A stretch of 48,906 bases of DNA from a virus (IMGVR_UViG_3300035698_005264:1-48906); one strand, 5' to 3'; numbered from the stretch's first letter, positions 1 to 48,906 are shown. Notes: generated by a model not told the origin, from the letters alone. Made by a program: numbers and translations.

Positions 1-411
1 ATGCCCAGAATCAAGGTTAAAATCTATCACAAGAGGCGAGTCCCCAGTTACAAATTCTGTGTCTTCATACGACTTGTTCACAACTCCAAGAGGGGAGAAT
101 GATGTCGTAACTGCAGAAGCACTCAGGCTTACGTATCCCCATATACGTGCTACGTCTCCGCCAGCTGTTCCCTTAATATATAGACTCGTCTTCTGATTGA
201 CCGTTATCGTTACGGACTCTCCCGGTCTAACCTCACCAGCCAGAGTAGCACCGTCCCAACTGAACTGTACCGCGTCTGTCGTCGAGTCATTCGTTACATT
301 TATAGTTGATAAGAACGATCCGAACGTTTGCTCAACGTATAGGTTGGTTAACGTATACGCTGTGTAAAAATCATAATCGCCTATTTCTTTTGTGTGTTGT
401 GTAGCTCTCAT
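1..411 (-). CDS. Partial structural protein, N-terminal 137 residues
   Basis: The reading frame starts at ATG 411 and runs off the window at base 1 without a stop. Its ATG overlaps the stop of the 408-917 gene (ATGA), so translation is probably coupled. The product is rich in Thr, Ser, Val and Gly with alternating hydrophobic residues, as in beta-sandwich phage tail or decoration proteins. It carries no catalytic motif I recognise. It lies at the distal end of the minus-strand tail/fibre block. The gene cut by the other window edge (48140-48906) has the same orientation and could be its continuation, although a direct join of the two ends is out of frame. Confidence 0.7.
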   Translation of the reverse strand, partial: MRATQHTKEIGDYDFYTAYTLTNLYVEQTFGSFLSTINVTNDSTTDAVQFSWDGATLAGEVRPGESVTITVNQKTSLYIKGTAGGDVARIWGYVSLSASAVTTSFSPLGVVNKSYEDTEFVTGDSPLVIDFNLDSGH

Positions 412-917
412 CTCACCTCATGTCCACAGCTCTGGCAAACATATTTTGGTTTAATCAACTCAACGATCTTCTCTATAAACTTTGGTCGCTCTACGAGAAT
501 GTCTTTCTCTTTAAGTACCGGCACTATCAATTCTTTGACTGTTTCCTGATAGACGATTTTCGGTACTCTGACAGCGTATTCAACTTCTTTGAGTTTAGGT
601 ACTTCCCTAGTGACATGGAGGATACTTTCAACCACTTTGGCATTTGTGACCGTTCTAGGAACTGTTTTAATTTTAGGGACTTCAATTTCTTTAGTGACAT
701 ACTTAGGTACCTCCACTATCTTCTCAACTTCCTTAATAACAACTTTCTCGACGATAACCTGCACCTCTTTAACTATAGGACGTTCAATTATAACGTCTTT
801 ATAGACAGGGCGAGTTATAGTTACGTTTTCAAAGACAGGTCGTTCAATAACCTTTTTAATAATGGTTACTTTCTTCTCTGTTATCGTTTTATCTTTAGGT
901 CCTTTAGCAAACCCCAT
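408..917 (-). CDS. Val/Lys/Glu-rich repeat protein with C-terminal CxxC
   Basis: The 169-residue protein is built almost wholly from short charged-hydrophobic repeats such as VIERPVFENV, TRPVYKDVII and EKIVEVPKYV, with a Pro roughly every 10-12 residues. The pattern recalls alveolin/IMC-type repeats of eukaryotic cytoskeletal proteins, though it may be convergent low complexity. The C-terminus (VCQSCGHEVR) has a CxxC followed by His, a possible half zinc site. It sits between structural genes in the late unit, so a virion or fibre role is inferred from context only. Base composition on the opposite strand makes long spurious reading frames here. Confidence 0.7.
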   Translation of the reverse strand: MGFAKGPKDKTITEKKVTIIKKVIERPVFENVTITRPVYKDVIIERPIVKEVQVIVEKVVIKEVEKIVEVPKYVTKEIEVPKIKTVPRTVTNAKVVESILHVTREVPKLKEVEYAVRVPKIVYQETVKELIVPVLKEKDILVERPKFIEKIVELIKPKYVCQSCGHEVR

Positions 918-926
918 AGCTCCCCC

Positions 927-1271
927 TTACGATTCTTGAACAGCTAACTGCGCTGTCAAAGTTGCAATATTAGCACCACTGTTATTTTTAGCTAGAATTT
1001 TAATAAACCTACCTGCTTCCGGTGAGAAGTCATGTATCCCAGCTGAGTTAGCATTAGCCTTAATAGTTGCTTCACCAGCAACATAAGTACCCGCTCTACT
1101 ATTGCTAAGAGTGTATGTAAACGTAACATCAGGAGTTGTCCCTGTTAACGCTGTAACATGCACGGCTGCCGCCCCCAATTTAGCTATATCAATCGCTGCA
1201 GTCGTTTTAGTGACCCCAGTTCCTATCGCCTCCGCTGTCCATAATTCTACTACTAGCATTCCTGTTGCCAT
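927..1271 (-). CDS. Predicted small structural protein
   Basis: This is a 114-residue protein starting MATGMLVVEL, preceded by a GGGGGAT ribosome-binding stretch on the minus strand. It is rich in Ala, Thr and Val with alternating hydrophobics, as in beta-rich phage capsid or tail decoration proteins. The stretch FTYTLSNSRAGTYVAGEATI is typical of such folds. No enzyme motif is visible. It sits between a LamG-like gene and the repeat protein in the late block. Function beyond a probable virion component cannot be assigned. Confidence 0.65.
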   Translation of the reverse strand: MATGMLVVELWTAEAIGTGVTKTTAAIDIAKLGAAAVHVTALTGTTPDVTFTYTLSNSRAGTYVAGEATIKANANSAGIHDFSPEAGRFIKILAKNNSGANIATLTAQLAVQES

Positions 1272-1286
1272 CTTATCCCCCTTATA

Positions 1287-2042
1287 TTAACTAATTATTA
1301 CACTAAAAGATCGTCCTGCTGGCACGTACTCCGTCGCTGGGTTATCCTCTGTACCAAATCCACCGTGATAAAGATGGTCTATTTCCGTTGTAGTAAGAGC
1401 ATGATTAGGGTAGTATCTAATATCATCAAATATGCCCTTATAGAAATCTGAATTTGCACCACCATTATATTTATAACAAGCAATCCTACCTGTGTCTAAA
1501 GACCCCATATCATTAAACCAGAAGGTCTTATCCGTTGTTGTTGTGTACGCAGTTGTGTCCAAGACTTTATTAATATAAAAATATGCGTCTGATCCATCAA
1601 AAGACATAGCTACATGTGTCCATACTCCATCAGGAATAGAATTGGCTGCTGTATCTCTTTCCCACTTATCAGTACCAGCCAACCTAGTATTAAACTTCAT
1701 ATTTCCAGACGGTCCTCGATATTGCATTAACAGTCCTGTATTAGCCGCCCCTACTGTTATGCTTCCTATTCCCGGATAACCCCCTGATGAGTCAGGCTTC
1801 ATCCAAAAAGATAACGAACCAGAAGTGTTAGTTGCAATATTCCCTACTAAATTGTCTATGTCTAACGCTTCGCTATTAGCACTATCAAATTCAAACCCTT
1901 CATTAATCTTACCAACAACACTTAAATTACTTGTGTTTGTCGTCGAGGTTTCATTAGTACCTTCGCTACCATCATTTGTTACTGTGGTATTAGCGGCGTC
2001 ATCATTACACTTTAATTGGAAATATGCTGTTGTATCTGCCAT
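1287..2042 (-). CDS. LamG / concanavalin A-like domain tail protein
   Basis: The protein (about 251 residues) has the layout of a laminin-G/concanavalin A-like jelly roll: a domain opening with FQLKCNDDAANTTVTNDGSEG, a central SLSFWMKPD strand, then WTHVAMSFDGSDAYFYINK and GIFDDIRYYPNHAL near the C-terminus. In phages these domains bind glycans and usually sit on fibres. The start chosen is ATG 2042 (MADTTAYF), whose A is shared with the stop of the preceding fibre gene (TAATG). An upstream in-frame start at 2075 would overlap that gene further and is less likely. Surface binding is inferred from the family. Confidence 0.75.
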   Translation of the reverse strand: MADTTAYFQLKCNDDAANTTVTNDGSEGTNETSTTNTSNLSVVGKINEGFEFDSANSEALDIDNLVGNIATNTSGSLSFWMKPDSSGGYPGIGSITVGAANTGLLMQYRGPSGNMKFNTRLAGTDKWERDTAANSIPDGVWTHVAMSFDGSDAYFYINKVLDTTAYTTTTDKTFWFNDMGSLDTGRIACYKYNGGANSDFYKGIFDDIRYYPNHALTTTEIDHLYHGGFGTEDNPATEYVPAGRSFSVIIS

Positions 2043-3277
2043 TAAGCCTTCACCACCTTTAAGGAGATAGTGCATAGTGTTGCATTATCATTAGCGTCTA
2101 CGTTAAATCTTATTATGTCGCCTGCCGCTACCGCCACTGTCCAATCTGTAAGCGTCGCGTCTTGGTCTTTAAGAGCTGCCGACGTACCCGGAGGTGTTGC
2201 GTCCGTGATACTGTCTGCATCAGTAGGAGGGAAGTTAGCGTAAGTGTCTTTCCATATATCAACAGTCGTCGTCGAGGACTGGTCTAATAACATTGTCACA
2301 CGTTGAATAGTACAAGCGAAAGGAACTTCAATATCACCTTTAATACCTGTAGTGATAGCTGCCCCACTTCCGTCCATAACAAATTGAATACTAGCTGCCC
2401 CAAGCTCTGTTACATTAAGAGTAGTCGTCCCATCTGCTAAATCATCTGCTGTGGCAGTAGTAAACGATCCTGCCGCCGGAGTTGTTCCCCCAACGATACC
2501 ATCAAATGTTCCTGCATTAATATCTGCAGTTGTTGCTACTAATGATGTAATAGTTCCTACAGATGTTATGTTTGGTTGTGCTGCTTGCGTCGTCGCTGTA
2601 TCAGGCGCTAAGCCTGTGATTGTAGCTACCGTCGCTGCTTGTCCTGAACAAGATGTTGATGCCCCAGTAACCGAACCGGCAATAGCATTTGTTACTTCTA
2701 AATCTGTGAACCAACCTTTAGTCAATCGTGTCCCTGTTACACCAAGCGAACCAGACATTGTAATATTGTTCGCGCCAAGAGCTAAAGCTCCTCCTGATAC
2801 GGTGAATCCACCTGTCGCACTTGCCACAGTAATATTTGCAGTACCGTCAAAACTTACGCCACCTATTGTTCTAGCACTTGCTAATGCTGTCGCCGTTGCT
2901 GCATTTCCAGTAATAGCTCCGGCAATAGCGTTCGTACATTCTAAATCTGTGAACCAGCCCTTCGTCATTCTCGTACCTGTGACACCGAGTATCCCTGCTA
3001 ATACGTTGGCTGCAGGCAATCCTGAAATATTTGTAGCTGTAAATGTTGGTGTTGCGCCAGAGACTACGCTCTGGTCAATATATGAATGGTCACTACCATT
3101 ATTTGTTGTTCTATGTGCCGTATTTAATCCAACCGCTGTTACGTTTGTTGCTATCCCGTCGGCATTAACTTTCATCTGGGTATCAACTGCGTCTGTACTT
3201 AAATTTACAGTGCCTCCCCAACCGACTTCTCCAACAGCAGGCTTATATAAATTGTAGTTGGTTGTTGTTGAACCCAT
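2042..3277 (-). CDS. Tail fibre-like protein with repeated pyocin-type motifs
   Basis: The 411-residue protein contains fibre signatures: SGLPAANVLAGILGVTGTR, GNAATATALASARTIGG (the NAATAT/LASAR motif common in tail fibres) and two copies of the block GVTGTRxTKGWFTDLExTNA. The C-terminal third (after about residue 280) forms a separate beta-rich domain. The start ATG at 3277 overlaps the stop of the preceding gene (TAATG), and its own stop overlaps the LamG gene start in the same way. It probably forms an elongated trimeric fibre or an adaptor carrying the neighbouring LamG protein. Confidence 0.75.
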   Translation of the reverse strand: MGSTTTNYNLYKPAVGEVGWGGTVNLSTDAVDTQMKVNADGIATNVTAVGLNTAHRTTNNGSDHSYIDQSVVSGATPTFTATNISGLPAANVLAGILGVTGTRMTKGWFTDLECTNAIAGAITGNAATATALASARTIGGVSFDGTANITVASATGGFTVSGGALALGANNITMSGSLGVTGTRLTKGWFTDLEVTNAIAGSVTGASTSCSGQAATVATITGLAPDTATTQAAQPNITSVGTITSLVATTADINAGTFDGIVGGTTPAAGSFTTATADDLADGTTTLNVTELGAASIQFVMDGSGAAITTGIKGDIEVPFACTIQRVTMLLDQSSTTTVDIWKDTYANFPPTDADSITDATPPGTSAALKDQDATLTDWTVAVAAGDIIRFNVDANDNATLCTISLKVVKA

Positions 3278-3876
3278 TAAATTCCTCCCTTAGTTCTTGA
3301 AGTTTCTATCCATCCGCTTGATGAGCCGCCCCATCCGAAATCTGTTGTGCCCCACGCACTCCCTCCCCAATCACCTATTGAAGATAGTGTTTCATTATAA
3401 ACTAACGTTATGTTATCACCCTTTGTTAAGATCATAGGATAACTAAGGTGTAATATTGTTTCCCCGTCGTCGTTTAATGTAACTGTATCTGTATTGGAAG
3501 TTCCTGTAAGGGTGAGAACGTCGCCTTGAAGTCCGGTGACTATTTGTGGAGACGCAGTTATACTGATAGCTCCGCCGTCACTAACAATTTGCATATTGAA
3601 GTTTCGACGTGAACCCTCATGCGTATATTCGCGTGATTGGCTTAATGCTGTAATCCCTGTGGCAGCGCTTATAATAAAGACCGTCGGGGTGTTAACAGGA
3701 CTGGTAGAATCACTACCGTCTCTCGGCGACATCCAACGGGGGTTTGGCTGCTTAATCTTCTTGAGGTTATCTACACAGTCACAAGAAAGGAGCATCCCAC
3801 GCTGGCGTTTTAACGAGCTTTTCTTATAATCGAAACCACACCTATCACAAGTATATTTTTGTAAGGTGTTTTTCAT
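3277..3876 (-). CDS. Virion-associated protein with N-terminal zinc ribbon
   Basis: This 199-residue protein begins with a zinc-ribbon pattern: CDRCG near residues 9-13, then CDC near residues 32-34. A beta-rich region follows (residues about 65-165), ending in a Gly/Trp/Ser-rich tail (DWGGSAWGTTDFGWGG). Zinc-ribbon plus beta-sandwich proteins occur beside fibre genes in many uncharacterised phages. I cannot name the family. Coupling to the fibre gene by TAATG suggests stoichiometric production with it. Confidence 0.6.
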   Translation of the reverse strand: MKNTLQKYTCDRCGFDYKKSSLKRQRGMLLSCDCVDNLKKIKQPNPRWMSPRDGSDSTSPVNTPTVFIISAATGITALSQSREYTHEGSRRNFNMQIVSDGGAISITASPQIVTGLQGDVLTLTGTSNTDTVTLNDDGETILHLSYPMILTKGDNITLVYNETLSSIGDWGGSAWGTTDFGWGGSSSGWIETSRTKGGI

Positions 3877-3936
3877 TATAGTTGGCAGCCGGCTTTTTGA
3901 GACATCCGGCTACAGGTCTCTAAGTACTTAAACTCG

Positions 3937-4881
3937 TTAAGCTATAGCTGGTAGTAAATACCCACTCTTAGCAAGAGCATCAGCATAATAGTTATTAAAA
4001 TGCTGGTAATCTAGCGTAGCAGTATCAAGCAACTCAGAAGTAGCGTCTAGCGATCCTACTAAGTTATTAGCTACAACACCAGAACAATCTGAAGCACTAC
4101 CTGTAATCAACAATCCTACAGTATAAGTAGTTGTCGCTGAAGTAATGTTAAGATAATTTCTAAGTATCTTTGCATCCAATACCGTAAACGCTCCCTGAAT
4201 AAGGAAGTGTCCTACAGCTGTAGTTGTCCCACCTGTGCTACAATAATTATCCGCAATAGTTAAATCAGTTATGTCTTCTAAAATAGAAATCATAGCTAAT
4301 GCTGCTGCGTCTATTTCATATCTTTCACAACTAAGAATCTTTAAACCATTCTCAGTGTTTGCACCACCACTTGTCTCAATACAAGACAAGAAGTTCAAAT
4401 CATCTGCAGACTGTTGAAATCTACATCTCTGTATTGTAATGTTCAGACCAGTACATACGATTCCAACTGCAACGTCAGCAAATCCACCAACTAAGATGAA
4501 GTTATCTAATGTTACATTTGCCGCACTTATGCCTACTGTCGCTGCTGCTGCACTTAAAGTCAATGTAGGTCTTAATGCGCCGTTACCTAACCCAATAACT
4601 GAAACACCTGCTACATTAATATCTAGTGCTGCCGCTGTTGCAACAGTTTCTGTATGGCCGGGCATACATAAAATAATGTCGCCTTTATCAGCCGTACAAG
4701 CAGTCAATGCTTTCGTAATGCTTGCAAACGGTAATCCAGTAGTAAGTCCCCTGTTACCGTCACTACCAGTATCCGAGCTTACAAAGAAATATGACCCAGT
4801 TGTTGCCGGGATATTACTTGAAGAGCCCATGATAGGTACGCCAAAACTTGTTATTCCATTTGGAAAATTAGTCAAACTCAT
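3937..4881 (-). CDS. Right-handed beta-helix (pectate lyase-like) virion protein
   Basis: The protein (314 residues from the chosen start) has the hydrophobic periodicity and N-rich turns of parallel beta-helix proteins: GVSVIGLGNG, NVTLDNFILVGG, GLNITIQRCRFQQ, LTIADNYCS. An N-terminal stretch (YFFVSSDTGSDGNRGLTTG followed by FASITKAL) resembles the start of pectate lyase-like phage proteins. The chosen start is ATG 4881 (MSLTNFPNG) because AAGGAG lies 7 bases upstream; an earlier in-frame ATG at 4929 lacks this. It could be a spike, depolymerase or head decoration. No catalytic residues can be confirmed. Confidence 0.7.
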   Translation of the reverse strand: MSLTNFPNGITSFGVPIMGSSSNIPATTGSYFFVSSDTGSDGNRGLTTGLPFASITKALTACTADKGDIILCMPGHTETVATAAALDINVAGVSVIGLGNGALRPTLTLSAAAATVGISAANVTLDNFILVGGFADVAVGIVCTGLNITIQRCRFQQSADDLNFLSCIETSGGANTENGLKILSCERYEIDAAALAMISILEDITDLTIADNYCSTGGTTTAVGHFLIQGAFTVLDAKILRNYLNITSATTTYTVGLLITGSASDCSGVVANNLVGSLDATSELLDTATLDYQHFNNYYADALAKSGYLLPAIA

Positions 4882-4941
4882 TGTAAAACTCCTTTTCTGC
4901 CCCGAAGATTCTAACTCCGGCTTACCCAAGACTGGGACAAG

Positions 4942-5328
4942 TTAAATTGTTCTCCCTTCGACAACACGGTGATGATACCTACAAAGCCATCGTACATCTA
5001 AGGGTTTACTGTAATCTTCGTGGTGTGCTTCTACGGTTTCATGTCCGCACATCGCACAAACGCCTCGTTTTACTTTTCCAGATTTCACGGCTCGTCCTAA
5101 CAATTTACGAGCACGGTATTTTTCTGGGAATGCCTCCCGCATTTCTCTTTGATAATCAGACTTATGTTTCTTTGCTGCGTCTGAAAGATTTCCGTGTCGG
5201 CACCCTACTAAACACTTTTCAACATTTTCTCGATAATACTTTCTGCGTCCTGCTTTTACCTTCTCTTTGTTCTTCTTGTAGTACGCTTGATTATAAGTGT
5301 GCTCTTCTTCTTTGCTTTTGAATGGCAT
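4942..5328 (-). CDS. HNH-family endonuclease-like protein
   Basis: The 128-residue protein has a very basic, coiled N-terminal half (residues 1-75, many Lys/Arg/Tyr). The C-terminal half is an HNH-like zinc module: CAMCG (C-x2-C), then VEAHHEDYSKPL with the His pair, then WLCRYHHR (C-x2-H-H). This matches small phage HNH proteins of the homing-endonuclease type that nick or cut DNA. It interrupts the structural block between the major capsid gene and the beta-helix gene, a common place for selfish HNH insertions. A recombination or packaging role is the alternative. Confidence 0.75.
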   Translation of the reverse strand: MPFKSKEEEHTYNQAYYKKNKEKVKAGRRKYYRENVEKCLVGCRHGNLSDAAKKHKSDYQREMREAFPEKYRARKLLGRAVKSGKVKRGVCAMCGHETVEAHHEDYSKPLDVRWLCRYHHRVVEGRTI

Positions 5329-5390
5329 AATAGCCTCCTTTTAGAAACTATTATGCCATTTATTAAACAATGCGTCAAGCTTTATTTCAA

Positions 5391-6281
5391 TTAGGCTCCA
5401 GCACTCTTGTAAACCCCCATAGGGTAGTTACATTCAGACGAGATACGGAAACTCGTTTTGAACTTTGCATCACCTGTCTCAAAATCTCCATCTTTAGCAA
5501 ATTTGACTTTACGTCTCATAAACGTGATGAACGGATTCTTTTCTGCTAGTAAAAACCACGCGTCTGCGTCTGTCAAATAAGGGTCAACAATTACTTGCAA
5601 GTTTCTGCTTTGTAATGAGTTGATTGTGTTATTTGCAGATTCAGGATCATGCGTAGAGTTTAAAAGCTCTTTTGCAGTAAACTCAAGCTCAGCTGGAATC
5701 AATAGAGTCCTAGGTCTGATAACCTGTTGTTTACCACGGTCATCTGTTGTCTCTTCGATGTTCAACAAAGCTTGCTTCAATGAAGCACTAGCTAAGTCAG
5801 CAGCTGGAGTTAACAGGTTAGACCAAGTACCACCGCCAAGCTTTGTATGACTGTTGCTAAATATAGCAAGTCCGTCACCAGCTGTTTTGGTAGCACCGTT
5901 ATATAAATCGTGAACAAGAACTTCGATTGTTTCACGAGAGCTTCGCCCTAATTCTTTTGTCATATCAGCCATCTCTGTAGGAATGTCAGGATAAAGACTA
6001 TCCTCAATCATTTCTTCAGTGATACGAGCGCCTAGTGCATAAGTTTTATGCACCCATCTCTTAGTTGGTCCTTGAATGAAATCATCATAACTGATGGCTT
6101 CACCTTCAGGTTTCTCGGTTAAGAGTCCGAGTCCTGCGTAATAAGCTGATTCTTCGTAAGCTCTCCTAGAGTTCTTAATAGTAGAGACAGTTGAATAAAA
6201 CGGCTGTCTTTCCTTAAAAGAAGTTGTCATAAAGGAGAATAGCCCCGGAACAATCGCTTTACTAAATAGTGATCTATTCAT
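5391..6281 (-). CDS. Major capsid protein, HK97 fold, Mu gpT-like
   Basis: The 296-residue protein matches the Mu gpT-like major head family. An N-terminal MTTSFKERQPFYSTVST region is followed by an acidic P-domain helix segment (EEMIEDSLYPDIPTEMADM). Then come DGLAIFSNSHTKLGGGTWSN, RTLLIPAELEFTAKELLNS and VIVDPYLTDADAWFLLAEK, all hallmark stretches. The length is usual for the family. A GGAGC ribosome-binding site precedes ATG 6281. It forms the icosahedral shell. The order scaffold, two small head genes, capsid supports the call. I see no separate protease gene nearby. Confidence 0.9.
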   Translation of the reverse strand: MNRSLFSKAIVPGLFSFMTTSFKERQPFYSTVSTIKNSRRAYEESAYYAGLGLLTEKPEGEAISYDDFIQGPTKRWVHKTYALGARITEEMIEDSLYPDIPTEMADMTKELGRSSRETIEVLVHDLYNGATKTAGDGLAIFSNSHTKLGGGTWSNLLTPAADLASASLKQALLNIEETTDDRGKQQVIRPRTLLIPAELEFTAKELLNSTHDPESANNTINSLQSRNLQVIVDPYLTDADAWFLLAEKNPFITFMRRKVKFAKDGDFETGDAKFKTSFRISSECNYPMGVYKSAGA

Positions 6282-6293
6282 GGTTTAGCTCCT

Positions 6294-6857
6294 TTATACG
6301 CCTACACCGACGATACCAGCTGTTTGTTGATGGTTATTTATTCTGATAATCCAGTCACAATATGCTAATCCAACTGTATTATCAGCCCTAGGTACTACTT
6401 TCATTAAACGAACTTGATCGCCGGCAGTTGCTCCACCTGTGTCAGAGTCGTCTAATTGCCAACCACTTCTATAATTCGTTGTACTTCCTGAACCACTTAC
6501 GAGATTGACGTTTCCGCCAGCATCATCTGCTGTGAAGATTGTAGTATCTCCATCACCCTGTGCTGAAAACAGCTGCATTGGATGATCCGCAACTAATAAA
6601 TATCCCGCTCCACCATTATCCTCATGATAATTGGTAGGTACCATGTTGGTATCATACGTAGCAAGAACAGCCCCTAAAAGAGGGTTAGTGGTTCCTGCTG
6701 TCGCGATATCACATTGGTTACCTGTTCCAGTTAAGATAACTGGGTCACCAATGAAAATATCTACGTTACCAACTACTGCGCTTGGTACTTGATATAGAGT
6801 GGCACGAAGAAGCTCATGGTAGACTTCCAAACCTTTAGGTCTGTCTATATTCGCCAT
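6294..6857 (-). CDS. Capsid-associated / head decoration-like protein
   Basis: The 187-residue protein lies directly upstream of the major capsid gene (12-base gap). It is Gly, Asp and Thr-rich with beta-type periodicity: VDIFIGDPVILTGTGNQ, NPLLGAVLATYD, DQVRLMKVVPRAD. Proteins of this position and make-up commonly coat or stabilise the capsid in Mu gpT-like head modules. No catalytic motif is seen. The call rests on position and composition, so the exact role is uncertain. Confidence 0.65.
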   Translation of the reverse strand: MANIDRPKGLEVYHELLRATLYQVPSAVVGNVDIFIGDPVILTGTGNQCDIATAGTTNPLLGAVLATYDTNMVPTNYHEDNGGAGYLLVADHPMQLFSAQGDGDTTIFTADDAGGNVNLVSGSGSTTNYRSGWQLDDSDTGGATAGDQVRLMKVVPRADNTVGLAYCDWIIRINNHQQTAGIVGVGV

Positions 6858-6875
6858 CTTAGTACTCCTTTGTTA

Positions 6876-7427
6876 TTAAAAGTCTTTGCCTTCAATTAAA
6901 CCTTCATCATCTTCTTCCCCCGAATCTTTCGGTTGGTAGAAGCCCCTTCGCTCATCATTAGGTAATTCCTCAGTGTAATGCTTTACAAGAGCGGCGCTTT
7001 TTTTGGCAGGAGCTGATTCGCGTTCCTTACCAACGTTCTCAGCACAAAATGCTAATAACATTCCAGACTGCTCTACTGCACCATGAGACTTAAACCGATA
7101 AGCTTTGATGTATGGAGAATTTACACGAGTGCATAGCATCCATACGCTACTGTTAAGCCTTGCTTCGATGTTTTGTTTGTTCAGCCATCTGAATCTATAC
7201 TTTTTCGCGTGCAAAGGCTTACACTCTTCTGGCAACTCAAGAAGATTAAAACGAGTTAACGATTTTACCGAAAATTCAGCTGCAGTCTTGGGCTGTTCTT
7301 TAACTAGCTCCGAGATGTGCTCTTCTTCTTTCGATAAGTTATCTGCTTTAGTTATGACTGCCGGGGCCACAACTTTCTCTTCTTGGACTAAATCTTTTTC
7401 TACTATATCTTTTTTAGCGACTGTCAT
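6876..7427 (-). CDS. Hypothetical head-module protein
   Basis: This 183-residue protein has a charged N-terminus rich in Lys, Glu and Val (residues 1-55), a compact middle with conserved-looking aromatics (KKYRFRWLNKQNIEARL, SVWMLCTRVNSPYIKAYRF), and an acidic C-terminus (SGEEDDEGLIEGKDF). It sits between the scaffold-like gene, whose end it overlaps by 4 bases, and the decoration-like gene. It may be a minor head or assembly protein. I do not recognise the family. Confidence 0.6.
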   Translation of the reverse strand: MTVAKKDIVEKDLVQEEKVVAPAVITKADNLSKEEEHISELVKEQPKTAAEFSVKSLTRFNLLELPEECKPLHAKKYRFRWLNKQNIEARLNSSVWMLCTRVNSPYIKAYRFKSHGAVEQSGMLLAFCAENVGKERESAPAKKSAALVKHYTEELPNDERRGFYQPKDSGEEDDEGLIEGKDF

Positions 7428-8275
7428 ACGGACACCTCATCTTTCTTAGATTTACTTAACTTTTGTTTATTCTTGGCGTATTCCTTCGGGTCAATCTCGT
7501 GGAATTTGCAGAACTCTAGCTCATCCTTACCGATGACCACCTTGTTTCCGCTACCTACACTGGTACGCCCCGATCCTTTGTTAAGTACAATCCTATTCTG
7601 CCTAGTCTTCTCTTTCTGAATTCCAGCTTTCTCGGCAGTCCTGATGTCCTTACGTTTGTACCCTAATGTATTTTCCATGTAGTCTTCCATATCTCGCATA
7701 GCATATAGAGGTCCTTTTGGCTGTGTCAAATAATCAGGATTGTCATTTAAAATATTCACGTAAATTCTTGCTTTCTCACTGTTATTATCATTTAACTCTG
7801 GATGTACTGCTAGAACGTTTTGCTTTGATGCATCTAACGTCGCATCAGCTTTGGAAGTTGCTTTCTGTTCTTTTATAATGCTCTGTGCATTCTGAATGCT
7901 TCTAAGATCAACTGCCTTCTTCCAATCCTTCTGTGCTAATGCATCCCATTCTTCATCTGTTTTAGGTGTTCCAGCCGGTACAATCGCTGTGTTCTGTTCT
8001 GGTTCCAATGGTGTTATCATCGGCCTGTTACTTTGCAAACTCTGAACAGTGTTTGTAAGATCTGCTACTGAATCAGTTAACTTCTTGTTCTCCACCCGCA
8101 TCGCCGCAAACTTTTGATTACTTGCGCGCGCTGCTCCCTTGTCATCATCATCCTCATCATCGCCCTCATCTAAATCTATTTCTAAATCGTCCTCGTCAAT
8201 ATCATCTTCATCTTCTAAGATAACATCATCGTCCTGCTCATCTTCAATAGGGTTTCCATCTTTGTCTTTTTTCAT
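7424..8275 (-). CDS. Putative capsid scaffolding protein
   Basis: The 283-residue protein begins with an extremely acidic segment (residues 6-48 mostly Asp/Glu, e.g. DLEIDLDEGDDEDDDD). A helical coiled-coil region follows (FAAMRVENKKLTDSVADLTN), then a long charged helical body and a basic Lys-rich C-terminus (KNKQKLSKSKKDEVSV). This composition, plus placement between portal and capsid genes, is typical of phage scaffolds, which nucleate prohead assembly and bind capsid through a basic C-terminal end. No protease motif is seen. The call is by context and composition. Confidence 0.7.
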   Translation of the reverse strand: MKKDKDGNPIEDEQDDDVILEDEDDIDEDDLEIDLDEGDDEDDDDKGAARASNQKFAAMRVENKKLTDSVADLTNTVQSLQSNRPMITPLEPEQNTAIVPAGTPKTDEEWDALAQKDWKKAVDLRSIQNAQSIIKEQKATSKADATLDASKQNVLAVHPELNDNNSEKARIYVNILNDNPDYLTQPKGPLYAMRDMEDYMENTLGYKRKDIRTAEKAGIQKEKTRQNRIVLNKGSGRTSVGSGNKVVIGKDELEFCKFHEIDPKEYAKNKQKLSKSKKDEVSV

Positions 8276-8286
8276 TCTTCCTCCAC

Positions 8287-8553
8287 TTAGTATTTAATTG
8301 AAGAGGTGGGACTCTCCGATTTGTCTTTGACCTGTTGTGCTTCATAGATACGTAGGAATTCTTCAATCCCTATTAGTGTTCCTTCAAGTAATAACCCAGT
8401 GTCCTTATCGCACTTCTGGAGTGCCAAGCGCTGTTCCTTGCGTCTGGTTAGAAGTCGCGTCTTGAGCTGGGTTAGCATTTCCTTGAACACCCTGTTGCCC
8501 TGAAGTTGCTGCAGGTCCTCCTTCTGCATTTGCTGCTCCTCCGGTGTTGCCAT
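8287..8553 (-). CDS. Small helical protein overlapping the portal gene end
   Basis: The protein is about 88 residues from the chosen start MATPEEQQMQKEDL at 8553, which has GGAGG/GGAG sequences just upstream. It is Gln, Leu and Lys-rich and largely helical (VFKEMLTQLKTRLLTRRKEQ). The gene overlaps the 3' end of the portal gene by about 149 bases in another frame. In that overlap the portal encodes only a low-complexity Gly/Asn/Gln/Thr tail. An earlier in-frame ATG at 8598 exists. It could be a head-assembly helper; no family is recognised. Confidence 0.6.
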   Translation of the reverse strand: MATPEEQQMQKEDLQQLQGNRVFKEMLTQLKTRLLTRRKEQRLALQKCDKDTGLLLEGTLIGIEEFLRIYEAQQVKDKSESPTSSIKY

Positions 8554-10642
8554 TCTCCGTTCCTCCCGTTTTTCCTTGTCCTTGGAACTGCATAACAAGC
8601 TGCATTAACTGCTCATGTGCTTGTATATGTGTCTGTAATACCTGTACTGCTTCTTTAGGCCATGTCACAATCTCTGGATTATTCATAGCTTCCATATGCA
8701 TCATGATATGTTCCAAATGATTCTCTTGTGGATCTGGATGGATAACTCGCCCTTCTCTAATGATAGTGTGTTCTTCTATAGGATCACTTGTCTCTTTACT
8801 CACTGGAGCTGGTCCAATCCATTCCTTAGGGTTTTCTCCATACGCTTTGAATACTTCTGCTGTTGCGTGATACAAATGGTCCATTGAACCAACAACTAAG
8901 GGATTTCCACCCATAACAAATTTATCATATAGAACTGAAGCTAACTCGCGCATAGTGTTAACATCGCCGAATGCGGCATTAGGTTCTAAATAACAATCCA
9001 TCTCAGTTAAGAATGCGTCCTTAACATCTTCATTAGTTTCAAATACAGGTTCATTGTCCTCACCAAGAATACGCTTCTCCAATCCTTCTGGCATATTCAA
9101 ATGGCATAGATCAAATACTTGTGTAAGGATCTCTCCTACACCATCACGCATATTCATTCCCGGTAAATTAAAGCGTGCATCAGCGGAAGACATGATTGCC
9201 TGTGTCCGTGTAGCTGTGCCGGAACCACCAACTATGGAAGATTCCTTTCCCATTACATAGCTCGATGCTGCAGTCAGTCTTTCGACAAACTCCATAACCA
9301 ATCGAATGGCCATGATCAACCGTTCTATAGGCACGCTCATATCTGGAAAGTAGACGTTCTGCGATGGATTAGTTACCGGATACATTGCCCGAGGTTTAGC
9401 TACGTGTTCCTCGGGATTATAGTCACTATTCGGGTCGTAGAACCCCCACTTCATAATGCCTAGTGTGTTTGCATCTTGTAGTTGTCTAAAACATGCGTCC
9501 ACCTCCTCTGCTAAAGGTTTAACTTGTTCCAGTGCCCCTATTCCTAGAAGCTTGAACATTCTATTTACAAAATTAGTTTGTACAAGTGGTCTTGTTCCTC
9601 GTCGAGAAATTGCTGATAATGGAAATCCCTGAAGATAAATCTCGTCCTTAATAGCTACACGTACAACAATCTCTTCAGGAAAGCCGTCACCGTTAGCGTC
9701 ATAAGGTCCGTACCATGTTAATGTCTCGACGATAGACGCACGTCTTTTCGCGTTTAGCGAAGAAATCTTTTCAGCCTTCTCAAGCTCCTGTCCAAACTTT
9801 GTAATAATACTTTTATCTACAGCCCCTTTAAGTTTATCGTCAACGTTAACAACAACACCTTCTCGTTGCTCCTGCTCGAGTTCGTGATAGTAGAAATCTT
9901 TCAAGGTTATAACGGGTTCGTCTTGTATATCTGTACATCCGGGCTGTGTTAAAACTTTTGTAAGTGGGATATTTCGTATGGCTGGTTTCTCGTCGACGCT
10001 TAGCATCCTTGCTTCAATAGTCATTGGCTCCATTGTAGTCTCATCTAGAATCGGCTGACCATCTTCTCCTACAACGTCCTGCTGTTCTGTCTTACCTAAA
10101 TCTCTTTTCTTAACAGACCAATATGGCTCTGTAAATACTGTTCCTAAACTAATCGTTGCGCGTACTGTTTCAAGAATCTTAGGACGTATCTTCATCCAGT
10201 TAACAAATACCCAACGCATTATCTCATTTGTTGCTGACGTTCTTTTCTTATCAGTTGATTCTACTGGTTTCCACTTAATAGTGTCTTCATTCCATATTGC
10301 AGGAAATAATCTAGCCACCAACATTTCTACAATGGCCTGTGCTATCTTTAGGGATCTACCACACATCCATGACTCTGGTCGTTGTACATCGTCGCCTTCA
10401 TACAATGCTATAAGATCGCCATACTTAGTGTCAAAGTCTACGCCTTTACCTTCTGAATCTGTTCCCCAGCTAGTCTCTCCGCGCGCTTCATTAGCGTTAC
10501 GGTAGTCTTCCATAATGATCTCTACAAGTTCTTTTTGCTGCTCTTCACTGAGTTGTAACAGCAAAGGGTTCTGGTCAACCAGATTTTGTGGCTGTTCTAC
10601 TGCTGCGCCTTCAGCTTCATCTTTTATAGCTCTATTTACCAT
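8405..10642 (-). CDS. Portal protein
   Basis: The 745-residue protein fits a podovirus-type portal in size and position after the terminase genes. Typical stretches are an N-terminal EEQQKELVEIIMEDYRNA, the block LFPAIWNEDTIKWKPVESTD, helical VRATISLGTVFTEPYWSVK, and the stem/wing region MSVPIERLIMAIRLVMEFVE with GGSGTATRTQAIMSSADARF. It should form the dodecameric DNA gate at one capsid vertex. The last ~60 residues are a low-complexity Gly/Asn/Gln tail that overlaps the next gene in another frame, so this tail may be constrained by that gene. AAAGGGAT precedes ATG 10642. Confidence 0.85.
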   Translation of the reverse strand: MVNRAIKDEAEGAAVEQPQNLVDQNPLLLQLSEEQQKELVEIIMEDYRNANEARGETSWGTDSEGKGVDFDTKYGDLIALYEGDDVQRPESWMCGRSLKIAQAIVEMLVARLFPAIWNEDTIKWKPVESTDKKRTSATNEIMRWVFVNWMKIRPKILETVRATISLGTVFTEPYWSVKKRDLGKTEQQDVVGEDGQPILDETTMEPMTIEARMLSVDEKPAIRNIPLTKVLTQPGCTDIQDEPVITLKDFYYHELEQEQREGVVVNVDDKLKGAVDKSIITKFGQELEKAEKISSLNAKRRASIVETLTWYGPYDANGDGFPEEIVVRVAIKDEIYLQGFPLSAISRRGTRPLVQTNFVNRMFKLLGIGALEQVKPLAEEVDACFRQLQDANTLGIMKWGFYDPNSDYNPEEHVAKPRAMYPVTNPSQNVYFPDMSVPIERLIMAIRLVMEFVERLTAASSYVMGKESSIVGGSGTATRTQAIMSSADARFNLPGMNMRDGVGEILTQVFDLCHLNMPEGLEKRILGEDNEPVFETNEDVKDAFLTEMDCYLEPNAAFGDVNTMRELASVLYDKFVMGGNPLVVGSMDHLYHATAEVFKAYGENPKEWIGPAPVSKETSDPIEEHTIIREGRVIHPDPQENHLEHIMMHMEAMNNPEIVTWPKEAVQVLQTHIQAHEQLMQLVMQFQGQGKTGGTENGNTGGAANAEGGPAATSGQQGVQGNANPAQDATSNQTQGTALGTPEVR

Positions 10643-10651
10643 GTTATCCCT

Positions 10652-11047
10652 TTATTTCATTAAGCCTTTTTCAAAGTTTCCTTTGTTATTCTTAATAGGC
10701 GTTAACTTTTTATCCTTCATAGGTTTTATAGCTTTTATATTACTCGACTTTTTCAATTTGCTAATAGGTTTCCTTACTGAAGCAGCACGTTCTCTATTCG
10801 CTATATCTTGAGTTGTGTTCGCCGCTATCCGACTATCGTTCTTACCCCTAACTGCCCTTTTGATAGCCTTACCAGCTTTCCAACCAAGGTACGCCGACCC
10901 TGCTATACCCGGTCCAACAGCACCATGAACGAGCGCATCTGCAACTCCTACAGCAGCTGTAGCTTTAAGGGCTGGTTTTAAAGCAGCTCTTGCTCTAGCA
11001 TTTCCTGCTTTATCCGATCTTTTAGTTTCTCTTCTAGATGCCCCCAT
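10652..11047 (-). CDS. Basic Ala/Lys-rich hypothetical protein
   Basis: The 131-residue protein is strongly basic (many Lys/Arg). A central moderately hydrophobic Gly/Ala segment (GVADALVHGAVGPGIAGSAY) could associate with membrane or other helices. The C-terminal half is Lys/Ile-rich and probably disordered (KPMKDKKLTPIKNNKG). It lies between the large terminase with its small membrane gene and the portal. A packaged, DNA-binding minor virion protein is possible but unproven. No family is recognised. Confidence 0.55.
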   Translation of the reverse strand: MGASRRETKRSDKAGNARARAALKPALKATAAVGVADALVHGAVGPGIAGSAYLGWKAGKAIKRAVRGKNDSRIAANTTQDIANRERAASVRKPISKLKKSSNIKAIKPMKDKKLTPIKNNKGNFEKGLMK

Positions 11048-11058
11048 AGCACTCTCCT

Positions 11059-11154
11059 TTATTTCTTAACTGGTATCAACCACACGACGAGTATCATCCC
11101 GACGAGTAGTCCTATACCAAAAACTTGTTCCCAATTAATAGTAGGCCACGTCAT
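11059..11154 (-). CDS. 31-residue single-span membrane protein
   Basis: The short frame starts at ATG 11154 inside the 3' end of the large terminase gene and encodes MTWPTINWEQ, then a hydrophobic helix (VFGIGLLVGMILVVWLIPV), then a Lys-Lys C-terminus. GGAGTAG lies about 8 bases upstream of the start. The topology suggests an N-out/C-in single-span peptide with a positive cytoplasmic tail. Position next to terL is compatible with a small holin-like or assembly peptide, but size alone cannot decide. Confidence 0.5.
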   Translation of the reverse strand: MTWPTINWEQVFGIGLLVGMILVVWLIPVKK

Positions 11155-12556
11155 TGTATTGGCTACTCCTACCCATTGCGCGCCTCCTGAACTGGCCTGA
11201 CGCTTTCATTCGTTTGGCTCCCCATACTGCGATGACCAGACTGTCTGCTTCATCAGGGGAATTAAGGCCCCTCTTCTTCATTGCGTCTTTATCTTCAATC
11301 TCTATCTTGCCCTTACTGTTTATCTTGTACTTTATAGCACTCAACTGGTTTATCAGGGCTTCAGAGTTCGGTATAGCTATCTCCTCACTTCTGAATAATT
11401 CCCTCAAATGCCAGTACATCTCATCACGTATCCCACGAAAATGCATTGGGTCAGTTGGTTTCTGACTAAAGTTAATAGCCAGCACAGGATATCCCAACTC
11501 TCGCAGCCTGTCTGTGACACCACCGCCAACCCCTGTGTCGTCCGTGGTGATCTGCATCAACTTCGCACCGGCACTAATACCATCAGTTATTGCTAACTTG
11601 GTTGCTTCCGTGGTGGATTTGTTCTGTATGGACTTCTGATATTGCAGTCTATTTGGTACAAAACTGGACAAAACCGTCTTATTTGTACCGTATCTCGCAA
11701 CATCTAGTCCCAAATACACATGGTCGCTCACCTTACACGTATCTTTGCTCTTCTCGAATCGTGCCACCGCTCTGTTACACCAGTTTAATGGTATGAGGGT
11801 ATCCTCACCCTCTAGGGGGAATTGACCCAGTACTCGGGAGACGAACATCGGGGAGGTTTCACCCCACTCTTCCTTCCTTTCGTCTATCCACTTCTGAGTT
11901 GTGAGTGCAGGATACCTGTCTGGTTCCGCGATAGCTGGAGAATCGTAACAGCTAATATAAAATGAGTTCCACAGTTTGTTATGAAATGCGTCAAAGAACG
12001 GTCCCGATGGCGAAGTCGGGTTACCTATCAGTAGATTCTTACTGCTGGCCTGTGTCAGTATACCTTGTGCTGCTTCGTAAATCTTTGGGTCAATACCCGG
12101 TGCCTCGTCCATAACCAGTAGAACGTGTCTCGCGTGATGTCCCTGAAATCTGTCCGGATCATCCGTAGATAACCCTAGGGCGAACCATTTCTCTTCAATG
12201 GTAAGCGATGTTTTGAGTAGTTTGCCTCCCAATGGGAAGCGTGCGTGTTTGTAGAGATGCCATATTTCAGCCCACAGGATAGCTTCTACCTGTCTGTTCG
12301 TAGGTGCAGTTGTTATGATACGCGACTGATCATGTGTACATAAAAACCATAATGTAGCAACTGCTGAGATAAATGTCTTGCCGACACCATGGCCTGAGGC
12401 CACACAAGTGTTAGCGTTGTCCCGTATCGACTCGATGATCTGCACCTGCTTATCCCACAGGTCAACTCCCAAAACATACTTTGCAAAGAACACCGGATCA
12501 TCGTAGGACTTCTTAATTAAAAGGGCCGCGTCCTCCGGACTTAGTTGGTTTGTCAT
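11135..12556 (-). CDS. terL: Terminase large subunit
   Basis: The 473-residue protein (start MTNQLSPEDAAL at 12556, preceded by AAGGAA) has the full large-terminase layout. Walker A is SGHGVGKT (residues 54-61), Walker B with the catalytic Glu is LLVMDE (146-151), and a coupling/sensor region follows at GNPTSPSG. The RNase H-like nuclease carries acidic residues at YLGLDVARYG (Asp285), ITTDDTGVGG (Asp339/340) and PDEADSLVIA. It drives ATP-dependent packaging and cuts concatemers. An in-frame upstream start at 12700 would lie inside the small terminase gene and is rejected. Its start overlaps that gene by 44 bases. Confidence 0.93.
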   Translation of the reverse strand: MTNQLSPEDAALLIKKSYDDPVFFAKYVLGVDLWDKQVQIIESIRDNANTCVASGHGVGKTFISAVATLWFLCTHDQSRIITTAPTNRQVEAILWAEIWHLYKHARFPLGGKLLKTSLTIEEKWFALGLSTDDPDRFQGHHARHVLLVMDEAPGIDPKIYEAAQGILTQASSKNLLIGNPTSPSGPFFDAFHNKLWNSFYISCYDSPAIAEPDRYPALTTQKWIDERKEEWGETSPMFVSRVLGQFPLEGEDTLIPLNWCNRAVARFEKSKDTCKVSDHVYLGLDVARYGTNKTVLSSFVPNRLQYQKSIQNKSTTEATKLAITDGISAGAKLMQITTDDTGVGGGVTDRLRELGYPVLAINFSQKPTDPMHFRGIRDEMYWHLRELFRSEEIAIPNSEALINQLSAIKYKINSKGKIEIEDKDAMKKRGLNSPDEADSLVIAVWGAKRMKASGQFRRRAMGRSSQYNDVAYY

Positions 12557-12899
12557 TCCGCAATTCCTTAACGATATCCGTAAAATTGTAAAAATTAGTA
12601 GTCTGCTCGACGACCTTTGGATCCCATCCGTCGAAGCGTCTATATAGCAAATCCGCAGCACGGGTGTCACCGTCTTCTGCGGATTTGAAAAGTGCATCAT
12701 CTATTTTTTGCATACGTTTAGCGTACTTATTACGTCTAGCGACGAGGATATCTTTTTCTATATCCTTGTCATGGGCAACGGCATCCTTAACCTCGGACAG
12801 AGTATACCCGCACATCGTCGCGAAATGCGAAAATGACCGTGCATCGTTGTCCGGGTTAGTCCTATACTGTACGTACTTGTCACGGATAGTCTTAGACAT
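12513..12899 (-). CDS. terS: Putative terminase small subunit
   Basis: The 128-residue protein lies immediately upstream of and overlaps terL. It is helical and charged. The N-terminal part (SFSHFATMCGYTLSEVKDAV) can form a helix-turn-helix DNA-recognition unit. A central helix (NKYAKRMQKIDDALFKSAED) is suited to oligomerisation, and the stretch DLLYRRFDGWDPKVVEQT is common near small-terminase C-termini. It should recognise pac/cos DNA. No Shine-Dalgarno sequence precedes ATG 12899. A promoter-like pair at 12934-12906 would place transcription start at about the ATG. Confidence 0.7.
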   Translation of the reverse strand: MSKTIRDKYVQYRTNPDNDARSFSHFATMCGYTLSEVKDAVAHDKDIEKDILVARRNKYAKRMQKIDDALFKSAEDGDTRAADLLYRRFDGWDPKVVEQTTNFYNFTDIVKELRNDKPTKSGGRGPFN

Positions 12900-12905
12900 A
12901 CTATA

Positions 12906-12934
12906 AGTATGTAATAAAATCTAGCAAAAGTCAA
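12906..12934 (-). promoter_or_regulatory. Candidate promoter for terminase genes
   Basis: On the minus strand TTGACT (12934-12929) is followed after 17 bases by CATACT (12911-12906). These match the sigma70 boxes at 5/6 and 4/6. The predicted start of transcription falls at or within a base or two of the terS ATG (12899), implying a leaderless or nearly leaderless mRNA. It lies in a 47-base gap, the only spacer in this stretch of the late block. Confidence 0.4.
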
Positions 12935-12946
12935 GCGGTATTTAGT

Positions 12947-13222
12947 TTAATATAAGTCTTCGCTAAATAACGGCTTGTTTCTTTTTAATGGTATCACTGG
13001 ATACTGGGCCGACACACCTCCAGAATCAATATAAATATTCATAGCCTCTAGCCTATCTACAAACCTGTTTTGAGATGTGATAAAGCCTTGATTAGAGGAC
13101 ATTCCTTTAGCAACTTTTAACTTTCTATCATGGATGGCTCTAATACAGTCTCCATGTCTGTGTCCTCGCATTGTTTTCCCGCACTCAGTTTTCACTGCTG
13201 CGCAAATAATTAATTCTTTCAT
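12947..13222 (-). CDS. Hypothetical protein
   Basis: This is a 91-residue protein starting MKELIICAAV, with AGGAGGACAC just upstream. The N-terminal half has Cys/His residues (TECGKTMRGHRHGDCIRAIH) that could bind metal, followed by a helical basic middle and a segment SGGVSAQYPVIPLKRNKPLF. Small proteins with a GHRHGDCI-type motif accompany many phage genomes, but I know no function. It is the last gene before the terS promoter gap. Confidence 0.6.
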   Translation of the reverse strand: MKELIICAAVKTECGKTMRGHRHGDCIRAIHDRKLKVAKGMSSNQGFITSQNRFVDRLEAMNIYIDSGGVSAQYPVIPLKRNKPLFSEDLY

Positions 13223-13230
13223 GTGTCCTC

Positions 13231-13440
13231 CTAGTATATTCTGTCCGTGTCACGTTCCTCTATCTCTTTGTATCTATGCCTGAAACAGTACTTAGACTCG
13301 TTGTATACGGTCAACGGCGTGTTGCACTCCTTACAGCGCCTGTTCTTGCCATAGGTCTTCACCTTAGTATAACTGCTAGTACCGTATCCGTGCTGTGATT
13401 CTGTAGCTGCTAGGGCATGGTTATTGGTCTCATTATTCAT
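13231..13440 (-). CDS. Small zinc-ribbon protein
   Basis: The protein is 69 residues from ATG 13440 (MNNETNNHAL). This start is chosen because GGAGGT lies about 6 bases upstream; a longer in-frame start at 13461 would sit inside the Fic gene. The C-terminal half has C-x2-C (RRCKECNTPL) and C-x2-H (KYCFRHRYKE), forming a possible zinc site. It overlaps the end of the Fic gene by 8 bases. No function is known. Confidence 0.6.
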   Translation of the reverse strand: MNNETNNHALAATESQHGYGTSSYTKVKTYGKNRRCKECNTPLTVYNESKYCFRHRYKEIEERDTDRIY

Positions 13441-13924
13441 TAGATACCTCCATCTCGTCATCTATCCTGTATTGGTCCAGTGTCTGATAGTAGTACATCT
13501 GGAGGAACGGTATGTTGAATGAGTATCCTTCATCCAGAGCCTTGCTGAGCCATATGAGGCGTCCAGTACGACCATTCAGGTCTCTAAATGGATGTATGCG
13601 CTCAAACTCGTTGTGAGCCTCCCATGAGCTCATATCGTCTAAGTCCTCGAAGAAGTCTTCCATAAGCTTGGGCACGTCCTGCCAGTCTGGCGGCGCACTG
13701 TTGCCTATCCACACGTTACACGTGCGATACTGGCCCACCCATGGTTCTTTTAGGTAGGATCCTAGTGATCTGTGCATCTGCATGAGGCGTTCTTCATCCC
13801 AAAACACGCGTTCCGTGGCATACGTTATAGCCTCCATGTCACCCGGATTCAGCCTATATTCACGTTCTATCATATTGCTCTCGAGCATGAACTGCTCATA
13901 GAACTTCGTCGTCATTTCCTTCAT
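13433..13924 (-). CDS. Fic/DOC-family AMP-transferase
   Basis: The 163-residue protein contains the Fic active-site loop HPFRDLNGRTGR (residues 111-122). The catalytic His111, the acidic residue and both Arg of the NGRxxR part are present; the usual Gly before Asn is Leu. The preceding helix WEAHNEFERI and the upstream flap GQYRTCNVWIG fit the family. An N-terminal SNMIER (residues 16-21) resembles the inhibitory-helix motif of autoinhibited Fic proteins. Fic enzymes transfer AMP or other nucleotide parts to protein hydroxyls. The start ATG 13924 has an excellent AAAGGAGGTG; the 13978 alternative does not. Its place in the late strand is unusual. Confidence 0.85.
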   Translation of the reverse strand: MKEMTTKFYEQFMLESNMIEREYRLNPGDMEAITYATERVFWDEERLMQMHRSLGSYLKEPWVGQYRTCNVWIGNSAPPDWQDVPKLMEDFFEDLDDMSSWEAHNEFERIHPFRDLNGRTGRLIWLSKALDEGYSFNIPFLQMYYYQTLDQYRIDDEMEVSNE

Positions 13925-14219
13925 CAGCACCTCCTTTAGGTGTTGTACGGGCCATTTTCTCCCATGATTGTTGCTCAAAAGGACTTAAATCGTCCCATTT
14001 AAGGCCGCAGTCTGCTGCCAACTGTTTACCGTTGCCCGTGTTCATGAGTAGGCCCTCCTTATGGTCCTCCCAGTATGCGTGCACCCTACCTCTGGTGCAT
14101 CCACTGTATTCGTACTCACCCATCGGACCCACTAGCCAGAAGGAGATGTATCCGACATCGTCAATTACATCGACCTCTACAATCTTCCATCCTTTTACTA
14201 GCTCCATCACTATGTTCAC
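13896..14219 (-). CDS. Hypothetical protein
   Basis: The 107-residue protein begins at GTG 14219 behind AAGGAGGGG. The middle is a compact beta-rich region (WKIVEVDVIDDVGYISFWLV), followed by CGLKWDDLSPFEQQSWEKMA. That second stretch resembles the helical LSPFEQ segment often found in small phage proteins. The C-terminus is acidic and low-complexity and overlaps the Fic gene start by 29 bases. I do not recognise a function; tight coupling to fic suggests they are made together. Confidence 0.6.
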   Translation of the reverse strand: MNIVMELVKGWKIVEVDVIDDVGYISFWLVGPMGEYEYSGCTRGRVHAYWEDHKEGLLMNTGNGKQLAADCGLKWDDLSPFEQQSWEKMARTTPKGGADEGNDDEVL

Positions 14220-14228
14220 GGCCCCTCC

Positions 14229-14846
14229 TTATTTAATGTAAATATGCTCTATATTGTCTCCATTCCGTATTTGGTCCATCAGTACGGGTAGGAAAGGTGT
14301 AGCACCAGCTGCTGTATAGTTGAGTAATTCCTTATAATTTACCTGTGTTTTGATGTATTCGTACTCTTTTACTAGGTAAGCCGCTTGTTCTGCGGATTGG
14401 TCGATCATATCCAGATCGTCCACCGAGTCCAGCTCGTCTTCCCTTATAATGGTCCGCGCACAATATGGGAGCATCAGCGGTATAGCGGACGTCCTGCGTG
14501 CCGCTAGATCTAAATAGTCCGTCATATCCTTGAAATTCTTTTCCATAAAAAAATCACCCGGAACGCTCTCATATAACCACTTACACTCCATAGTATTAAT
14601 ATTATATACTCTTATTATTAAATCATTATGTTTCTTTTTATTATTATATATAGTTTTTTTTGTGGTTTTACTAGGTGTAGTTCTAGTTACAGGAGCCGAA
14701 GGCCCAGATTTTGTACCAGTCACTGCAGCAAATAACAGATCAAGTGCTACTGCAGGCACGCTTTTATGTGTAAAATCTTCCGCATAAGCTTCTATTTGTG
14801 TCCATAATGTCATAGGGACACGTAACATGTGGCTAGTCTTCTTCAT
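14229..14846 (-). CDS. Ribbon-helix-helix N-terminal regulator-like protein
   Basis: The first ~42 residues (MKKTSHMLRVPMTLWTQIEA and the following helix KSVPAVALDLLFAAV) fit a ribbon-helix-helix fold: a short strand, then two helices. A Thr/Lys-rich linker (about residues 45-70) leads to a C-terminal domain of unknown type with many charged residues. The gene overlaps the upstream ribbon-helix-helix gene by 14 bases. Both lie at the divergent control region, so a transcriptional regulator of the early/late switch is the best inference. Confidence 0.6.
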   Translation of the reverse strand: MKKTSHMLRVPMTLWTQIEAYAEDFTHKSVPAVALDLLFAAVTGTKSGPSAPVTRTTPSKTTKKTIYNNKKKHNDLIIRVYNINTMECKWLYESVPGDFFMEKNFKDMTDYLDLAARRTSAIPLMLPYCARTIIREDELDSVDDLDMIDQSAEQAAYLVKEYEYIKTQVNYKELLNYTAAGATPFLPVLMDQIRNGDNIEHIYIK

Positions 14847-15006
14847 TTACACCCTCCATTTTGGATATAGACGTTCCATATAAGTAATTACGTAATACAT
14901 CGGTAAGAAGTTCTGACGCCGTAACGTCCCCCAGTAATCTCGAAGCACGTCTCTCCAGCTCCTCATAAAGAATCGTTCTCACTCTAACTTGCTTTGTTTT
15001 AGCCAT
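14833..15006 (-). CDS. Small ribbon-helix-helix DNA-binding protein
   Basis: This frame of 57 codons starts at ATG 15006 with a strong AGGAGGGG 4-5 bases upstream. The product starts MAKTKQVRVRTILYEELERR, continues with LLGDVTASELLTDVLRNYLY, and ends NEED. It shows the Arc/CopG-type pattern: a basic strand (KQVRVRTI) followed by two amphipathic helices. It is the first gene of the minus-strand unit, directly below an array of TGTAAA-type repeats and a sigma70-like promoter, so autorepression is likely. Arc-type dimers bind such short repeated boxes. Confidence 0.75.
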   Translation of the reverse strand: MAKTKQVRVRTILYEELERRASRLLGDVTASELLTDVLRNYLYGTSISKMEGVNEED

Positions 15007-15021
15007 TTTACCCCTCCTTTT

Positions 15022-15124
15022 TGTAAACCATTGTAAATTATTAGTTACTAAAGTTTACCATATAATTTACAATGTGTCAAGGTTTATTTACAATGTGTCA
15101 AGGTTTATTTACAACTGTTTACAA
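15022..15124. promoter_or_regulatory. Array of TGTAAA/TTTACA operator-like boxes
   Basis: GTAAAC (15022-15027) and GTAAAT (15033-15038) face GTTTAC (15053-15058) and ATTTAC (15065-15070). An 11-bp perfect inverted repeat is formed by ATTGTAAATTA (15030-15040) and TAATTTACAAT (15063-15073). A 21-bp unit containing ACAATGTGTCAAGGTTTATT is directly repeated twice (about 15069-15109), followed by two more TTTACA boxes. The array overlaps a TTGACA promoter of the first minus-strand gene, a ribbon-helix-helix protein, so it is probably that protein's operator. Confidence 0.55.
15052..15080 (-). promoter_or_regulatory. Candidate sigma70 promoter of minus-strand unit
   Basis: On the minus strand a perfect TTGACA (15080-15075) is followed after 17 bases by TAAACT (15057-15052, 4/6 match). 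It points at the ribbon-helix-helix gene that starts at 15006. TGTAAA-type boxes lie inside and beside both hexamers, an arrangement expected for a repressed promoter. Confidence 0.45.
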
Positions 15125-15275
15125 ATATATATTTATATATATATATTATATAAAGGGTTGCTATGATACGTGTTACGTGAAAAAACGGGTTCATTTTGAG
15201 GATCGCACCTCCTCTACGCATGTGAGGGTGGAAATGACTCTTAATAGGTGGGGGGGTGTGGCACTTGGCACTTAA

Positions 15276-15289
15276 TACTGTATACAGTA
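15276..15289. promoter_or_regulatory. Perfect 14-bp palindrome
   Basis: TACTGTATACAGTA is fully self-complementary. Related TACTG/CAGTA elements recur in the hairpin at 16196-16231. It may be a regulator binding site. No partner protein can be assigned. Confidence 0.35.
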
Positions 15290-15520
15290 GACAAGATACG
15301 GATAACAGTAACAATTACAGTAACTTGCAACTGGAAATCATAAACTGTATCCCGTATCCCGTAACTAGAAAACACAAAAAAACATACTATAAATAAAAAC
15401 ATAAAACAATTAGTTTTATTATTATTATACTCTTTGTTGTTAAGTCTTTTTGTTTGTTAGGGAGTGTTTACTATATTGGATTGATACTAGTTTTTTTTAT
15501 TATTGTCACGGAACATGTAT

Positions 15521-15613
15521 GACTGTCCATGACTGTCCATGACTGTCCATGACAGACTAGGACACAGTAGGACACAGTAGGACACACCTACCCAACCTAT
15601 GACAACCTATGAC
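15521..15613. repeat. Tandem decamer repeats
   Basis: Three exact copies of GACTGTCCAT (15521-15550) are followed by two exact copies of GACACAGTAG (15561-15580), then GACACACCTA and two CAACCTATGA-type units, all on a 10-bp period beginning with GAC. A 10-bp period places every copy on the same helix face, as in iterons or operator arrays. They precede the early plus-strand genes. Confidence 0.7.
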
Positions 15614-15691
15614 ATGTCCATTTTCTTAAACATGTTGTGCAACATGTTTCATTTTGGCAACATTTGTTGTCCTAGTCTGTCCTGGACAGTC
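15541..15691. repeat. Long inverted repeat in the control region
   Basis: The arm from 15541 (GACTGTCCATGACAGACTAG and the bases just after) is matched on the opposite strand by 15665-15691, with about 25 of 27 positions identical. The arms are about 98 bases apart and enclose the palindrome at 15628-15649. The left arm overlaps the last decamer repeat. Such an arrangement could form a large cruciform, a looped operator or an origin structure. Confidence 0.6.
15628..15649. promoter_or_regulatory. Perfect palindrome with 10-bp arms
   Basis: AAACATGTTG and CAACATGTTT are exact inverse complements separated by two bases. The site lies between the arms of the larger inverted repeat. This symmetry suits a dimeric regulator or initiator protein. 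Confidence 0.5.
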
Positions 15692-15857
15692 CGTCATTTT
15701 GAACTTGGAAAAACTTTTTTCAATTTGGCACGGTTTTTGCTCACGATAAAAGCATGAACGGCAAAAAACGGCACGGCAAAAACTACGCAAGGCACGGCAA
15801 TCGCTATGCACTGCTTTATATAGACAATAACAATATACTTTTGAAAGGAGTATAACA

Positions 15858-16187
15858 ATGACAACAGTAAACAAAGTTGTATGTAATCTTGACACAGTAA
15901 CACATGTAATTATTAATGGTAAAGAGTATGAAAGGCATAGCATCAAAGACGGCACTGGCAGTCCAGATGGCAAGGCAATTCTAGTCGGATTGCCTTGTAT
16001 ATTAAAAACTGATATGCCAAGTGCAAAGGCACTTGCAAAGAATCCTGCAAAATTGCCGTATAATTACTTTTGTCGTATAGGTTCAGCGTTTGGTGGCAAA
16101 GCCATAAATGGGCACGGATTTAGACTAGACTATTACCCGTTAAAGACAGGTGTCACTAACAGCACTGAAACAGACTTTGCTGGATAG
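15858..16187 (+). CDS. First early gene, hypothetical
   Basis: The 109-residue protein begins MTTVNKVVCNLDTV with AAAGGAG 9 bases upstream. It is the first gene rightward of the control region. It shows no clear domain: a beta-rich N-terminal part (HVIINGKEYERHSIKDG) is followed by a Lys/Ala helix (DMPSAKALAKNPAKL) and a Gly-rich C-terminus. First-expressed phage genes often encode host-takeover proteins; this is inference from position only. A strong hairpin follows it. Confidence 0.6.
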   Translation: MTTVNKVVCNLDTVTHVIINGKEYERHSIKDGTGSPDGKAILVGLPCILKTDMPSAKALAKNPAKLPYNYFCRIGSAFGGKAINGHGFRLDYYPLKTGVTNSTETDFAG

Positions 16188-16195
16188 CATACTAT

Positions 16196-16231
16196 ATACT
16201 GCATACTGTATTAATTTACAGTATGCAGTAT
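16196..16231 (+). terminator. Strong hairpin after first early gene
   Basis: ATACTGCATACTGTA (16196-16210) and TACAGTATGCAGTAT (16217-16231) form a perfect 15-bp stem with the six-base loop TTAATT. It starts 8 bases after the stop of the first early gene. There is no clean U-run after it, so it may be a weak terminator, an RNA-stability element or a protein-binding site. Confidence 0.5.
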
Positions 16232-16265
16232 TACTTATTAATAACATACTACAAGGATATATACA

Positions 16266-16427
16266 ATGCATAAGACTAAACAGAATACTAGAATTAAGAC
16301 TGATAAAGAGATAAAACATAGAACTATTCGTAATAACAGGAAGCATAAGAATTGGTATTTAGAGTTTATCCCAGTAATGGCAACTGCCACTGCTAGTGTG
16401 AGTGACGCTGTGAGGAGTGCTATATGA
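16266..16427 (+). CDS. Small basic protein, 53 residues
   Basis: The frame begins at ATG 16266 behind AAGGAT and encodes a Lys/Arg/His-rich N-terminus (MHKTKQNTRIKTDKEIKHRT) and a C-terminus ending SVSDAVRSAI. It ends in an ATGA overlap with the next gene. The bases encoding its last residues are duplicated at the start of that gene. Function is unknown; the charge suggests nucleic-acid binding. Confidence 0.5.
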   Translation: MHKTKQNTRIKTDKEIKHRTIRNNRKHKNWYLEFIPVMATATASVSDAVRSAI

Positions 16428-16445
16428 GTGACGCTGTGAGAAGTG
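16399..16445 (+). repeat. Direct repeat spanning a gene junction
   Basis: TGAGTGACGCTGTGAGGAGTG (first 20 bases at 16399-16418) recurs with one mismatch at 16425-16445, a 26-bp period. The duplication makes the end of one small protein (VSDAVRS) nearly the same as the start of the next (MSDAVRS). It looks like a local slippage duplication. Confidence 0.6.
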
Positions 16446-16654
16446 ACATGGGATACAATTTTGTTTATAGTAAAAGCACTATATCAGTGAGCAAGAGTGA
16501 GTTTCCAAAGTTTAGACGCTTGTATCACAATGCAGTAAGGCGTTGTGACAGTCATTTTATGTTCAAAGGACACGCGGTACTCACTGCGTATGCTAGATAC
16601 ATGTGTGAGTACATAGACAGTAACATTATAGATGATAGTGAGGTGAGTGTATGA
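16424..16654 (+). CDS. Hypothetical small early protein
   Basis: The 76-residue protein begins MSDAVRSDMGYNFVYSKST and overlaps the previous gene by ATGA. It has a helical C-terminal half (HFMFKGHAVLTAYARYMCEY) and an acidic end. Its own stop overlaps the start of the small membrane peptide gene. No known motif is present. Confidence 0.55.
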   Translation: MSDAVRSDMGYNFVYSKSTISVSKSEFPKFRRLYHNAVRRCDSHFMFKGHAVLTAYARYMCEYIDSNIIDDSEVSV

Positions 16655-16755
16655 ACAAGCATATGCTAGTGTGGACAGGACTTATATTGTATTGCCTAGT
16701 GACATGGTACATAGTGTATTGTGCCACAGTGTATGTGGTAGAGGTGGTACTATGA
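16651..16755 (+). CDS. 34-residue single-span membrane peptide
   Basis: ATG 16651 overlaps the previous stop (ATGA) and follows GAGGTGAG. The peptide MNKHMLVWTG is followed by a continuous hydrophobic, aromatic helix (LILYCLVTWYIVYCATVYVV). The stop overlaps the next start (ATGATG) in turn. The unbroken chain of overlaps argues that it is translated. Early phage membrane peptides often act on host envelope functions or superinfection; that is speculation here. Confidence 0.55.
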   Translation: MNKHMLVWTGLILYCLVTWYIVYCATVYVVEVVL

Positions 16756-16919
16756 TGAAATGTGACCACTGCACTCATAGAGCAACAAGGCGAGTAGAGA
16801 AATACAACATACACCTGTGTGACATACACTTCAAGTGGCATGTGCAAAGGTGCAAAGAGCAAAGATTGCGTGATACACACATGCTTAATAAAGGACTAAC
16901 TAAGGGAGTAAAACAATGA
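16752..16919 (+). CDS. Small zinc-binding protein, 55 residues
   Basis: The start chosen is ATG 16752 (MMKCDHCTHRATRR), behind a good GAGGTGG; a longer in-frame start at 16647 would overlap the membrane peptide completely. C-x2-C (CDHC) and C-x2-H (LCDIHFKWH) form a likely zinc site, followed by a basic helical tail. Function is unknown. It overlaps the next gene by 4 bases. Confidence 0.6.
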   Translation: MMKCDHCTHRATRRVEKYNIHLCDIHFKWHVQRCKEQRLRDTHMLNKGLTKGVKQ

Positions 16920-17161
16920 AATATGGAATAATATCAAGAGGTGGTAAGCCGTACAGGGCTAAGAGCCATGTTATCTATGGTGTACAGGACATAAACGGCA
17001 AGTATGTGACAGTAGAAAACGCGTCAAGGCGTTTAGTACTGACACCTCAAGGTGTGAGGGCTAGAATACGCAAAGGACAGTTACCAGCAATAAAGATTGC
17101 AGATATGTGGTTTATTAAGGCTAGTGATTTGGCAAGGTGTGTAATTGACGACGAGTATTAA
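16916..17161 (+). CDS. Excisionase-like winged helix-turn-helix protein
   Basis: The 81-residue protein starts MKYGIISRGGKPYRAKS. Its C-terminal half (RLVLTPQGVRARIRKGQLPA followed by IKIADMWFIKASDL) matches the MerR/excisionase-type helix-turn-helix pattern: a recognition helix with RIRKGQLPAIKI and a wing ending in WFIKASDL. A small early transcription factor is likely. It is coupled to the next gene by a 17-base overlap. Confidence 0.65.
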   Translation: MKYGIISRGGKPYRAKSHVIYGVQDINGKYVTVENASRRLVLTPQGVRARIRKGQLPAIKIADMWFIKASDLARCVIDDEY

Positions 17162-17378
17162 AGAGATATTGAACAGAGCGACAAAGACACTGTTTGATGA
17201 TAGACCTATGAACACAAACAGTAATGACTTTAGCGTGTCACGGGACATAGTGCAAAAGGTAAAGCACACCGAAGATGCGATTGTCATAGAAGAAACTACA
17301 ATAATACGCATACCACTCAATTGGCACTATAACAGTGCCAATGAGAGTATGCAAACACGAAAGGAGATTATCATATGA
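17145..17378 (+). CDS. Hypothetical protein upstream of the ubiquitin-like gene
   Basis: The frame opens with TTG 17145, preceded by AAGGTG at 5-base spacing; an ATG at 17208 is the alternative. The product (77 residues) is unremarkable: a helical N-terminus and a beta-rich centre (TEDAIVIEETTIIRIPLNWH). Its stop overlaps the start of the ubiquitin-like gene (ATGA), so it may belong to the same cassette. No family is recognised. Confidence 0.5.
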   Translation: MTTSIKEILNRATKTLFDDRPMNTNSNDFSVSRDIVQKVKHTEDAIVIEETTIIRIPLNWHYNSANESMQTRKEIII

Positions 17379-17584
17379 TAGTCAAAGTAGCCCCAATGGG
17401 AGAGCAAGTAGTAGAGGTAAATGTATTATCAGGTAGTACAGTAGGAGATGTTCTTGATGTTGCAGAGGTTGACCATAATGACAGAGCAATAACTGTGAAC
17501 AATCACAGTGCGTCATTGTCCACTTCGATCACAGAAGAGAACAGTATTATCTCTCTTGCTAATAAAATGAAGGGTGGCAACTAA
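17375..17584 (+). CDS. Ubiquitin-like beta-grasp modifier ending in Gly-Gly-Asn
   Basis: The 69-residue protein has ThiS/MoaD/ubiquitin-like layout: strand MIVKVAP, strand VVEVNVLSG, the hallmark STVGDVLDVAEV helix start (residues 21-32), then RAITVNNHSASL and ENSIISLANKM. The C-terminus is KMKGGN. The Gly67-Gly68 pair is what E1-type enzymes adenylate in this superfamily, and the extra Asn69 would need trimming, a job fitting the JAMM peptidase encoded two genes downstream. Upstream ATGA coupling and the E2-, JAMM- and E1-like neighbours strongly support a protein modifier. A sulfur-carrier role is the main alternative. Confidence 0.75.
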   Translation: MIVKVAPMGEQVVEVNVLSGSTVGDVLDVAEVDHNDRAITVNNHSASLSTSITEENSIISLANKMKGGN

Positions 17585-17593
17585 CAATGACAA

Positions 17594-17677
17594 GTGACTC
17601 ATTAGACACAGAGCTACAACAACGATGGCATGGATATGGCAACTCTAATTTCACTAGCCTTGTGTCTAATGAGTCAC
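17594..17677 (+). promoter_or_regulatory. 17-bp inverted repeat between modifier and E2-like gene
   Basis: GTGACTCATTAGACACA (17594-17610) and TGTGTCTAATGAGTCAC (17661-17677) are perfect inverse complements with a 50-base loop. The hairpin begins 10 bases after the modifier gene stop and ends 27 bases before the preferred E2-like start at 17704. It could lower downstream translation or protect the modifier mRNA, giving more modifier than enzymes. Confidence 0.6.
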
Positions 17678-17703
17678 AACTCACTAACGAAGGGAGTAAT
17701 GAT

Positions 17704-18717
17704 ATGGCAGTACCAGATGTATTAAAAAACATTGGAGATGCTAAAGTAGTGCAGTCATGTACAGTGACAAAGTTCTTCAACACACGGCTAGAGAAGTATA
17801 TACAGGACATAGCCACAGAGAAGAAGGTTGTAGAGAAGTACAAGCATAGAGAACACTTGACTGAAAACGAGAGTATATCCTTGCGTTATTCAATGAAACG
17901 TGCCAAACAGATAAAGCGTATGATGAACTGCTTAATAATACCAGATGCAGATGTGTTTAATATGGTTAAAGAGAATATAGAGTTCTTACGCTTTAGCCAT
18001 GAAGCAGGAACAATGACAATACGCACTAAAGAGTGTGTGATACCTTACATAATGAAAGATGATACGGAGATTAATGTGCCAATGGGCAAGTACAAAGTGG
18101 TGTTTGACTTTAACACACAGAGTACTTACATAGAGCCTTACGAGAATAACCAATCACACGACGGGTACTATCACCCACATGTCAGTGGCACTAGTCCTTG
18201 TTGGGGGAGTTATGGTAATGCAGTTGCACAAGCATATAAGACTGCAGATGTTATTGGTCTTATAACAATCATACACGACTATCTCAACTCATGTGACAGG
18301 TATGGTTGGTATGTATCTGTAATGTATTGGGCAAAGATGAGAGGTATTGTTGCTGAGAGTATATGCGCTAGGTGTGAATTCGACAGAGATAGTTGCGAGT
18401 GTGAAAATTGGTGTAACGAGTGCGACAGTCACCAAGACGATTGTAGGTGCGATAGATGTGAAGCTTGTGGATATAATAATGCCGACTGTGAGTGTACAAA
18501 ATGCCCTGACAATTATGATAGGCTAGAGAACAATGAGTTCCCTGACTCACAATGTATGAATTGTCTTTGTTGTGTACGTAACCTTGAAAAAGATGAGTGG
18601 CAGTGTCAATATGATGGTCACACTGCTTACTTCTCAACACGATTACGATATTATACTTCAGCAGTACCAAACCCTAGATACAGAACGATTGATGTAAACG
18701 GAAAGGAGTTAAAGTAA
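17704..18717 (+). CDS. E2-like conjugating protein with tandem zinc modules
   Basis: The protein is 337 residues from ATG 17704 (MAVPDVLKNI), chosen for its GAAGGGAG ribosome-binding site; ATG 17587 adds 39 residues that span the hairpin. Residues about 127-195 look like a UBC/E2 core: strands KYKVVFDFNTQSTYIEPYE, then HPHVSGTSPCWG, where HPH (157-159) replaces the eukaryotic HPN and Cys166 is the candidate catalytic residue, then a long helix (TADVIGLITIIHDYL). Residues 221-264 hold three exact C-x2-C-x6-C-x-C repeats, then further Cys. The tail may act in target binding or E3-like function. E2 identity is inferred from pattern and neighbours. Confidence 0.65.
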   Translation: MAVPDVLKNIGDAKVVQSCTVTKFFNTRLEKYIQDIATEKKVVEKYKHREHLTENESISLRYSMKRAKQIKRMMNCLIIPDADVFNMVKENIEFLRFSHEAGTMTIRTKECVIPYIMKDDTEINVPMGKYKVVFDFNTQSTYIEPYENNQSHDGYYHPHVSGTSPCWGSYGNAVAQAYKTADVIGLITIIHDYLNSCDRYGWYVSVMYWAKMRGIVAESICARCEFDRDSCECENWCNECDSHQDDCRCDRCEACGYNNADCECTKCPDNYDRLENNEFPDSQCMNCLCCVRNLEKDEWQCQYDGHTAYFSTRLRYYTSAVPNPRYRTIDVNGKELK

Positions 18718-19566
18718 ATGACAGTAGAAACTAAACAAAAGAATGAGGTGACAACTGATATTACTATCAGTATTGAAGAAGAAGCGTATGTGTCAATGAT
18801 GAAGTATGCACATATGTTTACACCAAAAGAGTGTAGTGGCACTGGACTCGTAGAACGCAAAGACTTCACCGACGGGAGTGTAGAGTTTATAGTCAAGAAA
18901 GTTTACTTGCCTAATCAAACCAATACAGGTAGCACTACTGATATTGAAGATGAAGAAATGGCAAAGGTCAATACTCAAATAGTAATGGACGGAGATGATA
19001 CATCTTTGCATAAGTTCCATTGGCATAGTCATGTAGACATGAGTGTATTTCATAGTGGCACAGATGATAGCAACTATGATGATATGCAAACAGGCGACTA
19101 TGCAATATCTCTCGTCGTGAATAAGCAGTATAACATGTTGGGTAGTGTACATTTGTACAATCCTTTGCGTATCAATGTACTTAACGTTGAAGTAGAGGCA
19201 CCTGATGTTGACCTTGCAGAGTACGAAGTGCCTACTGATTTACAGGATATACTTGACGCTAATGTAGCACGTGTCAAGGCTTACGAAGAAGAAGAAGCCT
19301 CAAGGACTAGAAACATAGGTTGGAAGAATAACAATAGACAATCTGGATATGTGTATGGCGACTACTACAATAGTTCATTTGGTATGGCTACTGGACTAGC
19401 CAATGACCCTGACTTCTTAGCATTGTTGAAAGCAGGAGAGGAACAAGGTCTTATCCAGTTGGTAGAAGATACAATCGACAGTGAAATAATCGGATACATA
19501 AACATGAGAACACGTGAATATTACGAACTGAGTAGTTGCTTAGACTACACCAACTATTCTGATTAG
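18718..19566 (+). CDS. JAMM/MPN-family isopeptidase
   Basis: The 282-residue protein contains a complete JAMM metalloprotease motif: Glu38 in KECSGTGLVE, then H103-S-H105, seven residues, Ser113, two residues and Asp116 (stretch HWHSHVDMSVFHSGTD). These bind zinc and activate water in enzymes that cleave ubiquitin-like proteins. The C-terminal half (after about 165) is helical, acidic and unassigned. ATG 18718 directly follows the E2-like stop with AAAGGAG upstream. It probably trims the modifier's terminal Asn and/or removes it from targets. Confidence 0.85.
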   Translation: MTVETKQKNEVTTDITISIEEEAYVSMMKYAHMFTPKECSGTGLVERKDFTDGSVEFIVKKVYLPNQTNTGSTTDIEDEEMAKVNTQIVMDGDDTSLHKFHWHSHVDMSVFHSGTDDSNYDDMQTGDYAISLVVNKQYNMLGSVHLYNPLRINVLNVEVEAPDVDLAEYEVPTDLQDILDANVARVKAYEEEEASRTRNIGWKNNNRQSGYVYGDYYNSSFGMATGLANDPDFLALLKAGEEQGLIQLVEDTIDSEIIGYINMRTREYYELSSCLDYTNYSD

Positions 19567-19579
19567 AAAGGAGTAATGT

Positions 19580-19615
19580 ATGACAACACAACCAGAAGAT
19601 GAAGGAGTATTATGA
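19580..19615 (+). CDS. 11-codon upstream ORF before the E1-like gene
   Basis: ATG 19580 has AAAGGAG upstream and encodes MTTQPEDEGVL before TGA, which overlaps the E1-like ATG at 19612 (ATGA). Its first eight residues are the same as those of the E1-like protein, because the DNA is a 32-bp tandem duplication. Translation would couple to and probably set the level of the E1-like protein. Confidence 0.45.
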   Translation: MTTQPEDEGVL

Positions 19616-19643
19616 CAACACAACCAGAAGATGAAGCAGTACA
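19580..19643 (+). repeat. 32-bp tandem duplication at the E1-like start
   Basis: The 32 bases from 19580 (beginning ATGACAACACAACCAGAAGA) recur at 19612 with 3 differences. Because 32 is not a multiple of three, the first copy is out of frame with the gene and forms a short upstream ORF. The low divergence suggests a recent event. Confidence 0.75.
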
Positions 19644-20571
19644 AGTAGCACAAGAAATAGATACAGCCCCTACTGACCAAGTGGCACAGGAAATAGCAAG
19701 TACGTATCTAGATGAAGCAGAAGTACCACATGAAGAAGGACTTGGATACGCCACAACCACAATAAGTAATACAGTGGGAATAAATGCAGTAGACACTGCA
19801 GTAGACACCCCAACATCACAATCAACAGCAACACAGTATGATCCTTTTGTTAGTGGTCTTGATGGCAGTGGTGGAACATTAGCACAACAACAACTACCAG
19901 CATTGGATATGACAGAAGCACGTTCACGACAAACGGACTTAGTTAATGTTGATATATTGGACACACCTTTGACTGTCATAGGGGCAGGGGCAATAGGCTC
20001 ATTTGTCGTATTGACACTTGCTAAAATGGGATTCAAGCGTATCAAAGTTTATGATAGTGATATTATCACTGTTGCAAACATCAGTAATCAGTTCTATCCG
20101 TACAGTAGCGTAGGTCGTAGTAAAGTATGGGCATTGGAGGGAATGATACGAGATTTTGAGCGTATAGGCATTGAAGTAAGAGAGGCATTTTGGGAAAGAA
20201 GGCACGCATTAAGAAGTTATGTCATCATGGCAGTTGACAGTATGGCAGTGCGTCATCAGATATACAAAGCAATACGACGTAATGCAGATGTATATGGCTT
20301 TATTGATGGTCGTATGGGTGGTCAACAAGCAGAGGTGTATAGCGTTGACCTATTACACCCAGAGCAAAGAAAGATATATGAGCAATACTTGTGGACAGAT
20401 AGTGAAACAAGCGACTTGCCATGTACTCAAAAAGCAGTTATGTACAATGTACTTTGGATAGCGTCAATGATTGCTAATAACTTACGCTTGATGTTAGAAG
20501 AAAAGCCATTTCACAATGTAATGCAAATGGACTTTGAGAACGTAAATCATATTAATGTAGCACACACTTAG
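19612..20571 (+). CDS. E1/ThiF-like modifier-activating enzyme
   Basis: The 319-residue protein has the ThiF/E1 adenylation fold from about residue 118: VIGAGAIGS (Rossmann loop, 122-130), VYDSDIITVANISNQF (acidic ribose-binding residues and Asn), GRSK (168-171), MAVDSM (207-211) and a late conserved-type Cys in LPCTQKAVMYNV (Cys271), a candidate thioester site. Residues 1-110 are a low-complexity Thr/Gln/Asp/Glu-rich extension. E1 enzymes adenylate the C-terminal Gly of beta-grasp proteins and pass them to a Cys. It is the last gene of the cassette, and a hairpin follows. Confidence 0.85.
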   Translation: MTTQPEDEAVQVAQEIDTAPTDQVAQEIASTYLDEAEVPHEEGLGYATTTISNTVGINAVDTAVDTPTSQSTATQYDPFVSGLDGSGGTLAQQQLPALDMTEARSRQTDLVNVDILDTPLTVIGAGAIGSFVVLTLAKMGFKRIKVYDSDIITVANISNQFYPYSSVGRSKVWALEGMIRDFERIGIEVREAFWERRHALRSYVIMAVDSMAVRHQIYKAIRRNADVYGFIDGRMGGQQAEVYSVDLLHPEQRKIYEQYLWTDSETSDLPCTQKAVMYNVLWIASMIANNLRLMLEEKPFHNVMQMDFENVNHINVAHT

Positions 20572-20585
20572 GCACATAGGGATAC

Positions 20586-20626
20586 AGCATAGGGTACGCT
20601 TGTTACTCCTTTCAGTACCCTATGCT
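20586..20626 (+). terminator. 12-bp hairpin closing the ubiquitin-like cassette
   Basis: AGCATAGGGTAC (20586-20597) pairs exactly with GTACCCTATGCT (20615-20626) around a 17-base loop. It lies 15 bases after the E1-like stop and ends 23 bases before the next gene start. It probably terminates transcription or protects the 3' end. The following bases are only moderately U-rich. Confidence 0.5.
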
Positions 20627-20649
20627 CTCTATCAACAAAAGGAGATATT

Positions 20650-21255
20650 ATGGACACAGAGATTAAACCAGAAACATTAGAAGCAAGAGCAAATGGCATA
20701 TGTACCAAGTGCAAAGTCAACCCTGCACAAGAGGGATATGCGTACTGTGAAAGGTGTAGGGAGTATGACAATAATAGACCTAAACGGCAGTACAAGAAGA
20801 AAAAACAACACATTATGCCACAGCATGTGATGATACGAGTAGCACACGATTTAAAAGGGTATATGAAAGAGAATATGTATGACGCAAAGGATATGGGGGC
20901 TATGTTTGGGTGTCTACCTGCTACTGTTAATACATGGCTAAAGGGTAAATTCACACCTAGACCAAAGTATCTTCAACTTATGAGGGAGAAAGGCATTACA
21001 GATGTTATGTTTTCAATAGTAGATAGGAACGCACAAGCAGTGAGTAAGAAGTTAGTAAGCATTGACAAGGGCAACTACATACCAAGAGCATATAAGCATA
21101 AAGTTAGTATGCCTGATATCGTAGTAAATCAAATTAAACTGTTACTCGACGAGTACATTGACAGTTTAGACACGCCACTTGTATATGCAGAGTTCAAGAG
21201 TAAACGTGAGGAGTTCATCACTAAACTGTTTTACACATGTACACAAGGGAGATAA
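20650..21255 (+). CDS. Zinc-ribbon plus helix-turn-helix regulator-like protein
   Basis: The 201-residue protein starts with a zinc ribbon (CTKCKVNPAQEGYAYCERCR, residues 18-37), a basic linker (PKRQYKKKKQH) and a helix-turn-helix-like segment (DMGAMFGCLPATVNTWLKGK) in its centre. The C-terminal part is helical. AAAGGAG precedes the start. It probably binds DNA and regulates middle or late genes. It is separated from the E1-like gene by a hairpin. Confidence 0.6.
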   Translation: MDTEIKPETLEARANGICTKCKVNPAQEGYAYCERCREYDNNRPKRQYKKKKQHIMPQHVMIRVAHDLKGYMKENMYDAKDMGAMFGCLPATVNTWLKGKFTPRPKYLQLMREKGITDVMFSIVDRNAQAVSKKLVSIDKGNYIPRAYKHKVSMPDIVVNQIKLLLDEYIDSLDTPLVYAEFKSKREEFITKLFYTCTQGR

Positions 21256-21258
21256 CCA

Positions 21259-21786
21259 ATGGTAAAGATTAAAGACAAGCAGTTGTTTCAGTTCTGTATC
21301 TTTGAGAATTATATCAATGAGGTATTGGCATTACCTAAAGAGATACAGATTGATGAGTTGACCTTTCAAGTAGGCTTTTCATTGAAAGGTGTAGTACAGC
21401 AAGTGCCATTTAAACTTGCTGAGTTAGGTGTAACATATATGCGTGAGCCATCTGTGAGTATGGAAGCACAAGGACTACTGACAGGTAAGCGTGGTCACAT
21501 TGAAAGTAATGCTAAAGAAATATGTGAGCGGCTTTCACTAGATTACAGGCACATGAGAGTGAGACGTATGCTCTTGTCGTATAAAGATTGTACTGCAACC
21601 TTCACACGTATGACAAAGAAAATGCAGGGGGCAGAAGGCAAGACGACCAGTATCAAAGTGTTAGGTCTTGTAGTGACAGAGGGTACAGAGCAAAGTACCA
21701 AAGACATTATCAAAGTGCTGGGGGCAAAGAAGATTAAATGCCAGTATTCACTTCAGCCAGTGAGAACAGTGACTTGCACGGTTTAG
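21259..21786 (+). CDS. Hypothetical protein
   Basis: The 175-residue protein begins MVKIKDKQLFQFCIFENYIN behind GGGAG. It shows mixed alpha/beta character, with a basic helix region (DYRHMRVRRMLLSYKDC) and a C-terminal Lys/Thr-rich part (VTEGTEQSTKDIIKVLGAKK). It lies 3 bases after the regulator-like gene and may be co-translated with it. I recognise no domain. Confidence 0.55.
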   Translation: MVKIKDKQLFQFCIFENYINEVLALPKEIQIDELTFQVGFSLKGVVQQVPFKLAELGVTYMREPSVSMEAQGLLTGKRGHIESNAKEICERLSLDYRHMRVRRMLLSYKDCTATFTRMTKKMQGAEGKTTSIKVLGLVVTEGTEQSTKDIIKVLGAKKIKCQYSLQPVRTVTCTV

Positions 21787-21798
21787 AAAGGAGTGACA

Positions 21799-22020
21799 AT
21801 GCCTTTATACAGAGTAAGAATATGGTATACGACACACACCACAACAGAGATTGAGGCAAGTGACCCAGAGGAAGCAGAGGAGAAGGTCATTATGGGTACT
21901 CCTAATCACCAACAGGCATTAGAAAACCTTGAGGCTATGGAGTTTAACAATGAAGTAGTCCTATCGGACTGTCAGTACAGTGATCAACAGGAGTTACAAG
22001 ACAGGGAGAAAGACTTATGA
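21799..22020 (+). CDS. Small acidic hypothetical protein
   Basis: The protein is 73 residues from ATG 21799 (MPLYRVRIWYTTHTTTEI); AAAGGAG sits 5 bases upstream, so this start is preferred over the GTG at 21793. An N-terminal beta strand leads to an ASDPEEAEEKV helix, as in small phage proteins of unknown role. The acidic, Gln-rich tail ends in an ATGA overlap with the next gene. Confidence 0.55.
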   Translation: MPLYRVRIWYTTHTTTEIEASDPEEAEEKVIMGTPNHQQALENLEAMEFNNEVVLSDCQYSDQQELQDREKDL

Positions 22021-22412
22021 TATACCAAGTTGGACGTACGTATAAGATTGTATCACGTAACCAAGTAGCAGGATATTGGAAGGTAGGTGACATTTTCATA
22101 GTCACAAGTTTGTTTGCGTTTGGCAAGACACTAGGCGTGACATCAGCTGACTGCTCTTGTAGTACATTTTACATTCCATATTACGAATGCAAATTAATTG
22201 GGGACAAACCACAAGAAGCACAACAAGAAAGGGGTATTATGAACAAGTCAATACTAGCAGTATATGAGAGAACAGCAGATGCAGTACTGGTTGATAAGCA
22301 CATGGGAGGTACCATAGGCACGTCAGCATATGGCACAATCCTACTAAAGTCTGTTAAAGAACCAGCACTTACCGAGTGCATAAGGCTTGAAAGAGAAGCA
22401 AACAAAAAGTAA
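22017..22412 (+). CDS. Hypothetical protein
   Basis: The 131-residue protein begins MIYQVGRTYKIVSRNQVAG and is coupled to the preceding gene by ATGA. Residues 1-60 look like a small beta barrel (YWKVGDIFIVTSLFAFG). The C-terminal half begins near an internal ATG (MNKSILAVYERT), which has GAAAGGGG upstream and could be a separate 58-residue product. Function is unknown. Confidence 0.5.
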   Translation: MIYQVGRTYKIVSRNQVAGYWKVGDIFIVTSLFAFGKTLGVTSADCSCSTFYIPYYECKLIGDKPQEAQQERGIMNKSILAVYERTADAVLVDKHMGGTIGTSAYGTILLKSVKEPALTECIRLEREANKK

Positions 22413-22418
22413 ATAACT

Positions 22419-22490
22419 AACAGGGGCAATGAGGTGTCTAATAATAAGGCAACCCTTTGCAATAGGAGATACTGCTCTAAAGCCCCTGTT
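22419..22490 (+). other. Intergenic inverted repeat, possible structured RNA
   Basis: AACAGGGGC (22419-22427) and GCCCCTGTT (22482-22490) pair perfectly over 9 bp and enclose 54 bases that hold smaller stems (GCAA/TTGC near 22459-22470). TCCA follows directly, giving a superficial tRNA-like outline. I find no T-arm consensus or convincing anticodon arm, so a structured leader or weak terminator is more likely. Confidence 0.35.
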
Positions 22491-22507
22491 TCCAAAGGGA
22501 GATACTT

Positions 22508-22693
22508 ATGAATATAGGTAAGTGTGTACAATGTGGTAGGGAGTGTGAGGTGTTTGAGCATAATGACACGTGCGTTATATGCACTCGACTTGACAGTCAC
22601 GCTGTCGCATTAAAAGATATATATGATTTGTTGGCAGATGTGAGAGGTGTCCTTGAACTGATACAAAAGTACTGGGGCGACACTAATAAATAG
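22508..22693 (+). CDS. Small zinc-ribbon protein
   Basis: The 61-residue protein has C-x2-C (KCVQCGREC) and a second C-x2-C (TCVICTRLD) in its N-terminal half, a compact zinc ribbon. A helix follows (LADVRGVLELIQKYW). AAAGGGAG precedes ATG 22508. It belongs to a run of small Cys-rich proteins in this region; no partner is known. Confidence 0.6.
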   Translation: MNIGKCVQCGRECEVFEHNDTCVICTRLDSHAVALKDIYDLLADVRGVLELIQKYWGDTNK

Positions 22694-22724
22694 ATTAACT
22701 GTATATATAGAGAAGAGAGATAAA

Positions 22725-22997
22725 ATGGCAACTAACCCATACAGAATAAAAATCGTTGAGTATGCCAAGAGTGTTGGGATATGTACACAATGTTTTTCAA
22801 GACCTACGTTACGTGACATGCGACAATGTCCACGTTGTATTGAAGCATGTAAACGTAAGCGTAAAGCCAAACCTAAAGCCTACCACAAATATTGTAACAA
22901 TAACTTTCCAGAGCAACAGAAAAGACGTAAGCGTGAGGAATTAAAAATTGATATTATACACAAAGCAGTAACCCTCGTCGAGAAACTGTCAACGTAA
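22725..22997 (+). CDS. Small basic zinc-binding protein
   Basis: The 90-residue protein has C-x2-C (ICTQCFSRP) and a second C-x2-C (QCPRCIEAC) near residues 20-43, then a strongly basic stretch (CKRKRKAKPKAYHKYC). The N-terminal fold resembles the zinc ribbon of the regulator-like gene at 20650. Nucleic-acid binding is likely. It is the last gene before the promoter at 23006. Confidence 0.6.
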   Translation: MATNPYRIKIVEYAKSVGICTQCFSRPTLRDMRQCPRCIEACKRKRKAKPKAYHKYCNNNFPEQQKRRKREELKIDIIHKAVTLVEKLST

Positions 22998-23005
22998 AAT
23001 AATAC

Positions 23006-23033
23006 TTGACAAGGTTACGTTCTGCAGTACAAT
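23006..23033 (+). promoter_or_regulatory. Strong sigma70-like promoter of the replication block
   Basis: TTGACA (23006-23011), a 16-base spacer and TACAAT (23028-23033) give a perfect -35 and a 5/6 -10 box in the 125-base gap before the DUF1508-like gene. It probably drives the replication genes independently of the upstream cassette. A symmetrical operator-like repeat begins 2 bases downstream. Confidence 0.6.
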
Positions 23034-23034
23034 G

Positions 23035-23066
23035 GTTATCACCAAAGGAAATTAAAACGTGATAAC
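23035..23066 (+). promoter_or_regulatory. Operator-like inverted repeat at the promoter
   Basis: GTTATCAC (23035-23042) and GTGATAAC (23059-23066) are perfect inverse complements 16 bases apart, placed across the expected transcription start. A regulator bound here would block initiation. Its identity is unknown; the helix-turn-helix proteins at 16916 and 20650 are candidates. Confidence 0.45.
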
Positions 23067-23122
23067 TTATTACCCACCAAAATCTTACCCTGTAGCACAA
23101 TCCAATGAGAGAGGAGTATCGT

Positions 23123-23353
23123 ATGTCTAAGAAAGAATATTATATTGACATATTCAGAGCCAAGAAACGTTCAGTGATTTACTTCTGGACACGTATCAAG
23201 GCAAAGAACGGCAAAATCCTTTGCTCGAGTGAGATGCTTACAGCAAAGCACAACGCTTTTAATCCTGTAATGAAACTCGTGAAGCTAGTAGGAAAGAGAA
23301 AATGTCTAGTGACTTACTACGACAAAATCAAAAACGAAAGTGAGGTGTTATAG
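23123..23353 (+). CDS. DUF1508/YegP-like small protein
   Basis: The protein is 76 residues from ATG 23123 (MSKKEYYIDIFRAKK); GAGGAG lies 6 bases upstream, which decides against the in-frame start at 23105. The YYIDIF strand, YFWTRIKAKNGKILCSSEML and the following helix match the YegP/DUF1508 repeat, in which the core reads like W-R-L-x-A-x-N-G-x-I-x-x-x-S-E. These small domains occur singly in many phages; their function is not established. Confidence 0.55.
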   Translation: MSKKEYYIDIFRAKKRSVIYFWTRIKAKNGKILCSSEMLTAKHNAFNPVMKLVKLVGKRKCLVTYYDKIKNESEVL

Positions 23354-23712
23354 TGGCAATCAATATCCCAACCTTAGTGAAGATACGTGACGGAATACGT
23401 GTCAATGTATCTATGGCAACTTCCCACGCAGTAGAGTATGACCAACCCCAATTACAACTCAAGGCAGAAGTCAAAAATTTGCAAGAAAATGGGACTCTGA
23501 AACGTAAAATAAGAGAAGATGATTTTGAAAAAATAGGTGAAGCTGATGTCATCAGTTTTTGGTTTATCGGTGGACAAGCACTGTCTTATCGTGTGGGTGA
23601 GGAATTCACACAGACGGATTTTGACAGAGTGAAGAACGTTTTAGAAACCCTCGAATATAGGACTAAAAATGACAGAAGCAGTAGCACAAGTGAAGCTGAT
23701 AAATCAGCTTAA
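23353..23712 (+). CDS. Hypothetical protein
   Basis: The 119-residue protein starts at GTG 23353, which shares a base with the preceding stop (TAGTG) and has GAGGTG 5 bases upstream. It is charged, with a helical centre (QENGTLKRKIREDDFEKIGE) and a beta-rich C-terminal third (DVISFWFIGGQALSYRVGEE). It overlaps the VRR-NUC gene by 44 bases. Position suggests a replication or recombination accessory role. No domain is recognised. Confidence 0.5.
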   Translation: MAINIPTLVKIRDGIRVNVSMATSHAVEYDQPQLQLKAEVKNLQENGTLKRKIREDDFEKIGEADVISFWFIGGQALSYRVGEEFTQTDFDRVKNVLETLEYRTKNDRSSSTSEADKSA

Positions 23713-24013
23713 AGAGTATGGTTTTTTCTGGAAAGCGAGTGACAGGTTTAGGGCAGGAATCCCTGACATCATAGGGGTGGTCAATGGCAGGTTTATGGCG
23801 ATCGAAATGAAGATTGACTACAATACTGCAACACCATTGCAGGTACATACACTTATGCAGGTAATAAAGAACAAAGGGTATGCTGCCACAGTGACGTACA
23901 ATAACAAGAAGAAAATGTGGTGGGTGAGGGAGCATGGCTTCACAACTCCTAGACTTGCTGCGGCGTACCTCGTGGAGAGATCAAACAGTGGCAAAGATGA
24001 AATTCAAAACTGA
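23669..24013 (+). CDS. VRR-NUC domain nuclease
   Basis: The 114-residue protein fits the small phage VRR-NUC nuclease: FRAGIPDIIGVVNGRFMAIE (GxPD, then the Glu), K in EMKID, and the conserved Gln in ATPLQVHTLMQVI. These residues form a PD-(D/E)XK-type metal site. Stand-alone VRR-NUC proteins cleave branched DNA such as Holliday junctions. It sits directly before the SNF2-like helicase, a very common phage pairing. The end overlaps the helicase start region in another frame. Confidence 0.85.
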   Translation: MTEAVAQVKLINQLKEYGFFWKASDRFRAGIPDIIGVVNGRFMAIEMKIDYNTATPLQVHTLMQVIKNKGYAATVTYNNKKKMWWVREHGFTTPRLAAAYLVERSNSGKDEIQN

Positions 24014-25346
24014 ACCTTTCAAACATCAACTAGAGTGCTTCGAGATAATGAAAGACAAGGAGTATTGGGGGCTTTTTGCTGAGCCGGGTCTGGGGAAGAC
24101 TAAGATAGTCCTTGATGTTCTCACCTATAATAAGGAAGTGGGTAAAAAGGTGAAAGCACTTGTTATCTGTCCGAACACTCTAGTTGAAAATTGGGCTGAC
24201 GAGATCGAGAAGCACTCCGATCTCACCTATCAGATGTTACTAGGCACGCGTCAAAAGCGACTGCGTAGTCTAGAGAAGGAAGCCGATGTATACATAATTA
24301 ACTATGAATCTACAAGGCTATTGGCTCCGGCACTGGCTGATAGTGGTTTCAGTTTCTTAGTATTAGATGAGAGCACGGCTGTTAAGAACTTTAAGAGTCA
24401 ACAGTCAAGAGCGTGCTACCATATATCTACTAAGATACCCCGCCGTTTCATTATGTCAGGAACCCCTATAATGAACTCACCATTGGACATATTTGCACAG
24501 TACAAAATACTAAGCCCTATGATCTTTGGCATATCGTTCTACAGGTTCCGTGGAACATATGCCGTAATGGGTGGTTGGAACTTAAAGCAGGCAGTAGCAT
24601 GGCGTAGACTAGACCAACTCAAAGACCGAGTGTTCAACTGTGCCACACGTAAGACGAAGGACGAATGCTTAGATTTACCAGATAAGCTGTATCAGGTTGT
24701 AAAGATTGACCTTACACCCGAGCAGAAATTGATGTATAAGAAGCTTAAAGAAGACTTCATATATGAGTTCAAAGACGTAACCGTAACAGCACCTATAGTT
24801 TTGACGCGTCTTATGAGGTTTAGTCAAATAACGGCAGGCTTCACTAAAGATATAGAGGGGGTAGAACATGCCTTTCGCAAAAATCCTAAAGCTATTTGGC
24901 TTATGGAGTTCCTTGCTAATCTTGATCCTAAAAGAAAAGTGGTTATCTTTGTTCGTTTCAGGAAAGAGATCGAAATGCTCCGACATGCCCTACATTCTAC
25001 ACGTGTTAAGCATCAGATTGTGTATGGCGAAACTAAAGACAGAATTGACTGCGTGCGACGATTTAATGAAGATGCAGATACGAGAGTCTTCGTCGGGCAA
25101 ATCCAAACAACTGGTATGGGTATCAATCTTACATCAGCCAGTTATGTCGTCTTTTTCTCTAACTCATACTCGTACGGTGATCGTGTCCAATGCGAAGATA
25201 GATGCCACCGTATTGGCCAAACTAGGAACGTTACGTACATAGATTTGTTGGCACGAGACACGGTGGACGTGGGAATACACAAAGCGTTAAGAAAAAAAGA
25301 GTCGCTGTCGGCTAAGGTCATGGGCGACTTAATCAAGATGATATGA
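23934..25346 (+). CDS. SNF2-family DEAD/H helicase-like ATPase
   Basis: The 470-residue protein has all SNF2 motifs in order: Q-like FKHQLECFEIM, motif I EPGLGKT, motif II VLDESTAVKN, motif III MSGTPIMNSP, and in lobe two KVVIFVRFRKEIEML, TTGMGINLTSASYVVFF and the closing RCHRIGQTRNVTYIDL. Such phage enzymes translocate on DNA and are paired with VRR-NUC nucleases in replication or recombination. Start choice: ATG 23934 has GAGGG upstream but overlaps VRR-NUC by 80 bases; ATG 23997 (MKFKTEPFKHQ) is the shorter alternative. Confidence 0.9.
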   Translation: MASQLLDLLRRTSWRDQTVAKMKFKTEPFKHQLECFEIMKDKEYWGLFAEPGLGKTKIVLDVLTYNKEVGKKVKALVICPNTLVENWADEIEKHSDLTYQMLLGTRQKRLRSLEKEADVYIINYESTRLLAPALADSGFSFLVLDESTAVKNFKSQQSRACYHISTKIPRRFIMSGTPIMNSPLDIFAQYKILSPMIFGISFYRFRGTYAVMGGWNLKQAVAWRRLDQLKDRVFNCATRKTKDECLDLPDKLYQVVKIDLTPEQKLMYKKLKEDFIYEFKDVTVTAPIVLTRLMRFSQITAGFTKDIEGVEHAFRKNPKAIWLMEFLANLDPKRKVVIFVRFRKEIEMLRHALHSTRVKHQIVYGETKDRIDCVRRFNEDADTRVFVGQIQTTGMGINLTSASYVVFFSNSYSYGDRVQCEDRCHRIGQTRNVTYIDLLARDTVDVGIHKALRKKESLSAKVMGDLIKMI

Positions 25347-25543
25347 TAAGAGATAATTCACATAGAATGCACAGAGCTTTTGTGGCGGTTCGATCATACC
25401 AAAGATTCACAGCATATGAAGCAATGAAACCGTATTTCACTAAGCCTAAGTTTGTGCCTGACAAGATAGAGTTCCCGAACCATTGGGACGCTGACATAAC
25501 TTGCGAAGTACGTGACAAGTTTCACATAAACCTAACTGTATAG
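25343..25543 (+). CDS. Hypothetical small protein
   Basis: The 66-residue protein begins MIRDNSHRMHRAFVAVRSYQ; its ATG overlaps the helicase stop (ATGA). It is basic and aromatic-rich, with a middle YEAMKPYFTKPKFVPDKIEF. No known motif is seen. Coupling to the helicase gene suggests an accessory role. Confidence 0.5.
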   Translation: MIRDNSHRMHRAFVAVRSYQRFTAYEAMKPYFTKPKFVPDKIEFPNHWDADITCEVRDKFHINLTV

Positions 25544-25551
25544 GAGGTGAC

Positions 25552-25692
25552 ATGAACAAAAAGAACGAAGACCGTTTGAAAGATTTATTTGAGTTTTTCC
25601 TAGTTGGAGGAGTACTGATGAGTTCAGTTTATGCATGGCTTATTACAGGTGTCTTATTGTATAAAGGCGTACTGTGGGTATTATCACTGTGA
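25552..25692 (+). CDS. 46-residue membrane protein
   Basis: A consensus AGGAGGTGA precedes ATG 25552. The product begins MNKKNEDRLKDLFEFF with a charged N-terminus, then has one long or two short hydrophobic segments (FLVGGVLMSSVYAWLITGVL and LYKGVLWVLSL). A strong ribosome-binding site argues for real expression. Its location among replication genes could mean membrane anchoring of the replisome or an exclusion role; neither is shown. Confidence 0.6.
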   Translation: MNKKNEDRLKDLFEFFLVGGVLMSSVYAWLITGVLLYKGVLWVLSL

Positions 25693-25826
25693 GGGGGCCA
25701 ACAGCTAGAGGTAGAAAGAATACCAAAGGGGCATTTGGTAAGTGTAAGATAGCTAACCATATGTTTAACATGAAAGTAATAAAAAAATCAGAGAGGAGAA
25801 AAGATGAGCAGATACAAACTGTATGA
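25689..25826 (+). CDS. Doubtful basic small ORF
   Basis: A GTG at 25689 overlaps the stop of the membrane protein gene (GTGA). It opens a 45-codon frame with a basic product (MRGPTARGRKNTKGAFGKCK first) ending inside the next gene. No Shine-Dalgarno sequence is present. It may only be a spacer. Confidence 0.25.
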   Translation: MRGPTARGRKNTKGAFGKCKIANHMFNMKVIKKSERRKDEQIQTV

Positions 25827-26016
25827 GGTAGCAATTATTGAACAACCAGAGAGGGCTAAAGATGAAATCACACAACCTCCAAAGATTGTCCTTGAGCCAC
25901 GTTGCATTATGGCACGTAGTGATCAAGATGCGGCTGTTAAGGCTGCGCTCAAGTTTAAAGACGATCTTGGCGAAGCTGACCCAGAAAGGATTGACATAGT
26001 CGTCCGCCCTTTCTAA
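25804..26016 (+). CDS. Hypothetical small protein
   Basis: The 70-residue protein begins MSRYKLYEVAIIEQPERA behind AGAGGAG. It has a beta strand, a Pro-rich turn, a strand (PRCIMARSD), a helix (DAAVKAALKFKDDLG) and a final strand (IDIVVRPF). This is a compact ferredoxin-like order frequent in small phage proteins. No function can be given. Confidence 0.55.
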   Translation: MSRYKLYEVAIIEQPERAKDEITQPPKIVLEPRCIMARSDQDAAVKAALKFKDDLGEADPERIDIVVRPF

Positions 26017-26033
26017 CAACCCCAACTGCTCCA

Positions 26034-26174
26034 ATGCTGACGTACAAGACGCTAGGAGAGGGATTCGCTAGGACATCAAGGAGTGGCAGTGGGGATCTTA
26101 ACAAAGGGTATGGCGGATACACATCAACAAGTTTAACAAATGCGTCCAACACGTTTAACTTAGCAACAATGTAA
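26034..26174 (+). CDS. Doubtful small ORF in a 173-base gap
   Basis: ATG 26034 opens a 46-codon frame (MLTYKTLGEGFARTSRSGSG first) that is Gly/Ser/Thr-rich. No ribosome-binding sequence precedes it. The rest of the gap 26017-26189 shows nothing but the strong GAAAGGAGG of the next gene. It is kept as a low-confidence possibility. Confidence 0.25.
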   Translation: MLTYKTLGEGFARTSRSGSGDLNKGYGGYTSTSLTNASNTFNLATM

Positions 26175-26189
26175 CGAAAGGAGGTAAAA

Positions 26190-26597
26190 ATGCTAGATCA
26201 TAGCGATTTCCTAATAGGACTCAACGATCTTAAACAGATGCGCATAACGAAGGCTTCCCTCGAAGCCGACGTAAAGGAAATAAACAGCGAAATAGCTAAG
26301 CAGGTGTATGATCTCATCGAGTACATGGAGGCTACTGATCAGCTAAGCGTTAAAGTGAAGGGTCTTGGCACGGCGAGTTTGTCAGCTAAGAAATACTACA
26401 GTGTCGACAAGGATGACCCAATGTCAGCTCAAGCGTTTGAGACATTCATACGTGACAAGGGCGACTGGGACTTGGTGACAGCTATACATGCTAGTAAGCT
26501 GCACGGATACTATAAGGAGCGACTCGAGCTTAATGACGAGTTGCCGCCGGGGATTAAGACATCAATAAAAACCAATATAACAATAAGAGGAATATAA
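26190..26597 (+). CDS. Helical protein paired with the ssDNA-binding candidate
   Basis: The 135-residue protein has an AAAGGAGG ribosome-binding site. Its N-terminal half is a likely coiled coil (MRITKASLEADVKEINSEIA). Then come a short beta hairpin (VKVKGLGTASLSAKKYYSVD), a helix (QAFETFIRDKGDWDLV) and a C-terminal TSIKTNITIRG strand. Proteins with this order (coiled coil, hairpin, LPPGI...) often sit just before phage single-stranded DNA-binding genes; their role is unproven. It is separated from the next gene by one base. Confidence 0.6.
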   Translation: MLDHSDFLIGLNDLKQMRITKASLEADVKEINSEIAKQVYDLIEYMEATDQLSVKVKGLGTASLSAKKYYSVDKDDPMSAQAFETFIRDKGDWDLVTAIHASKLHGYYKERLELNDELPPGIKTSIKTNITIRGI

Positions 26598-26598
26598 A

Positions 26599-27300
26599 AT
26601 GACAGAACCAAAAAAAGCAGTAGCAAAGAAGACAACACAAGCAGTAGCAAAAACAACAGGATCACCAAGAGGATTTGAAAATGAAGATGCTAAAGACCTT
26701 CTACTACCAAGAATCGAACTACTACAGGGCTTATCTCCTGCTGTCCAAGAAGGAAAAGGGAAGGCTGGCGACGTCGTTAACCAAATTAGCAAAGGCGCTC
26801 TCCCAACTAACATTTTCCTACCAGTTGCAATGCATCGAAAATATATCAAGTGGATACCACGTGATCAAGGTGGAGGTGTCGAATACCAAACTACCAACCC
26901 TAATGACGCTAGAGTTATTGCGGATACAAAATGGGGACAACACGGGGAAAAACCGACTTGCACAGCATATATGAATTTCCTAGTATTGCTAGAGGGATCA
27001 ACACTTCCAATCGTGCTTAGCTTCTCGATGACAAACTATCAAGAAGGTCGTAAGCTCTACACGATGTGTAAAATGGCTGGATGCGACATGTGGCTAAAGA
27101 AATACAGATTAGGCACAAAAGCAAAGACCAACAATATGGGCACGTGGCACGTGTTTGACGTATCGGAAGCAGGAGACACAGATCCAAAGGATGCCAAGAT
27201 AGCGGAATCACTATTTGAGACATTCTCAAATAAAGACCTTAACTTTGAAGTTGAAGGTGCGGCGAAGGCACCTGTAGCATCAGCGGATGAGGATTACTAA
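26599..27300 (+). CDS. Candidate single-stranded DNA-binding protein
   Basis: The 233-residue protein has a basic, Ala/Lys/Thr-rich N-terminal tail. The beta-rich core begins with LLLPRIELLQGLSPAVQEGK and continues through FLPVAMHRKYIKWIPRDQGG, LPIVLSFSMTNYQEGRKLYT and GTWHVFDVSEAGDTD. The C-terminal tail ends in ASADEDY, acidic as in many ssDNA-binding proteins that recruit replication partners. It lies directly before primase (no gap). The family name is uncertain; the call is by architecture and position. Confidence 0.6.
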   Translation: MTEPKKAVAKKTTQAVAKTTGSPRGFENEDAKDLLLPRIELLQGLSPAVQEGKGKAGDVVNQISKGALPTNIFLPVAMHRKYIKWIPRDQGGGVEYQTTNPNDARVIADTKWGQHGEKPTCTAYMNFLVLLEGSTLPIVLSFSMTNYQEGRKLYTMCKMAGCDMWLKKYRLGTKAKTNNMGTWHVFDVSEAGDTDPKDAKIAESLFETFSNKDLNFEVEGAAKAPVASADEDY

Positions 27301-28911
27301 ATGGCAGGGTATAATCCTGAGTACATAAAACAGTTTTATACCCGTCATTTATCTGGTGGTGAGGTGCATGGAGACGAACTCCGTGCGCCTTGTCCCGGAC
27401 ATGACGATAAGGACCCATCGTTTAGCGTAAGCCTTCTTACAGGAGCATACAAATGTTTCCAACCTGCGTGCAAGATGTTCTCAGGAGGTGGAATGCATAA
27501 GTTCCTAGCTAATGTAGACGATATACCTATAGGAGACGCTCAACTTGCTATAGATACTGAGCATAACGCTCTGTTCCCACCTATAAAGAAACATTCTAAG
27601 AAGACACATACCGCAACTAAATTCCCGTACACACAAGATGACATCACTGCTAGAGATGAGGCTCTATTTGCAAATACGGTGAAGTTAGATTGGCTGAAGA
27701 AGAACTGTCTGTGGACAGAAGAAACTATAAAGAAGTACGAGATAGGATACAACGCAGATGAGAACGCGTATTGGTTCCCTATTAAAGAGAACATAGAGCT
27801 TGTTAACATACGCAAATACAATCCAGATAACCAAGCAAAGAAGTGGTATCAGATACATGGATTTAGTACGCCACGCCTGTATCCCATGGATAACGTACAT
27901 GAGAAAACTGTGTACTTAATGGAAGGTGAGAAGGACGCCCTCCTAGCTAACCAGTTAGGGCTCAATGCGATGACAGTTACCGGTGGTGCCGGCACATTCA
28001 TCAGTGAGTGGAAGCCCCTGTTCTTAGATAAGCACGTTATCTTCTGTTATGACATAGATATAGCAGGCAAGACTGGAGCACTTAAAGTATACAATGCTAT
28101 CAGTCATGTAGTACAGTCGGTTAAATTTGTACAACTTCCTTTGACAGAACCTTCAAACGCTGACTTCACAGACTACATATTGGCAGGTAACAAGGTACAA
28201 GATTTTCATGTTCTAGTAGAGAGTACACCATTTGAGATGCGTCCGACAGACTCTCCTGTGGCTATAAGTGACGAAGTAATAGATACAAACTTGGACAGTA
28301 TTGACGAAGAAGGTCTATTCTACACACGAACACGTTTCAATATACGTGTTGTAGGTACAGATTCGTCACCATATATCATACCTCGTGAGGTATGTATTGA
28401 GTGTAGTAGAGATAGCGGTGCTATCTGCAACGGATGTGACGTAGGAGACAAAGGCGGGTCTGATAAAATAATCATCAGTGAAACTACGCCTAGGCTATTG
28501 GATCTGATTGAGTGTAAGTCTAAAGACCGTACTACTATTTTACGTGACATATTCCATGTACCTAACTGCCGTAAGTTTAGAATAAAAGAGAATGCTCATC
28601 AACCAGTAAACCGTGTATCCATCATACCCTCTATAGATGAGATCACGTATGATGAGGATACACAGAATCAAACCTATGTAGAGCGAGAACTATACCATTT
28701 GGGTAAGCGTCTCATAGCTAATACAGATTATGAGATCGAGGCATTAGCACTTCCTAGCCCAAAAGACCAATCTCTAGTGTACTTAGGATACAAAGTAAAA
28801 CCGGCGGACTCTTCCATTGAAGAGTTCACAATGACCCCAGAACTCAAAGAACAATTAGAGGTGTTCCAGTGCACATCAGAGAAAGACTTAATGACATCTA
28901 CGCAGACCTAA
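27301..28911 (+). CDS. DNA primase with zinc, TOPRIM and MCM-like N-terminal region
   Basis: The 536-residue protein starts with a CHC2-like zinc domain: Cys31-x2-His34 and Cys52-x4-Cys57. A TOPRIM fold follows: YLMEGEKDALL (Glu208/Glu210), then FCYDIDIAGKTG (Asp251-x-Asp253). Residues from about 340 carry RTRFNIRVVG and a second zinc site Cys365-x2-Cys368...Cys376-x2-Cys379, resembling the OB/zinc N-terminal region of MCM helicases. It makes RNA primers. ATG follows the previous stop directly. The last 43 bases overlap the helicase gene in the -1 frame. Confidence 0.8.
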   Translation: MAGYNPEYIKQFYTRHLSGGEVHGDELRAPCPGHDDKDPSFSVSLLTGAYKCFQPACKMFSGGGMHKFLANVDDIPIGDAQLAIDTEHNALFPPIKKHSKKTHTATKFPYTQDDITARDEALFANTVKLDWLKKNCLWTEETIKKYEIGYNADENAYWFPIKENIELVNIRKYNPDNQAKKWYQIHGFSTPRLYPMDNVHEKTVYLMEGEKDALLANQLGLNAMTVTGGAGTFISEWKPLFLDKHVIFCYDIDIAGKTGALKVYNAISHVVQSVKFVQLPLTEPSNADFTDYILAGNKVQDFHVLVESTPFEMRPTDSPVAISDEVIDTNLDSIDEEGLFYTRTRFNIRVVGTDSSPYIIPREVCIECSRDSGAICNGCDVGDKGGSDKIIISETTPRLLDLIECKSKDRTTILRDIFHVPNCRKFRIKENAHQPVNRVSIIPSIDEITYDEDTQNQTYVERELYHLGKRLIANTDYEIEALALPSPKDQSLVYLGYKVKPADSSIEEFTMTPELKEQLEVFQCTSEKDLMTSTQT

Positions 28912-30143
28912 GCACGAATGTCACTCAAATATATAATAGGCAGAACCTCCATCTTGCTATAGACCTTGTGTTTCACAGCCCTTTGAGCTTCTACTTCGGT
29001 AAGCGAAAGGTTGATAAGGGATTCCCAGAGATACTTATTATAGGCGACACGCGTTGCGGCAAGTCAGATACACTTAAATATTTAATTAATCACTACCGTC
29101 TAGGGGCTAGGTCGAGTGGTGAAAACGCAACCCTAGCAGGCTTAGTCGGAGGACTAGATCAGGTGCGAGGAAGGTGGCGCGTGTCATGGGGCAGGATACC
29201 ATTGAACCATAAGCGCCTGCTAGGGATTGACGAAGTTTGTGGCCTCACGCAAGACGAGATAGGAGCTATGTCAGATATGCGTAGCTCTGGTATCGCAGAA
29301 ATAAACAAGATACGAATAGAGCGCACTCATGCTAGAACCAGATTGATATGGCTAAGTAACCCTAGAGAGAAATCTCCGATTGGTAACATAGCCAGTGGTC
29401 CGAGTATGCTTGAACATCTAATAGGAAAGCAAGAAGACATAGCACGTTTTGATTTAGCTCTTATCTTAGATAAGCGCGAGGTAGATGCAGCAGGAGCCGA
29501 CGAGAGAAAGCAACCTGACATCCCTCACGTGTACACCTCAGACCTATGCCATAATCTTGTACTTTGGGCATGGAGCAGGAAGGCCGACCAAGTACGATTG
29601 AGCTCAGAAACTGTTGATGCCTGTCACACATACGGAGTTAAGATGTGTGCTCAGTATACGTCTGATTGCCCTATTGTTAATTCAATGGAGCAAAAGATAA
29701 AGCTGGCACGTCTAGCTACTGCACTGGCTTGTCGCCTATTTAGCACGGATGACGGGGAACGTGTCATAGTGACACCAGAACATGTGAAGTTTGTATACGA
29801 ATTCATGTGTGCTCAGTACGACTTGCCTCAGTTTGGGTTTGATGTATTCTCCAAACGTATACGCTTGTCAGAGACTATCAAAGATAGAGCGGCCATAGAG
29901 GCTATGCTATCTAAGTGGGGGATCGCTATGGTCTACCAACTTATCGACGGATACCAGATAACAGTCAAATTTATTGAAGAAGCTACGGGATCAGACTACA
30001 ACGAAGCAAAAGTCTATCTCGCTAAACTACTTCGTAATGGTTGTCTAACAAAGAAGCACGCGTTCTACGTTAAAACGCACGCGTTCATCAAGCTTCTCAA
30101 AGAGTTTACTGAAAACCCAAAGCTACATAAGGAGGACTTTTAA
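28869..30143 (+). CDS. MCM-like AAA+ replicative helicase
   Basis: The 424-residue protein has MCM-type AAA+ motifs: Walker A GDTRCGKS (residues 59-66), ENATLAGLVGGLDQVRGRW (as in the MCM loop after Walker A), Walker B LLGIDEVCGL (Asp121-Glu122), sensor 1 RLIWLSNPR (Asn164) and IARFDLALIL with Arg193 matching the MCM SRFD arginine finger. It should unwind DNA as a hexamer. The start is GTG 28869 with GAGGTG 5 bases upstream. MCM's N-terminal zinc/OB part is missing here and seems to lie at the end of the overlapping primase. Confidence 0.8.
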   Translation: MHIRERLNDIYADLSTNVTQIYNRQNLHLAIDLVFHSPLSFYFGKRKVDKGFPEILIIGDTRCGKSDTLKYLINHYRLGARSSGENATLAGLVGGLDQVRGRWRVSWGRIPLNHKRLLGIDEVCGLTQDEIGAMSDMRSSGIAEINKIRIERTHARTRLIWLSNPREKSPIGNIASGPSMLEHLIGKQEDIARFDLALILDKREVDAAGADERKQPDIPHVYTSDLCHNLVLWAWSRKADQVRLSSETVDACHTYGVKMCAQYTSDCPIVNSMEQKIKLARLATALACRLFSTDDGERVIVTPEHVKFVYEFMCAQYDLPQFGFDVFSKRIRLSETIKDRAAIEAMLSKWGIAMVYQLIDGYQITVKFIEEATGSDYNEAKVYLAKLLRNGCLTKKHAFYVKTHAFIKLLKEFTENPKLHKEDF

Positions 30144-30346
30144 TGAAAAAATATTGGATGTGTATTATCGAAGTTGATACAAGAAGAGATTTCCCAATGG
30201 GGTTTGATTCTCCGCCAAGATTAGGCGCTGTTGATGCAATAAGGGCAGCAGGATTTGGAGTTAGTAATTGCTGGTCAGGTTGGGGAACAACACAGAAGAA
30301 AATAGACAAAATACAAAAGCTTTGGAACTCGGAGGAAGACCGATGA
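30143..30346 (+). CDS. Hypothetical small protein
   Basis: The 67-residue protein (MKKYWMCIIEVDTRRDFPMG first) is coupled to the helicase stop by TAATG. It has an N-terminal strand, a region rich in Gly/Pro/Arg, a helix (VDAIRAAGFGV) and a Trp-rich CWSGWGTTQKKID stretch. Its stop overlaps the kinase start (ATGA). Function is unknown. Confidence 0.55.
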   Translation: MKKYWMCIIEVDTRRDFPMGFDSPPRLGAVDAIRAAGFGVSNCWSGWGTTQKKIDKIQKLWNSEEDR

Positions 30347-30756
30347 AAAAATTAATTCTTATGGTAGGTTTGCCAAGATCGGGCAAAAGCACACGCGCTA
30401 AAGAGCTCTCAAAGAAGCTCAACGCTCCAATGGTCAACGGAGACGCCACACGTTTGGCGTTACACGGAGAACGTTTCTTAGTTGACGCAGAGCCTATGGT
30501 ACACATTCTTACTATGTACCAAACAAAAGCGCTGTTCATAGTCGGACATGATATTGTTATCGTGGACGAGTGTAACATCACCCAGAGACGTAGGGACGAG
30601 TGGGTTAGTAAGTTTATCGGAGTTGAGATCGAGTATCACCATGTCACCACGTCAGCAAAAGAATGTGAGAGGCGTGCTATGGAGGAAAACGACATTGTGA
30701 TAATTCCTATCATACGGCGTATGGATGCTAATTTTGAACCCATAATAGAGGAATAA
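30343..30756 (+). CDS. P-loop kinase, polynucleotide kinase-like
   Basis: The protein is 137 residues from ATG 30343 (MKKLILMVGLPRSGKSTRAK), chosen for GGAGG 7 bases upstream; the in-frame start at 30268 would overlap the previous gene. The P-loop GLPRSGKST, the segment MVNGDATRLAL with an Asp as in the T4 polynucleotide kinase family, the Walker B-like DIVIVDECN and the lid-like QRRRDEW fit a small nucleic-acid or nucleotide kinase. It may repair 5' ends or act on a nucleotide. No phosphatase domain follows. Confidence 0.7.
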   Translation: MKKLILMVGLPRSGKSTRAKELSKKLNAPMVNGDATRLALHGERFLVDAEPMVHILTMYQTKALFIVGHDIVIVDECNITQRRRDEWVSKFIGVEIEYHHVTTSAKECERRAMEENDIVIIPIIRRMDANFEPIIEE

Positions 30757-30758
30757 TA

Positions 30759-32414
30759 ATGATATTTGCAGTCGACTGCGAAACAACAGGACTTGATTCA
30801 TACAATGGAGACAAACCATTTGCAATAACAACGTGCGATATAGACGGCAACACAGATTACATAGCGATAGGAGAGGACGACCTAGTTAATATAGATTGTC
30901 TGCTTATGAGTAGCGCTAATGAAACTGTGTATCATAACGCTAAGTTTGATATTCAGATGCTGAAAGTATACGGAATGGACGTTGGGGGAAAAGTCCACGA
31001 TACAATGATCATGGCACACATATATAACTCCGACGAGCCTACGAATAAGCTCAAGGATCTAGCAAAGAAGTATCTAGACGTGGACAACACGGAAGAGGTA
31101 GCCGTTAAAGAGTACATGAGAAAACATAAGCTCACCTGCTATGCTGACGTGCCACGTGAAATCATGGAACCGTACGCTAGGAATGACGCTAAGATCACCA
31201 TGGATCTGTTTAAATTCTATCGTTCAAAGGGCGTTATGGACTCTCCTGTGTACGAAACTGAGACGGCACTGTTGCAGTGCTTAATCGCTATGCAGCGACG
31301 AGGAGTTCTGGTCAACGTTGAGTTCTGTGAGAAAAACATAACCAACGTTAACAAGCGTTTAGTGCATATAACTAAGGAGATTAAAGAGAACCATAACGAT
31401 ATAAATGTTCGTTCTCCTAAACAACTTGCTGACTATTTGTTCAATGTGTGTGGGTTGAAGTGTGACTACTGGACAGAGAAGGGGCGTCCTGCGTTTGACG
31501 AGTGGAACCTAAGTAAATATGACCATCCTCTCATCCCCCTTATATTAGAGAAGAGACAGCTAGAGAAGTTGAGAACTACTTATCTAGAAACATTGAAGGA
31601 GAAAGCAGATGAAAATAACGTCGTACATTGTGATTTCCATCAAACAGGCGCACGAACTGGGCGTTTCAGCTGTTCTAAGCCGAACCTACAGAATATTCCT
31701 AGAGACGCTAGTATTGATATTCGTAGTGCTTTTATATGCCGTCCTGATTATACCAACTATTATTTTGACTATTCTCAAATCGAGCTACGTATACTTGCGC
31801 ACTACTCGAGAGAATCGAAAATGATAGAGGCGTATATCGAAGGTGCTGACTTGCATAGCCTCACGTGCCAAGAGGTATTTGGAGAGGAGACAAAGCAGAA
31901 GCGTACCCTCAGCAAGAATATTAACTTCGGTATCATCTATGGCATGGGTCCTAAGAAGTTCTGCGAGATGGTTAACAAGCAGTACCCTGACTTTGATATG
32001 ACTTACTCCAATGCGCGCGCATTCATCAACAAGTATTACACGGCTTATCATAAGGTACGCCTATTTACGTGGCGCGTGCCACAGAAGATCATGGATGTTG
32101 GTTTCGTTAAAGATGTCTTTGGACGTAAGTACACATGTCCTAAGGGAGAGTCCTATAAGGGAGTTAACTACCTGATACAAGGATGCGCAGCAGGCATAAT
32201 AAAGCGCGCAATGATAGAGATACATGCGCTATTAAAAGACATGAAATCAAACATATTACTCACTATACATGACGAATTGGTGATCGAGATACACGACGCT
32301 GAGGAAGGTATTGTGGGACATATTGTTGCGATAATGGAAGATCGCAAGACATTCCGTGTCCCTATCCTAGTTAATATAGAGAAGACTTCTACCGACTGGA
32401 GCCAAAAGGCGTAG
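30759..32414 (+). CDS. Family A DNA polymerase with proofreading exonuclease
   Basis: The 551-residue polymerase lacks a 5'-3' exonuclease domain, as in phage T7. Exonuclease motifs are AVDCETTGL (Asp6, Glu8), VYHNAKFD (Asp64) and YARNDAKIT (Asp143). Polymerase motif A is DYSQIELRILAHYS (Asp337), motif B RTLSKNINFGIIYG (Arg382, Lys386, Phe390, Tyr394) and motif C IHDELV (His504-Asp505-Glu506). Phe390 corresponds to E. coli Pol I Phe762. All catalytic residues are present. It replicates the phage genome with the primase and helicase upstream. Its 3' end overlaps the convergent inner-virion gene by 26 bases. Confidence 0.95.
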   Translation: MIFAVDCETTGLDSYNGDKPFAITTCDIDGNTDYIAIGEDDLVNIDCLLMSSANETVYHNAKFDIQMLKVYGMDVGGKVHDTMIMAHIYNSDEPTNKLKDLAKKYLDVDNTEEVAVKEYMRKHKLTCYADVPREIMEPYARNDAKITMDLFKFYRSKGVMDSPVYETETALLQCLIAMQRRGVLVNVEFCEKNITNVNKRLVHITKEIKENHNDINVRSPKQLADYLFNVCGLKCDYWTEKGRPAFDEWNLSKYDHPLIPLILEKRQLEKLRTTYLETLKEKADENNVVHCDFHQTGARTGRFSCSKPNLQNIPRDASIDIRSAFICRPDYTNYYFDYSQIELRILAHYSRESKMIEAYIEGADLHSLTCQEVFGEETKQKRTLSKNINFGIIYGMGPKKFCEMVNKQYPDFDMTYSNARAFINKYYTAYHKVRLFTWRVPQKIMDVGFVKDVFGRKYTCPKGESYKGVNYLIQGCAAGIIKRAMIEIHALLKDMKSNILLTIHDELVIEIHDAEEGIVGHIVAIMEDRKTFRVPILVNIEKTSTDWSQKA

Positions 32415-35400
32415 TTGACCTACCCTTCGTAATACCCATCAACATTTGCTCGAGTCCTTCTTTAGATTGTATCAATCTAAGAAGGGCTTGAGATTTCGTA
32501 GCTTTATTTTGTGTCTTACGGAATATAGCAAGAATACCCTCAAATAGTTTGCCTTTAGAAAAGTCATCCAATCCCTTATACCAAGATTGCTGCACGATTC
32601 CATCTAGGGACTGCTTCAACTCTTTACCTAAGAAGTTATACTCTTGCTGTTCTTTTTCTGTCAGCACAAGTTTCAGACCTTGCTCAGATAGTTGCTTTGG
32701 AGCCTTTGCCGGGAACACTTCTAGACGAGCCATCTCCTCTAGCGTTCTGTCAATCCTTTGTTTCTTTGCGAATGGACTGAACGGAATTCTCTTCTGTTGT
32801 CGCTGAGCGTCTGTATTAAACATAGTCTGACGAGCAGGTATATCTTTCTTAAATGAGGATGGTAGTGGGAGATCCGCACGTAAACGTTCTCCAAGTGTCT
32901 TTGTATCTAGTATACGATTATCAAAAAGCTTGGTTATATCTCTGACAAAATTTGGTATAAGTACACCAGCTACCTTACGACTAGCAACCTGTGCCACTGG
33001 GCCTCTCATTATACTCATAAAAGGGCCGAACTCTGGGTTACCGTCCTTGTCCAGTGCAACAGCAGTGTCTGCCATATTCTCAGCAGCACGTACTGAATCT
33101 TTAACACTTCCAAATGCACTTTGATTAAGGACTCCGCGTAACGCTTTGTTAAATGTTTTAGCAAATGCCTCGTCGATGCGTTCCCCTTTATCTATCCGTC
33201 GGTAATATTCCTGCGTTAAAGCCTCAACCTCTAGAGGTCCACTAAACGGAGCCATATTAGCGTACGGTTCAGTATGTGTCACCTTACGTTTCTTAGGGTC
33301 ATTAAGATTTGTACCAAAAACTATAACCTGTTCCCCAATACCAGCCTCACGTAAAAGAGCACGTTCTGGTGCACTTCCTGCTGAAGGCTGCAGTTGCACT
33401 TTGTCACTATTCATCTCAAAGAATTTATGTATTCCGAACAAAGTTGCTGTTCCAGATAAGGTGCGTGCAGCAGACTTTGTGTCTAGCTTTCCTGACTTAG
33501 CAGATTTCCATAGCGTGTCGATCAATCCGAACGGAGAGTTCTTCAGTCCAAACTTAACAAAATTTATTCTTGACTTCAAAAACGGTATCATCAACGGCAT
33601 GAGCGGAGTATCAGATAGTAGATTTTGTACAGCCCCTAGCCTAGGTCCCAGCTTCTCACGGAACACGTAGAACAGAGCGTCATTCTTAGCTTCCTCAATC
33701 TCTAGCTTAGTCAGACGTACATTCTTCACAGATGTCTTAGTCTGAATAGACTTACGGATACGTCTCGCTGCTATATGTCCCGACGCTGATGCTGTCTGGA
33801 ATATCTTATCCGTTGCAACTAATCCACGTACAGGAAGGTTTATAATATCCCCTATTGGTCCGGGTATGTTTTGACTGACTCTAGAAAACCCTAACTCTGC
33901 AGCACGTGTCACTTCTTCCTCTGTCATTAAGTCTCTTAGATCCATGCGTAGTTGCCGCAGCATCCTAGTCTTCTGGTTACGTTTCAAGGTAGAATAGGTC
34001 TTTCCTTTAGGAATATGTGTTGCCTTCAGTCTAGCTAATTTACTGTCCAAATGTGCGAACACTCCTTTAACGTCTTTATGTTTAAAGAAACGTCTTCCTT
34101 TACGCGTACCTTTTACCATACCTTTTATCATACCTGCGATCTCAGGGCCTAGCTCTTGAAAATAAGCTCTTTCTGTCTGAGGTATCCGTAACTTAGCGGC
34201 TATCTCAGAGACAGTTGCCTGAGCTATCTTAACTGGTATCTGCGAACTTATACCGGCAGCTGATCCGACAAGGTTACGTACAAATGTAACCGGAGAACTA
34301 AGCATAGCGTTAATACCATATTCCGTTACCATATCTAGGGTACGAACTAGATTAGTCCGCGCCTTCGTACTACCTATATTTTTAAGAGCCTCACGTATCG
34401 CTGTCTGTTCCGCTGGCGTCACACCTGCTTTTTTCAACTGCTGTAGTAGTATACCCTCGAGCTCTCCAGTAGCAGTAGATCTTCGTATAGCATTTAAGTT
34501 AACACCGAGTAGATTAGCTACCTTACGTGCAACGAGTAAGTCTTGCGCGATCTCATCTAAGACAGATGATATAGGAGCGCCTTTCTCTACGGCTCTTTTA
34601 GCAAGGTTAAGCGCCATAGACACAGGTGTATCGTGTAACGCTGCCATTTCTTCAGGAGTCGTGCGCTCTATGATGTCTAACATTTTTGTTAGGGATGGAT
34701 TCCCAATAGCTTTAGCACGTTCTGACGCACTTATAGATGCAAATTTAGATCCGATGATAGGATTAGCTTTATCCGCCATTACAAGAATCTTAGCTTGTCG
34801 CTCAGTTATAGCCCCGTCCTTAACTAGCTGGCCGACGTTAGTGTTCCCTACCTTTGTACCACCGACGGACTTAGTGATAGACTTGCCTGCAGCATCTAGT
34901 GCTTTAACTTCCACAGGAATTTCTATCTCAATATCTCCGCCTATATCTTTTTCGGGTTTAGGGGATTTTTTAACGCCTTTAACTATAGGCGCTACTTTCT
35001 TAGGCTCATCTGCAAGTTGTCCTAAAGTTTTAGGAGGATTAGGATTCCGGCTATCTTTTAATGCTTGTACCTTCAATTTTTGTCGCTCAATACGTGCCGC
35101 TTTGACAGACTGAGGTGTCTTCTTAACAGGTTTGTCTCCGAATGCTTTAGCGAACCCTTTGTTTCCTAGGCCCCTCTCTTCTACGCTAGATATAACTTTC
35201 TCAATCTCACGTCGCGCTTGCAATGCAGCACTTTTGTCCACGCTCGTTGTAGTTTGCTGTAAGGTTCCTACGTACCCCTTTTCTTGCGGAGTCATTTTAC
35301 TTTTAATAGCTTGATATCTCGCTGCAAGGGACGCACCTTTCTTTTTGTCCCCGCCTTCTCCAAATGCCTGTGTCTCTCCCTTTTTACCCAGTCTCTTTTC

Positions 35401-37344
35401 ACGCTTCTTGACTTTAATCTTAACTTTCTTCCTACCAAGTTTAGGAGTCTTCACCAACTTAACTGGAGCTCCACCTACTTCTGGTGGTGGTTTCTTACCA
35501 GCGGCTTGTTCAAGTGCGTTTTGTCGCACTGATTTAACAGGTCCTTTACGTGAAGACTTCTCTATAATGTTTTCTACAGGCACTTTACCCTTGCCTAATG
35601 GCAGTTTTTCGCCACCCGGTTCGACTATAAATCCTTTTCCAGCAACGGCATCATCTATCTTTTCGACGCTCTGAGAGCCTCTGTAAGGGCCGATCGCCTT
35701 GCGTTGTCCTTGCTCTTTGGCAAACTTAGCCTGTATTGCGCCCTCTTTTGCGGCCTTTTTCTTAACTGAATCGGCAGCTTGAGCTAAACGAACTTCTCTA
35801 GATGGTTTAGCACCTTTTGCTTTACGGGCTACTCCAGCTGATTTCTCAATAACATTTTCTACAGCAGGCCCAGCCTTCTTTACACCAATTCCAGCGTCAT
35901 CAATAACAAATCCTTGTCCTGCTAAAGGTCCAACGTTACCCTGTCCTACAGGAGGACGTCCTTTTCCTTCTGGTGCCGGTAGTCCCGCAGGTTTCGGAGG
36001 GAAAGCTTTCTCACGCGCTAATTGAGCACGGTTCAAGTCGCCTACTTCTTTGGCAGCCTTTTCCTTAGCTGCGTTTGCTCCTTGAGCGAGACGAACTTCT
36101 CTAGATGGTGCAGCAGCATTTCTAGCGTTAAACTTAGCATCAATAACGTTTCCACCACTACGCGCACCGACTTGCTTAGGCCTAGCTCCCAACTCTATTA
36201 CATTTTCTACTTGAGGTCCTTGTACAGTCCTCTTAAATCCCGGAGCTCCTTCCATAATAAATCCCGGACCGGGAGTAGTTCCACGTACAGGCTGTGCTTG
36301 TCCAGCTCTTCCAGCATCATCTAAAAATGGTAACGCTTTATGTTTTCCACCAACTGCTTGCAATGCTTCTTGTGCTCTAATAGCACGTAACGCGGCTCTA
36401 TCTTCCTTAATACCCGGAAGTGTCTTTGCTACATGCTTGGCTCTTCCTATCTTACTTGCAGCCGCTCCTTCCCCTAAGAATCCCAACTGTATAACTAATT
36501 CTGTTATCACGTCCGAGGTGGCCCCTACTGCTGCGAGATCAAAAGCCATCTGCGCAGCTGCTTTCTGTGGATCCATTCCTTTTTCAATCTTCAGTTCAAA
36601 ATCTTTCGTAGCGTCCGGAAGGAGTTGTTCTTGTGCGGCTTCTCCTATACTCTCTTCAGACGTACGTTCAAACTTGAAGCGCTCTATCCCACTCATGCCG
36701 GGAAATTTGTCGAGGCGCTCCTTCTTAAACTTTGCCTTTCCTAAATCAATAGCGTTACCTATAACATCTATAAATACGCTAATCCCTGTACCGGCAATAT
36801 CTGCAGGTATGGATGCCGCAGTCATAGCTGCCTGCCCTACTCCTTGAAATGGCTTTCCTTCTTTGAATTTCTGTCCTGTGAGACGTGCTGATTGGGATGT
36901 GATAGGAGCTATAATATCTTGGAAACCTATGTCACCTGCGCGCCCCTGAGTTGTCATGGGGAACATAACATTCGGGTCACGTATCTCTTTCGTACGATCC
37001 ATAAAGGAAGAGACCGATGGACCTACGCTTTTCGCGGCACGTACCGCGTCTCCAAACATAGTAAGGTCTTCAGGACCTTCATTTGAGACCTTCGCAATAT
37101 GCTCAGGATTGAACGGATTAAATGCTCTACGACTTACTCCTGCAAGCTCCTTGTCTATTGTGGATTGGTCTCCGGACATAACCGCAGCATCTAGTATAGC
37201 AGGATCGGTCCCAGCAGTAAAAAATGAGCTTGTGGACGGCTTAGGCCTATCTACTTGAATAACAGTATTAGTAGGCTTAGGCATGTTCACTTGAATAACA
37301 TTACTAGCAGGTCTAGGCCGATTTACTTGAATTATTTCGGGCAT
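32389..37344 (-). CDS. Giant inner-virion / DNA-ejection protein (1651 residues)
   Basis: The N-terminus has three VIQV(N/D)xPxP repeats. Residues about 340-620 (roughly 36330-35490) are a low-complexity Pro/Ala/Lys region with recurring modules: GxGFI(V/M), ENVIE and REVRLAQ. After about residue 960 comes a large helical domain with NAMLSSPVTFVRNLVGSAAG, ATDKIFQTASASGHIAARRI and TPLMPLMIPFLKSRINFVKF. This resembles the large polyvalent or internal-virion proteins of podoviruses, which are ejected with DNA and may line a channel. TAATG couples it to the gene before. The role is inferred from size, position and composition. Confidence 0.7.
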   Translation of the reverse strand: MPEIIQVNRPRPASNVIQVNMPKPTNTVIQVDRPKPSTSSFFTAGTDPAILDAAVMSGDQSTIDKELAGVSRRAFNPFNPEHIAKVSNEGPEDLTMFGDAVRAAKSVGPSVSSFMDRTKEIRDPNVMFPMTTQGRAGDIGFQDIIAPITSQSARLTGQKFKEGKPFQGVGQAAMTAASIPADIAGTGISVFIDVIGNAIDLGKAKFKKERLDKFPGMSGIERFKFERTSEESIGEAAQEQLLPDATKDFELKIEKGMDPQKAAAQMAFDLAAVGATSDVITELVIQLGFLGEGAAASKIGRAKHVAKTLPGIKEDRAALRAIRAQEALQAVGGKHKALPFLDDAGRAGQAQPVRGTTPGPGFIMEGAPGFKRTVQGPQVENVIELGARPKQVGARSGGNVIDAKFNARNAAAPSREVRLAQGANAAKEKAAKEVGDLNRAQLAREKAFPPKPAGLPAPEGKGRPPVGQGNVGPLAGQGFVIDDAGIGVKKAGPAVENVIEKSAGVARKAKGAKPSREVRLAQAADSVKKKAAKEGAIQAKFAKEQGQRKAIGPYRGSQSVEKIDDAVAGKGFIVEPGGEKLPLGKGKVPVENIIEKSSRKGPVKSVRQNALEQAAGKKPPPEVGGAPVKLVKTPKLGRKKVKIKVKKREKRLGKKGETQAFGEGGDKKKGASLAARYQAIKSKMTPQEKGYVGTLQQTTTSVDKSAALQARREIEKVISSVEERGLGNKGFAKAFGDKPVKKTPQSVKAARIERQKLKVQALKDSRNPNPPKTLGQLADEPKKVAPIVKGVKKSPKPEKDIGGDIEIEIPVEVKALDAAGKSITKSVGGTKVGNTNVGQLVKDGAITERQAKILVMADKANPIIGSKFASISASERAKAIGNPSLTKMLDIIERTTPEEMAALHDTPVSMALNLAKRAVEKGAPISSVLDEIAQDLLVARKVANLLGVNLNAIRRSTATGELEGILLQQLKKAGVTPAEQTAIREALKNIGSTKARTNLVRTLDMVTEYGINAMLSSPVTFVRNLVGSAAGISSQIPVKIAQATVSEIAAKLRIPQTERAYFQELGPEIAGMIKGMVKGTRKGRRFFKHKDVKGVFAHLDSKLARLKATHIPKGKTYSTLKRNQKTRMLRQLRMDLRDLMTEEEVTRAAELGFSRVSQNIPGPIGDIINLPVRGLVATDKIFQTASASGHIAARRIRKSIQTKTSVKNVRLTKLEIEEAKNDALFYVFREKLGPRLGAVQNLLSDTPLMPLMIPFLKSRINFVKFGLKNSPFGLIDTLWKSAKSGKLDTKSAARTLSGTATLFGIHKFFEMNSDKVQLQPSAGSAPERALLREAGIGEQVIVFGTNLNDPKKRKVTHTEPYANMAPFSGPLEVEALTQEYYRRIDKGERIDEAFAKTFNKALRGVLNQSAFGSVKDSVRAAENMADTAVALDKDGNPEFGPFMSIMRGPVAQVASRKVAGVLIPNFVRDITKLFDNRILDTKTLGERLRADLPLPSSFKKDIPARQTMFNTDAQRQQKRIPFSPFAKKQRIDRTLEEMARLEVFPAKAPKQLSEQGLKLVLTEKEQQEYNFLGKELKQSLDGIVQQSWYKGLDDFSKGKLFEGILAIFRKTQNKATKSQALLRLIQSKEGLEQMLMGITKGRSTTPFGSSR

Positions 37345-37838
37345 TATTGTACGTATCCCTTTTGTATAGCTTGCGCACGGGACATGTCCTCCGTCTGTCC
37401 ATCACTATATTGTATTGTTACAATATCTCCAGCAGGAGGCGTGCCATTATTCTGGATTGGATTTACACCGTTTTTCTCATCCTCAAACTGCTGCCTCAGA
37501 TCATTAATATCATTTATGATATTAGCAGCCTCAGCCGGCTCACGCATGTTCACAGCGTCACGTGTGGTTTTCTTCTGCGTCACTGTACCTTTAGGACCAA
37601 TTATATTCAGAGGAATTTCCTCTTGTCCGCGTACCTCCGCTCTGTTTTCTTTATTTATATTCACCTGATTAGACGCCTGTGCTTGGAATCCAGACTGAGC
37701 TCCTAGTAATCCGATCTTCCTACTGTGTTCTAACATGCTTCGGATAGCTCCACCAACACCAGAAACAGGGCTACGCGCTTTACCTCCGGCAAGACCTGCT
37801 TGGAAGGCGCCCATGGAATTGTTTATGCCTATACTCAT
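37344..37838 (-). CDS. Small inner-virion protein candidate
   Basis: The 164-residue protein begins MSIGINNSMGAFQAGLAGGK, has a Gly/Ser-rich N-terminus, a polar helical centre (SGFQAQASNQVNINKENRAE) and a C-terminal IVTIQYSDGQTEDMSRAQAI, a short motif (sequence-of-choice YSDGxxExMxxxxA) common at the ends of podovirus inner-core proteins. It sits between two giant inner-virion genes and is coupled to the 1651-residue gene. The role is inferred by position. Confidence 0.6.
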   Translation of the reverse strand: MSIGINNSMGAFQAGLAGGKARSPVSGVGGAIRSMLEHSRKIGLLGAQSGFQAQASNQVNINKENRAEVRGQEEIPLNIIGPKGTVTQKKTTRDAVNMREPAEAANIINDINDLRQQFEDEKNGVNPIQNNGTPPAGDIVTIQYSDGQTEDMSRAQAIQKGYVQ

Positions 37839-37850
37839 TGTGCCCCTCCT

Positions 37851-39332
37851 TTATTTATTCAGAAATCCGCTTAAATCTAACGATACATTTTGTTGTGGGT
37901 TCATCATTTGACCAAGGTCTCCGAACAACTGCTTGAACTCAGTAGCTTCCTGAACTTCAAGACCGTACTCGAGCATCAGCTGGTCAACGTCAAGCTGTGC
38001 TAACTGCACGTACTGTGACATTTGATTTTGGTCTAAGTTGAACGCCTGTGTCATATACTGGTACTTCTGCTGTATTTGTTGCTGCTGATATTCAAATGCT
38101 TTAGCATCACGTTGCGCTGTACGCACGCGGTCATACTTGTTTTCTATCTCTGTCATTCCTCTCAAGAACTCAGGGTCATTAGAGAAGTCAGCTCCGGGAC
38201 GGATGCTCTTGAACTGATTTACATACTGAGCAACTGCCGCTGATTTAGCTTCTTCATTCTCTATATCTCCCTGTGCGAAAGCATTATCTGGTACTGAACC
38301 GAACGGCTGACCAAGGACACGTTTCAATTCGTCCATGCCCAACCCTTTAGCTTCAGCATCGCCTAGTGTTCCACCTTCTAATTTTGATCTTAAATCGTCG
38401 CCAACTCCTGCAATATTAGGTACATTTACACCGGGAGCTGCCATACCTCCAAACAAAGCTGTCGCTATTCCCGGCAAATTATCGGAAATAAGATTTCCTT
38501 TGTCGTCCCCACTTCCGCCACCAACTTTAAACTGATCTATAATTTTGCTTATAAAATTCCCACCTCCAGCATCTTTATTTAGTACAGAAGGAGCAGATAC
38601 ATCCGAAGAACTTCCTCCGCCACTTCCTCCTGAGAATCTAGATCCTAGAGAATTACTAGCTGTGTTTCCGCCAATGCTTGTTCCTCCGCCACTTGATCCG
38701 CCTCCAGAAAACTTACTGAAGATGTCGCCCAATGCTGCAGTTCCTTTACCAACAGGACCAGCAGTACCTGCGAATCCGCCCATTCCCGGAATTTCACTTA
38801 TATAGTTCTTACCAGCATCCAGTGCTCCTGAACCAAATCCTTTAAGCGCTTTACCAAATACACCGCCCGGAGCGCCTGATCCCGCACTCTGAAATGCTCG
38901 TCCTATACCACTTGTGACTCCGCTACCTAGTCCACCACCTGCAAAACCTTGCATCGCACCTTGCAACGGATTACCTTTACGGTTAGCTAGTGCGTCAGCA
39001 CCTGCAGAGATAAGTGGAGAAGCTCCACCGACAAAATCTCCAAACTTCCCCGGAAGAACACTTCCAAGAATGTTAGACAGAGCACCTGCTCCAGCGCCTG
39101 CTCCCATACTAGCGAGAGACTTGTAACGTATTCCGTCTTCCTCATGGGGAGACACCTTGTTTACCATCTCGTCGAGCTCATGGCTAATGGTTGCTTTAGT
39201 TACATCATTGTATCCCGTGTCCCGCACAAACGCCACGCCAGTCTTAGCATTAGCTAAACCAAGCGACGTCTTGGCGCGCTTATAAGGAAGATTGTCAAAA
39301 TCTTTGCTATCTAATACTTTTAGTGTGTACAT
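37851..39332 (-). CDS. Inner-virion protein with zincin-like N-terminus (paralog A)
   Basis: The 493-residue protein opens with a ~70-residue domain shared with the 39681-41003 product: LPYKRAKTSLGLANAK, then VAFVRDTG, then TISHELDEMVNKVSPHEEDG and IRYK. HELDE resembles the HExxH zinc-protease motif with the second His replaced by Glu. The middle is Gly/Ala/Ser-rich with glycine-zipper stretches (GAGAGAGALSNILGSVLPGK), able to form membrane-inserting helices. The C-terminus is Gln-rich helical (FEYQQQQIQQKYQYMTQAF). AAGGAG precedes ATG 39332. It probably takes part in DNA ejection. Confidence 0.65.
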   Translation of the reverse strand: MYTLKVLDSKDFDNLPYKRAKTSLGLANAKTGVAFVRDTGYNDVTKATISHELDEMVNKVSPHEEDGIRYKSLASMGAGAGAGALSNILGSVLPGKFGDFVGGASPLISAGADALANRKGNPLQGAMQGFAGGGLGSGVTSGIGRAFQSAGSGAPGGVFGKALKGFGSGALDAGKNYISEIPGMGGFAGTAGPVGKGTAALGDIFSKFSGGGSSGGGTSIGGNTASNSLGSRFSGGSGGGSSSDVSAPSVLNKDAGGGNFISKIIDQFKVGGGSGDDKGNLISDNLPGIATALFGGMAAPGVNVPNIAGVGDDLRSKLEGGTLGDAEAKGLGMDELKRVLGQPFGSVPDNAFAQGDIENEEAKSAAVAQYVNQFKSIRPGADFSNDPEFLRGMTEIENKYDRVRTAQRDAKAFEYQQQQIQQKYQYMTQAFNLDQNQMSQYVQLAQLDVDQLMLEYGLEVQEATEFKQLFGDLGQMMNPQQNVSLDLSGFLNK

Positions 39333-39681
39333 TTGCTTTGACTCCTTCTTGTATCCCGTGTTTTCTAAACTCGGCGTTTACACGTACCCATTTGGCACGT
39401 TTTACATTTTTAAATTCTTTTTTAACCCACCTAAGGAATACAGCAAGCTCTCTGTGCATACATCCGTTTCCTTGGTGTCCGCTAACAATGAGTTGGTCAA
39501 TGTATACTGTAGTTCCGTCTGGGTCATCGTCGACGACTGTCCATGGCTCATGATTGTATAAGTACTTCGCATCGTCATCCCCTATAAAGAACGTTATTAC
39601 TGCTGCGATATGCCCATCCTTCTGAAACAAATGACCTCTACCACGTTGCAACATATCGTAATAATACTTCTTATTTTCCAT
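39307..39681 (-). CDS. GNAT-fold acetyltransferase-like protein
   Basis: The 124-residue protein (MENKKYYYDMLQRGRGHLF) has GNAT layout: strand IAAVITFFIG, strand VYIDQLIVS, then the acetyl-CoA loop GHQGNGCMHRELAVFLRWV (Q-x-G-x-G/A type) and a final WVRVNAEFRKHGI. ATG 39681 overlaps the previous stop (TGATG); a GTG three bases earlier is an alternative. GNAT-like proteins occur near the inner-core genes of T7-like phages. Substrate is unknown. Its 3' end overlaps the next gene by 26 bases. Confidence 0.75.
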   Translation of the reverse strand: MENKKYYYDMLQRGRGHLFQKDGHIAAVITFFIGDDDAKYLYNHEPWTVVDDDPDGTTVYIDQLIVSGHQGNGCMHRELAVFLRWVKKEFKNVKRAKWVRVNAEFRKHGIQEGVKANVHTKSIR

Positions 39682-41003
39682 CACACTCTTGATTTAAGTG
39701 GGCCAAACATAGCCTTAAACTCTGCCGGTGAATTAGATACATTCCTAGCTATTTCATCGTCAGACTTTCCAGCTAATCCTATGTATTGTCCCATCAAATC
39801 ATCCGTAAGATTGTTAGCTTTTCTGATAGACTGATACTGTCTGTTTAAATTCTCGTCGTCAATCTCTAGATTGAACTGTCCCAGCTCTTTTTCAAACCCT
39901 GTGTTTAGCCCAGATAACTGCCCAGCTAAACTGGTGTTTTCTTCAGGAGTTTGTCCTCTAAAAGCTGGCATTTTAAATATGTCAGTTATTCTATTTTGCT
40001 TTGCTGAGTTCAAACTATTAATACCGAAATCATATTCCTCTTGTGATACTGGCGTATACTTCTCACCCTTATCTAAGGATAATGGGAACCTGCTTAACGC
40101 TCCCGGAACTCCAAATAATTCACCACCAGAATCTCCGCCAGCACCAGTGGCTGCACTTCTCGATGGATTAAGGCTCGCAGAAGGAGCAAACGTATCTTGT
40201 AGTTTTAACGCTGTCTGTCCTTTGCTTATTGTAGATGCCCCAAAATCTTTAAACTTACTGAATAAACCAGCAGAACCAGCGGTTGATGTTAGTGACCCTC
40301 CGGGAATACCTGCACTGTTAGCAAAGTTAGAACCTAGTGCGCTACCACCGAAAGAACTCGCGTTAATACTAGATTTAGCGGCTCCTCTTGCTAAGTTTCC
40401 AAGATTGCTTCCTATCCCAGATTTTACACCCTCACTTGTCCCATACTTTGCGACACTCGATGCGAAGTTTTTACCTACTTCACCAGCTAATGTATTTGTA
40501 GCCCCACCTATAATTCCTCCACCAGCACCTCCAAATCCAGATTGAGCGCCTCCAAGGAGAGACCCTATCTTTTGCAACCCACTTCCTACACCACCGCCTA
40601 CAGCACCACCTACACCACCTAACGCTGATCCAAAACCACTACCAATAGCTCCCCACTTAGCTCCTGAAAGAGCCCCTTTTCCAAACTTACCGCCTTGAAG
40701 TTTACTGACAGTTCCACCTATAACGGCACCTGCTGCAGCACTTGACGCTGCTTTAAATAACAGGCTTCCAAGCCACGGCAACCACACCTTATAACGTATC
40801 CCGTCCTCTTCATGAGGAGAGACCTTCATCAAGAGCTCGTCGAACTCATGGCTAATGGTGTTTTCGTCTAGCTCCTTAACACCTGTATGCCGCACATAAG
40901 CAACATTATTTCTAGCGTCAGCCAATCCAAGGGCCGTCTTCGCCTTCTTATAAGGAAGCGTGTCAAACTCTTCGTTGCTGACAACTCTTATTTCGTAGCC
41001 CAT
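39681..41003 (-). CDS. Inner-virion protein with zincin-like N-terminus (paralog B)
   Basis: The 440-residue protein shares its first ~72 residues with the 37851-39332 product: LPYKKAKTALGLADAR, VAYVRHTG, TISHEFDELLMKVSPHEEDG and IRYK. The middle is a long Gly/Ser/Ala glycine-zipper region (SSAAAGAVIGGTVSKLQGGK, SGFGSALGGVGGAVGGGVGS). The C-terminal part is helical and polar. GGAGTAGGT precedes ATG 41003. It heads the inner-virion block and probably co-assembles with its paralog. Confidence 0.65.
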   Translation of the reverse strand: MGYEIRVVSNEEFDTLPYKKAKTALGLADARNNVAYVRHTGVKELDENTISHEFDELLMKVSPHEEDGIRYKVWLPWLGSLLFKAASSAAAGAVIGGTVSKLQGGKFGKGALSGAKWGAIGSGFGSALGGVGGAVGGGVGSGLQKIGSLLGGAQSGFGGAGGGIIGGATNTLAGEVGKNFASSVAKYGTSEGVKSGIGSNLGNLARGAAKSSINASSFGGSALGSNFANSAGIPGGSLTSTAGSAGLFSKFKDFGASTISKGQTALKLQDTFAPSASLNPSRSAATGAGGDSGGELFGVPGALSRFPLSLDKGEKYTPVSQEEYDFGINSLNSAKQNRITDIFKMPAFRGQTPEENTSLAGQLSGLNTGFEKELGQFNLEIDDENLNRQYQSIRKANNLTDDLMGQYIGLAGKSDDEIARNVSNSPAEFKAMFGPLKSRV

Positions 41004-41012
41004 ACCTACTCC

Positions 41013-41390
41013 TTAATATAGTGTGCCGTATAGATACATTGTGTTAGTTGCTCCACCAGCTTGATTCGTTACTGTAGCTTCTATTACTGTGCCTGCTGAG
41101 TACGACTTTAATTGTAATGCTTCTACAGCTGGTATCGGTGCTAAAAGTACACAGTCATACTGAGCGTCAAGATGTTGTAAGTCATAAGCTGGAATGAAAT
41201 CTGTTGTAGCACCGTTCTGTCCAATGCTTATATCCGATGTTACGGCGTCCGCTCCGGCTACTAGAATAGCATGTGACAAGATACATCTCTTTCCTGTCGG
41301 CACAGTATATATAGTAGTATCTGCGTCTGCGGCAAGAGATACAGTTGTTGTGCTAAGTAAAGAACATGCTTTTTCTTTTAAGTCTGCCAT
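41013..41390 (-). CDS. Small beta-rich virion protein
   Basis: The 125-residue protein begins MADLKEKACSLLSTTTVSLA and has strands typical of a single jelly-roll or Ig-like domain: DTTIYTVPTGKRCILSHAIL, ISIGQNGATTDF, CVLLAPIPAVEALQLKSYSA. The TIYTVPTGKR...L pattern is common to small phage structural proteins. It lies between nozzle-associated genes and the inner-virion block. A minor tail or decoration component is likely. Confidence 0.6.
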   Translation of the reverse strand: MADLKEKACSLLSTTTVSLAADADTTIYTVPTGKRCILSHAILVAGADAVTSDISIGQNGATTDFIPAYDLQHLDAQYDCVLLAPIPAVEALQLKSYSAGTVIEATVTNQAGGATNTMYLYGTLY

Positions 41391-41399
41391 TTTATTCTC

Positions 41400-41615
41400 C
41401 TAGTTAAAGTATACAGTTTCGTTTTCCCAAGCCACTAAATCACTCTCCCAAAAAACAGGTTCTCCGGGGTCGTCGTACGCTTGTACAGTCACACCAATAT
41501 CTGATGTTGATAATACATTAGTTAAGTCATCTTGAATATTTTTTAAGTCTATCCCACCGACGATAGTTCCGTCGTCTGCGCCAGACCATTCTTTTGTCCA
41601 AGTAATTCCTGCCAT
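41400..41615 (-). CDS. Short protein with WTKEW-ADDGTIV module
   Basis: The 71-residue protein begins MAGITWTKEWSGADDGTIVG followed by LKNIQDDLTNVL. The same module opens the 275-residue protein at 46256-47083. The module probably anchors tail or fibre components to a common partner. The C-terminal part is acidic and aromatic (VFWESDLVAWENETVYFN). No other function is visible. Confidence 0.6.
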   Translation of the reverse strand: MAGITWTKEWSGADDGTIVGGIDLKNIQDDLTNVLSTSDIGVTVQAYDDPGEPVFWESDLVAWENETVYFN

Positions 41616-41624
41616 AGTACTCTC

Positions 41625-41864
41625 CTATAATGATGTTAATGTAGCGTAATACCACTGGCTATTATATCCTACATAAATTCTAAACTGTGCCCCGAACAAA
41701 GATAATACTATAGTCGGTTCAACAGGAGCGTCGTAATCTGGTGTTGCAGATGTTGTCACCTGTATCTCATACAGACCATTATTAAGGATGCGTCGTACGT
41801 CAGATGCAAACTCCTGCATCTGTAAGCTTTCTTTAGTTGTGTCATGATCAGCAACACGTGTCAT
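41625..41864 (-). CDS. Small tail-associated protein
   Basis: The protein is 79 residues from ATG 41864 (MTRVADHDTTKESLQMQEFA), chosen because GGAGGTG is 5 bases upstream and its ATG overlaps the nozzle gene stop (ATGA). The in-frame start at 41951 would lie deep in that gene. A helical N-terminal half leads to beta strands ending in YVGYNSQWYYATLTSL. It may cap or complete the nozzle; no family is recognised. Confidence 0.55.
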   Translation of the reverse strand: MTRVADHDTTKESLQMQEFASDVRRILNNGLYEIQVTTSATPDYDAPVEPTIVLSLFGAQFRIYVGYNSQWYYATLTSL

Positions 41865-43666
41865 CTCAACACCTCCGCTGAACCATACGCTAATAGTTGT
41901 GGGTTGTAGTCCACTTTTAACAGCTCCCATGCTTTTTGACATGGCGCACACTTTGTACGATATACTTCATACGTAGCGGCAGTAAAGTTCCCCGCAACCA
42001 TAGTGCTGACAGTCGCCGTAGTCGCTGACACGTAGTCGAACGTATACGATGTGTTGGCGTGATCTCCGTCGGAGATGTTGATTCGCCAACCACGCGCGGC
42101 TGTCATATCTGTTGTCCAGTCAGTGCTATTTCCTGTAATAGACGTTGTTGCCCCTGTCCCATCTACTGTCCCATTGAAATACTTACACAACGAGTCTTTA
42201 TCTGCGCCCGTTGACTTTAGTCTGTAACGATATATATTATTTGTAACTGGCAAGTTGACACGCTTTGATAGGGTAGCAACTTCACTCCCGAGTTTAAAGG
42301 TCGTCCCTAATACTGAGGTCTCCCCTAAAAATTTATCTCTATTCTTGAACATCGCAACCTTGCCGCGATCCTTCCAAGTCTTATCAAAATCTGTCCTGTC
42401 ATCTAAATCTAATTGGTAATTTGATACTGGTCTAAAGTACAAGTCAAGCGATCTAGTTTTGCTGATTCCAGCTGCTTTAGTTGTTATTACAGGACTTTCA
42501 TAAAGCTCTAGTATAACTTTCCCATTGTCATTAATGTATGTCCCGAATAATTTATGTACTCGTCCAGTGTAGTCCGCTCCTATTAGAAATATCCTACCTA
42601 GACTATCTTTAGCTTCTACCGCTGATAGAAACGCCATGTTATTATAAGGATAATACGACATTGTGTTAACGTCTATATTCATACAATGTGAGTTAAGATA
42701 GTCACCTTTAGCAGTTACAAACAAACGATAGATCTGCTCTTGTGTGTCGTACACTGAATGTGAGTTATCAAGGTAATTATCATTAATGTATTCTAACGCT
42801 ATCTCTGTATCGTTATTAGCTAGTCTGTACTTATCTGAAATAACTCTAATGGCAGAACCATCAAAGAAATATACGTTTTTGTCTGTCCCAAGAAACAAGG
42901 CTATCTGACTATACTCATTTGTAATAACCACTTGAAGTGTTCTAGGTACTACACCTATGTCAGAAATAACTTGTTTATATTCAAAAACTGCGAGACCGCC
43001 TATAAAGGATATTCTAAATATCCCAGAGCTAGTTGCTGCATAGCATCTGCCGTTAAGGATAAACCACCCTGTAACTGCTCCATCTTTAGGTCCTGTCAGA
43101 GTGAAATAACTAGCATATGCCCCGTCAATCATAGTGTTAATATCTTCATAATACACACGTAGATTTGCGCCGTCTATGTTAGCTCCTAGCAAATATCCCT
43201 GAAACTCTACAACATGCTTAAATCCCGGAGAGTCCTCAGATAATGGTATCATCCCAGTACTCGTACCATTCCAGTACATTTCTTGTGAATAATTATCGTA
43301 TGTCTGTACAAGGACTTGCTTCACTTCAGCATTATATGAAATCTTATTTGGAGCAGCGTTATTAATTACTGTAAAGTCGCCATCAAGATCGTCCATAGAG
43401 TAAACTTTTTTACCAAAATGTGCTACTAATTTACGAGTCGAAGATACGCCATAATCATACAGACTGTATCCGTAGTCACCTGCTCCAGTTGCAGTAGCAT
43501 TAATCTGGCTAAATCCACCTCGTTTTTTAATAGTGTGTCCGTCAAAGTCTACGTTAATAGAATTTGGCGATTCTTCTGCAGCTAAAGCTGTAACGTCTGC
43601 ATTATAGTTACACCCACCTTTAAAGTTATCAAAGGATATTTCTTGTAGTGATCGGCCTATCGCCAT
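41861..43666 (-). CDS. Tail nozzle-like beta-propeller protein
   Basis: The 601-residue protein begins with DNFKGGCNYNADVTALAAEE and ESPNSINVDFDGHTIKKRGG, the typical opening of podovirus nozzle/stabilisation proteins. Propeller-like repeats follow (AHFGKKVYSMDD, QGYLLGANIDG, GWFILNGRCYAATSSGIFRI). Residues about 500-575 hold an inserted beta module (ATTSITGNSTDWTTDMTAAR ... YTFDYVSATTATV) also found in the adaptor protein. It should form the distal tube of the short tail. It overlaps the adaptor gene by 10 bases. Confidence 0.75.
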   Translation of the reverse strand: MAIGRSLQEISFDNFKGGCNYNADVTALAAEESPNSINVDFDGHTIKKRGGFSQINATATGAGDYGYSLYDYGVSSTRKLVAHFGKKVYSMDDLDGDFTVINNAAPNKISYNAEVKQVLVQTYDNYSQEMYWNGTSTGMIPLSEDSPGFKHVVEFQGYLLGANIDGANLRVYYEDINTMIDGAYASYFTLTGPKDGAVTGWFILNGRCYAATSSGIFRISFIGGLAVFEYKQVISDIGVVPRTLQVVITNEYSQIALFLGTDKNVYFFDGSAIRVISDKYRLANNDTEIALEYINDNYLDNSHSVYDTQEQIYRLFVTAKGDYLNSHCMNIDVNTMSYYPYNNMAFLSAVEAKDSLGRIFLIGADYTGRVHKLFGTYINDNGKVILELYESPVITTKAAGISKTRSLDLYFRPVSNYQLDLDDRTDFDKTWKDRGKVAMFKNRDKFLGETSVLGTTFKLGSEVATLSKRVNLPVTNNIYRYRLKSTGADKDSLCKYFNGTVDGTGATTSITGNSTDWTTDMTAARGWRINISDGDHANTSYTFDYVSATTATVSTMVAGNFTAATYEVYRTKCAPCQKAWELLKVDYNPQLLAYGSAEVLR

Positions 43667-44811
43667 GAGTAGTCATCTCCACTTCCGCGTCCAGAACGTA
43701 TACCGTCATCATATGCTCCGAACTGTGTGTTTGTTCGTCTAGACTTGTAGTTCTTCTTTAGATCATACATTATACGATCTCTTTCTACTGACAAGCTTTG
43801 CACAAGAGGGTCGCCTTGTTCTGTTGTTAATTTAAGAACGGCCTCATATAAAATAAATTCATGAAAAGGAAAAGGGAACGCAGTTGGTGCCTTAGACACG
43901 TGGTATTCCAAAGAGCTTTCAGTATCTTCTCCAAAATTAGTATTAAGGGTTAATTGGAGGTTGCTGTCTACAGTTAAGATTTTGTACCATTTCGAGCTAT
44001 CCCCTATTCCATTACTATCTACTCTAAAATAATCGCCGACTGCTGTATTCGCTAAGAAGAAAGAGTCTGTGCCTGTTACAATCGCACTTCCGTTTGTAAC
44101 AGCAACACTGCCGGCGTTGTAATCCGTCATAGGTGTCACATATTGAATATACTCATACGGGTAAACACATGCAGTCTTTGGAGGAGGGTTTACCCGTACG
44201 AGTTGGTATCCAGTACCACTATGCGTTCTAGTTAACATCGCACGCTGGATTGGGTCTGTGGCTTCGGGGGAGAAAGCATCTTTAAATCTATCTCTAGGTA
44301 GCTCTGGAATTATATTTGTAACGCGTCCCCCAGAATACTTATAAATTGATCCGTTCATCAACAATCTGTTGAAGTCGCTGGCTAAAGAATATTCGTCCCT
44401 AAATATAGAGTAGGCGACGGTTGTTAGGTCTGTCGCTTTAGATAATGCAGGAGATATTGTTCCTGACGTCGCCCCAACATAATCAAAATCATACACGTTA
44501 TCATTTCCTGAAAACTTAATTTTGTAGCTATCTGTCGATGTCATGGCAGTTGTCCACGTAGTCCCGACACCCGTAACTGATGTGCTTCCTGCAGTGACCG
44601 TAGCTGTCCCTGTATTGTAATATGGAGTCATTGACAAATACGACTCTTTAACCAAAGGATTCCAGTCAGTCGTTCTAGGAAGTGTTCTAGTGTACACGTC
44701 GTTAACAAGTCCTTTTCCATAGTCCTCGTTGTTCGGAGAATCAACGCGTCCCATAGTTAAAAGACGTTCCCATAGTTCTGTGAAAGGTATGGTCGTAGCT
44801 AAGTTTCCCAT
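43657..44811 (-). CDS. Tail adaptor-like protein (head-to-tail connector)
   Basis: The 384-residue protein opens with TIPFTELWERLLTMGRVDSP, has helical LASDFNRLLMNGSIYKYSGG and YEYIQYVTPM regions, and ends with the helix FHEFILYEAVLKLTTEQGDP and a basic tail, fitting connector proteins beneath the portal. Two inserted beta modules (GTATVTAGSTSVTGVGTTWT at about residues 70-90 and AGSVAVTNGSAIVTGTDSFF at about 237-256) match the one in the nozzle protein. It probably joins portal and nozzle. The assignment rests on order and size. Confidence 0.65.
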   Translation of the reverse strand: MGNLATTIPFTELWERLLTMGRVDSPNNEDYGKGLVNDVYTRTLPRTTDWNPLVKESYLSMTPYYNTGTATVTAGSTSVTGVGTTWTTAMTSTDSYKIKFSGNDNVYDFDYVGATSGTISPALSKATDLTTVAYSIFRDEYSLASDFNRLLMNGSIYKYSGGRVTNIIPELPRDRFKDAFSPEATDPIQRAMLTRTHSGTGYQLVRVNPPPKTACVYPYEYIQYVTPMTDYNAGSVAVTNGSAIVTGTDSFFLANTAVGDYFRVDSNGIGDSSKWYKILTVDSNLQLTLNTNFGEDTESSLEYHVSKAPTAFPFPFHEFILYEAVLKLTTEQGDPLVQSLSVERDRIMYDLKKNYKSRRTNTQFGAYDDGIRSGRGSGDDYSWR

Positions 44812-44908
44812 TATTTTCTCCTAAATTATGAGCGACGTAAGTGACAATGCCCGAGGGTATAATGCCTTTCGGCTTGTCAGTTAGGTTACGACATTATTTA
44901 ACGCCGCT

Positions 44909-45379
44909 CTATATTGCTGTAAATAAATATGCTTGTAAAATTAAACAGTTCATTGCACAAATCAAAGGCTCTTCTGCCGCTGCTGCTATCGGGTTTTTAA
45001 ATGAAAACAACACGGTGGATAAGCTCATGGGAACGTGTAGCCATAAAAGGTTCCACCCTCCACCCATGATGTAGCACATGAATACGCCTGCTAATATAGA
45101 TGTAGCCGCCACCCCTGTACGTTTGATCCAACCTGTATTGTCCCTATTACTATATCCTTGAATGTACTCCAACATCTTGAAAATGTACATTGCTAACAGT
45201 GCCCACTTAAACACTCCCAGTATCAATGCCATAACTACCATAGTCAATGTAAACACACCCGGTGCTAGAAATCTTCTTAAAGCTTTGTTGTTGCGTCCGC
45301 CCATCATGTAGAAAACACACGTCGCTGCTATACCTACTATCCCTCCGCAAAATGTAAACCCAATAGTATATTCGTTCAT
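44909..45379 (-). CDS. Multi-span membrane protein
   Basis: The protein is about 156 residues from ATG 45379 (MNEYTIGFTFCGGIVGIAAT), preceded by GAGGTGG. It has four or more hydrophobic spans: IGFTFCGGIVGIAATCVFYM, FTLTMVVMALILGVFKWALL, AATSILAGVFMCYIMGG and a C-terminal CAMNCLILQAYLFTAI. A 97-base spacer follows, with an imperfect hairpin. In a late block, a holin or an envelope-modifying protein is possible; the span count is high for a classical holin. No family is recognised. Confidence 0.6.
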   Translation of the reverse strand: MNEYTIGFTFCGGIVGIAATCVFYMMGGRNNKALRRFLAPGVFTLTMVVMALILGVFKWALLAMYIFKMLEYIQGYSNRDNTGWIKRTGVAATSILAGVFMCYIMGGGWNLLWLHVPMSLSTVLFSFKNPIAAAAEEPLICAMNCLILQAYLFTAI

Positions 45380-45386
45380 AGCCACC

Positions 45387-45662
45387 TCAATTAGTTTTGA
45401 AAAACTTCTTTTTATAATAGGATAGACTGCTTAGTTTCTTCTTAACATTCTTGTTCTTTGCTACCTCTGGGTACAGATTCTTTATAATAGCGATAAGCTC
45501 ATCTGTCGCAAAAATATACTTCTCCCCAGTGTCAATCGTCTTGACTTGCTTCTTATCCGCCTTACGATTGTATGCCTCTTGCCGACCTGCAAGATGTTCT
45601 TTGTAAGCGTCTAATCCAGACTTACATAACTTAATTATTGAATCAGCAAGAGGCACACCCAT
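45387..45662 (-). CDS. Hypothetical basic helical protein
   Basis: The 91-residue protein (MGVPLADSIIKLCKSGLDAY first) is Lys-rich and helical, with a long basic C-terminus (KNKNVKKKLSSLSYYKKKFF). It lies between the lipoprotein and the multi-span membrane gene in a membrane/lysis-like cluster. It might bind membrane or act with its neighbours. No known domain is seen. Confidence 0.55.
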   Translation of the reverse strand: MGVPLADSIIKLCKSGLDAYKEHLAGRQEAYNRKADKKQVKTIDTGEKYIFATDELIAIIKNLYPEVAKNKNVKKKLSSLSYYKKKFFKTN

Positions 45663-45663
45663 A

Positions 45664-46014
45664 TTATTTATCTCCCTTAATCTTCTGTATAATGTCCATC
45701 AATTTCAGTGTGACGACACCATAAATTTCATGTTCGCTATTTCGTAGGTCATACTTATACTCAGCAGTGATCTTGTAAGTGATGTCTTTGACATCTGACT
45801 CATAAAGAATCAAGTCGATTCCTACACCGATAGGCATAAGAGCTTTGTCTTCAGACGGATGATTGACCTTAGGATGTTGCACACATTCATTTAGAATAGA
45901 ACCTAAAGGACTGTCACAAATATCTCCCTTGTAACCACGTGCTTCTGCTTCTTTTGCACAGCCCATGACAAATACTGTGCCTACTAACAATAATACGATT
46001 AACCATTTTCTCAT
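45664..46014 (-). CDS. Phage lipoprotein
   Basis: The protein (116 residues from ATG 46014; the ATG at 46020 is too close to GGGAG) has a lipoprotein signal peptide: MRKWLIVLLLVGTVFVMGC, i.e. positive start, hydrophobic core and a lipobox with Cys19. The mature part has two more Cys and beta-rich stretches (DLILYESDVKDITYKITAEY). It should be lipidated at a periplasmic or outer leaflet. It could be an o-spanin-like lysis protein or a receptor-masking exclusion protein; it is larger than most o-spanins. Confidence 0.75.
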   Translation of the reverse strand: MRKWLIVLLLVGTVFVMGCAKEAEARGYKGDICDSPLGSILNECVQHPKVNHPSEDKALMPIGVGIDLILYESDVKDITYKITAEYKYDLRNSEHEIYGVVTLKLMDIIQKIKGDK

Positions 46015-46016
46015 TT

Positions 46017-46244
46017 TCATTCTCCCAAAAACATGTTTTTGAAGCTATTCACACCACCTTCAATGGTGGCGAAAACAGCAACTGTTTTGACAATCAAAGG
46101 TTCCAAGCCTTTGGATGGTGTCAAAACGTCAACGATTCTGATAGCTGCGATAACCAATTCCCGTGCCAAAGGAACGACTACCTGCACTATCCCGATTATA
46201 GCTGCTATGTTAGCAGGTATAAGTTTTTTAATAAAGGTTCCCAT
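46017..46244 (-). CDS. Hydrophobic holin-like small protein
   Basis: The 75-residue protein begins MGTFIKKLIPANIAAIIGIV, then a continuous hydrophobic stretch (QVVVPLARELVIAAIRIVDV) and a second weaker segment (LIVKTVAVFATIEGG), ending in FKNMFLGE. Size and two hydrophobic segments fit a holin or related membrane effector, and it is coupled to the lipoprotein gene by overlap. No endolysin is recognisable nearby, so the lysis assignment stays tentative. Confidence 0.5.
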   Translation of the reverse strand: MGTFIKKLIPANIAAIIGIVQVVVPLARELVIAAIRIVDVLTPSKGLEPLIVKTVAVFATIEGGVNSFKNMFLGE

Positions 46245-46255
46245 ATTCCCTCCTT

Positions 46256-47083
46256 TTAGTCTGTTACTACTGATTCATCATACACTGTTTGAACTGTTGC
46301 ATATATTCTAAACTCTTTACAATTCGCATATTGTCCTAAAGCTTCAGAATGGATATATAGTTGGCATAAATCATGTTTCGACCATCCTGATATATCTTCA
46401 GAGAATGTCTGGTAACCAATTGCCCATGCTATAGACTGTGTGGTCCCGACTTGAACACCATTTCTAAAAATAGCTCCATAACCATCACTGGGATTTGTAC
46501 CGGCAAGCGCAAACTTTATTCTTAATATCCCCGGTCTAGATAGTCTAATAGACTTCTTTAACTGCCAGTCATTATCATCAGTGGTTCTTTCAGTGTCAGC
46601 AGACTCTATTAAGTAATCCCCCGCAATAAATGCGTCATTACTAGCGTCTAGATAAGCTTTTATACTTTGCTGTGTCGCTAAATGTGTATCAGAATCAGAT
46701 GCCATATCATCTTCGTCTTTGATACCAGTAATTATAACACCATCATCTCCAGTACCAGAAACAGCCAAAGATGTAGTGGCCTCTAATACTGTAAATGTTC
46801 CTGATGCAGGTGTGACTCCGCCTATAACTGTCCCATCAATAATTCCGCTAGTTATTTCAGAAACAGCGGGATCTTTATAGTCAAATTTACCATTAACATC
46901 ATCATAAAACATCACATAGGTATCGTCACCGGCTACTGGGACATCGACAGGGACGCCTTGAATAGTTGACGCATTAGTTGACAAACCACCATCAATATCA
47001 TCTTGTATGTTTTTCAGATCAGAGCCACTAACAATAGTGCCGTCGTCTGCTGAGGTCCATTCTTTTGTCCACGATACAGCCAT
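46256..47083 (-). CDS. Fibre-like protein with WTKEW-ADDGTIV module
   Basis: The 275-residue protein opens with MAVSWTKEWTSADDGTIVSG and SDLKNIQDDIDGGLS, the module shared with the 41400-41615 product. A fibre-type middle follows: DGTVIGGVTPASGTFTVLEA (as in the 2042-3277 fibre: GGTTPAAGSFTTA), ATQQSIKAYLDAS, and a C-terminal beta domain (SIRLSRPGILRIKFALAGTN). It is probably a tail fibre or collar fibre tethered by the N-terminal module. It shares a base with the next gene's stop (TAATG-type). Confidence 0.7.
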   Translation of the reverse strand: MAVSWTKEWTSADDGTIVSGSDLKNIQDDIDGGLSTNASTIQGVPVDVPVAGDDTYVMFYDDVNGKFDYKDPAVSEITSGIIDGTVIGGVTPASGTFTVLEATTSLAVSGTGDDGVIITGIKDEDDMASDSDTHLATQQSIKAYLDASNDAFIAGDYLIESADTERTTDDNDWQLKKSIRLSRPGILRIKFALAGTNPSDGYGAIFRNGVQVGTTQSIAWAIGYQTFSEDISGWSKHDLCQLYIHSEALGQYANCKEFRIYATVQTVYDESVVTD

Positions 47084-47268
47084 TAGGTCTCCTTATCTCT
47101 TTTTGCTAACTCAGTATATTTTGCTAAAATTGCTTGATCTATTAATGCCCATGCCTTGTGACACGTCTCACATGACTTCGCTTCGCAGCCTTTGTTGAAC
47201 AGTCCTTTGGCTACTAAAAGACATTGTAACTCTTCATCGTCATAATGATTATGGTCGCTTATATCCAT
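47083..47268 (-). CDS. Small Cys-rich protein
   Basis: The 61-residue protein begins MDISDHNHYDDEELQCLLVA behind GGAAG and contains C-x4-C-x2-C in KGCEAKSCETCHKAW, a CxxCH motif. CxxCH is the heme-attachment signature of c-type cytochromes, but the protein has no signal peptide, so a zinc or structural site is more likely. It is coupled to the fibre-like gene. Function is unknown. Confidence 0.55.
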   Translation of the reverse strand: MDISDHNHYDDEELQCLLVAKGLFNKGCEAKSCETCHKAWALIDQAILAKYTELAKRDKET

Positions 47269-47506
47269 TTATTCTTCCCAGTGCAGCTGTTATCCCTTTG
47301 TGCTGAATCATTAGTTCTTTCTGCGCTTCCATTTGTACCTTATGTTCATAACCAACCTTCATAGTAAATGCTTCTGCATTCTCGTGAATCTTATCAATAG
47401 ACCCTACCATATTAGTTGTTATCGTAATGACCATCCACGACATTAAACAGAATGCAGCTATGCCTAGTCCCACCTCTTTAACTTGTTTACTAATAAATTC
47501 TTTCAT
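47249..47506 (-). CDS. Single-span membrane protein with helical tail
   Basis: The protein is 85 residues from ATG 47506 (MKEFISKQVKEVGLGIAAFC), chosen for GAGGAT upstream and its position just after the preceding stop. One transmembrane helix (LGIAAFCLMSWMVITITTNM) is followed by a long amphipathic, probably coiled-coil part (EHKVQMEAQKELMIQHKGIT). This layout fits an inner-membrane spanin or a XhlA-type lysis accessory. The assignment is tentative. Confidence 0.55.
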   Translation of the reverse strand: MKEFISKQVKEVGLGIAAFCLMSWMVITITTNMVGSIDKIHENAEAFTMKVGYEHKVQMEAQKELMIQHKGITAALGRINGYKRP

Positions 47507-47507
47507 G

Positions 47508-47627
47508 TCAATCCTCGTTGTGTGTTGGTTTATCTGCGATGAAGCCACGACAATGTTTACAGATCCAGCTACGATGTCCTTCTTCGTAGTCAGCTGTTTC
47601 TCCGCAATGTGGGCACGTCCTAATCAT
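47508..47627 (-). CDS. 39-residue zinc-ribbon protein
   Basis: ATG 47627 opens a short frame overlapping the end of the previous gene. It encodes MIRTCPHCGETADYEEG, then WICKHCRGFIADK: two C-x2-C pairs 18 residues apart, a minimal zinc ribbon. AGAGAG lies upstream, and its TGA is followed at once by the next start. The conserved Cys spacing makes it a likely real gene despite its size. Confidence 0.6.
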   Translation of the reverse strand: MIRTCPHCGETADYEEGHRSWICKHCRGFIADKPTHNED

Positions 47628-47811
47628 CTTGCTCTCTTGTAAAAATTACTCTTACATGAGTATCATCATTATAGACACACATGAACTTCCATCCTTTAGC
47701 AAGAAGTGTATCAATAGCTACTTTTACTTCAGCCCTTGACATGCCGTCAAGCTTCTTAACTCTACATACACTGGTTGTTGCCGCGCTCTGTGGTTGATCT
47801 AGTGTTCCCAT
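47620..47811 (-). CDS. Small hypothetical protein
   Basis: The protein is 63 residues from ATG 47811 (MGTLDQPQSAATTSVCRVKK), chosen because it overlaps the previous stop (TAATG) and GGAGGGGA lies 8 bases upstream. A helix (SRAEVKVAIDTLLAKGWKFM) and a strand (HVRVIFTREQDD) form a small alpha/beta unit often seen in phages. Function is unknown. Confidence 0.55.
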   Translation of the reverse strand: MGTLDQPQSAATTSVCRVKKLDGMSRAEVKVAIDTLLAKGWKFMCVYNDDTHVRVIFTREQDD

Positions 47812-48143
47812 TATCTTATCCCCTCCACGTAAACGTTTAATAAGCCACTCGTCGGAGCCGTAGAACATACAGCCTTTAGCTTCCAATAAGGTATATAGCT
47901 GTCGCAAGTTTGATAGCCATTAAAATCAGCAACATGGTCAAACGCGCCGATAGTAAATGAGTTGGAGAAGTCTGCGTGAGCTGAACCTAAGCAAGTAAAA
48001 GTGATAGCTTTATCAAGACTATTCTCAATGATAATGGTCTTTATAGAAAATCCACTATTATCAATAAGAGGACTTAAGTGGTCGTTTGTATCTCTAATCG
48101 CTGAGTCTTCAAACGCTCTACTTTCTTTGACTATATAACTCAT
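47811..48143 (-). CDS. Small structural protein
   Basis: The 110-residue protein (MSYIVKESRAFEDSAIRDTN first) has a helical N-terminus and a beta-rich body (IKTIIIENSLDKAITFTCLG, YIPYWKLKAVCSTAPTSGLL, NVYVEGIR). The order fits a domain of the galactose-binding/Ig type on a tail protein. It overlaps the stop of the edge gene by 4 bases. A virion role is inferred. Confidence 0.6.
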   Translation of the reverse strand: MSYIVKESRAFEDSAIRDTNDHLSPLIDNSGFSIKTIIIENSLDKAITFTCLGSAHADFSNSFTIGAFDHVADFNGYQTCDSYIPYWKLKAVCSTAPTSGLLNVYVEGIR

Positions 48144-48906
48144 TCGTCCACCTCATATCCTTGTATTAAAGTCTTGTATTCCGTTAAATCCTCAAGGTCA
48201 TCATTTACCGTACAGGTAAACACATCACTATCATCATTCTTAAGCACTAAGAAAGTTCCTGACTTACTGAACGTCCATCTGACACGAAACATATCAAGTG
48301 TTCCGGGTCCTTCAGCAAGACTAGCATCATAACAAAATCCAGTCCAATCAGAGTTCTGCTTTATTGATATTCCATCAAGAAGGTCATAGGTTGTTCCTTC
48401 TGATTGATACTCTAGGTCAACACCATTTGTCAAAGCACCTGATATTCCTCCAAACTTCTGCCAAGTCATACCAGTATCTGTTATGGAGATAATTATGCGA
48501 CTTATAAACCACTTCTTACCTGCTGGCGGTCCAGCCGTAAACAACACAGGCGTACTAGAACCATCAACGTTCATATCAATGCTTGTACTGTTCCTTAAGA
48601 GCTCTGAAACAAACAGCCCAGAGATAGGAGATTCGGACTTAACGAGCAGGGCTCCTTCATGCGTTACTGCAACATTATGAAACGCACTATCCTCCTTATC
48701 CTCTCCGGTCAACACAGCCTTAACCAGCTCACCATCATCCTGAGAGCTTACATCATCACTAATTCTATGTGACGAAGGCTTCATAGCCATTGGTTTAATA
48801 ATGGAACTTACAGTGAATGTTGTTTGGGCAATAGCCCCGTTGGTGTACTTAACACGGTAATAACGAGTGTTGCAACCAAAGGTAACTATCTTAGATGTGC
48901 CGGCTA
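48140..48906 (-). CDS. Partial tail/decoration protein, C-terminal part
   Basis: The frame is open from the window edge to the stop at 48140, about 255 residues, so the start lies outside; the internal ATG at 48790 is not the true start. A beta strand block (KIVTFGCNTRYYRVKYTNGA) and KPSSHRISDDVSSQDDGELV are typical of phage structural proteins that carry a discoidin-like N-terminal domain. Later comes SRIIISITDTGMTWQKFGG. It may be the other part of the gene cut at base 1. Confidence 0.7.
   Translation of the reverse strand, partial: AGTSKIVTFGCNTRYYRVKYTNGAIAQTTFTVSSIIKPMAMKPSSHRISDDVSSQDDGELVKAVLTGEDKEDSAFHNVAVTHEGALLVKSESPISGLFVSELLRNSTSIDMNVDGSSTPVLFTAGPPAGKKWFISRIIISITDTGMTWQKFGGISGALTNGVDLEYQSEGTTYDLLDGISIKQNSDWTGFCYDASLAEGPGTLDMFRVRWTFSKSGTFLVLKNDDSDVFTCTVNDDLEDLTEYKTLIQGYEVDE

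Follow-up and report, generated by a model that had tools for sequence, protein, structure and literature searches.

We found that a phage contig carries a row of four genes encoding a ubiquitin-like modifier (Ubl), an E2-like protein, a JAB/JAMM peptidase and an E1/ThiF-type enzyme, and that this cassette is a genuine and widespread phage form of the bacterial Ubl-conjugation systems, present in dozens of unrelated phages. The phage probably encodes a self-contained Ubl protein-conjugation pathway. The basis for this reading consists of (i) folds or motifs, (ii) intact active sites and (iii) the co-occurrence of the parts. The window, by which we mean the whole stretch of 48,906 nucleotides that was analyzed (IMGVR_UViG_3300035698_005264), is phage DNA, and its 48.9 kb encode a terminase, a portal, a major head protein, an SNF2-type helicase, a primase/helicase and a DNA polymerase.

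The cassette runs along the plus strand from 17375 to 20571 in the order Ubl, E2-like, JAB and E1/ThiF (Table 1). An initial annotation had described four consecutive plus-strand genes with tight spacing in this order, and we confirmed the open reading frames, which are separated by gaps of 2 nt (Ubl/E2), 0 nt (E2/JAB) and 45 nt (JAB/E1). Shine-Dalgarno-like sequences lie upstream of the Ubl, JAB and E1 genes. For the E2-like gene, the start proposed at 17704 has the stronger ribosome-binding site (GAAGGGAG), so the protein may be 337 aa long, but 17587, which gives the longer frame, is also a plausible start. The conserved E2 domain is present whichever start is used.

Table 1. Positions of the cassette genes, their predicted functional sites and the gene that follows, counted from the first nucleotide of the window.
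Feature	Position	Strand	Basis
Ubl, 69 aa, predicted beta-grasp, SAMP2/ThiS/ubiquitin-like modifier precursor; C-terminus K-M-K-G-G-N	17375..17584	+	Model, Foldseek, profile
Ubl codons G67-G68-N69, predicted modifier end (GG) plus one residue to trim	17573..17581	+	C-termini of homologues
E2-like protein, 376 aa	17587..18717	+	hhalign to human E2s; conserved Cys205, Gly207
E2 alternative start, 337-aa product	17704	+	Better Shine-Dalgarno-like sequence
E2 active-site motif HPHVSGTSPCWG (H196, H198, predicted catalytic C205, G207)	18172..18207	+	Aligned with HPN...C
E2 Cys-rich tail, residues 260-340, repeated CxxC...CxC, predicted zinc-binding	18364..18606	+	Sequence
JAB/JAMM metallopeptidase, 282 aa, predicted Ubl-precursor protease and isopeptidase	18718..19566	+	Prok-JAB PF14464
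JAMM motif H-S-H-x7-S-x2-D (H103, H105, S113, D116)	19024..19065	+	Invariant in 38/38 homologues
JAB Glu38 codon, upstream of JAMM motif	18829-18831	+	Kept in 37/38 homologues
E1/ThiF-type Ubl-activating enzyme, 319 aa, ~100-aa N-terminal extension	19612..20571	+	PF00899
E1 predicted thioester cysteine C271	20422..20424	+	Invariant in 42/42 homologues
Cys-pair/HTH-like protein after the cassette, possible accessory or regulator	20650..21255	+	Closest relatives only

An AlphaFold model of the Ubl, built from an alignment of 16 homologues (pLDDT 89.7), predicts a beta-grasp fold. The best Foldseek matches in the PDB were NEDD8, ubiquitin and SAMP1 at TM-scores of 0.7-0.8 (NEDD8, TM 0.78 and E 3.9e-4; SAMP1, TM 0.80), and the nearest profile match among solved structures was archaeal SAMP2 (4hrs; E 3.7e-6). 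These results bear out the initial description of a beta-grasp protein ending in Gly-Gly-Asn. In Pfam, the window Ubl matched SAMP2 only weakly, and single homologues gave weak matches to the SAMP2, ThiS, RnfH and Mut7-C ubiquitin families; PHROGs, NCBIfam and PADLOC gave no name for the window Ubl. Our Ubl HMM also recovered six Ubls that had not been used to train it (L077, L088, L090, L091, L092 and L097).

Ubl homologues sit directly 5' of E2 in the relatives. Where the Ubl stands alone, a Gly closes the beta-grasp in 20/20 homologues, and GG falls within the last 8 residues in 15 of the 20, versus 2.7% of 1979 background small ORFs. Between 0 and 6 unconserved residues follow this Gly, the variants including KGGN, KGGC, KGGRG, EGGE, TGGQ and RGGNQ. 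The crAss-like/Flavobacterium group instead has a longer protein that begins with the Ubl and continues into a fused helical extension; here an invariant Gly, usually in Lys-Ser-Gly (Ser-Gly or Ala-Gly overall), is followed by a variable residue and a linker. Because variable residues come after a conserved Gly, the Ubl resembles precursors that need a protease, and both types look like precursors cleaved by the adjacent JAB. In L015, L032 and L091 the Ubl stops at GG with nothing behind it, yet the JAB is still intact, which suggests a second, deconjugating role for this enzyme.

The identities of the JAB and the E1 are clear. The JAB matches Prok-JAB at E 4.4e-5, just under the curated Pfam cut-off, has homologues in nearly all relatives, and possesses the intact JAMM motif first noted (HxHx7SxxD) as well as the upstream Glu. 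The E1, likewise correctly named at the outset, matches ThiF at E 4e-18 in Pfam. It contains a GAGAIG nucleotide loop (GxGxxG) and the adenylating-enzyme residues Asp, Lys and Arg; Lys171, Asp209 and Arg214 are, like Cys271, found in every one of the 42 homologues.

The profile and structure searches suggested by the initial annotation identified Ubl, JAB and E1, but left the E2-like protein without a match in Pfam (Prok-E2 families included) or PHROGs, and without a significant one in Foldseek; NCBIfam and PADLOC also gave none for the window protein. Only Cys205 and Gly207 are invariant across 32 relatives (32/32), and an HPH/HSH motif shortly precedes Cys205 in the family. The consensus of the window's group, Y-x-H-P-H-x-x-x-G-x-x-C-W-G, is close to the ubiquitin-E2 pattern H-P-N-x-x-x-x-G-x-x-C-L-D. 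We compared the HPH-group profile by hhalign with five human E2s, whose sequences were entered by hand, and obtained a probability of 78% (score 37) in a register that places HPH over HPN and Cys205 over the catalytic Cys, with flanking strands and helices in order. A reversed profile reached 0.1%. One of 20 column shuffles in an earlier control had reached a probability of 99.6, which we treated as an artefact because the repeat, with 146 valid shuffles, peaked at 2.3% (score 19). With the HPH...C motif masked, the probability dropped to 1.8% (score 19.6, span unchanged); the UBC profile signal rests mostly on this motif. The Pfam UQ_con model gave E=0.0084 for one family member and E=0.029 for L012, the latter in register and starting exactly at HPH.

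The AlphaFold model of the E2 domain (pLDDT 85) has a helix, a beta-meander, an active-site loop and three helices, a predicted topology as expected for UBC. Foldseek found no significant match for it in the PDB (UFC1, an E2, had E=0.35 and TM ~0.3), and weak matches in BFVD to phage proteins with no name and to one protein from a crAss-like virus. The UBC fold proposed initially was therefore supported by the sequence comparisons, but not by the fold search, and because profile support is combined with a non-significant Foldseek result we grade homology of the window protein to E2s as likely, short of proof. The Cys-rich tail, which may bind zinc and present substrates, is also found in L006, L008, L009, L015, L088 and the Xanthomonas jumbo-phage E2, and is missing in others. 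As a free-standing, HPN-like E2 family, these proteins would offer a new branch for the study of ubiquitin-system origins.

We surveyed related phages for the same gene set, as the initial annotation had proposed. A tblastn search with the E1 returned 80 phage records, comprising Flavobacterium phages (Fipvunavirus), Bacteroides crAss-like phages and Xanthomonas/Erwinia phages of ~228 kb. Scanning IMG/VR with a profile brought 134 relatives, 80 of which we retained, and a scan of genome contigs added further relatives, the close ones mostly apparently phage-derived. Clustering left 56 non-redundant loci. For the completeness count we used the 42 with at least 3.8 kb of upstream sequence, and all four parts were present in 34 of these, a figure to be read with the possible incompleteness of metagenomic contigs among the loci in mind. 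The four-part co-occurrence is more than chance, and the original reading of a phage-borne, apparently complete Ubl/E2/JAB/E1 set holds, with recurrence in many phages. Four further loci have E1, E2 and JAB and no Ubl HMM match: two contain GG-ending Ubl candidates (L017 and L094), one a Ubl-like ORF without GG (L060), and in the last (L011) no Ubl candidate was found. Relatives were reached only by E1 alignment; tblastn with E2 and JAB found nothing among 50,697 phage records, nor did single-protein E2 or E1 scans of viral contigs.

The order of the cassette genes is rearranged in four loci (L069, L090, L091 and L092). Since gene order is not fixed, inherited synteny alone does not explain why the parts are linked. 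E1, JAB and E2 distances are correlated (Mantel r 0.79-0.87), as expected for a co-travelling unit, and shared phage ancestry also contributes to this correlation. Ahead of the E1 gene, crAss-like and Flavobacterium phages carry genes for the Ubl fusion, the E2-like protein and the JAB; in crAss001 the four are gp79, gp78, gp77 and gp76 in turn. In the Xanthomonas phage, the E2 lies within an 892-aa protein (family HMM E 8e-11), with a GG-ending small protein just 5' of it that matches the Ubl HMM weakly; no JAB was detected in this 228-kb genome with the Pfam JAB model, which is insensitive to cassette JABs.

The cassette occupies a replication or early-gene setting in every phage group examined. 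The divergent cassette of Crassvirales and Flavobacterium phages lies between primase and uracil-DNA glycosylase genes. Elsewhere the nearby genes encode a DnaB-like helicase/primase (L028 group), a DNA polymerase (L069), a primase (L012), a primase/helicase (L088) or, in the window's group, the SNF2 helicase. Nothing links the cassette to virion assembly, a role that the initial annotation had also raised, and this setting favors a function in replication or early host takeover instead. As this placement in replication and early blocks is constant, the targets would most likely be proteins, of phage or host, that act in DNA replication, recombination or early takeover.

Bacterial Ubl-E1-E2-JAB operons were predicted in 2006 (Iyer et al., PMC1779556), and the kind is therefore already known; new here is the phage-borne, widespread form. 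The same source describes type 6d E2s that have no HPN-type His, but a His downstream (PMC1779556), a description that fits PRTRC (TIGR03736-TIGR03738). Like the cassette, type 6d/PRTRC operons lie on mobile elements and combine separate genes for a Ubl whose C-terminal Gly is conserved, an E2-like protein, a JAB and an E1. The cassette differs in being phage-borne and in having an HPN-like His (HPH) before the E2 Cys. In a search with TIGR03736, TIGR03737 and TIGR03738, the window E1 matched PRTRC_ThiF weakly (28.8 bits versus a cut-off of 144.75) and no cassette protein matched PRTRC_C or PRTRC_B; hhalign of the E2 also gave no profile match to PRTRC_B from L099-L113. We rejected identity with PRTRC because the scores are far under the cut-offs and the E2 His arrangement differs. 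The lambda/T1 proteins TAPI (Ubl) and TAPK (JAB plus NlpC) are likewise a phage-encoded Ubl and JAB, and belong to tail modules with no E1 or E2; this tail-assembly pair is the only phage entry that a term search of PMC1779556 turned up. We rejected it as a counterpart because the cassette JAB has no NlpC domain in Pfam and because the location is replication/early, not tail. We found no description of a phage Ubl/E2/JAB/E1 set in the openly licensed literature, an earlier one in subscription literature being possible, and ThiF is absent from the main text of the crAss001 paper.

A PADLOC scan covered the four cassette proteins and the corresponding parts of the relatives. The E1 domain matched the PADLOC E1-E2 models (E ~1e-11), and the cassette has the same E1-E2-JAB logic as type II CBASS with Cap2 and the JAB protein Cap3. 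However, Cap2 is an E1-E2 fusion, whereas the cassette has separate E1 and E2 genes and encodes a dedicated Ubl. We rejected Cap2-type CBASS on the separate genes and on the match being confined to the E1 domain. Bil/Bub antiviral operons encode a Ubl, an E1, an E2 and a JAB-family peptidase together. This is the same four-part set as in the cassette, but PADLOC recognized neither the Ubl nor the E2 nor the JAB of the cassette, the E2 has no match in Pfam, and the setting is phage replication blocks. Archaeal SAMP/ElsA (UbaA) shares the SAMP2-like Ubl and the ThiF-type E1. SAMP conjugation works with no known E2, whereas the cassette has a conserved E2-like gene and an E1 without CxxC pairs.

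In the conjugation pathway that we favor, modeled on ubiquitin-type cascades, the JAB would cut Asn69 off the Ubl precursor, leaving Gly68 at its end. The E1 would then use ATP to adenylate the Gly-Gly end and load it on Cys271, from which the modifier would be handed to Cys205 of the E2. The E2 would join the modifier to amino groups of target proteins, possibly helped by its Cys-rich tail in the window's lineage, and the same JAB would take the modifier off again. No E3 was identified with the cassette.

We considered three other explanations. The best of these, still unlikely, is that conjugation serves counter-defense, with the Ubl either put on host defense proteins, such as those of CBASS, Bil and further systems based on a Ubl, or competing with a host Ubl cascade. 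The E1 match to PADLOC defense models, the early region and the sporadic distribution over unrelated phages are in keeping with this, but the cassette is fixed in the crAss-like/Flavobacterium replication block and not in a variable accessory spot, and the other three proteins match no defense model. Slightly less likely again is a sulfur-carrier pathway, in which thiocarboxylation of the E1-adenylated Ubl would let it supply a tRNA, cofactor or metabolite with sulfur, the JAB would free the carrier and the E2-like protein would be something else. The resemblance of the Ubl to SAMP2, ThiS and MoaD, its nearest profile matches and families that also carry sulfur, counts against conjugation, and the E1 is ThiF-like. 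ThiF/MoeB sulfur-carrier E1s carry a paired CxxC zinc site; however, CxxC pairs were found in 0/42 of the E1s. No rhodanese or TusA was detected in the window record, which is possibly a fragment, and a Cys-containing E2-like protein is conserved in almost every complete locus; these features together weaken the sulfur-carrier reading. JAB and MoaD-like proteins do co-occur in sulfur pathways (PMC1779556), but no sulfur-metabolism gene was seen adjoining the cassette. Finally, a ThiF/JAB pair that modifies or matures a small protein by MccB-like adenylation, without protein conjugation, would account for a small substrate-like gene beside an adenylating enzyme and a protease, and is very improbable given the predicted folded beta-grasp domain of the 69-aa protein and the conserved E2-like gene.

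On the conjugation reading, a broader proposal can be made, which we hold tentatively and rate somewhat short of probable: a class of tailed phages (crAss-like gut, marine and jumbo) may encode an autonomous conjugation cycle in the replication module, with reversible tagging controlling replication or takeover, as a viral post-translational modification system that is new as such. If true, the cycle would comprise a precursor protease, E1, E2, modifier and deconjugase. Bacterial Ubl conjugation is best known as anti-phage defense, and a near-constant set in phage replication blocks would reverse this picture. It would also give a testable function to 'ThiF' and hypothetical genes in crAss001, DAC15 and Flavobacterium psychrophilum phages, all of which are cultured.

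No universal fifth component was found among the cassette neighbors, each phage group having its own. The Cys-pair/HTH-like gene after the window cassette occupies the same position in L006, L007 and L008 and has weak matches to phage regulators.

Immediately downstream of the cassette, the window carries genes for 201-aa and 175-aa products; L006, L007 and L008 are the only relatives in which this pair is conserved at the corresponding position. In the Flavobacterium-like group, a single recurrent family (11 loci) supplies the gene directly 3' of E1, and proteins of similar appearance also follow E1 in crAss-like phages. We consider these post-E1 proteins, crAss001 gp75 among them, a candidate fifth component or target in those phages. 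In another relative, L092, the 146-aa protein 3' of E1 apparently comprises two tandem beta-grasp modules and ends in GGGW; it is followed by a second small protein of similar sequence, and together these may represent a poly-Ubl arrangement.

Coordinates of the features discussed (window or locus numbering)
Feature	Location	Description
N-terminal extension of E1	window 19612-19911	~100 aa, low-complexity
Two genes after cassette	window 20650-21786	201 aa, with paired Cys residues and an HTH-like segment; 175 aa
Primase/helicase ORFs	window 27301-28911; 28869-30143	
E2-domain protein	L005 2250-4925	Xanthomonas phage PhiXhv-15; 892 aa, Cys-rich tail
Gene directly 3' of E1	L086 6648-7460	crAss001 gp75
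146-aa post-E1 protein and the small protein after it	L092 6643-7300	

The closest relatives of the window E1 (L006, L008 and L009) lack its N-terminal extension. In PhiXhv-15, the Cys-rich tail of the E2-domain protein resembles that of the window E2, and a 141-aa protein with a GG end immediately precedes it; no JAB was detected in this phage genome. The Bacteroidetes genome contigs (L099-L114) include PRTRC cassettes, with PRTRC_C, PRTRC_B and ThiF all confirmed in L111 (NCBIfam). These are a plasmid or ICE cousin, whose E2 is arranged differently from that of the phage cassette.

The primase/helicase ORFs of the window lie in different frames and overlap at 28869-28911. A split gene, a programmed frameshift and a sequence error are candidate readings; the two ORFs match consecutive parts of one family, phrog_18685 (1028 positions).
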